Shown here: positions 1-46,168 of the stretch, one piece after another
How positions within the stretch are numbered: position 1 is the first letter of the stretch
How the letters are laid out: every line of letters begins with the position of its first letter
Virus record (IMG/VR): IMGVR_UViG_3300036817_000216
Coordinates: 1 to 46,168 of that record
Source of the DNA: a virus
Length of the DNA: 46,168 nt
Strand: one strand, 5' to 3'
Notes under the pieces: model-generated
Told to the model about the DNA's origin: nothing
The model's database searches: none
What the model saw: the letters and a program-made list of their open reading frames with translations, nothing else
Program-made: the position numbers and the translations under genes

Positions 1-147
1 GAACCTCGAGCTGGCGGCTGGGCAATCGGTCGTGACGGTTACGGCTTTTGACCAAAACGGGCAGATTTTTCAACAGGTTACAGTAAAGCCGGCTCAGCTT
101 GGGACGATATGGGGGCAATTTACTTGTGGGCAGGCACTTTGGGGCGG
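1..147. repeat. Terminal direct repeat, left copy
   Basis: The first 147 bases are repeated at 46022-46168 with a single difference (T at 127, G at 46148). The repeat lies inside a tail gene that reads through it without a break. This points to a circular or circularly permuted genome whose ends overlap in the assembly, rather than to a functional terminal repeat. The unique genome length is 46,021 bases. Confidence 0.9.
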
Positions 148-367
148 GGCGACCTCGGGGCTCTTCCCTCGTCAGCTGGAGTGGACGGCGCCTATTGTGT
201 TCCGGCGACTGGGGTTGCAGGCCGTTGGGGCCTCTTTCGGCGGTCTTAAAATTGGTGACGCATTTCTACGTTATCAGCAACTTGGTTACATGGTGGTAGA
301 CGCAGCGCTTCCAGGACCTTTTGTCTTGGACAGGAGCGTGCTTGGCGGACCAGACCTCTTAGGGTGA
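1..367 (+). CDS. Tail nozzle / DNA-stabilisation-like protein, C-terminal part
   Basis: This is the 3' portion of the gene that begins at 44706 on the other side of the sequence junction. The reading frame (codons starting at bases 2, 5, 8 and so on) matches exactly once the 147-base overlap is collapsed, and stops with TGA at 365-367. The joined protein is 560 residues. The C-terminal part has a repeated Trp-Gly pattern. Codon 125-127 is Cys here but Trp in the right-hand copy, and Trp fits the surrounding WG pattern better, so T127 may be an assembly error or strain variant. The stop is followed four bases later by the tail-spike gene. Confidence 0.75.
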   Translation, partial: NLELAAGQSVVTVTAFDQNGQIFQQVTVKPAQLGTIWGQFTCGQALWGGATSGLFPRQLEWTAPIVFRRLGLQAVGASFGGLKIGDAFLRYQQLGYMVVDAALPGPFVLDRSVLGGPDLLG

Positions 368-371
368 GAAC

Positions 372-3300
372 ATGCGGTACAAGGTTTTGTTTGCGGCGCT
401 TTGCAGCGTGCTTCTGGCGGCTTGGGTGGCGCTCGGGCTGATGTATCGGGATGCGTACGCGCAAAGTAATCCTGGTTTTGTGCCCAATCAGGTCCTCACG
501 GCGCAGCAGCTGAATGCGGCATTTCAGAACAAGCAGAATTACCCGATTCCTTTTACGGCGTTGCCGCTTTTCACCACGACTACAGCCGGAGCTGTACCGG
601 CTTCCGGCGGCGGTGTGCTCAATTTTTTGCGGGCCGACGGCGTGTTTGCGCAGCCTCCGAGCGGTGGCAGCGGAGCGCCAGGCGGGACCAATCTTCAAGT
701 CGAGTACAACAACAACGGAGTGTTCGGGGGCTACACAAATACGCAGCTGACAGCGCTGATCAACGCTTTCACCTCGACGCTGCCCGGCGCAGTGCCGGCG
801 AGCGGGGGCAATATCCAGACCTACTTACGGGCTAACGGGTCGTTTTTCAACCCCGTAGGCGGCAGCAACAATCAGGTGCAGTTCAACAACGGAGGAGTGT
901 TCGGCGGTTATACGAACGCGCAGCTGACAGCGCTGATCGTGGCCTGTAACGGAACGACGAGCGGCGCGGTCCCGACGCCTAACAACAATGCCAACACCTT
1001 CCTCAATGGTCAGTGCGGGTTCACCACGCCGGCCGGAGGCGGAAACGTTTCGACCTCAAGCAATCTGGTGAATGGCAATTGTGTGCAGGCTACCGGTACA
1101 ACGACGGTGGGGCCGGCTACCGTGCCATGCGGCTCGGGCGGGACCGGAGCGACAGCTTTTACGGACTACCTCAATATCAAGACCTTTGGTGCGACCGGCG
1201 ATGGCACATGCCATGCGTTGTCGAGTGCCTATGCCACCTTAGCCTTGGCTCAGGCGGTCTACCCGTTTGTCTCTGACCTCACACAGTGCATAGACTGGGC
1301 CGCGACGCAGAAGGCGTTCAACACTGCCTTTAGCACTGCGCCGCTCAGCAACGGCAGCTTTGATGTTTATTGTCCGGTAGGCAGCTTTCAGCTTTCGAAT
1401 CCGGTTTTCTTTGATCAGGCGAACAACTCGCAGGGCTCTTACGCAGCGTGGGCCAGCGGCACAACCTACGCTAACGCCGCTAATGTGACCTACAACGGCA
1501 TCCCTTGGATCTCTATGGGGTCTGGGAATGTCGGTAACCCGCCGACATCGATGTTTGGCTACCCTGCTAATTTTTCGATTGTGAATAGTGGCGGCGGCTC
1601 TATATATCCTTCTGGTTTTCCATGGGCCACAGTCACAATCAGCAACGCCAGCCCAGCGCGGATCGCGCCTCTGCTAGGCGGAGGCACCCTCGCTGTTACA
1701 GCCAATCAACCGATCGTACTTTTCACGCAGCAGGTGGCGAACCCGAATGGCGGAGCGACGCCCGTTCTGCCGACCGGCGTCAATGTCGCTCAAGTCTACT
1801 ATGTGGTTGGATCGTCGATCACATCGACCGATTTCACAGTGTCCGCGACTCCTGGTGGCGCTGCTGTAAACACATCGACAACGGGCGTAGGCAATTTCTT
1901 TGCATCCGGCCAGGTGTGGCAACTCTCTGTAGTGCAGTTCGCGCCGACCTTTAGCAGCCGGGTGGCTCTTATTGGTGCGGATGGGACTCCGAGCAACAGC
2001 GGTTGCCAATTCCAAGGTCAAAACGACTGGACATCACCTCTTATTATTCTTGGGCCGCAAAACGGGGTGTACGTAAAATCAATCACCGCAGTTGGTAACG
2101 TAGGTGGTAATCCGGGTAACAACGGGTATAAATGCACAGTCCCATTCAGCATTAATCATAACGCCGGTTTTCAATTAGGGTCGGCCGGGTTTGCCCAAGT
2201 ATCATCTGGCGGGGGATCACACCTTGCAACATATGAGAATGTGTCGGCATACGGATTTTATATTGGAGACTGGCACGGGTTCAGCGGAACAGGAGAGCTG
2301 ACCGACTCTAATACGTGGATAAAACCTTCATTTAGCGGGAACTGCATCAATCTTCTAATGTCGCATACGCAAGCTTTCATAAATACCATTTACGACGGAC
2401 AGCTAAACAATGCGACAACTAACGTATATGCTTCAGACCAAGAAGGAGTTAAGGCGATTGGTGGTAATTACTCCCAGTTCTTTGCTCTTGGTACCACTTT
2501 TGCGATCAGCGGCGTTTCGACTTCGGCAAGCTGCGGGAACAATTTCGTCATCTGCGTAGTCGCAACGATCACGTCACCAGATAATAATCTGCAGACTCCG
2601 ATGTGTTCATACAGCGCCGGCTCCGCCTACGCTCAGCAGGTGAAATGGCTCAACTCATGGCCTCTCGCCTCGGGCTGTGGTTACAATACGTGGGTCTTCA
2701 AGACCGCAAAATGGGGCTTGGTCGGCGCCTACGTGATGAACTACAACCCCTTCACAAGTCAGATCACGCTGGGAGTGCCACCGGCTTATGCTGGTATCTA
2801 CCAAGGCACCTGCTGTGGTTCCAACTTCGCGACCGATCTTGCGGCTCAGACGACGGTGTACGCATCAGAGGCTGCGATTTCATTCTTCGGCAATAACCAA
2901 GTCGAGAATGTGTGGTTTGAAAACATCGGTGTCCCATCAACGTTTTCATGTTTTTGTAGTGAGTTCTTTGGCGGCGCAAAGCCAGCAGAGTTGCGAAACA
3001 TCATGATCGATGTCGATGCAACAAACTCAACTCTTATTTGCTGCAATCGCCCGCCGCTTTTGGCTGGGACACAGTATGTGCCGTGGGGCTACGCTCAAAA
3101 TGTCATCCCTATTATCAATAGCTCGCTTGGGGATACAATCTTAGACCATGTGGCCGGCGGGGGATGGGCGCTTAGCGCTCCAACCAGTAATTATTCTGGA
3201 GCGATGGACAGAGCGTTAATCGCCACATCAACTGCGAACTATGTCGAAGGTCGGCATATGATGGGGGCGAATAATCAGGTTGTAGGAGGAGGCAGCGCAG

Positions 3301-4373
3301 GTAATGCAGGTTTAGGCCCGCTATTTGATTTTGCCAATTCGTCGATAGGGGGTGGGTTCACCGCTACTCCTCCATTGGTCAACCCAACTACGCTTGGCCA
3401 GCTATCTGGCGGCTACTATGCAATGGGCGGGAGTGCCTACGGCACCGGATTGTGGGATAACTCTACTCACTTCGGACCGTCTTCGCAGTTTTCCGTGAAT
3501 GCAAGCACTCAGCTCACTGATATAGCCAGCCAGTGGCGTCAGAGAGGCTGGGGGCAGACGCCGATGTGGGGTGTGCGCCCGGCACCGTGGGCATCATCGT
3601 GCATTCTGCCGTCGCAGGCGACCACCTTGGGCGGCGCCCTGCCTGCCATCACGCACGTGGGGAACCTGCAGGACTTTCTCGGCGTCAACGCAGGCGGGAC
3701 CAACTACGCCGTCAATGACACGATCACGCTCGCAGGCGGGACATTTACGACGGCTGCACAGGTCTTCGTGACCGCGATCAGCGGCGGCCTCGGTACTGGC
3801 CCAATCACTGCAGTACAGGTTTCGAACAAGGGTGCTTACACGGTTAACCCGACTGCGTTTACTCAAGGGTCTACGACTGGTGCTGGAACAGGCGCCACCT
3901 TCAATCTCCCGATTTGGTACACGAATTATACGATCAGCTACCCGCTGCTTTGGGGTGGCCACATCTACAGGGCTTGCGACGTACGAGGCGGCGCGGCTTT
4001 CGCCGGTGCGACGCATCAGATCACGTCCAGCAATACAGGTTGGTCCTACTTCCAAGCCCTGACAACTACCAACGTGCCGAACCTACGTTGGACGATGGAC
4101 GGCGCTTCACCTTTTATCTACATGAACCTGGAGGCTCTCGAACTCATGTTCCCCGGTCTCGTGCTCGGTCTCGTATCGGACGGCACCGGAGGCTGCACCG
4201 CAATCGCCCAACAGAATTTCATGGTTCTGGAGACGCATGCATCTGCGGGTTACGTCAAGGTTGTTCGTACCGACACCGATGGTGGCCCTTATGTGCCTTC
4301 CCTTGCGGCGTCGAATACCACGTGCACGAACAACACGATCGCCCAGCAGGCTCCAAACCTGACAACCTTCTGA
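372..4373 (+). CDS. Tail spike/fibre with beta-helix (pectate-lyase-like) domain
   Basis: A 1333-residue protein, probably the main receptor-binding spike. Residues 1-31 look like a Sec signal peptide or signal anchor (basic start, about 20 hydrophobic residues, AYA then Gln). About residues 55-230 hold three degenerate copies of a module with the motifs GAVPASGG, FLRADG and GGYTNxQLTALI, common as linkers in phage fibres. Near residues 266-280 the string YLNIKTFGATGDGT is the typical entry to a Pectate_lyase_3 right-handed beta-helix. The rest is Gly/Asn/Thr-rich and consistent with a long beta-helix. The Shine-Dalgarno is weak (GTGAG). It sits directly after the tail nozzle gene and before a second spike, the usual place for adhesins. 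The enzymatic specificity cannot be read from the sequence. Confidence 0.8.
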   Translation: MRYKVLFAALCSVLLAAWVALGLMYRDAYAQSNPGFVPNQVLTAQQLNAAFQNKQNYPIPFTALPLFTTTTAGAVPASGGGVLNFLRADGVFAQPPSGGSGAPGGTNLQVEYNNNGVFGGYTNTQLTALINAFTSTLPGAVPASGGNIQTYLRANGSFFNPVGGSNNQVQFNNGGVFGGYTNAQLTALIVACNGTTSGAVPTPNNNANTFLNGQCGFTTPAGGGNVSTSSNLVNGNCVQATGTTTVGPATVPCGSGGTGATAFTDYLNIKTFGATGDGTCHALSSAYATLALAQAVYPFVSDLTQCIDWAATQKAFNTAFSTAPLSNGSFDVYCPVGSFQLSNPVFFDQANNSQGSYAAWASGTTYANAANVTYNGIPWISMGSGNVGNPPTSMFGYPANFSIVNSGGGSIYPSGFPWATVTISNASPARIAPLLGGGTLAVTANQPIVLFTQQVANPNGGATPVLPTGVNVAQVYYVVGSSITSTDFTVSATPGGAAVNTSTTGVGNFFASGQVWQLSVVQFAPTFSSRVALIGADGTPSNSGCQFQGQNDWTSPLIILGPQNGVYVKSITAVGNVGGNPGNNGYKCTVPFSINHNAGFQLGSAGFAQVSSGGGSHLATYENVSAYGFYIGDWHGFSGTGELTDSNTWIKPSFSGNCINLLMSHTQAFINTIYDGQLNNATTNVYASDQEGVKAIGGNYSQFFALGTTFAISGVSTSASCGNNFVICVVATITSPDNNLQTPMCSYSAGSAYAQQVKWLNSWPLASGCGYNTWVFKTAKWGLVGAYVMNYNPFTSQITLGVPPAYAGIYQGTCCGSNFATDLAAQTTVYASEAAISFFGNNQVENVWFENIGVPSTFSCFCSEFFGGAKPAELRNIMIDVDATNSTLICCNRPPLLAGTQYVPWGYAQNVIPIINSSLGDTILDHVAGGGWALSAPTSNYSGAMDRALIATSTANYVEGRHMMGANNQVVGGGSAGNAGLGPLFDFANSSIGGGFTATPPLVNPTTLGQLSGGYYAMGGSAYGTGLWDNSTHFGPSSQFSVNASTQLTDIASQWRQRGWGQTPMWGVRPAPWASSCILPSQATTLGGALPAITHVGNLQDFLGVNAGGTNYAVNDTITLAGGTFTTAAQVFVTAISGGLGTGPITAVQVSNKGAYTVNPTAFTQGSTTGAGTGATFNLPIWYTNYTISYPLLWGGHIYRACDVRGGAAFAGATHQITSSNTGWSYFQALTTTNVPNLRWTMDGASPFIYMNLEALELMFPGLVLGLVSDGTGGCTAIAQQNFMVLETHASAGYVKVVRTDTDGGPYVPSLAASNTTCTNNTIAQQAPNLTTF

Positions 4374-4381
4374 GGACAACA

Positions 4382-6082
4382 ATGAAACGGTTTCTCCTTG
4401 CTCTGCTGTTCTGCTTGTATGCTCCTGTGGCGTGGGCCGGCTGTTCGGTCGGTGCGCTGCCCTTCATCCTGCAGAACAACACGATCGCCGATGCCACGCA
4501 GGTGATGGCTGATTTTAATCAGATCATCGCAGGAGCGGCGTCGAATTGCGCGGGCGCCGGGACCAATACGGACATCACGAATCTAAACGGGCTGACGCTG
4601 CCCAACAACACGATCATGTGCAATGCGTCGGGTGTAGTGGGGCCTCCGCAGTACTGCTCCGGCGGGCAGGTCGCCAACATTCTCGGTTATTGCTTGATCG
4701 ACGGTGTTACGTTTCCAGCCACGATAGCCGGCATTCAGAACGCGATAAATCAGACGAGCTGCCACGACATTTACATCCCAGCAGGCACCTATGCTGGGTC
4801 TACGGCACTTGTGATTGCGAGGTCAAACATACGCTTGCACGGGGCTGGTGGAATTATATCAGCACAAGGAGCCACCAATGCTCAAACAGCTTCGACGATT
4901 CTGAGTTTCACTTGTTTTTCTTCGGGGTCCAGTGCGGTCACGGTTGGAGACACGAGCCCGACGCTGCAGTATGGCGGGATCGAGCTTAGCGACTTTGAAA
5001 TTCTGCTTCCACAATCTTGCAACATGAATGGATTGGAGGTGCGGGCTTCGACACCGGAGTTTCAGCTTGTTAGGCGCGTGCGCATTACTGAGGTGGTGGG
5101 CAACACGGTGGGCGTAGCTGTTCTGCTTGACGCTGGCGTCTACAGCTGGACTTTCGAGGATGTCACGGTCGATCATTTTTTCGCTGGTTATAAATTCAGT
5201 GCGACCAATCATTTTACGCGCGTGACCGGGGGGCACTGTAGCAACAACTCGATCTGTGCTATGTACCAAAGCAATTCGGCCAGCCAAAACATCGTCTTCG
5301 ACAAGGTCGATATTGAGGGCAATCTTTCTTACGGGTTCGACATTTTCTCGGCCGCTGGCTGGATCATCCGCGATTGCTTTATCGACAACGGCTTTGCAGC
5401 GGGCACGCGCGCAGTTCGTATTGGCGCCGGGACCCAGCTCGTCGAAGGCGTGACGATAACTGGGAACGTTTTCAACAACGGCGCCAATGCGCAGTACGCG
5501 ATTGAGCTGGCGTCCAACGGCTTTACCGGGCTGCACATTGAGAACAACCACTTCAACAGCTATAGCACGGGGCATGTTCTAAACAACTCTGGTTTGAACG
5601 GGTCCCACGGTACCTATCTCGCAAACGACGCTTTTTTTCCCGGTGGGTTTGCTAATGAATTAAGTTCGCCTTCTGGTTTCGACATAATCCACTTCGGGTT
5701 CAGTACCAGCCAGGGCAGTCTGTACACTAAGTTGACGCGCCCCGGTATTCGCGGGACTGGCGTGTTGAACACGCAGTTTGGGTCGTTTGCCAATCTTGGC
5801 GGTACGCCGGCCGTGGCTGTTACGAACGGCTCGCGTGACACGGTCGGCGAGGTGACGATCACACCGACCGGCACGCCTGCAGCGAACGGCACGTTCGTGT
5901 TTACGTTCCAGGACGGGACTTGGGGGCAGATACCGTTTTGCATAGTGGGGAACACGGGCGGGATTAACGGTGTCGTACGTCTTACAACACGTTCCGCCAC
6001 AACACTTACTGTGCTAATGGAAGGGACCTGGACTTCAGGGGCAGGTTTTGCGATTACATGGAACTGCTGGGCTAGCCAGTAG
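4382..6082 (+). CDS. Second tail spike, beta-helix protein with signal peptide
   Basis: A 566-residue protein. The frame is open upstream to 3914, but the start is set at ATG 4382 because GAGG lies six bases before it and the first residues form a textbook signal peptide (MKRFLLALLF, then AWA followed by Gly-Cys). Residues 20-110 are a Cys-containing fibre-like neck with NNTIMCN and CSGGQVANILG. From about residue 115 the pattern of short beta strands with IYIPAGTY and repeated Asn/Gly turns is typical of a right-handed parallel beta-helix. The last 85 residues, rich in Thr and Val, look like a separate C-terminal cap or trimerisation domain. It probably pairs with the upstream spike, giving two adhesins or depolymerases. 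The function is inferred from fold and position only. Confidence 0.75.
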   Translation: MKRFLLALLFCLYAPVAWAGCSVGALPFILQNNTIADATQVMADFNQIIAGAASNCAGAGTNTDITNLNGLTLPNNTIMCNASGVVGPPQYCSGGQVANILGYCLIDGVTFPATIAGIQNAINQTSCHDIYIPAGTYAGSTALVIARSNIRLHGAGGIISAQGATNAQTASTILSFTCFSSGSSAVTVGDTSPTLQYGGIELSDFEILLPQSCNMNGLEVRASTPEFQLVRRVRITEVVGNTVGVAVLLDAGVYSWTFEDVTVDHFFAGYKFSATNHFTRVTGGHCSNNSICAMYQSNSASQNIVFDKVDIEGNLSYGFDIFSAAGWIIRDCFIDNGFAAGTRAVRIGAGTQLVEGVTITGNVFNNGANAQYAIELASNGFTGLHIENNHFNSYSTGHVLNNSGLNGSHGTYLANDAFFPGGFANELSSPSGFDIIHFGFSTSQGSLYTKLTRPGIRGTGVLNTQFGSFANLGGTPAVAVTNGSRDTVGEVTITPTGTPAANGTFVFTFQDGTWGQIPFCIVGNTGGINGVVRLTTRSATTLTVLMEGTWTSGAGFAITWNCWASQ

Positions 6083-6091
6083 GAGGAAAAA

Positions 6092-6283
6092 ATGGTTGAA
6101 GAACACGTTGATGCACCTACCCCCGCGCCGCCGCCCTATCCTATGGCCCGGCTTAGGGCCGCACTCGACGCCATGAACAAGGCGGTTGGGGCCGACATTC
6201 ACGATCGCATGCACGCTCAGGCGGCGGCGCTTAATGCGATCGCCGACGCGCTTTTCTACCAAGCGAGGTGGTTAGGCTTCTAA
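6092..6283 (+). CDS. Small helical protein after the tail spikes
   Basis: A 63-residue protein with an excellent ribosome-binding site (AGGAGG, then ATG) ten bases after the spike gene stop. The first 18 residues are acidic and Pro-rich (PTPAPPPYP). The rest is amphipathic helix with many Ala residues, plausibly a coiled coil or a small tail-associated chaperone. I do not recognise the family. The position between spikes and internal-virion genes suggests a morphogenesis role. Confidence 0.65.
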   Translation: MVEEHVDAPTPAPPPYPMARLRAALDAMNKAVGADIHDRMHAQAAALNAIADALFYQARWLGF

Positions 6284-6306
6284 GCCGTGGTGCAAGGAGT
6301 TTGAAC

Positions 6307-6498
6307 ATGACCGGCAAATTGGGAAGCGGCAAAGGCAGTCTGGCAGTTACCACCAAACTTCATGAAGGTCTGAAAGTGCGCGCAGCCAAATTCCCCGACA
6401 AGTCTATGGGTATGAAAGAGGGGCGTTCGGTAAATGCTAACACGACTAGATCAGGAACCGCTTCCACCCCCAAGACACTCGGACCACGAGTCGCCTGA
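6307..6498 (+). CDS. Small basic protein, unknown function
   Basis: A 63-residue protein (start MTGKLGSGKGSL) preceded by AAGGAG at 6294-6299. The frame is open from 6268, but the 6307 ATG has the better ribosome-binding site. It is rich in Lys, Gly, Ser and Thr with no hydrophobic core, so probably flexible. Its 3' end overlaps the next gene by 65 bases. No family is recognised. Confidence 0.55.
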   Translation: MTGKLGSGKGSLAVTTKLHEGLKVRAAKFPDKSMGMKEGRSVNANTTRSGTASTPKTLGPRVA

Positions 6499-6967
6499 CC
6501 GGCGGAAGCTTAAATTTAAGTGGGAGCGGTTCTCGTTAATCGAACGGGAACTGATCCCGCTTTTCAAAAAGCACTGGGAGGAGCTGGCGATCGACCAGGA
6601 TACGGTCGCGCTCGATCCTGACTGGAATTATTACCGCGCCGTCGATGCAACTGGGGTGCTTCAAATCCTGACCGCCCGCGCTTCCAATGGGAAGCTCGCC
6701 GGGTACATTTTCAACATCATCGGCACCCACAACCACTACAAGAGCACCCGGTTCGCCAACACCGAGATGTTCTACCTCCACCCATACTTTCGCTATGGCT
6801 GGCAACCTGTTAGAATGTTCAAGGAAAATCTCAAAGGGCTGGAGGTGTTCGGCGTCGAGATCGCCATCATTTCCTTCAAGCTGCATTTCATGGGTGGCCG
6901 CGTTGGCAAGTTTTTGACCCGTTTGGGCTATGAGCCGACCGACATTGTGATGCGCAAGAGGCTTTAA
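6434..6967 (+). CDS. GNAT-like acyltransferase in the virion operon
   Basis: A 177-residue protein resembling the GNAT-type proteins that many podoviruses carry between tail and internal-virion genes. About residues 80-90 read GKLAGYIF, like the GNAT beta4 strand. FANTEMFYLHPYFR follows, like beta5 leading to the cofactor loop. The C-terminal end (FLTRLGYEPTDIV) matches the usual final strands of the fold. The acetyl-CoA loop is not a perfect Q/RxxGxG/A, so activity is uncertain. It overlaps the small gene upstream by 65 bases and its stop is directly followed by the next ATG. The substrate is unknown; a virion or host-protein modification is a guess. Confidence 0.6.
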   Translation: MLTRLDQEPLPPPRHSDHESPDRRKLKFKWERFSLIERELIPLFKKHWEELAIDQDTVALDPDWNYYRAVDATGVLQILTARASNGKLAGYIFNIIGTHNHYKSTRFANTEMFYLHPYFRYGWQPVRMFKENLKGLEVFGVEIAIISFKLHFMGGRVGKFLTRLGYEPTDIVMRKRL

Positions 6968-7939
6968 ATGGGCATCATGGCAGGTATCGGGGGCGCGGTA
7001 GGAGGGCTCGCTGGCCTGTTTGGTGGTGGTTCCATGCCTCAAGCGCCGCCATCCTTCCAGATGCCCAATATGGGGAGCGCTGCCCAGAACGCATTTACGG
7101 GAATCGGCAATCTCACCCCCTTTGCGCAGGGTGCTCAAGGGGCGATCGACCCGGGTCAGCAGACCTTCCAGAACCTCTACAACAATCCGTTCGCCGGCCA
7201 GTTCCAGCAAGGGTCCCAAACGGCCATGGGCCTCGGCCAGCAGGGGGCGCTTGGTGCCTACGGCGCCGGTGGCGGCCTGCTGGGTGCTGGCGCGCAGCTG
7301 CTGCGGACCGGATTTGACCCGCAGTCGCAGCTTTACAACTACCTGCAGAACCAGAACCTGCAGCAGACGCAAGCTATTGAGACGGGCGCTGGGCTCGCCA
7401 CTACGCCTTACGGGGCCGGCGTAGAGGCGCTGTCGAACCAGCAGTTCAACATGAACTGGCAGAATCAGCAGCTCCAGCGGCAGCTCGCTGCCCTTCAGGG
7501 GGCCGGCGGCGCCTACGGACAAGGAGCTGGACTGCAGGGCGGCGCGGCTGCGCAGTACCAACAAGCTTCGGGACTGCCCTACGGGACCTATGCAGGCATC
7601 GGTGCCGGGCAAAATCAGGCAATTTCGTCGATGTTGGGCAACCTTAGCGGCGGGATCAACATCGCTAACCTGCCGAACCAGGACTACCTCAGCTACGTGC
7701 AGACCGGGAATCAGGCACAGGCGAACCAGAACCAGCTCTACGGGGACCAGCTCAAGGCCCAGAACCAGCAGTTCGGGCAGCAGATGGCACTCGGATCGAT
7801 GCTCGGCGGGTCGCTTTATAATCTCGGGCGCAGCCCGCTTGGACAGTATGGCCTCAGCGGTTCGTCACCGTTTGGATACAATTCTGGCCAGAACAGCCTT
7901 TTTGGCTACTCGATGAACCCATCGTTCGGATTTGGCTGA
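6968..7939 (+). CDS. Gly/Gln-rich internal virion (ejection) protein
   Basis: A 323-residue protein dominated by Gly, Gln, Ala and Asn, with an N-terminal Gly-rich hydrophobic stretch (GIGGAVGGLAGLFGGG). It then has long Gln-rich, probably helical segments (QNQNLQQTQAIE, QNQQLQRQLAALQ) and a Gly/Ser/Phe-rich tail. This composition and length are typical of P22 gp7/gp20-type ejection proteins that are injected with the DNA. The stop overlaps the next start (TGATG), so it is translationally coupled to the large internal protein. No enzymatic motif is visible. Confidence 0.65.
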   Translation: MGIMAGIGGAVGGLAGLFGGGSMPQAPPSFQMPNMGSAAQNAFTGIGNLTPFAQGAQGAIDPGQQTFQNLYNNPFAGQFQQGSQTAMGLGQQGALGAYGAGGGLLGAGAQLLRTGFDPQSQLYNYLQNQNLQQTQAIETGAGLATTPYGAGVEALSNQQFNMNWQNQQLQRQLAALQGAGGAYGQGAGLQGGAAAQYQQASGLPYGTYAGIGAGQNQAISSMLGNLSGGINIANLPNQDYLSYVQTGNQAQANQNQLYGDQLKAQNQQFGQQMALGSMLGGSLYNLGRSPLGQYGLSGSSPFGYNSGQNSLFGYSMNPSFGFG

Positions 7940-10377
7940 TGTTCGCCCCCGGTCTCGCCGCGCTCCCCTCCGGCTATGATCAGTCGGCGATCAATTATTG
8001 GCGCCGCGTCAATGCTGAGCAAGATCAGGCGGCTGCTGAGGCGCTGGGTAAATACGGCATGTCAGCGTTGCCGGGTGCCACGATACCGCAGCCAATTTCA
8101 CAAGGCGGAGGTGTGCAGGCTCCGCAACCAGCTCCGCCGCCCACGCCCGGTTTTGCACCCCCCGGTGGGAACGCAGCCTTGCTTAGCGGAGCGGGGGGAC
8201 CACCCCCGGGGCAATGGGCGCCGCCGCCGATTCCGTACCGGGACGCGGCCGAACTGCGACCGGGCGGAACACCAACCGAGCCCGATATTCCCAACGTCGT
8301 CAACCCGCTTCGTGGACCGCAGGGCCAGCCGCAGAATTTCACGCAAGCGATTCCGCCGGGAGGCTTCGGCGGAGCGCCGTCCGGGGCCCCTCCCGGGATA
8401 GGCGCGGCGGGGCCGGCAGGTGTGGCTGCGCCGCCGGTCCCGCAAGGACCTCCTCAGCTTCCTCAAGGTCCGCCGCCTCGTCTGGGATCCATGACATGGG
8501 AAGGGCTAGCCGGTCAGATCGCGAAAGCCAATCCTGGTATTTCGCCGGCCGTGCTGGCGCGAGCCGTCAGTATGGCGCAGCCGTGGCTGACCGCGCAGGC
8601 CACGCAGGATTGGCGCGCCATCGAGGCGGACATCCAGCGCGAGCGCAACAGGATAATGGAAGAAGGGATTCGGCAGCGTCCTGAAATAGCACAGATAGGG
8701 GCTACTTCACGTGAAACAGTTGTCGGGATGCGGCCGGAAGTTCGCGCGTTTCAAGACTATTTGGCCAAAAACCCAGATGCGTCGCCACAGGATCAGGCGA
8801 AATTCATTCAGTCTACGAAAGGCAGCGGTGCTAAGAGCGCCACTGCTACGATGGCGCAGAAATGGTGGGACGAGCACCCAGAGGGGACGGTCGAAGATTT
8901 CCAGAGATTTATGGAGGAGCCGAAAGATACTCGCCAACGGAGAACTATTGAGTCCCGCGAGGGGATCGCGGCGCGCGGGCTCACCGAGAGGGCGCGCGAG
9001 TTCGACACGGCAGAGACGCGGCGGGTTGAGACCGAGACAGCCAGAGCGGAAATTGCTCGGAAGAGGTTGGAAGCCAACAGGCCGACGCCTGAAGACAAGC
9101 ATGTGCTCGCCGATATGCTGGCACACTATCGCATGGGTCCGGAGAACCTCGGCCGCGGGCAGTACCGTGCAGAGGTCCTAGCCGAAGCTTCGGAAATCGC
9201 TCGAAAAGAGGGGTACGTCTACGACCAATCGAATTGGCGCGCGCATCAGGGGACGATTTCAGCCTTTACGTACGGGAAGCAAGGACAGCAGATGCGGTCC
9301 ATCGCGGCTGTCGATGCGCATCTGGGATCGATGGAGGGGCTGATCCCGCTCCTTCAGAATAACGATGCGAGGAGTCTGAATGCCATAAAGAATTGGATTT
9401 CCGCTAACGTTCAGGGCGCCCCAGAGGTTACCAATTTTAATATGGCGCGGCAAATTGTCGCAAACGAATTGGGCAAGGCGTTGGCGCAGTCCGGTGGTGG
9501 AGCGCTGGCTGACCGCCTCGCCTACGAGGTCCGTTTCGATGTCAATTCCTCGCCGCCGCAGCTTGGCGGAGCGATCAAGACCGCCCGCAAGCTTATGCGA
9601 GGGCAGATCGATTCCTTCCGTGGGGAGTACAATTCCGCCGCTCCGGGCATGATGGATTCCTTTGATAAGCGATTTCCGTGGCTTGGCAACATCGGCGGTG
9701 CTGCCAAGAAGGCTCCGGCCGCAAAGCCGGCTGAGAAGCCGGCGACGGAATCGAAATGGGGTCCGGTCATTATCGAGGGGCCGGGCGCGGAGGAGCAATC
9801 CAAGGCGGCGCCGACGACACCGGGTGGACGCGCGCCGCCCGCAGGCGGACCGGAGTTTAAAGATCGGTTCGAAGGCGGAGGAGAGGGAGCCAGCCCTTTT
9901 GATGAATCGACGCGCCGGGGGCCGGGCCTGGATGCGTTTTATGCGATCGCGGCACGGCACGGGGCCGAAGGCGAGAAAATAAAGTCCACTGCGGTGGACG
10001 TGCTCAAACACCCGCAAGAGTACATCCAGCCCGGTCCCGGCGAAGTCGGGATGGCGACGCCTAAGTATCTGGGGCCGTCTCCGACGCTATTGAGAAAGCT
10101 GGTCGCTGAAGGAAAAACGCTTGGTCAGATAGGAGAACAATTCGGGGTCAAAGCTGCATCTGTTTGGCGCTGGCTGAAATTACACGAGATTCCTGCCAAC
10201 CCGTCCGGCAGAAAGCCGATAGACATGGACAGGGCGCAAGCCATGCTGGATGCAGGCAAATCTTACGATGAGATCGGTAAGGCTTTAGGCGTCAATCCCC
10301 GCAGTGTTCGCAATTTGTTCCCAAAAGGTCTGTCGAAAAATGCGCCGGATTGGTTCCTCGATGAAATGAAGAAGTGA
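7939..10377 (+). CDS. Large internal virion protein with C-terminal helix-turn-helix repeats
   Basis: An 812-residue protein. Residues 40-180 are extremely Pro/Gly/Ala-rich. About 185-480 are charged and mostly helical (coiled-coil-like around RARE, RRVETETARAEIARKRLEANR). About 560-680 are low-complexity linker. The last 105 residues contain two successive helix-turn-helix units, near 710-742 (TLGQIGEQFGVKAASVWRWL) and 754-787 (SYDEIGKALGVNPRSVRNLF), resembling homeodomain-like/resolvase HTH modules. It lies second in a three-gene block between tail and ATP-grasp genes, so by position it is an ejection protein. The DNA-binding tail is unusual for that class. The start ATG overlaps the preceding stop. 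Confidence 0.65.
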   Translation: MFAPGLAALPSGYDQSAINYWRRVNAEQDQAAAEALGKYGMSALPGATIPQPISQGGGVQAPQPAPPPTPGFAPPGGNAALLSGAGGPPPGQWAPPPIPYRDAAELRPGGTPTEPDIPNVVNPLRGPQGQPQNFTQAIPPGGFGGAPSGAPPGIGAAGPAGVAAPPVPQGPPQLPQGPPPRLGSMTWEGLAGQIAKANPGISPAVLARAVSMAQPWLTAQATQDWRAIEADIQRERNRIMEEGIRQRPEIAQIGATSRETVVGMRPEVRAFQDYLAKNPDASPQDQAKFIQSTKGSGAKSATATMAQKWWDEHPEGTVEDFQRFMEEPKDTRQRRTIESREGIAARGLTERAREFDTAETRRVETETARAEIARKRLEANRPTPEDKHVLADMLAHYRMGPENLGRGQYRAEVLAEASEIARKEGYVYDQSNWRAHQGTISAFTYGKQGQQMRSIAAVDAHLGSMEGLIPLLQNNDARSLNAIKNWISANVQGAPEVTNFNMARQIVANELGKALAQSGGGALADRLAYEVRFDVNSSPPQLGGAIKTARKLMRGQIDSFRGEYNSAAPGMMDSFDKRFPWLGNIGGAAKKAPAAKPAEKPATESKWGPVIIEGPGAEEQSKAAPTTPGGRAPPAGGPEFKDRFEGGGEGASPFDESTRRGPGLDAFYAIAARHGAEGEKIKSTAVDVLKHPQEYIQPGPGEVGMATPKYLGPSPTLLRKLVAEGKTLGQIGEQFGVKAASVWRWLKLHEIPANPSGRKPIDMDRAQAMLDAGKSYDEIGKALGVNPRSVRNLFPKGLSKNAPDWFLDEMKK

Positions 10378-10378
10378 T

Positions 10379-12274
10379 ATGCCCGACTACAGCATCACAG
10401 CGCCAGACGGTACCAAGTACACGTTTAAGAACGTGCCCGCCGGTACTCCTGAAGCAGAAATTCAGGCTGAGGCCGAGCGCTTACATGGTGCAGGTGACGC
10501 GGGCGAGGACATGCCGGCTACTGGAGCGCCTAAAGAGAGCTGGCTGAAATTCTTCAAGCAGGGGATCGGCGAAGGCTTCATGGGCTTCCTGGAAAGCGGA
10601 GCCCAGAGCGAGCCCGGCGCCTCTGGCGCGCGCCCTGAACAGATCGAACACCTGCCGGGTCAGCCCCCCGCCCAAACTCTAGGCGGTCGCATTGCTCAAG
10701 GATTTGGCGCGGGACTGGGCAACCCGGCAGGCTACGCGCTCGGTCCGGCAGGTGTTCTCCCGCTGGCCGGGCGTGTAGGCGCATCGATGTTGGGAGGTGC
10801 CGGAAGCGAGATCGGCGGCATGCTTACGGGCGACAGTGCCGGCGGCCGGATAATCGGAGGTTTGGTCGGCGGCGCGGCGTTGCCTACTGCCATGAAGGCT
10901 GTACCGGGAACGACCCGGCTGCGGGGAGAACCGGGGCCGGCTGTAGGAGGCGGTGCTGTGCCGCCGCCGACTGCCGGCGCGGCTGAACACCAAACGGCAC
11001 TGGCCGCTTTGCGCCGGGCCGGCATTGAGCCGACAGCCGGTGATGTTCTGCGCTCCCCGATAACGCAGCGCATGGAGAGGATGGGTAATCGGCTGGGGGG
11101 CGGAGCTTCTTACGAAATTGCTAAGACGCACGTCGCGGAGCAGTTCACGCGCGCGGTGGGGCGCTCAATCGGTGTTGAGGAACCGTATTTGACTGATACC
11201 GTGTGGCAGCGCTTTGCGGCTAGAAATGGAGCGCAATACAAGCGCGCAGCGGATCAGATAAATATTCGCTTCGAAGCCTACAACCACGACGGCAATCGGG
11301 GAGTAGGACCTGCAGGTGCCAGAAAATCGCTTGGTGACGCGCTTCAGGAAATTCCGCAGGAAATGGCGCAGTACCATGATCCTGAAGAAGACATTCAGCG
11401 GGTATCGGGGCTGATCTATGGCATTCTAGACGGGTTCGTGACCAGAATGCAGCGGGGCAAGCCGGTCGGCCGAATGGACGGCGCCACCTATCAAAATTTG
11501 ACACGCTATGGAGAATCGCGGCTTGCGCGTGCGATGGAGGACCCGCGGATTTCCTATCAGGCAATGAAGATTCGCACGATCCTTGACGATGCCATGGAGG
11601 ACACGGCGCAGCAGGCCATACAGAGAGCGCAGGCGGCTTTCCGGCGTCCGCCCGGCGCGCCTGTGCCGCGAGGACAGGCGGGCGCTCCGGCGCGCGAGCG
11701 GGCCATCCGGCTGGCCGAAGGGCTTGAAGACCTCAAAGAAGCGCGAAGGCAGTTTTATGCCAGCATCGTTTTAAAGGCAGCTGTGTCGCGCGCAGGGCCG
11801 ATGTCGGCACGCTATCTGGTAACGCCGGAGGCGCTTGCGGGCCGGCTGCGCAATACGGCAGACGCCAAACTTCAATACGCTATGCCGCGGGCTGGTCAAA
11901 ATCTGGCGGTTCTCGCCCGCGCCGGCGAGGCCGTGTTGACCTCGCAACAGTCATCCATCCCGGAGCTTGGCGCCATGCACGGAAGTTTCGGCGCAGCTGG
12001 CGGGTTGGCCGGAATGGTCGTTGGCCACCCGTACGCAGGCGCTGCTGCGGGCGCCGCCGTGGGTCCGGGACTTGCAGGCCGTCTTGCCAACTCCCGGGCC
12101 GCGCAATGGTACCTCAAAAATCAGGCGCTGATCGATGTCCTCAACCAGACTGTTACGGTCCGCGAGGCGGCGGCGCGCGGCGCAGCCGTGTCGCAGCCGA
12201 ATGCGCGAAGGCGGCGCCCGCTGCAGGTCACTGTGCATCCCGACGAGTCACGCTACGGGGGACCCGATGAATGA
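10379..12274 (+). CDS. Third internal virion / DNA-transfer-like protein
   Basis: A 631-residue protein beginning two bases after the previous stop. Residues 1-36 (YSITAPDGTKYTF, then a helix ending AERLH) form a small N-terminal module common in phage ejection or tape-like proteins. Residues 95-180 are Gly/Ala-rich and hydrophobic (GQGFGAGLGNPAGYALG, MLGGAGSEIGGML), compatible with membrane insertion after ejection. The centre is charged and helical. Another Gly/Ala-rich membrane-like segment lies at about 540-575 (GLAGMVVGHPYAGAAAGAAVG). Likely function: part of the periplasm-spanning DNA conduit. No lytic transglycosylase motif was seen. The last codons overlap the ATP-grasp gene. Confidence 0.6.
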   Translation: MPDYSITAPDGTKYTFKNVPAGTPEAEIQAEAERLHGAGDAGEDMPATGAPKESWLKFFKQGIGEGFMGFLESGAQSEPGASGARPEQIEHLPGQPPAQTLGGRIAQGFGAGLGNPAGYALGPAGVLPLAGRVGASMLGGAGSEIGGMLTGDSAGGRIIGGLVGGAALPTAMKAVPGTTRLRGEPGPAVGGGAVPPPTAGAAEHQTALAALRRAGIEPTAGDVLRSPITQRMERMGNRLGGGASYEIAKTHVAEQFTRAVGRSIGVEEPYLTDTVWQRFAARNGAQYKRAADQINIRFEAYNHDGNRGVGPAGARKSLGDALQEIPQEMAQYHDPEEDIQRVSGLIYGILDGFVTRMQRGKPVGRMDGATYQNLTRYGESRLARAMEDPRISYQAMKIRTILDDAMEDTAQQAIQRAQAAFRRPPGAPVPRGQAGAPARERAIRLAEGLEDLKEARRQFYASIVLKAAVSRAGPMSARYLVTPEALAGRLRNTADAKLQYAMPRAGQNLAVLARAGEAVLTSQQSSIPELGAMHGSFGAAGGLAGMVVGHPYAGAAAGAAVGPGLAGRLANSRAAQWYLKNQALIDVLNQTVTVREAAARGAAVSQPNARRRRPLQVTVHPDESRYGGPDE

Positions 12275-13617
12275 GGGTGCTGATCGTTGACCCGCCCGGG
12301 CATGGTCTCGACCTTGCCGTTCGTGCTCAGCAAGCAGGGCATGATGTACGTCTTGCCATTCGTGAAGATGAGCGCACCAAACAGATCGGGCGTGGACTTT
12401 GTGAGGTCGTTCGTGATCACAAAGCGTGGTTGCGTTGGTCTAATCTTGTAATTTGTACGGACAACTCCCTCTATCTCCACGATCTCGACCGACACCGCAA
12501 CGAAGGCGGACTCGTCATAGCCCCATCGGTGGAGGCTTCTAAGTGGGAGCTGGATCGGAAGCTCGGCCAAAATATCTTCCGCAAATCGGGAATCAACACT
12601 GCCACGAGCAAGGAGTTCCATTCCTACGAAGACGCGATGGCTTTCATCAAAAAAACTATGGGCCGCTTTGTTAGCAAGCCCTGCGACGATGCAAACGCCG
12701 ACAAGGCTCTTAGTTACTGCTCGTCCGGGCCAGACGATATGCTGTACATGCTTGAGCGCTGGCGGCGCTCCGACAAGCTGAAGGGTTCCTTTATCCTGCA
12801 GGAGTTCATACCGGGTATCGAGATGAGTGCTGCCGGCTGGTTCGGTCCGCATGGGTTTAACGACTGCTTTGAGGAAGCGTTTGAGTTTAAGAAGCTAATG
12901 GCCGGCGAGTGCGGGCCGGCGACAGGCGAGCAGGGCACAGTGATGCGGTACGTGCGCAACTCCAAGCTGGCCAATAAGGTGCTCCTTCCCCTTGCTCCCC
13001 AGCTCAAGAAGCTTGGCTATGTGGGCGATGTAGCAGTAAATTGTATAGTCGATGAGAAAGGTCGCCCGTGGCCCTTGGAGTTCACCATGAGGCTCGGCTG
13101 GCCAGCTTTTCAGCTCCAATGCGCACTTTTGCGACCCGGTGAGGACCCGATCCAATGGCTGCACGATCTGGCGGTAGGCAAGGATGCCCAGCCGTTTTCG
13201 CTCGACCTTGTGGCGATCGGGGTCGTGCTTTCCGTGCCGGACTATCCCTACTCGCGGATGACGCGGAAAGAGGTGACGGGCATTCCGATGTTCGGAATCA
13301 CCCCTGGTCTGTTGAGTCATTTGCATCCCTGCGAGATGATGATGATCGACTGTCACAATCAGGTGGGCGACCAGCTGGTGAAGATGCCGACGCTGGCGAC
13401 GGCGGGCGACTACGTGGCGGTGATGACGGCAACAGCCGCGACAGTGCAGGATGCTCGGACCAAAGTTTACCGCAGGCTGGACAGGGTGAAGAAAAGGATG
13501 CCAGGGTCACCGATGTACAGAACGGACATAGGGGGGAGGCTGTCCAGCCAATTACCGGTCCTGCACAAGATGGGGTATGCACGCGGTTTGACATACTCAC
13601 CCCCGCCGAACAGTTAA
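12271..13617 (+). CDS. PurD-like ATP-grasp protein
   Basis: A 448-residue protein with the layout of phosphoribosylamine-glycine ligase. It has an N-terminal Rossmann-like start (MRVLIVDPPGHGLDLAVRA), an ATP-grasp core with a candidate ATP-binding Lys near residue 137 (FVSKP), and a PurD-like segment at about 250-280 (LGYVGDVAVNCI, PLEFTMRLGWPAF). The end resembles the PurD C-terminal domain (VQDARTKVYRRLDRV, MYRTDIGG). PurD usually has Glu-Phe-Asn at the Mg site; here Thr replaces Asn, so the chemistry may differ from purine synthesis. It starts inside the last codons of the preceding structural gene (ATGA-type overlap). It may be a virion component or a nucleotide/peptide ligase; the substrate cannot be deduced. 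Confidence 0.7.
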   Translation: MRVLIVDPPGHGLDLAVRAQQAGHDVRLAIREDERTKQIGRGLCEVVRDHKAWLRWSNLVICTDNSLYLHDLDRHRNEGGLVIAPSVEASKWELDRKLGQNIFRKSGINTATSKEFHSYEDAMAFIKKTMGRFVSKPCDDANADKALSYCSSGPDDMLYMLERWRRSDKLKGSFILQEFIPGIEMSAAGWFGPHGFNDCFEEAFEFKKLMAGECGPATGEQGTVMRYVRNSKLANKVLLPLAPQLKKLGYVGDVAVNCIVDEKGRPWPLEFTMRLGWPAFQLQCALLRPGEDPIQWLHDLAVGKDAQPFSLDLVAIGVVLSVPDYPYSRMTRKEVTGIPMFGITPGLLSHLHPCEMMMIDCHNQVGDQLVKMPTLATAGDYVAVMTATAATVQDARTKVYRRLDRVKKRMPGSPMYRTDIGGRLSSQLPVLHKMGYARGLTYSPPPNS

Positions 13618-13700
13618 ATGTTCTTACCAAGCTTGCGCTTCAGGACTTCCACGAGATTCTTTCGGTTCCGCTCGTCGCGCGACCGCAAATCGAGTGGCCA

Positions 13701-13871
13701 ATGTGGCTGCGCGCCAAGCTGCGGGCCGGCGGATACGTGATCGCGGCCAAGCTCCGGGTTGATGAGGCGGCGTTGCGCAAGCGCGAGATGGACGCGCTGC
13801 CGAAGCTTATTGAACAAATTGCCCAGGCGAAACTCGCTGATCCAGCATTGAACCTTGAGCCGGATATATGA
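13701..13871 (+). CDS. Small helical protein, start unresolved
   Basis: The only ATG in this frame close to the gene gives 56 residues (MWLRAKLRAGG to the C-terminal EPDI). Convincing protein-like sequence continues upstream in the same frame to about 13590 (DILTPAEQLNVLTKLALQDF) with no ATG, GTG or TTG. The true product may start at a non-standard codon, or arise by a -1 frameshift from the ATP-grasp gene, whose frame it overlaps. It is charged, Ala/Leu-rich and probably an all-helical bundle. The 3' end overlaps the convergent PrimPol gene by 65 bases. No family is recognised. Confidence 0.45.
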   Translation: MWLRAKLRAGGYVIAAKLRVDEAALRKREMDALPKLIEQIAQAKLADPALNLEPDI

Positions 13872-16764
13872 CACTTGGCTCCTCCTCGCGCTCTAGCTTG
13901 CTTCTGTCGAATATGACGCAGCGCACCTGACCGGATGCGTATTCGGTTCCAGCGCCAAGTGTCATCAGCTTGTTCATACTGACGATGACGCCGATTTTCT
14001 GCAGGTACTCGATTGTTTCTTTGAGCGGACAACCGCCCTTGACGAGGAATAGCCGGAACTCTTTGGCAGGGGCGTAGGCGCGGCGCGTAGCAAGCTCGTT
14101 GCGCACGATCAGCTCTTGGGGGCGGGACAGCGCTGTCTGTATCGCGCCCGATTTAAAGGCGTCCTGGACGGTCAAAGTGTTGCGCACGTTCGCGGTCAGG
14201 AACTTGTTGACAGCGTTGGAACTCATGTCGCCGACCTGCAGATCGATCGGGTCTGATGTCGGCTTGATCTGACGGATGATGAACTTGACCATTTCCTCCA
14301 GGTCGAGTGCCGGCGGCAATAGGTTGAGTTCTTTCATGATCTTGCCGAACACGTAGGCGCAAGCCAGATTGTTGATGCGGAACCGCTGCGCAGTAGCCAC
14401 CTTGGCGGTCCGCCAAAGGTTCTCGGCGACCCGGTAGAGTTCGAGCTTGAGCACCTCTATCCGGCCCGGCTGCATGATGTGCTTGAGGATTGCGATCGCG
14501 ACGTGCCCGGCGTTCTTGTTCAGCTCCATCTTCAGGCGATCGCCTTCCGACGGGTTGTCGAACTCGCGGACCTCGAAAGGCACCTCCAGGATGCGCATGC
14601 CGGCCGCCTGACCGTCGATAGGCGCGCAGTGCGCCTCGATGTTGTCGAGCATTGACAGATTGCCGGCCAGGATAGTGGTCCGGCAGTGGCGCAACAGCTG
14701 CTGCTGCAAGCCTTTCCCGCCTGCTTGGGCGCGGTGTTTGTCGCTACCCTGCATCAGCATGTCGATGATGGCGCGCAGCCGCTGCATGCCGAACTGCGGG
14801 TCGTTGGTGAGGATGCGGTGGAACTCGTCACTAAACAGCGGAGGGCCGATGCCTAGTTCCGAAGCCGTGAGGCCGATCGATGATACGGTGTCGTAAAAAT
14901 TGAACCGCATCGACTCCCATGTCCCCCAGATCGTCGCCGCCGAGACCATGGTCGTACTTTTGACGCTTCCGCTTCGACCTACGGCGTAGACGATGGGGCC
15001 GCCCTCGACATCGTTGAAGAAGGGCGTTCCAATTGAACCGGCAGACGAGCAGATGGCGTACCAAGAAGGATAGTCATCCGGTTGATGCAAGCGGTTGGTG
15101 ATGGACACCCAGCCTGCCGCAGAACCTCCAGGCATGGCCATGAATCCATTTTTGACCCTAATCGCGAGAGAGTCTGAAAGGACAGCTTGGGCATATGTGC
15201 CATCGCTTCTGAGCAGCATGCCGCCCGGTCCGAGAAAGCTCCAATCGGGTTTCCACCCAGCTTGATCGTATCGCACCATAGCGGCTTGCCCTTGGTCGTG
15301 TTCGTAATCAAAGATTTGATCCTTGATATAGCTGCGGAAGAACTCTGAATTTCGAACCGTGATGCCGCGGCTGGCCAGCTCGGTTAGACCTTGCGTGCCG
15401 TCGTAGACGGCGCGGTCTATGTTGAACTCTTGCCAGCCTTCCGCTTTTTTGAGAAACCCAAAAGTGAGGCTCGCGCGCCGAGAGCTTTCGTTCTCGTGAA
15501 CGCTTTTGATGTAGATGAGCTGGTCGCATACGATCGTGTCATCCGGCTTGCCGGCTTTGTTTTCTTTACGCCAGACGAGGCGATCTTTTTCATCCGCCGT
15601 CCACGAGGTGCCTTCGAGGTATCGGAAGCCATTGAGTTTTCCGGTGTCAGGGGCGGCAGCACTACGTGCATGCGGCTCATTTTGCGTTTCCCCCACGGTC
15701 GCATCGAGGGCAAAGTCATGTCGCCCGAGTTGGATGGGTCCTGCAATGCAGCCTTTGTAAACGCAACCTCGGCACCCTTCTGGGTTGACAGACTCAAAAT
15801 GTTCGCAGCTTGTGGGTCCTGCGGTCCATCGGTCAAGCTTCCCTTGCCCGCGGTCTCGCCATTCGGCATCGAGGTGGTCGAGATACCACTTTCCTTCGTC
15901 GCCGCAATTTTTGCATACTCCTGCAATGCTATGGTGCAGAGGCTCTGGGCAGTCTCTATATCCTGCAATAAAAGCAGCAAATTGTTGGCAGCGTTGTCCG
16001 ATAAGGTCTGGATCGCTCGGCTCGTTCCATAGCTCACCGAGAACTGCTCTCGCAACCGGGCCAGCCGGTTCTTGAGCATATTTAGCTCTGTGGGAAACGA
16101 CATTACTTAAGCTCCTGAACTGCTCGAATTGGGCGAGGCTGACGTGTCCGTCGCCGTCGGCCTGGACAATATTTCCAGTCTTGGTGTGATGGAATCCGGG
16201 CGGGCGAAGGACCGCACAAGGGTTACCTGTAGGTGCCGGGTCAACATGAACACCGAAACTGAGTAATGCGGCCTTGAGACCAAGTGCCAGGGGTAACCAA
16301 TCGGCCATTGGAATAGCCACGTCGAACCACCAGTGGAACTGTACACCGCCGCCGCTGCTAACCCAGAGCGGGTACGGAAGCTTGTAAGCATCCGCAAAAC
16401 GAACCAGAGCCAGCGCGGCATCTTCACGATGGTCATAGTGGGCTTTCGGGTGGCTGGTTTTCGCATCCACATCGCCGGAAAAATCCCGTAACAATGGCTT
16501 GTTATTCTTGCCCTTGCGCTGCCATTCTCTGATCTTTTCGTCGTAGTAACGGGCGACCTCGAAGGCACCGCAAGCGTAGTAGCAGTCATAGCCGGACCGG
16601 TCCCAATAAGTGAGGAACCGGATCAGCTTATCGAGCGTTCTAAAGCTGTCGATTTTCTTGTACAGCTCTCCGGGATCGTCGGGGTTTTTCTTGGTCGCGA
16701 ATCCTACGTACCAGCCCACCCCTTCTTGGGGCAGCACGTTCTCGAAGAACTGCCGCGCGTCCAT
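13807..16764 (-). CDS. Primase-polymerase fused to DUF927-like helicase
   Basis: A 985-residue replication protein. Residues 1-230 match an archaeo-eukaryotic primase (PrimPol) core: the metal pair DVD at 98-100, the nucleotide-binding SGGGVQFHW at 137-145, and RPPGFHHTKTG at 187-197 with the third motif's Arg/His/Lys. A Cys cluster at 284, 287, 320, 331 and 334 (CKNC, CRGC) is a likely zinc knuckle. The C-terminal half resembles the DUF927 helicase family, with Walker A GRSGSVKST at 596-604 and Walker B FSDE ending at 647. It probably primes and unwinds the phage DNA. It is the last gene of the leftward operon. The first 125 bases overlap the upstream HTH gene, and its end overlaps the convergent rightward gene. 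Confidence 0.85.
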   Translation of the reverse strand: MDARQFFENVLPQEGVGWYVGFATKKNPDDPGELYKKIDSFRTLDKLIRFLTYWDRSGYDCYYACGAFEVARYYDEKIREWQRKGKNNKPLLRDFSGDVDAKTSHPKAHYDHREDAALALVRFADAYKLPYPLWVSSGGGVQFHWWFDVAIPMADWLPLALGLKAALLSFGVHVDPAPTGNPCAVLRPPGFHHTKTGNIVQADGDGHVSLAQFEQFRSLSNVVSHRAKYAQEPAGPVARAVLGELWNEPSDPDLIGQRCQQFAAFIAGYRDCPEPLHHSIAGVCKNCGDEGKWYLDHLDAEWRDRGQGKLDRWTAGPTSCEHFESVNPEGCRGCVYKGCIAGPIQLGRHDFALDATVGETQNEPHARSAAAPDTGKLNGFRYLEGTSWTADEKDRLVWRKENKAGKPDDTIVCDQLIYIKSVHENESSRRASLTFGFLKKAEGWQEFNIDRAVYDGTQGLTELASRGITVRNSEFFRSYIKDQIFDYEHDQGQAAMVRYDQAGWKPDWSFLGPGGMLLRSDGTYAQAVLSDSLAIRVKNGFMAMPGGSAAGWVSITNRLHQPDDYPSWYAICSSAGSIGTPFFNDVEGGPIVYAVGRSGSVKSTTMVSAATIWGTWESMRFNFYDTVSSIGLTASELGIGPPLFSDEFHRILTNDPQFGMQRLRAIIDMLMQGSDKHRAQAGGKGLQQQLLRHCRTTILAGNLSMLDNIEAHCAPIDGQAAGMRILEVPFEVREFDNPSEGDRLKMELNKNAGHVAIAILKHIMQPGRIEVLKLELYRVAENLWRTAKVATAQRFRINNLACAYVFGKIMKELNLLPPALDLEEMVKFIIRQIKPTSDPIDLQVGDMSSNAVNKFLTANVRNTLTVQDAFKSGAIQTALSRPQELIVRNELATRRAYAPAKEFRLFLVKGGCPLKETIEYLQKIGVIVSMNKLMTLGAGTEYASGQVRCVIFDRSKLEREEEPSVIYPAQGSMLDQRVSPGQFVQ
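13868..13965. repeat. 12-base inverted repeat at the convergent operon ends
   Basis: ATGACACTTGGC (13868-13879) is perfectly complementary to GCCAAGTGTCAT (13954-13965). The arms flank 74 bases at the point where the rightward and leftward operons meet. The second arm codes for MTLG in the primase gene. It has no T-run, so it is not a standard terminator. Confidence 0.5.
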
Positions 16765-17035
16765 AGTTTCCGTTCCCCAGCGCTTTGATGTATTCGACGC
16801 GGTCGCGTTTACTTAGGCCGGCGGGCACGGGATAAGCCGCCTTCCGCGACTTGATTTCTAGTTCAAGGAAGGCGAGCGAGGTGCGCGCCTCCTCCTCCCG
16901 TGGGCCTGTAGGAATGCGATCGCGCTGAACCCATTCTGATACGGTTGCGTGGTGCCGGTCAAACAAAAGCGCCACGTCCGCAACAGTCAGGGATCCTTGC
17001 TGCATCGCATTCTTAAGGCGTGCCGTGAACGACAT
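16640..17035 (-). CDS. Helix-turn-helix protein
   Basis: A 131-residue protein. ATG 17035 is chosen over the GTG at 17041 because AGAGGTG lies just upstream of it. Residues 14-36 (GSLTVADVALLFDRHHATVSEWV) form a clear helix-turn-helix, followed by IPTGPREEEA, typical of a winged or short excisionase-like regulator. The last 40 residues are Arg-rich and overlap the start of PrimPol in another frame, so the C-terminus is unusual and may be only loosely constrained. The gene is coupled to the upstream gene (TGA overlaps the start region). It could regulate the early operon or act as a replication accessory. Confidence 0.6.
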   Translation of the reverse strand: MSFTARLKNAMQQGSLTVADVALLFDRHHATVSEWVQRDRIPTGPREEEARTSLAFLELEIKSRKAAYPVPAGLSKRDRVEYIKALGNGNYGRAAVLRERAAPRRGGLVRRIRDQEKPRRSRRAVQENRQL

Positions 17036-17037
17036 CT

Positions 17038-18285
17038 TCACCTCTTGGTAGGTAGGTTGAGGGCGACGTTTAGCGCCCCCTCCATGCTGGTCGGGGGCGG
17101 CGCCGCCTCAGTCAGGCCAAACTGCCCATTGCCGGCGGGTGCTGGCGTGGGCGGCGTTCGCGGGCGATGCAGAAACCCCGGAATAGCTTGCTCTGTCGCC
17201 GCGGCGGCCTGCTGAAACGGCGCAACGTTTGTTGCTTTTTGCGGTTCCGGCAGCGCCTGTTGTGGCGCCCCAACCGGCTTACGTGGGCGCCCACGTTGGC
17301 GGGCCGGCTGGGGTTCTGCTCCGGCTGGGGGCGCCGTGGCCGGAGAAGCGAAAGCCTGTGTAGGCGCCTGCGCAATGGCTCCAGGCTGCGGTGTGTAAGG
17401 TGCCGGTGCCGTTACTGCAGCAGGGCCGTTCCGCGGGCCTTGGATGGCAACCGGCTGCATGCCCGGGCCTACGAACCCGGCGGGCGGCGTCCACGGGCGA
17501 TCCTCGAGCCCCAGCAGCGCGGTCAGCTCGTTGTTCTCCCAGATGTCATCGATCAAGTCGCCAACACTGTCGCCGCCGTCTTCGGCGTTGGTCAGGCGCC
17601 CTTGTGGGTCACGCGCGACCTCAAGCGCCTCGTTGGCGCCCGTGGCAACCGATGACAACCAGCAGTGCGCCTCGAAAGAGAGCACGCCCGTCGAACCCGG
17701 CACGAATGAGATTTCAGTAACGAAATCAGCGATGTCAGCTTTGCGGGTCAACCCCGGTGGGGAGTGCCCGGCGGTCAGACCCGCGTAAGTCGCAAGGTTT
17801 TTGAGCGAGGCCGGCGGCACATCCAGCTCGTATGGCCGCCGGGTAGTGTCACCGAGAACCAGTATTGCGACCTTTTTCTTCTCACTACACGCCTTGGTCT
17901 TCTTGTTAGTCAACTGCGAGTAGTCCGAGCCCCATTTGGAGAAATGGCATTCCGCACAGGTGCGCGATTGCGGCGACGAAGCGTCGGCAGACGGCGCCAC
18001 GCCGTTGTCCGAGAAGCAATCGGGTGGCCCCGGGTTGTCGGGATCGTACGGCTGATCGTAAAAAATGCGGCTCTTTTTCGGGTTCGACCCGACGATAATC
18101 GCCAGCATAACCACGCGCTGTCCTTGCGGGGTCTGCTTAAGAATGATCGGTGCCGCGTACTTGGTACCGGCGTCGATCAGATGGAACTGTCCACCCTTGA
18201 TAGAAATGCGCGGGTGCATTCCCGGACCGAGATCGGATGTCAAGTCCGCAGAAACTCCGCGCCGCTCGCGGTCCCAAAAGCCCAT
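17038..18285 (-). CDS. Zinc-cluster and AT-hook protein, possible ssDNA-binding protein
   Basis: A 415-residue protein (an alternative ATG lies three codons upstream at 18294; AAAGGA favours 18285). Residues 20-230 are a compact beta-rich domain. Within it, CAECHFSKWGSD and a following Cys about 20 residues on form a probable zinc site. From about 270 the chain is Pro/Ala/Gln-rich and disordered. It includes an AT-hook core RGRPRKP near residue 335 and ends in a short hydrophobic tail. A globular domain with a long flexible tail beside replication genes resembles phage single-strand binding proteins. That role is inference; the AT-hook suggests minor-groove DNA contact. The stop overlaps the HTH gene. 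Confidence 0.6.
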   Translation of the reverse strand: MGFWDRERRGVSADLTSDLGPGMHPRISIKGGQFHLIDAGTKYAAPIILKQTPQGQRVVMLAIIVGSNPKKSRIFYDQPYDPDNPGPPDCFSDNGVAPSADASSPQSRTCAECHFSKWGSDYSQLTNKKTKACSEKKKVAILVLGDTTRRPYELDVPPASLKNLATYAGLTAGHSPPGLTRKADIADFVTEISFVPGSTGVLSFEAHCWLSSVATGANEALEVARDPQGRLTNAEDGGDSVGDLIDDIWENNELTALLGLEDRPWTPPAGFVGPGMQPVAIQGPRNGPAAVTAPAPYTPQPGAIAQAPTQAFASPATAPPAGAEPQPARQRGRPRKPVGAPQQALPEPQKATNVAPFQQAAAATEQAIPGFLHRPRTPPTPAPAGNGQFGLTEAAPPPTSMEGALNVALNLPTKR

Positions 18286-18286
18286 T

Positions 18287-18388
18287 TTAGTCATCCTTTC
18301 CGTGTTTCAGACGTTCTACGCTGTACCAAGCGATAGCTAAGCACAACATGCCCCAGCCAATTCCCCAAAGATTGACGTTGATTGTCAT
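18287..18388 (-). CDS. 33-residue single-pass membrane protein
   Basis: A short ORF starting MTINVNLWGIGWGM. It is coupled at both ends: its ATG overlaps the TGA of the upstream gene (ATGA), and its TAA lies two bases before the next gene's chosen start. Residues 6-24 (LWGIGWGMLCLAIAWYSV) are one hydrophobic helix, followed by a basic tail (ERLKHGKDD). It is too short for most gene callers. The coupling supports real translation. The function is unknown; inner-membrane location is likely. Confidence 0.6.
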   Translation of the reverse strand: MTINVNLWGIGWGMLCLAIAWYSVERLKHGKDD

Positions 18389-18783
18389 GATTTGCGGAAT
18401 TGAATTTCTGTGAACCCTTCAACGGACACCCCGGGCGGAAGTTGTCCTTCGAATTTCTCCATGTACTCCTCGACAGCCTCCTTGGCGATGTGCGCGGTGA
18501 GGAATTGCCAAGCCTGCTTTTCGCGGACGAACTGCAAGAACGCTTCTTTGTCGTTGCAGGTGATGCGGTTCTTGGTGACCGGGAAGGCAGTGCCGAACTC
18601 GGTGGACAGCGCGGTCTGCCCGGTCATCTTCATGATCGACGCGGCGGCACCTTCAAGCACCTCCATCGCGTCCTCGTAGACTTTCATGCGGGCCCTGAAA
18701 TCTTTCTGCTCGGCCTGCAGAAAATCGCGAAGCTCGATATATTTCTTGACGATGCTGCCGGCGTCGTGCCCGGCAATCGTCAT
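18385..18783 (-). CDS. Conserved phage early protein, helical
   Basis: A 132-residue protein. The frame is open further upstream, but ATG 18783 forms an ATGA overlap with the upstream stop, so MTIAGHDAGSIVKKYIELRDFL is the likely start. The first 55 residues are a long charged helix. The second half has mixed strands (TEFGTAFPVTKNR) and ends with PPGVSVEGFTEIQFRK. I recognise this arrangement as a conserved hypothetical protein commonly found beside phage ssDNA-binding and recombination genes, but cannot assign an activity. Confidence 0.65.
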   Translation of the reverse strand: MTIAGHDAGSIVKKYIELRDFLQAEQKDFRARMKVYEDAMEVLEGAAASIMKMTGQTALSTEFGTAFPVTKNRITCNDKEAFLQFVREKQAWQFLTAHIAKEAVEEYMEKFEGQLPPGVSVEGFTEIQFRKS

Positions 18784-19040
18784 GGGGTTGGGGCCACTTT
18801 CGACATGATCAGCTTGCATTTTGGACACCAGATAGGTTTGTTTTCCAGAGCACCGGGGATCACCCAACCGGCTCGCACCTGTTCAGCACAGAAATCGAAC
18901 GGGTTTGCGGCTAGGCTTGCTACGCTGGTGCCGCAGACCGAGCACGTCACGGAGTAGGGGAACATTTCGTCCTCCAGGGCTATCAGGACGGCTTCACGAT
19001 TGAAACCGTCGCGATAACGTTGGATGATCGGTTTCACCAT
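18780..19040 (-). CDS. Small zinc-ribbon protein
   Basis: An 86-residue protein with two CxxC pairs: CSVCG near residue 33 and CPKCK near 72. This is a classic four-Cys zinc ribbon. Between them is a Trp-containing region (GWVIPGAL). It is coupled at both ends by short overlaps with neighbouring early genes. Likely a nucleic-acid or protein-binding adaptor; no specific function is visible. Confidence 0.6.
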   Translation of the reverse strand: MVKPIIQRYRDGFNREAVLIALEDEMFPYSVTCSVCGTSVASLAANPFDFCAEQVRAGWVIPGALENKPIWCPKCKLIMSKVAPTP

Positions 19041-19294
19041 GGCGGCTCTGCTTTACCATCGTGTTTGCAATGCCATATCTCTGTGACATTGCCGTCGTGG
19101 GTGTACGCTTCAACCCAGTCGTGACACGGGCCGCCGACTTCACCAGCCTTGTCGGTATCGTTGGTAATTCCAGTAGGGGTCTTTTTGCCAACGTGGGCCA
19201 AAGTATCCACGACTATAATCACGTTCATAATGGCCGCCATAATTCCCAGTATAACCAGGACGGCCCGGAGGGTAGTACCTCTGTGAAAACCCAT
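19034..19294 (-). CDS. Small membrane protein with Cys-rich extracytoplasmic tail
   Basis: An 86-residue protein with GGGGAG six bases before ATG 19294. Residues 9-31 (LRAVLVILGIMAAIMNVIIVV) form a strong transmembrane helix. The remaining 55 residues are polar with two Cys (GPCHDW, WHCKHDG), suggesting a periplasmic domain with a disulphide. Its first 155 bases overlap the upstream secreted-protein gene in a different frame, so this stretch codes for two proteins. The function is unknown. Confidence 0.55.
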   Translation of the reverse strand: MGFHRGTTLRAVLVILGIMAAIMNVIIVVDTLAHVGKKTPTGITNDTDKAGEVGGPCHDWVEAYTHDGNVTEIWHCKHDGKAEPPW

Positions 19295-19412
19295 GATAGC
19301 TCCCCGTGTACCAGTTGTGAGGGCGGCCGTAAAAATAGTCTTGCGCCTCCGACGCGAACGTCATCACCAGAACCGCCGCAAGCGCGATCGTAAAGATTTT
19401 CAGCTCTTTCAT
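19140..19412 (-). CDS. Secreted Tyr/Gly-rich small protein
   Basis: A 90-residue protein with a near-ideal ribosome-binding site (AAGGAGGAG, five bases before ATG 19412) and an ATGA overlap with the helicase gene stop. Residues 1-24 form a signal peptide (KELKIFTIALAAVLVMTFASEA, then Gln). The mature part is full of Tyr, Gly, Arg and Trp (YYPPGRPGYTGNYGGHY), like small secreted proteins of alphaproteobacteria. It probably goes to the periplasm or envelope early in infection. Its 3' half overlaps the next membrane-protein gene in another frame. Confidence 0.6.
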   Translation of the reverse strand: MKELKIFTIALAAVLVMTFASEAQDYFYGRPHNWYTGSYHGFSQRYYPPGRPGYTGNYGGHYERDYSRGYFGPRWQKDPYWNYQRYRQGW

Positions 19413-21010
19413 ATCCACTCCTCCTTTGCCATCTTCAAAAGAACACCTTGCATGTCCTCGTTGTTCGCAAGGCGCCGGTAGACCTCGCGTTCTATCTTGG
19501 ACCCACAGACATTAACCACGGTACAATTTCGGGTCTGTTCGGGCCTGTAAATTCTACGGTTGCCCTGCAGATAAAGCCGGGTCTTGTCGATCGGCGCCCA
19601 CCACGCAACTGTCGCGGCTGCCGCAAGATTTTGGCCTTCTGCGATCGTCTCCGGGTGCGCGATAAGAACACGGGGATCTCGCTCTTTCTGAAAGCGCCGT
19701 ATGATTTCAGCACGTTCAGGATTAGGTGTCGCGCCATAGATACGCTCGCGAGAGTACTCTGTCAAGGATTCCGTGAGCATATCCACGACGCTCGTAAATG
19801 GCGCGAACACAATCACCTTGCCGGCGGACTCGTCTATCAGCTCGCGCAGGGCCGCTAAGCGAGGCCCACAGTCAATCCGGTGCGCGACATGATCGTTGTC
19901 ATAAACCGCACCGGCGGCGATTTGGAGGAGCTTGGTGCGCACTGCCGCCTCGTTGACGCCGGTCACGACACCTTTTTTCAGTTCCAATATGAACTGGTGA
20001 CGCATGTCTTTCATCATGCGCGCCTGATCGGCAGAAAGATCGGCCAAGAGGTCAATATAGACCAGCTCGGGCATGTCCGTGCACTCCTCCAGGGAGAACC
20101 GGATCGCTGGCTGCATCAACCGCATTGCCTCCTCGTTGGCGCCGCGCTTGGGCACCCACTTAAACCGCGAGCCGGGCACTGGCTGCATAATGCGCGACTT
20201 GAAAGACGTGAAGCTCTCGCCTTTGGCGTTGTTCAACAGCTTGGCAATCCCGTAGGCGTCCAGTGGACCGTTCGGGGTAGGGGTGCCGGTCATCGCCCAC
20301 ACAAGCTCACGCTTTGATGAAATAAGGCGCGCGGCAACTGAGCGAACCGTGTTGTTAGCGCGGTATGCTCCGGCTTCATCGAAAATGATAAGGCGTAGCT
20401 CTGGATGCTCATTAATCGCAGCCGACAGCCCTCCAAGCTCGATCCGTCGAGTCTTTTTATTTCGACGGGCACCAAGCTTGAGACCATCGTGGTTAATGAG
20501 GTAGAAATCAGCAGGTTCTTGGAGCGCCAGGAGACGCTTTTCGGGAGTGCCATGAAGAATCACTGCCTTTCGGCGTCCCAGGAAGTTTGCAAAAATAGCA
20601 TCTGCCCACACCGTCTGCAGAGTGGATAGAGGCGCAACGACGACAGCTCGTAGCCGCCTGCCATGTCGTTCTTCATCCGCCATGAGAGCGTCTGCCGCCC
20701 ACAGCGCCGACAAAGTTTTCCCCGTACCCATGTCCGACAGAACAAAAGCTCGGGGATTGACGGAGAGAAAATTTGCCGTCTCAGTTTGGGCATGAAAAGG
20801 CTGCTTGATGTGTGGACCGCGCGGGTAATCGTAGTCCTTGAGCGGCCGGATCACCGGGAGATTAAAGACCCTTGCAATCTGTAGGTTCTGGAACGTGATC
20901 GGCATGGCTACCAAGTGGCCATTCACGCGCACTGCTCCAACCGCATAATCAAGAAGCCGCGGGTCAGGGTTCTCGTAAATCAAGACGTTACGGGTCTGAT
21001 CGTGCCACAT
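19409..21010 (-). CDS. SNF2-type superfamily 2 helicase
   Basis: A 533-residue helicase/translocase. Motif I is SDMGTGKT (GTGKT at 95-99), motif II FDEAG at 210-214, and motif III WAMTGTPTPN. In the second RecA domain are motif V (ETIAEGQNL) and motif VI QGNRRIYRPEQ with both Arg fingers. This is the compact phage form of the SNF2/DEAD-like family, close to the length seen in podovirus replication modules. It likely remodels the replication fork or recombination intermediates together with the neighbouring nucleases. The start overlaps the stop of the small membrane gene (TAATG), and the stop overlaps the next start (ATGA). Confidence 0.85.
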   Translation of the reverse strand: MWHDQTRNVLIYENPDPRLLDYAVGAVRVNGHLVAMPITFQNLQIARVFNLPVIRPLKDYDYPRGPHIKQPFHAQTETANFLSVNPRAFVLSDMGTGKTLSALWAADALMADEERHGRRLRAVVVAPLSTLQTVWADAIFANFLGRRKAVILHGTPEKRLLALQEPADFYLINHDGLKLGARRNKKTRRIELGGLSAAINEHPELRLIIFDEAGAYRANNTVRSVAARLISSKRELVWAMTGTPTPNGPLDAYGIAKLLNNAKGESFTSFKSRIMQPVPGSRFKWVPKRGANEEAMRLMQPAIRFSLEECTDMPELVYIDLLADLSADQARMMKDMRHQFILELKKGVVTGVNEAAVRTKLLQIAAGAVYDNDHVAHRIDCGPRLAALRELIDESAGKVIVFAPFTSVVDMLTESLTEYSRERIYGATPNPERAEIIRRFQKERDPRVLIAHPETIAEGQNLAAAATVAWWAPIDKTRLYLQGNRRIYRPEQTRNCTVVNVCGSKIEREVYRRLANNEDMQGVLLKMAKEEWI

Positions 21011-21138
21011 TACGCGGGTCCATCTCTACGCTTGTCCACCTCGTCCTGAACATCGTCCAGAAGGAAATAGAGCGCTACAGCCATTGTGAAAAAGCACCCG
21101 GCTGCGAAGCCTAGGAAAAAGCTAGCTACCTCTCCCAC
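21010..21138 (-). CDS. 42-residue membrane protein, GTG start
   Basis: A short gene with a perfect Shine-Dalgarno (AAGGAGG, six bases before GTG 21138) and a TAATG overlap with the helicase start. The peptide begins MGEVASFFLGFAAG, with one hydrophobic helix spanning residues 5-27, and ends in a charged tail (DDVQDEVDKRRDGPA). Both flanking signals argue that it is translated. The function is unknown; likely inner membrane. Confidence 0.6.
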   Translation of the reverse strand: MGEVASFFLGFAAGCFFTMAVALYFLLDDVQDEVDKRRDGPA

Positions 21139-21152
21139 GTGCTTCCTCCTTA

Positions 21153-21479
21153 CTAATCTGTGTCTGCAGTAGGTCGCCCGTCGTGGGGTTTAGACTCCAA
21201 GTAAGCCCGTAAGGCGTAAAGGCTGTCGGGTTCGTCGTCGATGACGAAAGTGAGTCCTCCGGCTTTCCTGATTTCGTCGAGGATGGCCAGCTGAATTTTT
21301 CGGGGCTTGGCTCCGCGTCGCTTAGCCTCAATGGCAAGGAAATTTCCCTCGTAGCATACAAGGAAATCCACGGTTCGCTTTCCATAGCCAGCTTGAACGG
21401 GCATGAAATAATAAAGGCTAGGTTTGTAGCCATCGAGGATTTTCCTAATCGCTTTTTTCGTCAGCCCCTCGGGTGTCAT
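21153..21479 (-). CDS. VRR-NUC / resolvase-like PD-(D/E)xK nuclease
   Basis: A 108-residue protein. The core reads GKRTVDFLVCYEG, then FLAIEAKRRG: an Asp followed by Glu-x-Lys in the spacing of VRR-NUC and Hjc-type nucleases. A Gln (KIQLAIL) follows that aids metal binding, with the closing helix-strand AGGLTFVIDD. The basic N-terminus (LTKKAIRKIL) may contact DNA. The size fits stand-alone VRR-NUC proteins of phages. It probably cleaves branched or replication intermediates. It is coupled to the upstream gene by ATGA. Confidence 0.75.
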   Translation of the reverse strand: MTPEGLTKKAIRKILDGYKPSLYYFMPVQAGYGKRTVDFLVCYEGNFLAIEAKRRGAKPRKIQLAILDEIRKAGGLTFVIDDEPDSLYALRAYLESKPHDGRPTADTD

Positions 21480-21691
21480 CGTGCTTCGTACTCCGGTGCA
21501 GGCCCAATTGTTTTTCGCTTGAAGATGTACTGAACATACGGGTTTGGAAGGCCGTGAATAGGCGGATCAGGCAGGACAAAAATCAGCTCCCATCCCTGCG
21601 CACCGGCATCGGTCAGCCATTTTTCTAGCCGGCTGTAGCGCAGGTCGCAGAGGACCACGAAATATTCCCAGCAGACCCGGTTATCGTCCAT
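21476..21691 (-). CDS. DUF4177-like small protein
   Basis: A 71-residue protein starting at ATG 21691, which overlaps the preceding stop (TGATG). The pattern WEYFVVL, then LEKWLTDAGAQGWELIFVL, then YIFKRK is the signature of DUF4177-type proteins (two strands, a helix ending in GWEL, a final strand with FKR). The biochemical role of the family is not established. Confidence 0.6.
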   Translation of the reverse strand: MDDNRVCWEYFVVLCDLRYSRLEKWLTDAGAQGWELIFVLPDPPIHGLPNPYVQYIFKRKTIGPAPEYEAR

Positions 21692-21930
21692 CAGTTCGCC
21701 TTCCCCTGCGGAAGCGTCATCGGAACACCCCATTGAGGTTGCGTCGCAGTATCAATACTCAGCACGACGATGTGGTGGATAGCCGGAAATGTGACTACGA
21801 AATCATTTCCCCACAGGGCGCCGTCGTTGCGCGCCGCCAAGAACAGTTCCGCGGGCGTGCGATCGTCCGGGACCTGCATCATCAGGATTCGGTTAGCGTC
21901 GGGATTGAGAGCGATGCGGGCGAGTTTCAT
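21691..21930 (-). CDS. Hypothetical early protein
   Basis: A 79-residue protein of mixed alpha/beta character. One hydrophobic strand region (AIHHIVVLSI) is not long enough to be a convincing membrane segment. It starts in an ATGA overlap with the exonuclease gene and ends overlapping the DUF4177-like gene, so it is part of the tightly packed early operon. No family is recognised. Confidence 0.55.
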   Translation of the reverse strand: MKLARIALNPDANRILMMQVPDDRTPAELFLAARNDGALWGNDFVVTFPAIHHIVVLSIDTATQPQWGVPMTLPQGKAN

Positions 21931-22619
21931 CTAGGTAAATCCCTCTTGAACGAACATTGAGCCTTGCTACACGGACACCACGGACAAAGCGGGTTCTCGT
22001 CCGGCGGCCAGTCATTTGAATTGATCCTGTACTCGATGCTGTGAGCCCAGTTGCAGACCATATTCCAGGTCTTCGGTTCTAGCCCGGTCAGATTGTACAT
22101 CTTGCCGACGCGGTTCTGCCGAAGCCAATAATAGAAGGCGACTGTGCCTTCGGTTTCCGGGTAGTGGATTTTCCACAACAGGGCCTGGATCTTCAGTTCC
22201 AGCGGGTCTTCCCACGGTTTGCCGGTTTTCCAATCGACCAGGACAACACCCGGTACATCCGGGTGACGGCTCGCAACGTCGATGCGTGTACGCAAGCGAC
22301 AAGCGTCATCGAAAAAACTACAAGGACGACCATTACTGTCGCATCCCAAGGCCAGCTCGACATCGACCTTCTTGTCCCCCTTGGTGAGTGGAATTACCGC
22401 GTCTTCGTAAGCCTCGTATTCCTGCGGCAGCGGCTCCCGCAATTTGATGCGCCGCTTGAGCGCGTCGTGTGCATCGATGCCGGATGTCTGCGCGTAGCTT
22501 TTCTTTTCGGCTGCGTCCTTGGCCAAGTACTTGTGATAGAACTGCTTCGGGCAACGAACGTAGTCGTTGAGCGGGTTAAACGCCAAGACAACCGGCAGCT
22601 TAGGCAATGTCTGCGTCAT
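21927..22619 (-). CDS. Cas4/RecB-family PD-(D/E)xK exonuclease with Fe-S-type Cys set
   Basis: A 230-residue nuclease. The frame is open upstream, but ATG 22619 overlaps the polymerase stop (ATGA) and begins the fold. YVRCPKQFYHKYL near residue 20 holds the first Cys. GIDAHDAL gives the motif His. RTRIDVASR with VVLVDWKTGK gives the catalytic Asp and Asp-x-Lys. Three further Cys cluster at the end (CPWCPCSKAQC). One N-terminal plus three C-terminal Cys is the iron-sulphur arrangement of Cas4/AddB-like nucleases. Probable role: 5' or 3' end resection in phage recombination or host DNA degradation. It is not associated with any CRISPR array here. Confidence 0.8.
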   Translation of the reverse strand: MTQTLPKLPVVLAFNPLNDYVRCPKQFYHKYLAKDAAEKKSYAQTSGIDAHDALKRRIKLREPLPQEYEAYEDAVIPLTKGDKKVDVELALGCDSNGRPCSFFDDACRLRTRIDVASRHPDVPGVVLVDWKTGKPWEDPLELKIQALLWKIHYPETEGTVAFYYWLRQNRVGKMYNLTGLEPKTWNMVCNWAHSIEYRINSNDWPPDENPLCPWCPCSKAQCSFKRDLPR

Positions 22620-23446
22620 GCCAATGCATCCAATAGTTCTGCTTCCGCCTTGATCGGGCAGGCTGGCATCCACGCGACAGGTTTTTCTACCTCTAACCGG
22701 ATCGCTTCCAGCTCGTTCATAGCATTCGGCGTGTTCGGTATCAATACGATAATGTCGTCGTGTACCGTCAACGGGATGCGATAACCCATTTGTGACACGC
22801 GCACCATCGCTTGACTGATCACGATACGCGCTAGCCATTGGATGACGTTCTCAATCAGTCGGGCGCCGTAGGTCTTTCGCCATCCTTGCCGGACTTGGTG
22901 CCGCCAGATTTCTTCGCCAGTGTCCAGACGCACGCGCTCCAAGCTAGAATAGTCAAGCCAAAGGCGATCGCCGTTAGAACCGGGGCCGAAAATTCTATGG
23001 TCATGGATGGTCATGCACCTTATGTTGCCTTGTCCGGGCGGCGCCCATTCGAACTCGTAGCCGTTTGCTAGAGACCAGAGAAGCTGGTTAGCTCGCTCCC
23101 AGAGGGCGACGACGTACTCATGTCTTGCTCGATAGAGATCACGCGCTTCAACCCCTTGCTCGTCTGTGAGATATACAGGCGGACCGTAAGCTCCCGAACG
23201 GGCTGTTCGAACGATCGTAAGTCCGCCTGCACCATACCCGCAGCTAAGTTCAAGCTGTTTTCCAGTACCCCTTTCAGCAGGGTCAGATTTTGTGATTGGC
23301 CGTCCATAGAAAGCAGAGGCCAGCTCGCTGTAAAGGTCCACTCCGGTCCTGAATTTTTCGACGACATCCCATTGCCCCGCTAATGTGTTGAGCATGCGGC
23401 ACTCGATCTGTGCCAAGTCCACTTTGCCGATCTTGAATTGCGTCAT
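22616..23446 (-). CDS. Family A DNA polymerase, palm/fingers half (split gene)
   Basis: A 276-residue protein carrying the catalytic palm and fingers of PolA. Motif A is VDLAQIECR, beginning only eight residues after the start. Motif B is R-x3-K-x7-YG in ERGTGKQLELSCGYG. Motif C is VHDD (usually VHDE). The residue equivalent to E. coli Phe762 is Leu. The exonuclease half is a separate gene at 23739-24815, with a winged-helix gene between them. The two halves meet exactly at the loop before motif A, and nothing obvious is missing. ATG 23446 overlaps the upstream stop (ATGA). This part alone should need the other half for fold and activity. Confidence 0.85.
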   Translation of the reverse strand: MTQFKIGKVDLAQIECRMLNTLAGQWDVVEKFRTGVDLYSELASAFYGRPITKSDPAERGTGKQLELSCGYGAGGLTIVRTARSGAYGPPVYLTDEQGVEARDLYRARHEYVVALWERANQLLWSLANGYEFEWAPPGQGNIRCMTIHDHRIFGPGSNGDRLWLDYSSLERVRLDTGEEIWRHQVRQGWRKTYGARLIENVIQWLARIVISQAMVRVSQMGYRIPLTVHDDIIVLIPNTPNAMNELEAIRLEVEKPVAWMPACPIKAEAELLDALA

Positions 23447-23742
23447 CTGCCTAGCACCACGAGATAAACACGAGCCTTGCGGCCCGAACGTGTTAACCTT
23501 CGCCGACCGGAATCGAAAATCCAACCGTCAAGAACCAGTTCTCGCAACCGCGCACTAACGGTTTGATGTCTCCCGTGTAGAATTTCCAATTCGTCGCAAG
23601 TTTGGCCCCAATTGCCAGATTTCTTGACGCTTACATAAATCCGCGCGCGAATGCGCGGTGCTGAATCCTCCATACTAGAGGCTGCGTTTTCACTCGTGTC
23701 ACTACCCCTTACAAATCCCGGAATATCTGGATAAGTGTTCAT
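23443..23742 (-). CDS. Winged-helix protein lodged inside the polymerase gene pair
   Basis: A 99-residue protein. Its ATG (23742) overlaps the stop of the polymerase N-half, and its TGA overlaps the start of the C-half, both as ATGA. After a polar N-terminal 28 residues, TCDELEILHGRHQTVSARLRELVLDGWI is a clear winged helix, with a wing strand RRLTRSGRKARVYLV. Stand-alone proteins of this type are widespread in phages. A regulatory role or an accessory DNA-binding subunit for the polymerase is possible. No nuclease motif was seen, so it does not look like a homing endonuclease. Confidence 0.75.
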   Translation of the reverse strand: MNTYPDIPGFVRGSDTSENAASSMEDSAPRIRARIYVSVKKSGNWGQTCDELEILHGRHQTVSARLRELVLDGWIFDSGRRRLTRSGRKARVYLVVLGR

Positions 23743-24815
23743 GGCGCCTTGATCGCGCGTCGAAGCGCGCCCTTCTGCGGCCGATACGGGTCCGGTCTCG
23801 GCAGGTTCTGAAAGTTCGTCTTGTCGCCACCTCCCCAGCGCCGCGTGTGAGCCGCAGCGTAGGCCAGATAGACGCAGAGCGGGCCGCGGGTGGCCATCCA
23901 CCCATAGCGCTCGATGCGCGTTCTGTAGATGGAACTCTGAGCTTTGAGACGGGCTTCGGCAAGCAGCGCGATGTCCTCGTCCTGCTCGTAAAGTAGGTCT
24001 TGCATGAAATAGTCCGACTTGGCAAAAGCGTATTTCTCGTTCCCTTTGGGAGTGGTCTTCTGCTCGGGCTCGACACCCAGCTGTTCGAGACACCACGCAA
24101 AACAAGCGTCCTTACGAAGCTCGGCCGGGCCGATGACAACTGGAACGCGGTAAATTTCATTGAGACGCGTGAACAGCTCATGGGTTGCTTTATTCTCGTC
24201 CAACCACGCGGCGCCAAGCGCATCGACATCTCCGATCAGAATTGGGTCGACGAACATTTTCACCGTAAGATCAATCACTTGCAGTTCGGAGACCGGGAAA
24301 GGATAGGGAATCTTCTCGTGCTTGCCGGACATCATCAGATCGGCGATCTGTTTCGTCAAAACACAGTCATGGCAGGCGCCCGAAGCCACAGCTTGTTGCG
24401 TTGCGGGATCCAGCTCGTCCCAGTGCCGGCCTTTGAAAGCGTCGTAGGGAACGGTTTTGGGCGCGAGGCCCAGCCGCTCAGAAAGGTCACCAAGTCCTTT
24501 CTTAACGCTGGAATCAAACAGAACTCGCGCCATCGAGAGAGTGTCCAGCCAGAACTTTGGACGGAAATCGAAATGGTGGCTAAGAATAAGTCCGTCGAAA
24601 TGTGCGTGGTGCGCCAGCATGGCGATGTTGTCGCCCATTGCGGTCAGCCAGTAGCGCAAGTCTTTGGGGCTAAACCACTCGACGCGGCCATTTTCGCAGA
24701 TCGCGGCGCCGAGCGCGTCGAAACGCGGGTCGCGAACATATTCCTCCGTTGTCATCTTGGACAACGTGTATTCACTGTCGAAATAAGTCTCAAAGTCAAT
24801 CGTGACTACATGCAC
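23739..24815 (-). CDS. Family A DNA polymerase, 3'-5' exonuclease and thumb half (split gene)
   Basis: A 358-residue protein. GTG 24815 is preferred because GAGAGG lies seven bases upstream; an in-frame ATG at 24842 would overlap the upstream gene more. Exo I is IDFET, Exo II AHHAHFDG (the usual Asn is His), Exo III the CHDCVLTKQI helix. The thumb region ends with THTRR-like and NFQNLPRP motifs that normally precede motif A, then stops after RRAIKAP. In intact PolA the next residues would lead straight into motif A, which begins the gene at 23446. Together the halves total 634 residues, normal for phage PolA. Confidence 0.85.
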   Translation of the reverse strand: MHVVTIDFETYFDSEYTLSKMTTEEYVRDPRFDALGAAICENGRVEWFSPKDLRYWLTAMGDNIAMLAHHAHFDGLILSHHFDFRPKFWLDTLSMARVLFDSSVKKGLGDLSERLGLAPKTVPYDAFKGRHWDELDPATQQAVASGACHDCVLTKQIADLMMSGKHEKIPYPFPVSELQVIDLTVKMFVDPILIGDVDALGAAWLDENKATHELFTRLNEIYRVPVVIGPAELRKDACFAWCLEQLGVEPEQKTTPKGNEKYAFAKSDYFMQDLLYEQDEDIALLAEARLKAQSSIYRTRIERYGWMATRGPLCVYLAYAAAHTRRWGGGDKTNFQNLPRPDPYRPQKGALRRAIKAP

Positions 24816-24984
24816 CGAAGCACCTCTCAATGCGTTGCTCATTTGTGCTGGCGCCGCAGATGTCGCAACGGCGAGGCGACGGACCATAGCGGCCAGTGCC
24901 TCCACCACGCGGCAGCGGCGACAGGCGGTTGATAATCGCCAGTGCCGCCAGCGCGATGATTTCAGTCAAGCTCGGGATGCCCAT
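24796..24984 (-). CDS. Small membrane-anchored zinc-finger-like protein
   Basis: A 62-residue protein starting MGIPSLTEIIALAALAII, one hydrophobic helix, followed by a Gly/Arg linker and a Cys cluster (RCDICGAS, RCFGACSHD) that could bind zinc. It overlaps the previous small membrane gene by 23 bases and the polymerase start by 20. The ribosome-binding site is weak, so translation is probably coupled. The function is unknown. Confidence 0.5.
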   Translation of the reverse strand: MGIPSLTEIIALAALAIINRLSPLPRGGGTGRYGPSPRRCDICGASTNEQRIERCFGACSHD

Positions 24985-25102
24985 AGCGTTTCTGCAGCAA
25001 GTAGGCCGCTCCCAAGGCAAGCCCGACAAGACTGCACAAGAACAGGGCATTTGCCCACATCGTAAAAAAGATTATAACGAGGATAGGGATTTCTATCATC
25101 AT
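24962..25102 (-). CDS. 46-residue hydrophobic membrane protein
   Basis: The start ATG 25102 has GGGAGTG seven bases upstream and overlaps the preceding stop (ATGA). The sequence MMIEIPILVIIFFTMWANALFLC, then SLVGLALGAAYLL, is nearly continuous hydrophobic chain, enough for one long or two short membrane helices. It ends in a basic tail (QKRYGHPELD). One of a run of tiny membrane proteins in this operon; function unknown. Confidence 0.55.
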   Translation of the reverse strand: MMIEIPILVIIFFTMWANALFLCSLVGLALGAAYLLQKRYGHPELD

Positions 25103-25215
25103 TTGTAGCACTCCCAGTCCACCCCTGCCTTGCATGCGGCGGAGTACACCACACACTCAGCGGTCGCGAGCGCGTATGCTAGAATCAGCACCGCGCTCGC
25201 ATATGTAATGAACAT
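25099..25215 (-). CDS. 38-residue secreted or membrane peptide with four Cys
   Basis: A short ORF (MFITYASAVLILAYALATAECVV) whose hydrophobic N-terminus looks like a signal peptide or anchor. The tail contains Cys in CVVYSAACKAG and WECYK. The stop overlaps the next start in an ATGA arrangement, which supports translation even though the ribosome-binding site (AGGTT) is poor. No family is recognised. Confidence 0.45.
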   Translation of the reverse strand: MFITYASAVLILAYALATAECVVYSAACKAGVDWECYK

Positions 25216-25232
25216 CTTGAACCTAGTCAAGG

Positions 25233-25517
25233 TCACTGTACTCCGATTTCAACAAGCTCTTTGTAGAACCGTTCGGCATCTTGTTTAGCTGACTCCAGAT
25301 TGGTATAGGGGTATTTTTCGCGGTCTCCTATGTAGACATGAAAATCGCCATTGCCCTTTGGTTCGTAGACAATTGTGATGTTAGTCCCCTCAAGAACGAG
25401 AGTACCGGGTTTTAACACGCGCCATTTCATTTCCATTGCTCCTGCTCCCAAAACGATCCCAACCAAAAGCAAACCGGCCGAAACCGTTGTCCTGAAAATT
25501 TTGAAACGCCTAATCAT
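25233..25517 (-). CDS. Signal-anchored small protein
   Basis: A 94-residue protein with a basic start (MIRRFKIFRTT) and a hydrophobic helix (VSAGLLLVGIVLGAGA), so a signal peptide or inner-membrane anchor. The remaining 65 residues form a compact domain (GTNITIVYEP, DFHVYIGD, LESAKQDAERFYKEL) that should face the periplasm. The start forms an ATGA overlap with the upstream gene. The function is unknown. Confidence 0.6.
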   Translation of the reverse strand: MIRRFKIFRTTVSAGLLLVGIVLGAGAMEMKWRVLKPGTLVLEGTNITIVYEPKGNGDFHVYIGDREKYPYTNLESAKQDAERFYKELVEIGVQ

Positions 25518-25723
25518 GAGTCGTCCCTCTCTATGGCGTAGCGCTTCCCGCCGTCGATCACGCGGAGGCGATCGCCGTTGGTGAGCTTGGGAACCCCAAG
25601 CTCGATCTCATGAGTGCGAAGCTTACGCTCGACGACATCGCGGGTCCCGCCCCCAAACTGGGGGCGGAAGTATGCCATGGCGTGCGCGAAGCTTACAAAG
25701 CGATTCGTACCGTGAATAGTCAT
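25514..25723 (-). CDS. Hypothetical early protein
   Basis: A 69-residue protein beginning MTIHGTNRFVSF. An upstream in-frame GTG (25744) begins within a 16-base repeat also found at 26068-26083, but ATG 25723 has GGAGCGG just before it. The C-terminal half (LTNGDRLRVIDGGKRYAIE) looks like a small beta domain. No family is recognised. Confidence 0.5.
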   Translation of the reverse strand: MTIHGTNRFVSFAHAMAYFRPQFGGGTRDVVERKLRTHEIELGVPKLTNGDRLRVIDGGKRYAIERDDS

Positions 25724-25728
25724 GGTCC

Positions 25729-25744
25729 GCTCCGATCGCGTCAC
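25729..25744 (-). repeat. 16-base repeat, copy 1
   Basis: The minus-strand sequence GTGACGCGATCGGAGC occurs here and, identically, at 26068-26083. Each copy sits directly after the stop codon of one early gene and in front of the next gene. It contains an in-frame GTG and a GGAG, so it may serve as a translation or regulatory signal. Confidence 0.6.
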
Positions 25745-26011
25745 TTAGTCGTCCGAAGGATAAGCGCACTCGATAAGCGCGCCGGTCGCGTCGCAAAACA
25801 ACTCCTCGTCTTCCCAATTGATTGCCACGTCGGCGACCGTCCAGCCGGTGTCGTACTTGCCGAGATGGTCGGAAACGACGTGCTGCCAATTTGAGCGCAG
25901 CGCGTCAAAGGATATAGCCGCGCCGTCGTTCATGATGAAAAACAAGGGGTAGCCTCCTGGCCATGCGTACTGTCCGTTGCGCAGTGCCTTCTTGATTTCC
26001 AACAAGGTCAT
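25745..26011 (-). CDS. Conserved phage hypothetical protein
   Basis: An 88-residue protein starting MTLLEIKKALRNGQYAWPGG, with GGAG about nine bases before ATG 26011. An upstream GTG at 26083 starts inside the 16-base repeat and is considered less likely. The motifs YAWPGGYPLFFIMNDG and INWEDEELFCDATG make this recognisable as a common small phage protein with no assigned activity. The acidic C-terminus (PSDD) is typical. Confidence 0.6.
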   Translation of the reverse strand: MTLLEIKKALRNGQYAWPGGYPLFFIMNDGAAISFDALRSNWQHVVSDHLGKYDTGWTVADVAINWEDEELFCDATGALIECAYPSDD

Positions 26012-26049
26012 TTGGATTTCTCCACTCCACTTCCGCGATGTCGCGGTTA

Positions 26050-26071
26050 GAGCCCCGTCGAAACGGGGCTC
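26050..26071 (-). promoter_or_regulatory. Intercistronic hairpin with UUCG loop
   Basis: On the minus strand GAGCCCCGT, TTCG, ACGGGGCTC form a perfect nine-base stem with a UUCG tetraloop, one of the most stable RNA hairpins. It follows the DUF932 gene stop and has no T-run after it, so it looks more like an mRNA stabiliser or processing site than a terminator. Confidence 0.6.
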
Positions 26072-26083
26072 CGATCGCGTCAC
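26068..26083 (-). repeat. 16-base repeat, copy 2
   Basis: An identical copy of the 25729-25744 sequence. It overlaps the base of the UUCG hairpin and lies between the DUF932 gene and the conserved gene starting at 26011. Confidence 0.6.
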
Positions 26084-26087
26084 ACTG

Positions 26088-27209
26088 TCACCTCGACGTT
26101 CGAAGCGGTTGCTTAAGAATGTCCGTCACGTCGTCCATAGAACGATACTGGGCCGTCGCGTTCGACACCTTCCTCAACAAGTCGCCGTCGGTCATGTCGT
26201 CCAGCAACTGCACCGCATGCGCCTTCATGAGGGCACCGGAACCGCTGCTGTCCAGAACCGCCGAGCCGAAGCGCTGGGTGACCAGCGAGTTCGGCGTGCC
26301 GTCTGAGCCGCGCACCGACCGGTCGTGGTCGGCGTAACGGGTTACGGCGTTGAGCATCGCCCATCCCGTTCGCGGATCCAGTCCCTCCCGGCGAGTGCCG
26401 ACCTGATATGCCTGCACCATCTGGTCGAACTGGTTCCGCTTGCGTGTCGAGATTTCCTCCGGCTTGTCCTTGGGATCGATGTCCAAGGTCAGCTTGAAGA
26501 AACGCGACACGTCCACGTCGGTAAAGTGCACCGCCGCGAGCGCGTCGCCCATGGCTTTGAAACGGTCAAAGCTTTGGACGATCGTCGCCAACTCCTTTCC
26601 TACCTCGACTGGGTAGAACTTGGCATTGTGCCGGGTTCGCACCGTCGTAGGAATTTTTTCAGCTAAGGCCGCGTCGAGCGTGTTATTACAGACAACCCGC
26701 GTGACACACCCACGGTTTATCGTGGCGCCGCTACCGTCGAAGGTAGTGGACATCAACAACCGCGCCTTGTGGTCTTCTCCGGCCACTTTCTGATCGCCGT
26801 TAAAGACGGCCGTGGCCCATATCATCTCGCCGCCGTGGAGACTCCCCGCGACATCGAGCTGGAACCGCGGATCGACAGCCACATACTGTTCGAACCAGTC
26901 TAGGACTGCCCTAGGCTGGACTATCTGGTAGCGGTCGGTCACGGCGCCCGGCGAGAGCACGTGGCCGTTGTCGGCACGGCAGATGAAATGCCGCTCCGGC
27001 ACCCGTATCATATCAAGATTAGGCAGTAGGGTCTGAACGAACGCTGGACATTTGTGGGCCTCCCAGTCGAGGCCCGAATTTTTTGCCCAGTCGTCCACGG
27101 TCCAGCCGTCTTGATGCTGGTTGCCAAGACGGTGCCAGATGTCATCCCTAGAACCGCGGAATGCCATAGAGGAACGGCCGTCTGCCATCGTACCAATATT
27201 GTGCGACAT
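26088..27209 (-). CDS. DUF932 phage/plasmid-like protein
   Basis: A 373-residue protein of the DUF932 (phage/plasmid-like TIGR03299) family. About residues 60-330 contain the expected blocks DRYQIVQPRAVLDWFEQYV, MSTTFDGSGATINRGCVTRVVCNNTLDAAL and GWAMLNAVTRYADHDRSVRG. The family is found widely in phages and plasmids near recombination or anti-restriction genes, and its biochemical role is not settled. AAAGGA precedes the start. It is the second gene of the leftward early operon, separated from the first by a cluster of three hairpins. Confidence 0.8.
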   Translation of the reverse strand: MSHNIGTMADGRSSMAFRGSRDDIWHRLGNQHQDGWTVDDWAKNSGLDWEAHKCPAFVQTLLPNLDMIRVPERHFICRADNGHVLSPGAVTDRYQIVQPRAVLDWFEQYVAVDPRFQLDVAGSLHGGEMIWATAVFNGDQKVAGEDHKARLLMSTTFDGSGATINRGCVTRVVCNNTLDAALAEKIPTTVRTRHNAKFYPVEVGKELATIVQSFDRFKAMGDALAAVHFTDVDVSRFFKLTLDIDPKDKPEEISTRKRNQFDQMVQAYQVGTRREGLDPRTGWAMLNAVTRYADHDRSVRGSDGTPNSLVTQRFGSAVLDSSGSGALMKAHAVQLLDDMTDGDLLRKVSNATAQYRSMDDVTDILKQPLRTSR

Positions 27210-27231
27210 AGGATTTATCCTTTTCCTAATT

Positions 27232-27311
27232 GCAGCGACATCGCTGCGATATGCGCGTCACGCATGACGCGCACGTCGCAGAGGTTGTAACTTGGCAACT
27301 TGGCCGCCAAG
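27232..27311. promoter_or_regulatory. Cluster of three perfect hairpins between early genes
   Basis: Three inverted repeats sit side by side: GCAGCGA/TCGCTGC (27232-27247, two-base centre), TGCGCGTCA/TGACGCGCA (27252-27273, four-base loop), and AACTTGG/CCAAGTT (about 27297-27313, three-base loop). They fill the whole gap between the 79-residue gene and the DUF932 gene. None has a T-run on the minus strand, so they may control mRNA decay or act as protein-binding sites. Confidence 0.55.
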
Positions 27312-27312
27312 T

Positions 27313-27552
27313 TTAGGCTGCGGTCGCTTCGGACACCTCTATCGGGGTGTCCACTCCCTCTTTTAGGTCGATGTCCACCTCGACGTAAGCTGGTGGATTT
27401 GCTTCGAAATTCACTTTGAAGATACGGCAGCAGTAACCGCCGATGTTATCGGTAAGACGATCCTTGGCTTCTTCGTCGGTAAGGCCTACCTCGTAGTCTC
27501 CGTCTTCGTTCATGGCTAGGTATAGCTCGCCCTTAGTCTTAGACGTAGACAT
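27313..27552 (-). CDS. First leftward early protein, acidic, unknown
   Basis: A 79-residue acidic protein (MSTSKTKGELYLAMNEDG start) preceded by AGGGAG. The centre, EEAKDRLTDNIGGYCCRIFKVNF, followed by PPAYVEVDIDL, suggests a small alpha/beta domain. Short acidic proteins in this first position are often host-takeover or DNA-mimic factors, but nothing here proves that. Confidence 0.6.
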   Translation of the reverse strand: MSTSKTKGELYLAMNEDGDYEVGLTDEEAKDRLTDNIGGYCCRIFKVNFEANPPAYVEVDIDLKEGVDTPIEVSEATAA

Positions 27553-27570
27553 AGGTTACTCCCTGAGTTT

Positions 27571-27804
27571 GCAGCACCATGCTGCGGAGTGTGCACCGGC
27601 TTAGGCCCACAGAAGGCGCCTAGGCGCCCGCAGAAGCCTCGTGAGAGGCTTTTCAAGGATCCAAGCTATCCGGCCTAGGGCCGCAGTGCACACACCCCAG
27701 CAAGGCGCGCTGGGCACCTCACGGCGCCCGCTTGTAAGCTTCGGCGCCTTCCGACACCGCCCTCCGCTCTAAACCTTTCCCGTTCGTACGTTAGGGGCTT
27801 AGAG
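27571..27804. ncRNA. Densely folded leader region, cloverleaf-like
   Basis: About 235 bases carry nested inverted repeats. On the plus strand, GTGTGCAC (27589-27596) pairs with GTGCACAC (27686-27693), extended by CGGC and TTAGGCC (27597-27607) with 27672-27683. This composite stem encloses three hairpins: GGCGC/GCGCC (27615-27628), AAGCCTC-GTGA-GAGGCTT (27634-27651, GNRA loop) and GGAT/ATCC (27657-27671, seven-base loop). Outside it lie GCAGCA/TGCTGC (27571-27585), CCCAGC/GCTGGG (27696-27714), GGCGCC/GGCGCC (27724-27747) and CTCTAA/TTAGAG (about 27766-27804). The GNRA loop favours a plus-strand RNA, but the minus-strand early leader would fold similarly. Confidence 0.5.
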
Positions 27805-27820
27805 TGCAACCGTAAGTCAT
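27791..27820 (-). CDS. Nine-residue leader peptide ORF
   Basis: ATG 27820 opens MTYGCTLSP and then TAA. It lies seven bases after a 13-base match to the 16S anti-Shine-Dalgarno (27828-27840), much stronger than any other start in the window. Its last codons form one arm of the CTCTAA/TTAGAG stem, the layout expected for a leader peptide whose translation changes mRNA folding. Nothing else downstream in this frame is long enough to be the target. Confidence 0.4.
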   Translation of the reverse strand: MTYGCTLSP

Positions 27821-27827
27821 TGGTCTA

Positions 27828-27840
27828 ATCACCTCCTTTC
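27828..27840 (-). promoter_or_regulatory. Extended Shine-Dalgarno sequence
   Basis: The minus strand reads GAAAGGAGGTGAT, complementary over 13 bases to the conserved 3' end of bacterial 16S rRNA. It serves the leader ORF at 27820. Confidence 0.7.
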
Positions 27841-27924
27841 GTCTAGGTTTTTATTATTCTTTGTGTGGCACGGCGATTGTGTGATTGTTTCTAGGTCCTT
27901 TTGTGATTTGATTGAGGCAACTTT

Positions 27925-27951
27925 GATTTAATCTTGGCTATTTCGTGTCAA
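27925..27951 (-). promoter_or_regulatory. Possible promoter for the leftward early operon
   Basis: TTGACA (27951-27946 on the minus strand) is a perfect -35 hexamer. A weak -10-like AT stretch (GATTAAAT, around 27932-27925) follows at a short spacing. It is correctly placed upstream of the leader peptide and first leftward gene. The -10 is poor, so an activator or phage factor may be needed. Confidence 0.35.
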
Positions 27952-27969
27952 TAGGTATCTGGTTGCCAG

Positions 27970-28257
27970 CACTAATCCTACTAATCTTCAAGTGTCAGTC
28001 AAATGATTTGTGGTTAAGTGTTTGAAAAGGCAAGAGAAAATCGCAGTAATCCTACTAATCTTTACCATGGGAGAGACTATAGTCCTAACCCAAGTTCTTG
28101 TTTTGTTCCGTGATTAAATAAAGGCAAATTCTTTTTTAAAACACAATTCTTCTTCAAGGGCTTTCTTCTTTTTTTTTATGTTTAAAGAGATTAGTAAGTA
28201 AAAAGGCCAATTTTGTCTAACGATTTCAGCGGATCGAGTACTAATCAGCCAGTAATC
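27970..28257. repeat. AT-rich region with seven A(C/G)TAATC iterons; candidate origin
   Basis: Direct copies of A(C/G)TAATC start at 27971, 27980, 28045, 28054, 28240 and 28251, with an inverted copy at 28189-28195. They form three close pairs spaced 9-11 bases. The first two pairs share the longer TAATCCTACTAATCTT. The region is strikingly AT-rich: bases 28081-28200 are 28% GC by count. It includes T-rich runs and no gene. Iterons plus an AT-rich stretch between divergent operons suggest a replication origin or an operator array. Confidence 0.55.
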
Positions 28258-28260
28258 ACC

Positions 28261-28580
28261 GTTGCTAGTTGGTGTCCACCAGTGTTTACTCCCGTCATTT
28301 GCGGTTGTGGTGGCCGCGAGCGCCGCTGCTAGAGCCGCTAGGAAGGCTCGTGGTGCGGGTTTCTTCGCCCCGTGTTCTGGTCGCTAATTTTAAAAATAAC
28401 GCACTACGGGCCGGTTGTGCCCGTCGGAATAAAACCCTAGATTTTAACTTGGGTACTCGCCGCGGGTCGCCGGGCGCCCGGATTTAAATTCCTTCTCGCC
28501 ATAAATTTGGCCCAAAAAATTTTTCTGAGATATTTCTTTGTAGGTTAACATCGGCTACCATTTTACCCGCAGCTTTTTTC
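28261..28580. other. Non-coding stretch with two palindromes
   Basis: No convincing gene was seen; the 72-residue plus-strand ORF here lacks a ribosome-binding site. It contains a hairpin ACGGGC/GCCCGT (28406-28424, seven-base loop) and a 12-base perfect palindrome CCGGGCGCCCGG (28470-28481), followed by an AT-rich segment leading to the rightward promoter. Confidence 0.5.
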
Positions 28581-28609
28581 TTGACGTACACAGTATCTAG
28601 TGCTATGTG
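28581..28609 (+). promoter_or_regulatory. Sigma70-like promoter for the rightward operon
   Basis: TTGACG (28581-28586), a 17-base spacer, then TATGTG (28604-28609) preceded by TG as in extended -10 promoters. It sits 26 bases before the start of the zinc protein gene. Confidence 0.5.
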
Positions 28610-28634
28610 CATGCCTTTACGAAAGGAGCCTTTT

Positions 28635-29045
28635 ATGCTAATTGTTTTGACTGCCGCAGAGCAAGACCAGATGCGGAAACACCGGTCCGATCAGCATCGC
28701 CTGTACTACAGACCAATCAAGAGTTGTGTGGTTTGCGGCCGAGAGATGCCGAATACGCATGGCTCGTTCGCGGCTGGGAAGGATGGACGCCTCCGCTCGA
28801 CCTGCCTGGACTGCGCCGCCAAGGTTCGGCAGGTGCGTAAAGTAAACCGCCCGGAAAAGGAGTGCAGGTGTTGTGGAGAAAAGGCCCGACTGTACCGGGA
28901 CCGCGGGGCGCCGAAGATCGATGATGACCTCGTAATGCTATGCCGCAAGTGTCTGCTGACGACTAATTTCATGGTTACTGCAGACGATGCGACCGTAGCC
29001 AATTGGCTTGACTATAGAAGGTGGAGACAAGGAGTTCTAAAATAA
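28635..29045 (+). CDS. Double zinc-ribbon protein
   Basis: A 136-residue protein with AAAGGAG nine to ten bases before ATG 28635; the frame is open upstream from 28581 but lacks a ribosome-binding site there. Four CxxC pairs (CVVCGRE, CLDCAAK, CRCCGEK, CRKCLL) form two zinc ribbons separated by a basic linker (VRQVRKVNR). It resembles HNH or endonuclease VII scaffolds in Cys spacing but lacks their catalytic His residues. It lies alone between the control region and the terminase cluster, so a transcription or packaging role (for example small terminase) is possible. No direct evidence. Confidence 0.6.
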   Translation: MLIVLTAAEQDQMRKHRSDQHRLYYRPIKSCVVCGREMPNTHGSFAAGKDGRLRSTCLDCAAKVRQVRKVNRPEKECRCCGEKARLYRDRGAPKIDDDLVMLCRKCLLTTNFMVTADDATVANWLDYRRWRQGVLK

Positions 29046-29049
29046 AAGA

Positions 29050-29078
29050 AGCCCCTAGGATGTGGGTTCCTAGGGGCT
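29050..29078 (-). terminator. Intrinsic terminator for the leftward 29123-29572 gene
   Basis: A perfect 11-base stem (AGCCCCTAGGA with TCCTAGGGGCT, seven-base loop). On the minus strand it is followed by TCTTTTATTTT, a T-rich tract; on the plus strand it is not. It therefore ends leftward transcription before the zinc gene. Confidence 0.7.
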
Positions 29079-29122
29079 AGGGGTGTGTCGAAATAAACGC
29101 TGGGGGTCCTACGATGCCTTAT

Positions 29123-29572
29123 TTAGGAGAAATCCGGCGGGACTGCAAGCCCCAGCTTCGCAGCCATTTCCGGGTCCTCCTTCCACAGCTCGACCGGATC
29201 GACCGGGGCGCCCCCCTTCGGCAGGCTGTCCCCTTGTGCTCCTCCCATGCCCAGAACGACCGGTTCGTAGATCGTAATCGGTTCGATCAGAGGCCCATCC
29301 GCCGGCGCGGCGCCGATCTCGGGTGGGAGGGGAGTGTCCAGCGGGGCGACTGGCAGGTCCACCTCCGTCATAAGGAAAGCCCCGTTCCGCTGGAATTTGA
29401 AGGTGGCCACCCGAGCCCGGTCGGATGTCCACAGCCGGAGCAAGACCGTTTCATCGTTGCCCGGCGCCTCGTTTCCATTCTGCACCTCGTCCGTATGGAT
29501 CGAGCTGAACTCGAGCCGTAGCTTGGTTGCCGGGTCCTCGACCGTCTGTTCTAAGATGTTCCACATGCGCAT
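29123..29572 (-). CDS. Leftward hypothetical protein in the rightward region
   Basis: A 149-residue protein. ATG 29572 has AAAGGA eight bases upstream; the frame is open to 29662 but overlaps the divergent KTSC gene there. The first half is beta-rich (ATKLRLEFSSI, TVLLRLWTSDRARVATFKF). The second half is Pro/Gly-rich, ending PELWKEDPEMAAKLGL-like. It is the only minus-strand gene right of the control region and has its own terminator, so it is a separate unit. No family is recognised; a late host-interaction or regulatory role is only a guess. Confidence 0.6.
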   Translation of the reverse strand: MRMWNILEQTVEDPATKLRLEFSSIHTDEVQNGNEAPGNDETVLLRLWTSDRARVATFKFQRNGAFLMTEVDLPVAPLDTPLPPEIGAAPADGPLIEPITIYEPVVLGMGGAQGDSLPKGGAPVDPVELWKEDPEMAAKLGLAVPPDFS

Positions 29573-29606
29573 CGGCACGTTCCTTTCTACGATCAAAACA
29601 GGATAA

Positions 29607-29813
29607 ATGCCCATGACCATCCACAATATCACGTTAAGCTCTACCGCTTTAGCCGGCGCCACTTATGACACCGAGATGGAGGAGCTGACAATTACTTTTG
29701 TCTCCGGCGGCAGTTACACGTACAATGACGTACCGGAGGATATTTTCGAAGGCTTGAAAAACGCCGGTAGCCCTGGGAGGTACTGGCATGCCTTTATAAA
29801 GGATCAGTACTGA
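29607..29813 (+). CDS. KTSC-domain protein
   Basis: A 68-residue protein. Start at 29607, or two codons on at 29613. The sequence AGATYD, LTITFVSGGSYTYNDVPEDIFEGL, then AGSPGRYWHAFIKD matches the KTSC domain closely over its whole length. KTSC domains are small and often follow nucleic-acid enzymes; their function is not well defined. The stop overlaps a nine-codon ORF leading into the terminase gene. Confidence 0.75.
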   Translation: MPMTIHNITLSSTALAGATYDTEMEELTITFVSGGSYTYNDVPEDIFEGLKNAGSPGRYWHAFIKDQY

Positions 29814-29842
29814 TGACTTTGTATGTGTGGACGCACCTGTGA
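29813..29842 (+). CDS. Nine-codon ORF linking KTSC and terminase genes
   Basis: ATG 29813 overlaps the KTSC stop (TGATG). The ORF encodes MTLYVWTHL, and its TGA overlaps GTG 29839, a candidate terminase start (GTGA). The double overlap suggests ribosomes may be handed through this mini-ORF to the terminase. It could also be chance. Confidence 0.3.
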   Translation: MTLYVWTHL

Positions 29843-31950
29843 CTCCCGACCAAGCCTTTGCCCATCGGGATGTTCTCCTCCGCGAGTTCCACGCCAATAG
29901 ACGCCTCGCCCATGAGGTGATTTTTAAGCACCGGCATCCGATCCGCACGCCCGGGTTTCACCACATAATCCAGGACGCTTTCCACGGACCGCTGCCGCAG
30001 GTGGTCATCGAGGGGTTCCGGGACGCCGCCAAGAGCACGGTCGCTGAGGAGGCGTTCGTACTTGGCTCGCTCTTTGAGGAATTTCGCTTCGGCGTCGTGC
30101 TCGGCGCAAGCCTTCCGCGGGCGAAGGAACGTCTCGCCGCAATCAAAAACGAGTACGTAGTCAACGACGCGATTATTCAGCTTTTTGGTCATATGCAGGG
30201 TGACACCTGGGGTGAGCAGAAGATCGTTCTGGCCAACAAGGTTTGCATCATGGCAGTCGGCGCCGGGCAGTCAATGCGCGGCATGCGGTACCTCGACGAC
30301 CGGCCGGATTTTGTTTTGATCGACGACCTTGAGGATGAGGAGAGTGTCCGTTCGCCCGAGGCGCGCGACGGCATGATGCAGTGGCTTTACCGGACGTTCC
30401 TGCCCGCCTTGAAGAAGGGCGCCGCCGGGACGGTGGCCTACCGGGTGCGGTTCATGGGCAACCGGCTGGACGCCGACGCCGTGATCGTGCGCATTTCCAA
30501 GGACAACGCTTGGTACCACCTTCAGTTTCCGATCATGGCCCAGCACCTCGACGGGGTGGAGCGGCTGGACCTGCCCGACGGCAAGTGGATGGCGCTCTGG
30601 CCGGAGAAATTCTCTCTGGACGAGATCGCGGCGAAACGGCAAGAATACGCGCGGTTGGGGCTGCTCCACGCCTTTAATTGCGAGTACATGTGCGAAGCCG
30701 AGGATCCAGCGACGCGGCTGTTCAAGGCGGGCGACGCCAAGACGATCGCGCGCGTGCGGACCTGGGAAGCCGTTTTTGCCGCATACGACCCTGCCCGCAC
30801 TGTGAATGCGTCGTCGGCGATGACTGGCGTGGCGGTGTTTTCGTGGATCGGATCGAGGCTTGTCGTCTGGAGGGGGGATGCGCGATTATGGCTTCCAGAC
30901 GACATTATCAACGACATCCTCCAGACCGACGAGCGGTGGAGCCCGGTGGAGATCGGCGTAGAGGCGACCGGCCTTGAGGAGTTCATCAGACAACCCTTGC
31001 GGCACCGGGCGCTCCAGCGACATCAGCTGCTTCCTATGCGCGACCTTATCCCGCCTAAAGGGAAAGACACTTTTATCCGAGGACTTCAGCCGTTGTTTAA
31101 AAGCGGCGAGGTTGAGTTCGTGGAGGTGTCCGATGAAGCCCGAACCCAGCTCCTGTCCTTTCCGTCGGGTCGCAAGGACTTTCCTAACGCTCTCGCTTAT
31201 GCGCTGATCATGCGTCCGGGCCTGCCTATTTATGAGGCGGGCCGCGAGCACGTGACCGAAGACCTGCTTCGGATTCCCAACCAGCCATGGTATCTTGTTC
31301 TGAACGCTACGAACAAGTTCACTTGTGGTATCTTATTACAGGTGGTCGATGGGCAAGTACGAATACACGCGGATTGGGTTCGTGAAGGCCCTCCGGCTGG
31401 CACTCTCGGGGAGGTGGTTCGAGGGGCACGCAGTGACGCTGGCGGTAATGTGCGGCTTGTTGTTCCTCACAACCGCGGGTCTCACAGCGGTGATCCTGCT
31501 CTTCTCGTTGCAGCGCACTCAATCCAAGCTACTGACATCCGTACCGGCGGAGACCCTAACCGAGGCCGGCTCGCGATTGGCGATATGCTTCAGCGACGAC
31601 GACGGGAACAGCCATTGTTCTTGTGCCACTCCGCAGCCCGATGGGTCCTTAATGCTCTGGCCGGGGGGTATGGTTTTTCTGCGGGGAGGAAAGGGGAGCT
31701 TACGCGCGAGCCTAACGATAACGTCTACCGGGTGCTTATGGAGGGGCTAGAGGGCTTCTGTGCGCATCTCGGTGGGCTTGACCGGCCCGAGCATCCCGCC
31801 CGCGAGGCGATGGGCGCCGACGGTAAGCCGTACTTGACGATCCGGCCGACCGGGTTGATCAATAAGCAGCCCGCGAAAGACGAGTGGGCTAGTTTCGGAG
31901 TGGTGAACACGCCGCAGAACATCAGGTTGACCAATGGCCGGCAAGGATAA
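29839..31950 (+). CDS. Terminase large subunit with extra C-terminal domain
   Basis: The DNA-packaging motor, 703 residues from GTG 29839 (another GTG at 29827 is possible). The ATPase has a variant Walker A (GFRDAAKST, 59-67) and Walker B FVLIDDLEDEE (158-168). The first RNase H-like nuclease has AAYDPA (Asp317), VEIGVEATG and DFPNALAYAL (about 447-456, where an Asp is usual before Ala). Unusually, about 200 further residues follow. Residues 484-515 (WYLVLNATNKFTCGIL, VRIHADWV) resemble the first RNase H strand but with Asn for Asp, so this may be a degenerate duplicate. It overlaps the portal gene by 17 bases. No small terminase subunit is recognised nearby. Confidence 0.85.
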   Translation: MTPDQAFAHRDVLLREFHANRRLAHEVIFKHRHPIRTPGFHHIIQDAFHGPLPQVVIEGFRDAAKSTVAEEAFVLGSLFEEFRFGVVLGASLPRAKERLAAIKNEYVVNDAIIQLFGHMQGDTWGEQKIVLANKVCIMAVGAGQSMRGMRYLDDRPDFVLIDDLEDEESVRSPEARDGMMQWLYRTFLPALKKGAAGTVAYRVRFMGNRLDADAVIVRISKDNAWYHLQFPIMAQHLDGVERLDLPDGKWMALWPEKFSLDEIAAKRQEYARLGLLHAFNCEYMCEAEDPATRLFKAGDAKTIARVRTWEAVFAAYDPARTVNASSAMTGVAVFSWIGSRLVVWRGDARLWLPDDIINDILQTDERWSPVEIGVEATGLEEFIRQPLRHRALQRHQLLPMRDLIPPKGKDTFIRGLQPLFKSGEVEFVEVSDEARTQLLSFPSGRKDFPNALAYALIMRPGLPIYEAGREHVTEDLLRIPNQPWYLVLNATNKFTCGILLQVVDGQVRIHADWVREGPPAGTLGEVVRGARSDAGGNVRLVVPHNRGSHSGDPALLVAAHSIQATDIRTGGDPNRGRLAIGDMLQRRRREQPLFLCHSAARWVLNALAGGYGFSAGRKGELTREPNDNVYRVLMEGLEGFCAHLGGLDRPEHPAREAMGADGKPYLTIRPTGLINKQPAKDEWASFGVVNTPQNIRLTNGRQG

Positions 31951-34186
31951 CGTCCATACGAGTGCGTCGGAGAAGCCGCCGAACTCAAGCTTGCTTCGGG
32001 GGCCAAAGTTTCCTGCTGGGAAAAAGAAAGACCCGCGGACCCTTCCCGACAAGACTTACGAACCGCCCGAGCAGACCGAGGACCGCGACGAGGAGCTGTG
32101 CACCGACAAGATCATTTTTGATGCTTGTCTTGAGCTTTACCGCGAGATCGAGCAGGGTTTTGAGCAGCAGTACGATCGCTCCAACGAGGGAATGGATTTC
32201 TGGGATATTTTTAACTGCAAGCTCAGCTCGAAGCAGTATTATGCGGGTACGTCAAAGATTTTCGTCCCGATCGTGCATGACGCTGTAAACGCGCGCGTTA
32301 CCCGGTTCACCAACCAGATTTTCCCCTCCAACGGTCGGTATATAGAGGTCGTCACTATGGACGGGGACATCCCGCATGGTGAAATGTCCCTCGTCGAGTA
32401 CTATATTAAAAAGGCAAAGCTCAGGACAGTCGTTGTCCCAGCTCTGTTGCGTAACGGTGACATTGAAGGACAATATAACGTCTACGTGTCGTGGAAGGAG
32501 CGGAAGCGGCACGTTGTTTGGAAGAAGCCACGACCCGAGCTTATTGGTCCAGAGGGGGAGGATGTTCCGCAGGATATAGTCGAGGAGGAGCTTATCGAAG
32601 GCCGTCCCCATGTAGAAGTCCTTGCTGATTCCGATGTTCTGGTATTGCCGTTCGCGGCGGAGACCATGGCGGACGCTATCGACAACGGCGGGTCCGTGAC
32701 GGTACTACGACGTTGGTCCAAGAGCAAGATCAGACGGATGATCGAGGACGGCGACATCGAAGAGGAAGCAGGCGAGACTTTACTAAAAGAAATGGCCGGC
32801 GACAAGCAGGCAGTCGCGATCAACAAGCAGAAGGTGATGGTGGACGCAGCCGGGATCAAGTCCCAGGGCTCGACCGTCAAGCATGCCCTCGTTTATGAGA
32901 CTTGGACGATGCTCACCGTCAATGGTGAGCGTCGGATTTGCCGGATTTACTTTGGTTCGGAGAGAACGATTCTAGGTTGTAAGCGGAACCCCTACTGGTC
33001 CGACCGGCTTCCGATTTTCTCGTGCCCAGTTGATAAGGTCCAGGGAGTGTTCAAGGGTAAGTCGAAGGTCACGCCCTGTGAGCAGACGCAGTATTACGCG
33101 AACGATATAATTAACGAGGCGGCGGATTCATCGATGTTCTCGATGATGCCGATCGTTATGACTGACCCGGAGCGGAATCCACGGGTTGGCTCGATGGTTC
33201 TTTCGCTAGCTGCGATATGGGAGTGCGATCCGAACTCGACTGTGTTTGCGAAATTTCCCGACCTTTGGAAGGCCGGCTTCGAGATCGTAGCAAGCTGTAA
33301 AGCTCAAATAATGCAGTCACTGTCGGTGTCTCCAGCGGCGATTACCCAGCAGCAGACCCAGAAAGCGAAGCCAAGTCAAGCGGACATCGCGCGCGAGCAA
33401 CAGGTTGATATCCTCACAACTGCTGATGCCGTAACCATTATAGAGGAGGGGATTCTCACGCCAATCGTAAACTTTTTTGTCGAACTCGATCATCAGTATC
33501 GGGATGATGATATCCTGATTCCTATGTTTGGCGAGCGCGGCCTGCGCGCGAAGATGGACTGGGTCCCGCCAATTCAGCTTGGCAAGAAACTCAGCTACCG
33601 GTGGTTTGGGGTGGAGCAGGCACGGACTGCGATGCAGCTCCAGCAGCAGATTGCTTTTGCCAATGTTCTGTTCCAAATCCCGCAGGATAAATACCCCGGT
33701 CACCGCCTCAACATGGTGCCCTTGCTCACACATGCGGTTGATAATATTTACGGCCCTCGCTTGGCTCCGCTGATATTCGAGGACGAGAAGGAGCAGCTGA
33801 CCGTTCCCGCTGAAACCGAGAACGAATGGATGGTTGAATACGGCGTAGGGCTTCCGATCCACCCGATGGATGAAGATGTCCAGCATCTTCAGGTTCATTC
33901 GCAGGCGCTCCAGGCGACCGGCGGCGATCCGACCGGCAACATCCGTATGCATATGGCACGGCATCAGGCTCAGCTTCAACTGAAACAGCAGGCTGCGATG
34001 CAGCAGCAGGTTGCTCAGATGATGGGCGGGCCGGGCAGTGGTCAGCCACAGGGGCGGGCGCCTCGCGCAGGCGGGCAGAGCAAGGCGCCTAGAGGTGGTC
34101 AGGGTCCGGCCGGCATGGTACACAGAGATCAAATCGGCCCAGCTTCCGGGTCAATGCCGCAGCTCAGGCGACCAGGGGGGATGTGA
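31934..34186 (+). CDS. Portal protein
   Basis: A 750-residue protein directly after terminase, the standard portal position. An acidic N-terminus leads to FDACLELYREIEQGFEQQYDRSNEGMDFW and SKIFVPIVHDAVNARVTRFTNQIF, the wing/stem entry typical of podovirus portals of P22-like or N4-like type. The core has GSERTILGCKRNPYWSDRLPI. The C-terminal 110 residues are Gln-rich then Gly/Pro/Arg-rich, like a flexible barrel or tail extension. It forms the dodecameric channel for DNA. Length is at the long end for portals (P22 gp1 is about 725). Confidence 0.8.
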   Translation: MAGKDNVHTSASEKPPNSSLLRGPKFPAGKKKDPRTLPDKTYEPPEQTEDRDEELCTDKIIFDACLELYREIEQGFEQQYDRSNEGMDFWDIFNCKLSSKQYYAGTSKIFVPIVHDAVNARVTRFTNQIFPSNGRYIEVVTMDGDIPHGEMSLVEYYIKKAKLRTVVVPALLRNGDIEGQYNVYVSWKERKRHVVWKKPRPELIGPEGEDVPQDIVEEELIEGRPHVEVLADSDVLVLPFAAETMADAIDNGGSVTVLRRWSKSKIRRMIEDGDIEEEAGETLLKEMAGDKQAVAINKQKVMVDAAGIKSQGSTVKHALVYETWTMLTVNGERRICRIYFGSERTILGCKRNPYWSDRLPIFSCPVDKVQGVFKGKSKVTPCEQTQYYANDIINEAADSSMFSMMPIVMTDPERNPRVGSMVLSLAAIWECDPNSTVFAKFPDLWKAGFEIVASCKAQIMQSLSVSPAAITQQQTQKAKPSQADIAREQQVDILTTADAVTIIEEGILTPIVNFFVELDHQYRDDDILIPMFGERGLRAKMDWVPPIQLGKKLSYRWFGVEQARTAMQLQQQIAFANVLFQIPQDKYPGHRLNMVPLLTHAVDNIYGPRLAPLIFEDEKEQLTVPAETENEWMVEYGVGLPIHPMDEDVQHLQVHSQALQATGGDPTGNIRMHMARHQAQLQLKQQAAMQQQVAQMMGGPGSGQPQGRAPRAGGQSKAPRGGQGPAGMVHRDQIGPASGSMPQLRRPGGM

Positions 34187-34500
34187 TGGCAAAGCTTTAC
34201 ATTGCTGAGTATTCGACCTTTGGCATGGATCCGAATACAGGCGAAGCGGTAGGTAAGGAGCCGTCTTTGGACCAGACTCCGGTGGTGATTGGAGCGGGGT
34301 CGCTAGCCGGGGCTGCGTTTGGCGCTTCGACTCGGTTGGTACGCATTCACACCGATGCGATTTGCTCTATTGTGTTTGGGCAAGTCGGAGGACCGAATGC
34401 GCCAGTCGCGACAGTGAATAACAAGCGGCTGGCAGCGAACCAAACCGAGTATTTTGGGGTGAATCCCGGTGACACGGTGGCTGTGATCACCAATACCTGA
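34186..34500 (+). CDS. Small virion-associated protein
   Basis: A 104-residue protein (MAKLYIAEYSTFG start) whose ATG overlaps the portal stop (TGATG). It is mostly beta strand (TRLVRIHTDAICSIVFGQVGG, NQTEYFGVNPGDTVAVI), like small head-decoration or neck beta domains. Position right after the portal supports a structural role. No named family is recognised. Confidence 0.6.
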   Translation: MAKLYIAEYSTFGMDPNTGEAVGKEPSLDQTPVVIGAGSLAGAAFGASTRLVRIHTDAICSIVFGQVGGPNAPVATVNNKRLAANQTEYFGVNPGDTVAVITNT

Positions 34501-34512
34501 TGGAGGCGAGCT

Positions 34513-34842
34513 ATGATGGGTGCCAATTTGCCTGCGCCGGGTTCATCGGCCGGTGATTACCTGAAAAGTTTGGCGTCGCTTCTAGAGTTCGTGAAATCGC
34601 CGGAGTACATGGAACGAATTACGATGCTTGAAAAGATGGAAGCTGCCGCGTTACAGCGCCGAGACGAGGCGGATCGCGCAGTTGCCGAAGCCACGGAAGC
34701 GAGAAAAAAACTGGCCGAAGAGAAAGCTGTGCATGACAGAGAGGTGAGTACCTTCACTAGGGAGAAGCAGCAACACGCACTAAAAGTTTCGGCTCTTAAG
34801 GCGGCTACCGCATCAATGCGTCAGGCCATAACAGATGTATGA
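34513..34842 (+). CDS. Coiled-coil protein
   Basis: A 109-residue protein with GGAGG upstream. Residues 40-100 form one long charged heptad-like helix (MLEKMEAAALQRRDEADRAV, then AEATEARKKLAEEKAVH), a strong coiled coil. It may be a head-assembly chaperone or tail component. No family is recognised. Confidence 0.6.
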   Translation: MMGANLPAPGSSAGDYLKSLASLLEFVKSPEYMERITMLEKMEAAALQRRDEADRAVAEATEARKKLAEEKAVHDREVSTFTREKQQHALKVSALKAATASMRQAITDV

Positions 34843-34845
34843 ATT

Positions 34846-35145
34846 ATGGCAGCCGCTACTTTACGTATGGGGTCTATTTTCGGCGCAGTAGCTATTTTAA
34901 ATTATGACGATGTTACCCTGCTTTCTACAGGTATTACGTTCGATACATCTCAATTGTTTGGTGACCTTCAGGTTTCGTTAGATGTTGTTGCGAGTGGACA
35001 ACATCAAAACGTCACAGCAGGTAAGGGGTTTAACGCCAGTCTTGTTTTTACTCCGCCAATTCTTCTTGTTAAAGTCACTATAAAGGGGGTGCAAGTAATA
35101 CGCCTTAGCAATGCCCAATTCACTATGCAGGGCGTGCCGACATGA
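34846..35145 (+). CDS. Small beta-rich structural protein (low-GC island)
   Basis: A 99-residue protein starting three bases after the coiled-coil gene. It has mostly hydrophobic beta strands (AVAILNYDD, PILLVKVTIKGVQVIRL), suggesting a compact beta-sandwich. Together with the next gene it is noticeably AT-richer than its neighbours. No family is recognised; probably a virion decoration protein. Confidence 0.5.
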   Translation: MAAATLRMGSIFGAVAILNYDDVTLLSTGITFDTSQLFGDLQVSLDVVASGQHQNVTAGKGFNASLVFTPPILLVKVTIKGVQVIRLSNAQFTMQGVPT

Positions 35146-36035
35146 GCGTTACTTTTGGTACGGCAGGAGAATCAGATACAAATACTTCTGGTATAACTAC
35201 CCTTAGCGCGACATTTAATATTGGCACCCTGACGAATGGAATATTAATCGCAATACTATTTACACAAGACGCAGCCGATCCTGGAATAACCGCGTTTACT
35301 TGGAATACAATAGCAATGACTGCGGTGTCGGGAGGCGCCATAGATAACCCCTCCACCGGTTCTCTTGATCCATATTATTTAGTCAACCCTTCCAGCGGTT
35401 CACACAGTTTATCGGCAACGTGGACTAATGCTACGATAGGTAATTGCGGTTTAGGTTTTCTTTCTTTTAGCAATGCAGCTCAGTCAAGTCCAATTGCTAA
35501 CGTAGTAACCAGCGATGCTAACGGTGTGCTCACCTCAACTAAGGCAGTCACTACCGCTAATGGTTCTGCCACTGTCTTTATGTGGCAATTTGGTGTCAGT
35601 TTTTCTTCTGCGTCACCAACGCAAGACTGGGCAGGTTCAGCTTTAAACGTCGCCGGACAGCATATATTATCAACGGGGACAAGCGACAGCTACACAGTAA
35701 CGCAAGCAAGTTCTGATTCTATTACAGGTGTTGGATTTCAAATATTACCGTTTGCGGCTGCGGCTGTTGTGGAAGCTGCCGGGACCACGATACATAGACC
35801 TAGATTCACCCCTGGATGGAGATGGAAGCGATGGCCAAATTCACGCTCACGCTTTTCGAAATTGGTAGTACCGTCAAAGGAGCTGCTGAGAAGACCGTTA
35901 CTACTATTGACGGAGGAGTCAGCACGGAGAAGCAAGTTTCCTACGATTTTGAGGGCACCGTCATTGGTTGGGGTCACATCGGCCCTGCCGAGCCAGATAC
36001 GATCCACCACATCCAGACCGAGAAAGGTCGCGTAG
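35142..36035 (+). CDS. Beta-sandwich decoration-like protein with run-on 3' end
   Basis: The start ATG overlaps the previous stop (ATGA). Residues 1-205 are Ser/Thr/Gly/Asn-rich and read like a lectin- or jelly-roll-type virion domain (NGILIAILFTQDAADPG, SVTQ-like strands, GVGFQILPFAA). From about residue 225 the sequence becomes Arg/Ser/Pro-rich and coincides exactly with the next gene in another frame. The open frame therefore runs about 205 bases into that gene, as if the original stop was lost. Bases 35221-35280 are 43% GC against 60% at 36121-36180. Probably a recently acquired adhesin or decoration. Confidence 0.55.
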   Translation: MSVTFGTAGESDTNTSGITTLSATFNIGTLTNGILIAILFTQDAADPGITAFTWNTIAMTAVSGGAIDNPSTGSLDPYYLVNPSSGSHSLSATWTNATIGNCGLGFLSFSNAAQSSPIANVVTSDANGVLTSTKAVTTANGSATVFMWQFGVSFSSASPTQDWAGSALNVAGQHILSTGTSDSYTVTQASSDSITGVGFQILPFAAAAVVEAAGTTIHRPRFTPGWRWKRWPNSRSRFSKLVVPSKELLRRPLLLLTEESARRSKFPTILRAPSLVGVTSALPSQIRSTTSRPRKVA

Positions 36036-36067
36036 AGGCTCCTGCCTCTAAACTTCAGGAGGCATAA
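35831..36067 (+). CDS. Small conserved-looking protein
   Basis: A 78-residue protein (MAKFTLTLFEIGSTVKG start; GGAG lies upstream). Beta-rich with DFEGTVIGWGHIGPAEPDTIH. It is entirely overlapped by the run-on end of the gene before it; this frame has the normal composition, so it is the real one here. The stop is directly followed by the next ATG. The function is unknown; likely virion-associated. Confidence 0.6.
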   Translation: MAKFTLTLFEIGSTVKGAAEKTVTTIDGGVSTEKQVSYDFEGTVIGWGHIGPAEPDTIHHIQTEKGRVEAPASKLQEA

Positions 36068-36556
36068 ATGCCATTCTACGATATCAACAGGGCGACGGTT
36101 ACCAATTCCGGCGCGGGGTCTGAGACCACCCACCTGGCCGGCAAGACGATTGCCAACCAGGAAACGGTTCAGCTTGTGGGCTATTTCGCCTGCGCGCGTA
36201 TGGGCAACGCTGGTGGCAATATCTTGCGGCTGAAGGAGAATACTGGCACGGTTTTTTCGGGAGGAACGGCGCACGTACCGGCTCCGAAGAACCGCAGGGC
36301 TGCACCGGCGGCGCAAAGTTCGTGGGTCGATGATGTGAGTGCTATCACGGCTGGAACGACGCTCAATACGCGCGGTAGTGTTGGATTTGCCGCGACGGGC
36401 GGGCAGGGAGGCTACATGCCGATCGTGCCAGCGGCAGCTGTGCAGATGATGCCGAATACGACTAACCCGGTCGATGTCGAGTTCACCAGCATAGCGTCTC
36501 AGGTTTCGGTCAATTTTGACCTGACGTTGGACTTGGCCGAGGGCGTCAGTGCCTGA
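36068..36556 (+). CDS. Putative structural protein
   Basis: A 162-residue protein starting immediately after the previous TAA. Residues 1-75 and 100-160 are beta-rich (QETVQLVGYFACARMG, VDVEFTSIASQVSVNFDLTLDL), with a basic linker (PAPKNRRAAPAAQ) between, compatible with two small jelly-roll-like domains. Its stop overlaps the next gene's GTG by eight bases. Probably a head-decoration or neck protein; family not recognised. Confidence 0.55.
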   Translation: MPFYDINRATVTNSGAGSETTHLAGKTIANQETVQLVGYFACARMGNAGGNILRLKENTGTVFSGGTAHVPAPKNRRAAPAAQSSWVDDVSAITAGTTLNTRGSVGFAATGGQGGYMPIVPAAAVQMMPNTTNPVDVEFTSIASQVSVNFDLTLDLAEGVSA

Positions 36557-36860
36557 TCTTAGCCTGACGCGGTGGTGGGATCACCAGCTGGAAGACGACT
36601 ACCCCGATTGTCGGCTTCCTTACCAGCAGCGCATGGACAACCGCATCGTCCGCGGGCGGCTGGCCTATGATGTCGTTTACTGCGCAGATTGTGGGAAACC
36701 GCAAGGTTTGGCTCCGGTCGAAGCGACGACGTTCGTGTTTTATGTTTGTCAAGTCTGTGTGGACGGAAAGGGGCCGCCTCCTGGGTGTCACGAGGTGGAG
36801 ATGCCTGAGTTCAGGCATTTGGCTTCGATTCCGCCCTTGAGGAAACGCGAGCATGAGTAG
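36549..36860 (+). CDS. Small zinc-ribbon protein, GTG start
   Basis: A 103-residue protein. GTG 36549 lies inside the end of the previous gene. YCADCGKPQG and VCQVCVDGKG provide two CxxC pairs about 25 residues apart, a zinc ribbon. The N-terminus (LTRWWDHQLEDDY) is acidic and aromatic. The function is unknown; it lies among structural genes and overlaps the next by eight bases. Confidence 0.55.
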   Translation: MPDLSLTRWWDHQLEDDYPDCRLPYQQRMDNRIVRGRLAYDVVYCADCGKPQGLAPVEATTFVFYVCQVCVDGKGPPPGCHEVEMPEFRHLASIPPLRKREHE

Positions 36861-37539
36861 CGTTCTCATAATGCTTTATGAGACGCCGGTCTATCAGAAC
36901 CCGCAGCGGTTCGCTCTGAACAATTTTCACCGGGTTCCTGCCAGTTCAGCACTTTCTTTTGAGACTAACCAGCACTTTGTGCCACTGCGTTGGCCTCAAC
37001 CCACTGCGCGACCTATAAATTCGCAACCGACCGACGCGCCGCCTGCTGTGCAGCCGGATACGCCTCCGCATTTTGTGCCTCGTAGTTGGTCGCAGACCTA
37101 CGGACGTGCCATCAATTCATGGTCCGAGACATCGTCTGCGTTGCATTTCGAGACAAACCAGCACTTTGTGCCGTTGCGCTGGCCTCAGTCTTTGACGAGG
37201 CCGCTGAACTCGCAGCCCACTGACGCGCCGCCCGTGGCTGCCGCGGACAACCCGCCTCACTTTGTGCCGCGCACGTGGGCTTCGATTTGGAAAACAGATG
37301 CGTCGCTGTTGTGGCAAGCTGCGCGAGACTTTGCGGTCGGCCCGCCGTTTGCTACGAATACGCATTATAGTCCAACTATGTGGCCGTCGGCGTGGAGAGT
37401 TGATGCTAACGCTTATCGATCACCCAATATCGACTTTGCTTTTACGCCACCCCCGGTTCAGGTGGCGGTTTATGCTCGCTACACAGCGGGTGCAAGTGTT
37501 GGTATGCTGACTGTAATTCCGGGGGAAAAACCGTCATGA
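36853..37539 (+). CDS. HFVP-repeat protein
   Basis: A 228-residue protein built on four regularly spaced HFVP units (at residues 41, 73, 104 and 136, every 31-32 residues), each followed three residues later by Trp. Pro-rich spacers follow (NSQPTDAPP occurs twice). Two units together make a repeat of about 63 residues seen almost twice. A diverged fifth copy (THYSPTMW) comes near 178. The last 30 residues are a beta-rich end. Repeat architecture suggests a fibrous or filament-like virion appendage. I do not recognise the family. Confidence 0.6.
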   Translation: MSSVLIMLYETPVYQNPQRFALNNFHRVPASSALSFETNQHFVPLRWPQPTARPINSQPTDAPPAVQPDTPPHFVPRSWSQTYGRAINSWSETSSALHFETNQHFVPLRWPQSLTRPLNSQPTDAPPVAAADNPPHFVPRTWASIWKTDASLLWQAARDFAVGPPFATNTHYSPTMWPSAWRVDANAYRSPNIDFAFTPPPVQVAVYARYTAGASVGMLTVIPGEKPS

Positions 37540-37584
37540 AGATTCTTTATCCTGTTGTCAGACCAAAGAGGAGGAGGTCTATCG

Positions 37585-37995
37585 ATGAAAAAAACCGTGC
37601 TTTCCAGCCTGTTAGCCCTACTGTTCTCCGCCGGAGTGGCGGAAGCGCAGGCCCACACGATAACTTTCACGTGGACGTGGCCGACAATGAGGCAGGACGG
37701 GACTGCCCTCCCGCTGTCCCAGATCGCCAACGCGGTCATCTATGACACGTCCAAACCGCAACCGGGGCAGCCCGGTACGGTCGTTCCGTGCGACACGACC
37801 TTAACCTTTCCTCCCACGACCGCGACCGCGACCTGTACCACGGGCACCATTTCCGGCTCGACCGACAACTATATTGTTGAGGTAAGCGACAACTCGATGC
37901 CGCCGCAGACATCCGGGCCGAGCAATGTGGTTAGTGTGCCAGTCCCTTTAAGTGCACCGGTCGCCGTTGCAAACCTGTCGTTTCACGTCAATTGA
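37585..37995 (+). CDS. Secreted beta-sandwich (fibronectin-III-like) protein
   Basis: A 136-residue protein with a strong GGAGGAGG seven to ten bases before ATG 37585. Residues 1-24 form a signal peptide (MKKTVLSSLLALLFSAGVAEA). The mature part HTITFTWTWPTM, AVIYDT and NYIVEVSDNSMPPQTSGPSNVVSVPV has the strand order and Trp/Tyr spacing of a fibronectin type III or purple-acid-phosphatase-N type domain. Three Cys lie between. It is exported to the periplasm or surface. It is next to the lysis genes; its role is unknown. Confidence 0.65.
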   Translation: MKKTVLSSLLALLFSAGVAEAQAHTITFTWTWPTMRQDGTALPLSQIANAVIYDTSKPQPGQPGTVVPCDTTLTFPPTTATATCTTGTISGSTDNYIVEVSDNSMPPQTSGPSNVVSVPVPLSAPVAVANLSFHVN

Positions 37996-38002
37996 GGTCT
38001 CG

Positions 38003-38530
38003 ATGATCGGCAATTTTGGAGCCTGTTTGCGGCTCACGGAGGACTACGAGGGCGGAAACGACGACTACGACGGTTTCCATACCTCGCGCGGGATTACGCA
38101 GGCTGATTATGATGCGTGGCAGACCTTGCATGACGGGGTCAAAGGGGACGTTTATGACGCCCCGCAGCGCATCATCGACTCGATTTACCTCAACGATTAC
38201 TGGCATCCCTATTGCGATCAGCTCGCAAAAGGGCTCGATTTCATGTATTTCGATACCAATGTCAACGAAGGCGGCCGAAAAGCTGTGTTATTTTTGCAAC
38301 GGGCTCTGAAAATTCCTGCTGATGGGCATTTTGGTATCCGCACGATAGCCGCCTGCAAGGTAGAGTGTGCGACGCCGGCCGGAACGAGGAGCCTGATTGT
38401 GGCCATGGACGCTGAGCGACGCGCCCATTACGAGATTCTTGCGAAAAAGGTCAAATTCAGGAAAGACCTTAAGGGATGGCTGGAACGCGCGGCTAAGTGC
38501 CAAGCTGCAGCTCTGAGGATGGTGACATGA
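38003..38530 (+). CDS. GH108 endolysin (N-acetylmuramidase)
   Basis: A 175-residue lysin. ATG 38003 has GAGGT five bases upstream; an earlier in-frame start at 37952 overlaps the secreted-protein gene. The catalytic region TEDYEGGNDDYDGF with SRGIT is the Glu-Gly-Gly motif of glycosyl hydrolase family 108. From about residue 75 MYFDTNVNEGGRKAVLFLQRAL and DGHFGIRTIAA match the PG_binding_3 domain that follows it in this family. It cuts peptidoglycan glycan strands for lysis. There is no signal peptide, so it needs a holin. The stop overlaps the holin start (ATGA). Confidence 0.85.
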   Translation: MIGNFGACLRLTEDYEGGNDDYDGFHTSRGITQADYDAWQTLHDGVKGDVYDAPQRIIDSIYLNDYWHPYCDQLAKGLDFMYFDTNVNEGGRKAVLFLQRALKIPADGHFGIRTIAACKVECATPAGTRSLIVAMDAERRAHYEILAKKVKFRKDLKGWLERAAKCQAAALRMVT

Positions 38531-38817
38531 ATTGGAGCCTTCTGCTTCAGCAGCTAACGGCCTACGTGGTCGCTAGCCTTGCATCGTGGTTTACAGCTCG
38601 TTACCACCTTAATCTGGAGCAGCAGGGTCTAGTTGCAACCGACCTTATGGGTGGCGCAACTGTCGCTGGAGCGACAGTCTACGGTTTGTGGACACATCAC
38701 CGCGCATTTTTGGCGAAACCCCCCAATGGAGGAACCAATGCGCAAGCTCCTATGCCTCAGCAGCTTTATCCTAACGATCCTGGCTTACCCGGCACCGGCC
38801 GCCGATCTCCCCCGTAA
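38527..38817 (+). CDS. Putative holin
   Basis: A 96-residue protein whose ATG overlaps the endolysin stop. Two hydrophobic segments are visible: residues 4-23 (SLLLQQLTAYVVASLASWFT) and 36-56 (LVATDLMGGATVAGATVYGLW), joined by a short charged loop. The tail is Pro/Gln-rich and hydrophilic. Size, two-helix topology and position match class II-type holins such as the Pam3-gp28-like family. Its last 80 bases overlap the outer-membrane protein gene in another frame. Confidence 0.7.
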   Translation: MNWSLLLQQLTAYVVASLASWFTARYHLNLEQQGLVATDLMGGATVAGATVYGLWTHHRAFLAKPPNGGTNAQAPMPQQLYPNDPGLPGTGRRSPP

Positions 38818-39574
38818 GGCGCTCGACGTTCCGACGGTACCGGTTGTCCTCACCAATCCGTTTTACATAGGAATCTGGGGCGGCGGCGGGTTTTCCACGC
38901 AAGAGAACGACTTAACGCTAGGTGGGCAGACGCAAGGTCCGGTCAAGGCTTACCCGACCGGTGCGCTCGCGGGAGCGGTCCTTGGCTACGGTACCAGCGC
39001 GGGGAATTTCTATTACGGCTTCTCGATTGAGGCCGCGTACGATTTTTCTCGTGGCGATGTGGGGTTTTCTGGCTTTACGGGTCCGGGTTGTGGCAATGCC
39101 CCGAATTGCGCGGGACCTCTCGGTTCGCTGAAGAATGGCTTGCTCTTGCAGGTTGGTGGCGAACTTGGGATCAGCCTGACAACGCTTGGCGGGTATTTAC
39201 CGACATCCGCCCAACCGTCGAACTGGCCCGTGCCGATCACGCTTCCAGCGTCCGTATGGTCAAACCTGATCATCGCCGGGCGTGGCGGGTTCGCGGGGCG
39301 CGACGTGACAATGTGCGCGCTCACGGGCGTCGATCCTTTCACGGGATTACCCGACGGGTCCCAAACATGCGGGTCCCAGTTCAAAATCGGGCCATACGTG
39401 GGCGCGGAGATCAAAGCGATGCTGTCGGCTCAGACCGAAGTGTTTCTCAAATACGATCACGTGTTCTGGAACAGCAGCTTTACCCCTGCGAGCGCAGCAC
39501 CGGCGTTTGTAAATGACACTGCGATGGCCAAGAAGGAGGACATCTTTAAGGCTGGATTTGGCTACCACTTCTGA
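38738..39574 (+). CDS. Phage-encoded outer-membrane beta-barrel (Omp25/31-like)
   Basis: A 278-residue protein. ATG 38738 is chosen because GGAGGA lies five bases upstream and it opens a signal peptide (MRKLLCLSSFILTILAYPAPA, then ADLPRK). The mature start (LTNPFYIGIWGGGGFS) and the alternating strands (NFYYGFSIEAAYDFSRGDVGF, GPYVGAEIKAMLS, QTEVFLKYDHVFW) resemble the Omp25/Omp31-type small porins of Rhizobiales. The last residues FGYHF end in Phe, the signal for BAM-dependent insertion. A lambda-Lom-like role (surface change, superinfection exclusion or adhesion) is inference. It is the last gene before a strong terminator. Confidence 0.7.
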   Translation: MRKLLCLSSFILTILAYPAPAADLPRKALDVPTVPVVLTNPFYIGIWGGGGFSTQENDLTLGGQTQGPVKAYPTGALAGAVLGYGTSAGNFYYGFSIEAAYDFSRGDVGFSGFTGPGCGNAPNCAGPLGSLKNGLLLQVGGELGISLTTLGGYLPTSAQPSNWPVPITLPASVWSNLIIAGRGGFAGRDVTMCALTGVDPFTGLPDGSQTCGSQFKIGPYVGAEIKAMLSAQTEVFLKYDHVFWNSSFTPASAAPAFVNDTAMAKKEDIFKAGFGYHF

Positions 39575-39607
39575 TAGGTTGCGTTTGTTTCCTCCCTAGT
39601 GGAACTT

Positions 39608-39633
39608 AAGGCGGCCTGGCCGCCTTATTTTTT
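39608..39633 (+). terminator. Intrinsic terminator after the lysis/OMP block
   Basis: AAGGCGGC pairs with GCCGCCTT around a three-base loop (39608-39626), followed by six T's at 39628-39633. This is the clearest rho-independent terminator in the window. Genes downstream must use read-through or a separate promoter. Confidence 0.85.
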
Positions 39634-39642
39634 GGATGGGAG

Positions 39643-39993
39643 ATGTCGGATTTACCGTTGACCTTAGATCAGATTTTGCACATCGCAGAGCTGCTTTCTA
39701 TTGCGGGCGGCGCTATTGTGGTGTCTTTCAAGATCGGGCGTTTCACGCAGGCGATCGAGAGCACCAACATAAATTTTTCAAGAGAGATGGCGGACTCCAA
39801 GCTAGACCGACAGGGGATTCGTGACGAGATCAAGATTTTAGCCGAGAACACCTCCAAAGAGATCACAGATTTGACGGTCGCGATGCAGAAAGACAATGTG
39901 TTTTCCTTGCAAATTGCCAACATGGAAAAGGCGATAACCGAGTTGCGTCAGTGGTACGATGAGCTACGGCGAGGAAAGGGCCGTATTGACTAG
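39643..39993 (+). CDS. Membrane-anchored coiled-coil protein, spanin-like
   Basis: A 116-residue protein starting ten bases after the terminator; GGGAGAT lies just upstream. Residues 10-30 (ILHIAELLSIAGGAIVVSF) are a transmembrane helix. The rest is one long charged coiled coil (DRQGIRDEIKILAENTSKEI, NMEKAITELRQWYDEL). An N-terminal anchor plus a periplasmic helix is the i-spanin layout, and the lysis genes are next to it. No o-spanin lipoprotein was recognised, so this remains tentative. Confidence 0.55.
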   Translation: MSDLPLTLDQILHIAELLSIAGGAIVVSFKIGRFTQAIESTNINFSREMADSKLDRQGIRDEIKILAENTSKEITDLTVAMQKDNVFSLQIANMEKAITELRQWYDELRRGKGRID

Positions 39994-40027
39994 CTTTTTT
40001 CATGTGGTATTTTGATCACTGTCGTGT

Positions 40028-40077
40028 GCTGCCTTAGCTGGCAGAGCGACCTCGACTTGTGGCCGTTAGTCACTAGG
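40028..40077 (+). other. Non-coding stretch with tRNA-like fragment
   Basis: The gap 39994-40090 has no gene. It contains TAGCTGGCAGAGCGACC, like a tRNA D-arm, then GACTTGT as in a tRNA-Thr(TGT) anticodon loop, then GTCACTAG. There is no T-loop, no paired anticodon stem and no acceptor stem. A simple hairpin CTGCC/GGCAG (40029-40044) also explains part of it. At most a decayed tRNA. Confidence 0.25.
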
Positions 40078-40090
40078 GAAACAATCAACT

Positions 40091-40870
40091 ATGGCTAGAC
40101 TACCGCAGCAGCGGGCGCCGCAAGCGTCCGATGAGGAAGACTTTTATGGCGAAGGTGAAGAAACCACACGGGGGCGTGATGAAGGGGAGGATTACGGCGG
40201 GGAAGGCGGAGCCGAAAGCGATGCAGCAGCCGAAGACGATGCCGCCCTCGACACTGGCGAGGAACAAGAGACTGGGGGCGAGGAAGATTTAGAACCGCGC
40301 GGTCGCCGCGCGGATCCGCGATTCCAGCGGCTCGCCAACGAGCGCAACGATTGGCGCCGCCGGGCTGAAGAAGCTGAGCGCCGCTACCAGCCACCTCAAC
40401 CCCAGCAGCAGGTTGAGTCGGAAGCACAGTTTGAGGCCCGAATGCAGCAGCTCCCCTTTGAGGAGCGCATGGAGGCCCGATACCGACGGGACAAGGAGCA
40501 CAACGCCGCAACGACGCAGCAGATGCGGCTTGAGCAGGCAGTGGCCAACGACAAGGCAGCGTATCAGTCGAAGGCAGCAAGCAACCGGGTGATGAAGCGG
40601 CTGGAGCAAGAGGTTGAAGACGAGTTCCAGCGATTGCTTCGGGTAGGGCAGGCGCGTCCGCGCGAGCAGCTTTACTGGGAGATTCGCGGGAGAGAATTAG
40701 ACGCGATGGATGGGAAAGTCGGAGTGAAAGAACGGGAGCGAGCAGCACGCCGCGTTCAGTCTCAGAAGACCCGTCCAAGCAACGCTTCAAGCGACGTCCG
40801 CGGAGGCGGACGCCGGCAACTGAGCGAACGTGAGGCGCGTGCTCGCCGATTGGAGAATACGCGCATTTAG
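40091..40870 (+). CDS. Capsid scaffolding protein
   Basis: A 259-residue protein directly before the major capsid gene. Residues 10-70 are very acidic (Asp/Glu/Gly-rich). The centre is helical and charged (RRRAEEAERRYQ, EARMQQLPFEERMEARYRRD, VMKRLEQEVEDEFQRLL). The C-terminal 40 residues are basic (RGGGRRQLSEREARARRL), the usual capsid-binding end. This acidic-helical-basic profile is typical of podovirus scaffolds. It should guide procapsid assembly and then exit. Confidence 0.75.
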   Translation: MARLPQQRAPQASDEEDFYGEGEETTRGRDEGEDYGGEGGAESDAAAEDDAALDTGEEQETGGEEDLEPRGRRADPRFQRLANERNDWRRRAEEAERRYQPPQPQQQVESEAQFEARMQQLPFEERMEARYRRDKEHNAATTQQMRLEQAVANDKAAYQSKAASNRVMKRLEQEVEDEFQRLLRVGQARPREQLYWEIRGRELDAMDGKVGVKERERAARRVQSQKTRPSNASSDVRGGGRRQLSEREARARRLENTRI

Positions 40871-40882
40871 GAGTGAGCTGCA

Positions 40883-42241
40883 ATGATGATGGCCACCAAC
40901 CCGGCTGCGTCCTTTGTCGCCGATATCGAAGGTTATTTGGCTGACGAGACTTTGCCCCTGGCTCGGCGCCAGCTGGTTGTTTACCAATTTGGTGATCCGC
41001 TTGTACTGCCGGAAGGACGCGGATCGGCCTATACCGCCACTCGTTACAACCGTGTTCCGCTTCCTTTTGCGCCGCTGTCTGAAGGCGTGCCTCCCGTTGG
41101 GCAGAACATGACCATCTCGCAGGTCTCGGCGACCGCGCAGCAATGGGGCGACAAGATCACCATCACCGACGTTGGCGAGCTGACTATCAAGCATCCGCTG
41201 TTCGTCAAGGCGAAGGAATTGCTCGGGCTGCAGATCGCAGAGACCTTTGAGCGTAATACCTTCAATGCGCTCCTCGCCGGGGCGCAGATCAACTATGTGA
41301 ACACGCGCGGATCGCGCGGCGCGCTTGTTGCCGGTGACGTGCTCAATCCACATGAGATCGTGCGTGCAACCGCGATCTTAGAGACCCTTGGCGCCCCCCG
41401 CTACTCCGGCGACGAGATGACGGACACCCGTCTCGAAGCGGATGCCGGGGGTGCCAGGGCTTCGTCCAACCCGCGTGCGATGCCACACTACACCGCGGTG
41501 TGTCACACTCTTGTGGTGGCGGACATGCGCGAGAATCCGACCGTCAACCAAGCGTGGACTTTCTCAGACATCAACCGGCTCTACAATTACGAACTCGGGG
41601 AATGGGCAGGGATAAGGTTCTGTCGGTCAAACCTCGTGCCGACTTTTACCGGTGTAGCGGTGATCACCGCCACTGCTTCTGCTTCCGGCGGGACACTGGC
41701 GACCGGAACCTACTCGGTGCAGGTGACCGCGCAGGACACGCAGAATCAGTACGAGAGCCGCATTTACGCGGTTCAGACCGGCCTCGCCGTGACTGGTCCG
41801 ACTGGTTCGATCAGCGTTGTGCTGCCGGTTTTGGCGGGGTTCACTTTTTCGGTCTACATCAGCGCTTCGAACTCTAACCCGCCGTTCAACCTGGGAACGT
41901 CAGTCGCCGGGCCGACCGTAGGTCCGTATGCGGGTCAGGCGACCCAGATGGCTCCGAACCAGACTGTCGTGATCCAGGCCGTAGGTCTTCCACAGGTGCC
42001 GCCCGCGGCGCCGGCAGCCGGCATTACTGCTTATCCGACCTTCATTTTTGGTCGCGGCGCCTACGGGCAGGTGAAACTTGACGACGTGCGATTTACCTAT
42101 CTCAAGGACGCCGATAAGTCGGATCCGCTCAACCAGCTTCGAGTGGTGGGCTGGAAGGCGTTCTACGGGACATTGATCGAGAATAATCAGTTTTTCATGC
42201 GGATCGAGTCCACATCGGCGTTCTCGGTCACCTTCGGATAA
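40883..42241 (+). CDS. Major capsid protein, N4-gp56 type, with inserted domain
   Basis: A 452-residue capsid protein. Conserved N4-gp56-family blocks are LPLARRQLVVYQFGDP, AQQWGDKITITDVGEL, NTFNALLAGAQINY and, near the end, DADKSDPLNQLRVVGWKAFYGTLIENNQFFMRIE. Residues about 258-380 (TGTYSVQVTAQDTQNQYESRIYA-like strands, then GFTFSVYISAS and a Pro/Ala-rich end) are a Thr/Ser/Gly-rich beta domain that interrupts the HK97-type fold. It is likely an Ig/fibronectin-like insertion exposed on the capsid surface. AGGAG precedes the start (three ATGs in a row). Confidence 0.85.
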   Translation: MMMATNPAASFVADIEGYLADETLPLARRQLVVYQFGDPLVLPEGRGSAYTATRYNRVPLPFAPLSEGVPPVGQNMTISQVSATAQQWGDKITITDVGELTIKHPLFVKAKELLGLQIAETFERNTFNALLAGAQINYVNTRGSRGALVAGDVLNPHEIVRATAILETLGAPRYSGDEMTDTRLEADAGGARASSNPRAMPHYTAVCHTLVVADMRENPTVNQAWTFSDINRLYNYELGEWAGIRFCRSNLVPTFTGVAVITATASASGGTLATGTYSVQVTAQDTQNQYESRIYAVQTGLAVTGPTGSISVVLPVLAGFTFSVYISASNSNPPFNLGTSVAGPTVGPYAGQATQMAPNQTVVIQAVGLPQVPPAAPAAGITAYPTFIFGRGAYGQVKLDDVRFTYLKDADKSDPLNQLRVVGWKAFYGTLIENNQFFMRIESTSAFSVTFG

Positions 42242-42254
42242 CAGGGAGGCTGGA

Positions 42255-42563
42255 ATGCCTTACAGGCTTCGCTATACGGTTTCGATCGACTGGATTGGCG
42301 CGGGCGCGGGCCCGATGGAGGCAGAGCTGCCTTCCGCTGGCCAGATGCTGCAAGGCGGCGGCGCCTCCGGGCAGTCGAAGACGTTCGTGACCAACCCCGC
42401 CACTATTCCGACCGTGCTCGGTACAGGTGCCGGGACCTTCCCGGCGACCCAGCTGGCGTCGGGTGACATCACGACCCTGTTGACCGCGCTCACGACCGAT
42501 ATCTCGGCGCAAATGAACGCCAACATCGGCACCATGCAAGGGTGGGCTTCAGGACAACCGTAA
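42255..42563 (+). CDS. Small head protein
   Basis: A 102-residue protein with GGGAGG before ATG 42255, just after the capsid gene. It has a short beta start (YRLRYTVSIDWIG), Gly/Thr-rich middle and Ala/Thr helix end (DISAQMNANIGTMQGW). Probably a capsid decoration or head-completion protein. The stop overlaps the next start (TAATG). Confidence 0.6.
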   Translation: MPYRLRYTVSIDWIGAGAGPMEAELPSAGQMLQGGGASGQSKTFVTNPATIPTVLGTGAGTFPATQLASGDITTLLTALTTDISAQMNANIGTMQGWASGQP

Positions 42564-42907
42564 TGACAATCGGCACGGCTGGCACCAACCTCACCACGTC
42601 GCTCACGGCGCTCTTTCACCCGGGCTCGTTCATCTCGCCGTCGGGGGTGGTGCAGTCTTTTGTTGAGGTGGACGCCGATATCGCCACGATTAATCAGGCG
42701 ATTAAGGACGATCAGAACCCCAATTTGCCTGCTCCGGGAGCTATTCCGATGGGCGGCTACTCGCGTGCGGGACAGCTTTACGTGCCCAATCGCGGCTGGT
42801 TGAAGGTGATGCCGGGCGATTTGATCGGCGTCGATGCCAATGGTTGGCCGATTCTCGTGTCAGCTCGGTCGATTGCGACTGGCGGATGGACAAAGACAGC
42901 AACATGA
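42563..42907 (+). CDS. Small head-associated protein
   Basis: A 114-residue protein starting MTIGTAGTNL; the frame is open upstream, but the TAATG overlap selects 42563. The C-terminal half (GQLYVPNRGWLKVMPGDLIGVDANGWPILVSA) is a compact beta domain like capsid-cement or plug proteins. It ends with an ATGA overlap into the next gene. The function is inferred from position. Confidence 0.6.
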   Translation: MTIGTAGTNLTTSLTALFHPGSFISPSGVVQSFVEVDADIATINQAIKDDQNPNLPAPGAIPMGGYSRAGQLYVPNRGWLKVMPGDLIGVDANGWPILVSARSIATGGWTKTAT

Positions 42908-43470
42908 CCGACGAACTTTTTGGCGAGAACAACGGTCGCCCCGCGGGCAAGAAGAACAAGCCTCAGGAGCCCATTAAATTCGAGAAGCAGGTCGATTCCC
43001 TGTCCAGCTTCGTCGGGCTTTTGACTGAAGCCGAGAAGGCGGAAATTCGCCAGCAGGCGAAAGACCAGGTTCTCAAGGAGCAAAAGGACCGTGAGAAGGC
43101 TGCGCTGCTTGCGCAGTTTATCAAAGAAGAGAAGCAAATTGTTGATCCGAAAGAGATGGTGTATCCGATCGTGCTGCATCTTGCACCGCACGCGAACTGC
43201 ATCATGCTTGACGGGAAGCAGTATTTTACCGAGCAGGTCTACGACGTGACGATTCCGGTGGGGCATGTGCTTATTGAGCAGATGAACCGCGGGTGGGCGC
43301 ACGAGGCTGCTACGCAGGTCACTGACAGCAAGGGGCGTCGTCCTTTTCAGCCGCCGATGGGGATCGGTTTTGGCAATTTCATGGACAACCGGCGCCCGCG
43401 TAATCTGGCGGTCGGATCAGAAAACGTCGGTGCACATATCGCCGAAATGCACAGGACTTTACACGGATGA
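42904..43470 (+). CDS. Virion-operon protein with helical N-half
   Basis: A 188-residue protein; ATG 42904 is in an ATGA overlap, so the longer frame from 42844 is not used. Residues 35-85 form a charged helix (GLLTEAEKAEIRQQAKDQVL, KEQKDREKAALLAQFI). Residues 95-188 are a mixed domain (ANCIMLDGKQYFTEQVYDVT). It sits between capsid and connector genes. No named family is recognised; a head-tail joining accessory is likely. Confidence 0.6.
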   Translation: MTDELFGENNGRPAGKKNKPQEPIKFEKQVDSLSSFVGLLTEAEKAEIRQQAKDQVLKEQKDREKAALLAQFIKEEKQIVDPKEMVYPIVLHLAPHANCIMLDGKQYFTEQVYDVTIPVGHVLIEQMNRGWAHEAATQVTDSKGRRPFQPPMGIGFGNFMDNRRPRNLAVGSENVGAHIAEMHRTLHG

Positions 43471-43958
43471 CGGAACTGAAAGAGGTTGTTGTTACTCCGG
43501 CGGTTGAAATCCAAGTCACATTCGGACCGGACGGTGGGCGAGGGTTTGGCGTTCGTTTTGCGCCGTTGCCGTTGGATCAGGCCAGAACTGACCTCGACGA
43601 GGTGATGGATAAGGTGCTCGACGCGATCGAGCGTCAGCGCGCGCGGTTCTTGATAGCTGACAAGGAAGCTCAACTTGCTCAATTGGTTGCGATCATCCGT
43701 AAGACCGAAGGTTCATTGATTTCAACTGAAGAACAAGCCAGAATGCGGTGGGAGAGCGAGGGTCGCAAAGGCGATTGGTCACCGGACAGGTTACCTGCTT
43801 CAGAGGCAATGAAAAAGAGCAACACTGAGGTGGGTTTGAAACGTGACCGGGCAACGGCCGAAGCTCTCGACGAGGAGATCAAGAAGCTCCGGCATTTGGT
43901 GAATGGCCATGGCGCTCACGTCGGCTCAGATCGTCACGCTGGCATGTCAGATCGCTAA
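43467..43958 (+). CDS. Helical virion-operon protein
   Basis: A 163-residue protein starting in an ATGA overlap. It has a short beta start (VEIQVTFGPDGG), then long charged helices (DEVMDKVLDAIERQRARFLIA, and SNTEVGLKRDRATAEALDEEI), probably a coiled coil. Its last 56 bases overlap the connector gene. The function is unknown. Confidence 0.55.
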   Translation: MTELKEVVVTPAVEIQVTFGPDGGRGFGVRFAPLPLDQARTDLDEVMDKVLDAIERQRARFLIADKEAQLAQLVAIIRKTEGSLISTEEQARMRWESEGRKGDWSPDRLPASEAMKKSNTEVGLKRDRATAEALDEEIKKLRHLVNGHGAHVGSDRHAGMSDR

Positions 43959-44709
43959 AACACCGGGGATGGTGCAGCAGGCGGGGCAGCGCCTGAACAC
44001 GATCCTTCAAGAGTTGTGCCAGAATTACGATCTGGATGACGCGCGCAGCTTCACCACGATTACTTTCAACGTCGGGCTATCGGGGCCGAACATCGGGACT
44101 GGGCCTTACGCTCTGCCGGCGGACTACTTGCGCACGCAGCGCGGTCGGCAATTCTATAGTGTGGCCTTTCAGCCTTACGAGCTGAGCCGGATCGAGCTTG
44201 ACGAATATGATCTGCTTACTCAGCAGCCTGGGTTCAACGATTTTCCTCGAAATTTCGTTGTTGATATGGCTCCGGTACAGGGAGTCCTGTTTACTGGTCT
44301 CGGTGGCACCGGCGGCACGTACACGATCACTTCCGAGACGACACCACAGGAATACGTCTGGCCTCCCCCGTCCATTTCCGCTCAGGTGGTAATTCGCTAC
44401 TTTCGGCAGATGCCCGACATTGGCTCGCCGGAACTATCTAATGTGGTCCCGTGGTTTCGCAACCAGCAGTATCTAATTAGCCGTCTTTCCGGCGAGATGA
44501 TGGCGCTTGCGGATGACGAGCGCGCTGAGAAATTTTTGACCGACAAGGAGGATATGAATCCGCAGGGCGCCGGTGTGATTTTGCGCCGCTTCCTTAACAT
44601 GAAGGATGACCCGGAGGGCCGTGCCAAGGTGGTGGCTCTGGATCGGCGGCGGTTTGGCATAAGCCGCTGGGATCGCCTGCCGTCCACCAAGACGATCGGC
44701 TGGCCATGA
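43903..44709 (+). CDS. Head-tail connector / tail tube A-like protein
   Basis: A 268-residue protein (ATG 43903, or 43909). TSAQIVTLACQIAKTPGMVQQAGQRLNTILQELCQNYDLDDAR is the helical start typical of gp4/gp11-type connectors. YALPADYLRTQRGR and WFRNQQYLISRLSGEMMALADDERAEKFL are also characteristic of phage head-tail adaptor families. It should bind beneath the portal and receive the tail nozzle. The stop overlaps the next start (ATGA). Confidence 0.65.
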   Translation: MAMALTSAQIVTLACQIAKTPGMVQQAGQRLNTILQELCQNYDLDDARSFTTITFNVGLSGPNIGTGPYALPADYLRTQRGRQFYSVAFQPYELSRIELDEYDLLTQQPGFNDFPRNFVVDMAPVQGVLFTGLGGTGGTYTITSETTPQEYVWPPPSISAQVVIRYFRQMPDIGSPELSNVVPWFRNQQYLISRLSGEMMALADDERAEKFLTDKEDMNPQGAGVILRRFLNMKDDPEGRAKVVALDRRRFGISRWDRLPSTKTIGWP

Positions 44710-46168
44710 GCATCCGCCGCGGAGTTCCGCTTCCCTTCTCACCTCAGGGAGCATCTGACGCAATTGATGCGACGAATGTGTTTCCGGGCGCGATGGCGCT
44801 TCTGCAGAATCTGATTCCTGACCCTTCGACCTCAAATTTGTGGCAGTGCCGGCCGGCTGCGGTCCAGCTGACCAATTTCAGCGGGTTTACGACGCCGGGC
44901 TTTATTTCGACGATGCAGGTGATCGGTATTTATGCCTACGGCATGATCGCCAGCGGGCGTAATCCTGGACACGACGAACCGTTCGCTTTCAACCTACTCT
45001 CCAAGACTTTCGTCACGATTACCGGCATCACGGCAGCTAACACGCCCTTAAGTCCGGTAACAACAGGGGCCTGGGTGCCGCCGACGATGGCCTTGGCCGG
45101 TGCGAATTTGGTGGTCACGCACCCCGGATTCAATTTTTCCGGTGGCTTTGCGTTTGGCGTGCTCAATATTTCCAACCCTGTGGCACCGACCTGGACGGCT
45201 CAGAACACCACTACAAATACGCTGCCGGCGCTCCCGATATGGGTTGAGACTTTCAACAATCGCCTGTGGTTCCTGGTGAACCCGCCGGTCGGGCAGCCAG
45301 GTGCGTACTTCACCGACATTTTGTCGTTGAACATGATCAACCCCAATCAAGTCATCACGTTCGACGATACCCAACAGCTGACGACCGCGGCCGGTTTGGG
45401 TCTGTTCAACCAGCTGGGGGGTGTCATTCAGTCACTGATGATCTTCAAGAACACCGCGAACGTCTACCAGATCACTGGGGATGCGGCGCTTAGCACCTTG
45501 GCGCGTAATTCGCTTAATGTGGCGACCGGAACTCTCTCGCCGCTAGCAGTCACCACGACGCCGCGAGGTCTTGCGTTTTTGGCTCCTGATGGCTTGCGGT
45601 TGATCGATTTTCAGGCGCGCATTAGTGATCCGATCGGCGTGGATGGGCAGGGAATCAATGTCCCGTTCATTTTTAACGCAGTGCCTTCGCGCGCGCAGGC
45701 TGCGTGTAACCAGAACGTGCTTCGTATTTCGGTTCAGAACAGCAATGCCGTCGGGGCGCCGATTCAAGAGTGGTGGTACGACATTTCGCGGCACAAATGG
45801 TCAGGACCGCATACGTTTCCGGCGAACCAGATTTCAGCTTTCAATGATACCTTCATCGTTGCGCCGCTTGGGGTGAATGCAACGTTGTTTCAAAGTGATG
45901 TTGCTCAGTCTTCGACCTCTACATTCGTCGAAAACGGGCAGATTCTGACTTTTATCTGGCAGACTGCCATGTTGCCGGATCCGAAGCAGGCAGCCTACTT
46001 CGCGATGGTCGAAACGTCTTTGAACCTCGAGCTGGCGGCTGGGCAATCGGTCGTGACGGTTACGGCTTTTGACCAAAACGGGCAGATTTTTCAACAGGTT
46101 ACAGTAAAGCCGGCTCAGCTTGGGACGATATGGGGGCAATTTACTTGGGGGCAGGCACTTTGGGGCGG
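44706..46168 (+). CDS. Tail nozzle / DNA-stabilisation-like protein, N-terminal part
   Basis: The frame starts at ATG 44706 (ATGA overlap) and stays open to the right end, then continues at base 1 to 367. The full protein is 560 residues. MSIRRGVPLPFSPQG, then many beta strands with WVPPTMALAG, VETFNNRLWFL, TTAAGLGLFNQLGG and TPRGLAFLAPDGLRLIDF, is the pattern of podovirus nozzle proteins such as P22 gp10 or T7 gp12-like beta-propellers. The YDISRHKWSGPH repeat-like strand supports a propeller. It closes the portal-connector channel and carries the spikes encoded just downstream. Confidence 0.75.
   Translation, partial: MSIRRGVPLPFSPQGASDAIDATNVFPGAMALLQNLIPDPSTSNLWQCRPAAVQLTNFSGFTTPGFISTMQVIGIYAYGMIASGRNPGHDEPFAFNLLSKTFVTITGITAANTPLSPVTTGAWVPPTMALAGANLVVTHPGFNFSGGFAFGVLNISNPVAPTWTAQNTTTNTLPALPIWVETFNNRLWFLVNPPVGQPGAYFTDILSLNMINPNQVITFDDTQQLTTAAGLGLFNQLGGVIQSLMIFKNTANVYQITGDAALSTLARNSLNVATGTLSPLAVTTTPRGLAFLAPDGLRLIDFQARISDPIGVDGQGINVPFIFNAVPSRAQAACNQNVLRISVQNSNAVGAPIQEWWYDISRHKWSGPHTFPANQISAFNDTFIVAPLGVNATLFQSDVAQSSTSTFVENGQILTFIWQTAMLPDPKQAAYFAMVETSLNLELAAGQSVVTVTAFDQNGQIFQQVTVKPAQLGTIWGQFTWGQALWG
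46022..46168. repeat. Terminal direct repeat, right copy
   Basis: Copy of bases 1-147 with one mismatch (46148). See the left copy; together they show that the sequence closes on itself. Confidence 0.9.

Follow-up and report, generated by a model that had tools for sequence, protein, structure and literature searches.

A two-gene family A DNA polymerase with a winged-helix-like gene in its junction, and independent splits of phage polymerases at the same loop

The split DNA polymerase of the Methylophilales phages MEP401 and MEP402 was published in 2023 as ORF13-ORF14-ORF15, in the order N half, small ORF, C half, and the authors left open the possibility of an intron (PMC10580990). In these cultured phages ORF14 encodes 77 amino acids, and the break lies directly before motif A. 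The cultured Alcaligenes phage vB_Af_QDWS535 (OK172329) also has a split polA, with two adjacent genes annotated as family A polymerase and cut before motif A; they overlap by 1 nt and there is no insert. Pseudomonas phage MIJ3 has a split PolB with an intein and an HNH gene (PMC6892783).

We analyzed the polymerase locus of a phage IMG/VR record (IMGVR_UViG_3300036817_000216, 46,168 bases, in its entirety termed the window). Like MEP401 and MEP402, the window has a family A polymerase broken in the loop before motif A, with a small ORF between the halves and the same gene order. It differs from them in that their polymerases belong to a distant polA clade and were split independently, and the junction ORFs are not homologous, the window having a winged-helix gene and ORF14 no Pfam or PHROG match. 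The two adjacent genes and the place of the cut are shared with vB_Af_QDWS535, whereas the insert-free overlap is not. With MIJ3 the window has in common that the phage polymerase is encoded by two genes flanking a small one, but the MIJ3 enzyme is of family B and its split is that of a split intein. A reading made from the sequence alone (the sequence-only reading) had taken an embedded winged-helix gene at this loop to be undescribed. This was wrong in kind, since MEP401 and MEP402 carry N half, small ORF and C half at the same loop (PMC10580990), and a winged-helix gene of Pfam family HTH_39 was found there in three viral contigs (L142, L144, and L146). What is new here is an independently derived member of the published arrangement.

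Table 1. Coordinates of the split polymerase locus in the window
Feature	Position	Strand	Description
polA-N	23739-24815	minus	Family A DNA polymerase 3'-5' exonuclease, thumb and first palm segment; 358 aa, GTG start at 24815
Winged-helix-like gene in polA junction	23443-23742	minus	99 aa
polA-C	22616-23446	minus	Catalytic palm and fingers; 276 aa
ATGA stop/start overlap, polA-N to winged-helix gene	23739-23742	minus	Upstream ATCAAGGCGCC, then ATGA
ATGA stop/start overlap, winged-helix gene to polA-C	23443-23446	minus	Upstream GGTGCTAGGCAG, then ATGA
PD-(D/E)XK exonuclease gene	21927-22619	minus	Downstream of polA-C, outside the polymerase, context only; Pfam PDDEXK_1 3.6e-11

The three genes lie in the order polA-N, 99-residue gene, polA-C on the minus strand, and the ORF read-out agreed with the sequence-only reading on their extent and on the 4-nt ATGA overlap at each junction (Table 1). 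The same overlap links polA-C to the downstream exonuclease gene (22616-22619) and recurs at 21927-21930 and 21476-21479. Overlaps of this type are therefore ordinary in this operon and do not mark out a special trio. The sequence-only reading had taken the two overlaps to fix the order and ratio of the three proteins, a putative effect of a junction type that neighboring genes share. In addition to the exonuclease, the window encodes a terminase, a major head protein, a DUF927 primase/helicase-like protein and an SNF2 helicase. A DUF932 protein (1e-36) is encoded close to the replication genes at 26088-27209, and an ATP-grasp protein resembling PurD (phosphoribosylglycinamide synthetase; under the Pfam cut-off) in the late-gene region at 12271-13617.

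Both halves matched the PHROG DNA polymerase family phrog_17, polA-N over profile positions 670-1002 (1e-18) and polA-C over positions 1007-1225 (4e-27). As the first match stops where the second begins, the halves abut and nothing is missing, and in the homologue alignments all catalytic motifs were retained with no residue lost at the break. This is in agreement with the earlier view that the fold is complete. Pfam DNA_pol_A (PF00476) matched polA-C (4e-10), in which motif A (DLAQIECR), motif B (RGTGKQLELSCGYG) and motif C (HDD) all fall in conserved alignment columns; the three motifs carry the catalytic D, K, Y, and D, which places the enzyme in family A. The exonuclease motifs of polA-N are DFETY, HHAHFD, and ACHD, its residues D7, E9, H69, F73, and D74 were invariant in the homologue alignment as in a phage-type 3'-5' exonuclease, and its identity to intact and split homologues was 30-60%.

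The locus had been described as an exonuclease/thumb half followed by a palm half. The N half does end with RRAIKAP, but the palm is not all in polA-C; it is divided between the two chains, since the N half carries the first palm segment (NFQNLP...RRAIKAP). polA-C starts with MTQFKIGKVDLAQIECR / MTQFKIGKVD. In solved polymerases the break corresponds to a position between the equivalents of FKAP and EGNTFVIADFSQIE of Aquifex Pol I, in the turn that precedes the motif A strand. The structure model of polA-C (pLDDT 92.8) opens with this strand (E4-10), and Foldseek matched the model to the polymerase domains of the Aquifex, Taq, Bst, and Klenow enzymes (E 1e-10 to 1e-8 for Aquifex, Taq, and Klenow).

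The closest relative of the window polymerase, L001 (IMGVR_UViG_3300045141_000295; 62-64% identity in the C half and 57-60% in the N half), is split at the identical site with no intervening gene, the end of its N half (APC and stop codon) overlapping ATG TTG ATC. The two splits are orthologous: the start codon that follows the N half has the same position in both (CC/ATG), and both have the downstream order PD-(D/E)XK-like, VRR-NUC-like, SNF2-like. L001 differs from the window in the absence of the winged-helix gene and in a polA-C start that is three residues shorter. Eight codons separate the polA-C ATG from the motif A aspartate in the window, which equals the spacing from AP to that aspartate in typical intact homologues. 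We also considered, and rejected, that a -1 frameshift might join the two halves in L001; no classical slippery heptamer was visible at the junction. Immediately upstream of polA-N, L001 has a long low-complexity repeat tract (4170-4952) that is open in several frames.

Between the window and L001, dN/dS was 0.17 for polA-N, 0.07 for polA-C and 0.19 for the intact SNF2 neighbor, with dS saturated and the values therefore rough. Rough as they are, the values place both polymerase halves under purifying selection. Together with the retained motifs and the same split in L001, this argues for a stable two-subunit polymerase over decay, as the sequence-only reading had proposed. Intact polA genes occur in the same clade in L002 (47% identity), L007-L010, L012, and L016. 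Such relatives would have counted against that proposal had they carried the winged-helix gene elsewhere; it was not found in them.

Surveys started from the window clade and from the L030 clade showed splits at the loop to be rare, with the window, L001 and L030/L031 as the only cases; L030 and L031 are split without an insert and are nested among intact relatives. A different picture was obtained for a MEP401-like set, made up of 80 viral contigs retrieved with the MEP401 C half and the two isolates: all 78 loci that could be evaluated were split at the same loop and none was intact. The spacing at their junctions varied from short overlaps (-17 or -1 nt) to 26-52 nt gaps and on to inserts several hundred nucleotides in length, and the many insert-free or overlapping junctions disfavor the intron reading of MEP401. 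The inserts held ORF14-like proteins, a short membrane-like peptide, an HNH-like endonuclease ORF (L218, 2358-3001) or the HTH_39 winged-helix gene (E 4e-10; L142, L144, and L146). The last three resemble the window in having a winged-helix gene inside the same split, but the gene is of another family (HTH_39/phrog_4973 vs. phrog_1123) and has ORF14 alongside. Elsewhere, the ctOsX528 junction holds an SH3-like 68-residue ORF annotated as R67 dihydrofolate reductase, and seven genes over 3.6 kb separate the polA halves of ct2os315. Among the seven genes between the halves in L306 (MW202796, 2524-7993), one is for a cytosine methyltransferase and another for a stomatin-like protein. Polymerases of the HMO-2011 type were examined as a further case and rejected, as their DnaJ-like insert sits upstream of the loop and the loop itself is intact.

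Inserts were also observed within polA genes. Intein-like in-frame inserts, starting with Cys and ending with HN or SNC/ANC, were located at motif A in L121 (2075-4795), at motif B in L020 (3728-6649), at motif C in L021 (5884-8670) and before the QN motif in L136 (1751-4297). The polA of a Methanocorpusculum contig (L137, 6161-6908) is interrupted at its QN motif. The interruption, roughly 750 nt long, contains an HNH-like endonuclease ORF and is probably an intron or a homing gene.

In a tree of 35 polymerases with intact versus split as the character, three changes between these states were required, forced by well-supported branches, and a single clade of all split polymerases was rejected (AU p 2e-6). 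On this tree, the split at this loop arose at least three times independently in phages. The split of the window and L001 was most likely present in their common ancestor and separate in origin from those of two or more other phage polA lineages. The window and the MEP401 kind are both broken in the loop that directly precedes the motif A strand, whereas common descent of the split is rejected; it works like the MEP401 kind and evolved separately. Within its own clade, after the split in the common ancestor, L001 may have lost a few codons in frame and the window may have acquired the winged-helix gene. Alternatively, L001 could have lost the winged-helix gene; the two split members of the clade would fit either order of split and insertion.

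The 99-residue protein matched the PHROG family phrog_1123 weakly (4e-5). Its model, based on an alignment of six sequences (pLDDT 68), has three helices (27-42, 49-56, and 59-72) followed by a wing of two strands (75-83 and 89-95), the arrangement of a winged helix. The nearest folds found by Foldseek were winged helices (DnaD-N, TFE, and MarR/MepR) with E of at least 3e-3, none falling under 1e-3, and a PDB sequence search gave no match. Searched alone, the protein (P0002) had no confirmed relative among viral contigs and no match in phages at E 0.01. A looser search gave weak matches (E 0.06-5), and their alignment retrieved eight distant loci, none with a polymerase match; these relatives, with no assigned role, occur in Pelagibacter and Erythrobacter phages, apart from polymerase genes. 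One protein that aligns with the family, HTVC111P gp13 (L048, 3953-4267), is annotated as a putative HNH nuclease. The gene was not found in the records of the closest split and intact relatives in a search with P0002 run without a positive control; a search with phrog_1123, which did recover the window's own copy, did not find it there either. A search of plasmid DNA gave no match. GC3 of the winged-helix gene was 0.45 compared to 0.58-0.71 in eight other genes, the lowest of the nine measured, which suggests recent acquisition. Since the gene was not found in relatives and has a low GC3, it is probably a passenger rather than a third subunit, and its product is probably a small DNA-binding regulator with a job of its own.

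We consider it quite probable that the locus encodes a selected two-polypeptide replicative family A polymerase that was split independently and whose junction gene is a passenger. The sequence-only reading had allowed for a third DNA-binding partner, and the winged-helix protein could act as a functional subunit, for example as a template-binding or processivity factor at the split loop. Its gene does lie between the halves in the same operon, its basic C-terminal wing could bind DNA, and the HTH_39 gene at the same junction in three MEP401-like contigs means that winged helices entered at least twice. This idea did not hold up well against the comparison with other splits: L001 does without the gene, most split polymerases have unrelated genes or nothing at the junction, the two winged-helix genes belong to different families, the GC3 points to recent acquisition, and the weak family relatives live apart from any polymerase match. 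A third subunit is therefore improbable in our judgment, and we are equally doubtful of an accessory winged helix that guides template or origin binding at the open palm loop. If that were true, convergence would have brought winged helices to this one junction in no fewer than two polA lineages.

A further reading takes the insert for a mobile element, be it a group I intron, an intein or a homing gene, whose splicing would yield a single polymerase. This would fit with phage polA being a frequent target, with the intein-like inserts of L121, L020, and L021 and with the HNH-like ORFs of L137 and the L218 junction. The insert of the window is, however, about 296 nt long, entirely coding and without a nuclease. 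It had no Rfam match at E ≤ 1 and hence no recognizable group I intron core, its RNA structure was no stronger than that of shuffled sequences (z -0.68), and no intein residues flank the break, where polA-N ends in AP. L001 and vB_Af_QDWS535, moreover, are split with nothing to splice. We regard splicing as very unlikely, and give just as little credence to a decaying polymerase or a sequencing or assembly error. The insert is known from the window only, a single metagenomic contig, and fairly close relatives such as L002 are intact, but the selection on both halves and the retention of all motifs speak against decay, the same break is present in the separate record of L001, and the insert is an ORF of 99 codons with distant relatives in other phages. 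Altogether, intron, intein, and decay readings are not supported.

Under the two-polypeptide reading, one enzyme would be made up of polA-N, which supplies the exonuclease, thumb and first palm strands, and polA-C, which supplies the motif A strand, fingers and rest of the palm. A single operon mRNA is the most likely template for translation of the two halves, which would associate non-covalently into a normal polymerase. Once present, the split boundary behaves as any gene boundary does, with small genes arriving and leaving. Mobile elements could have made the first break in the loop.

Of interest are the repeated fission at a single loop and the turnover of cargo there. A replicative polymerase gene has been cut at one loop at least three times in phages, and its conservation implies that the enzyme would still work in two pieces. 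The intron question raised for MEP401-type phages can be recast as one of stable gene fission, in which genes accumulate at the junction. The loop before motif A is a natural example of a polymerase tolerating a two-part make-up, and a systematic search for such splits is possible.
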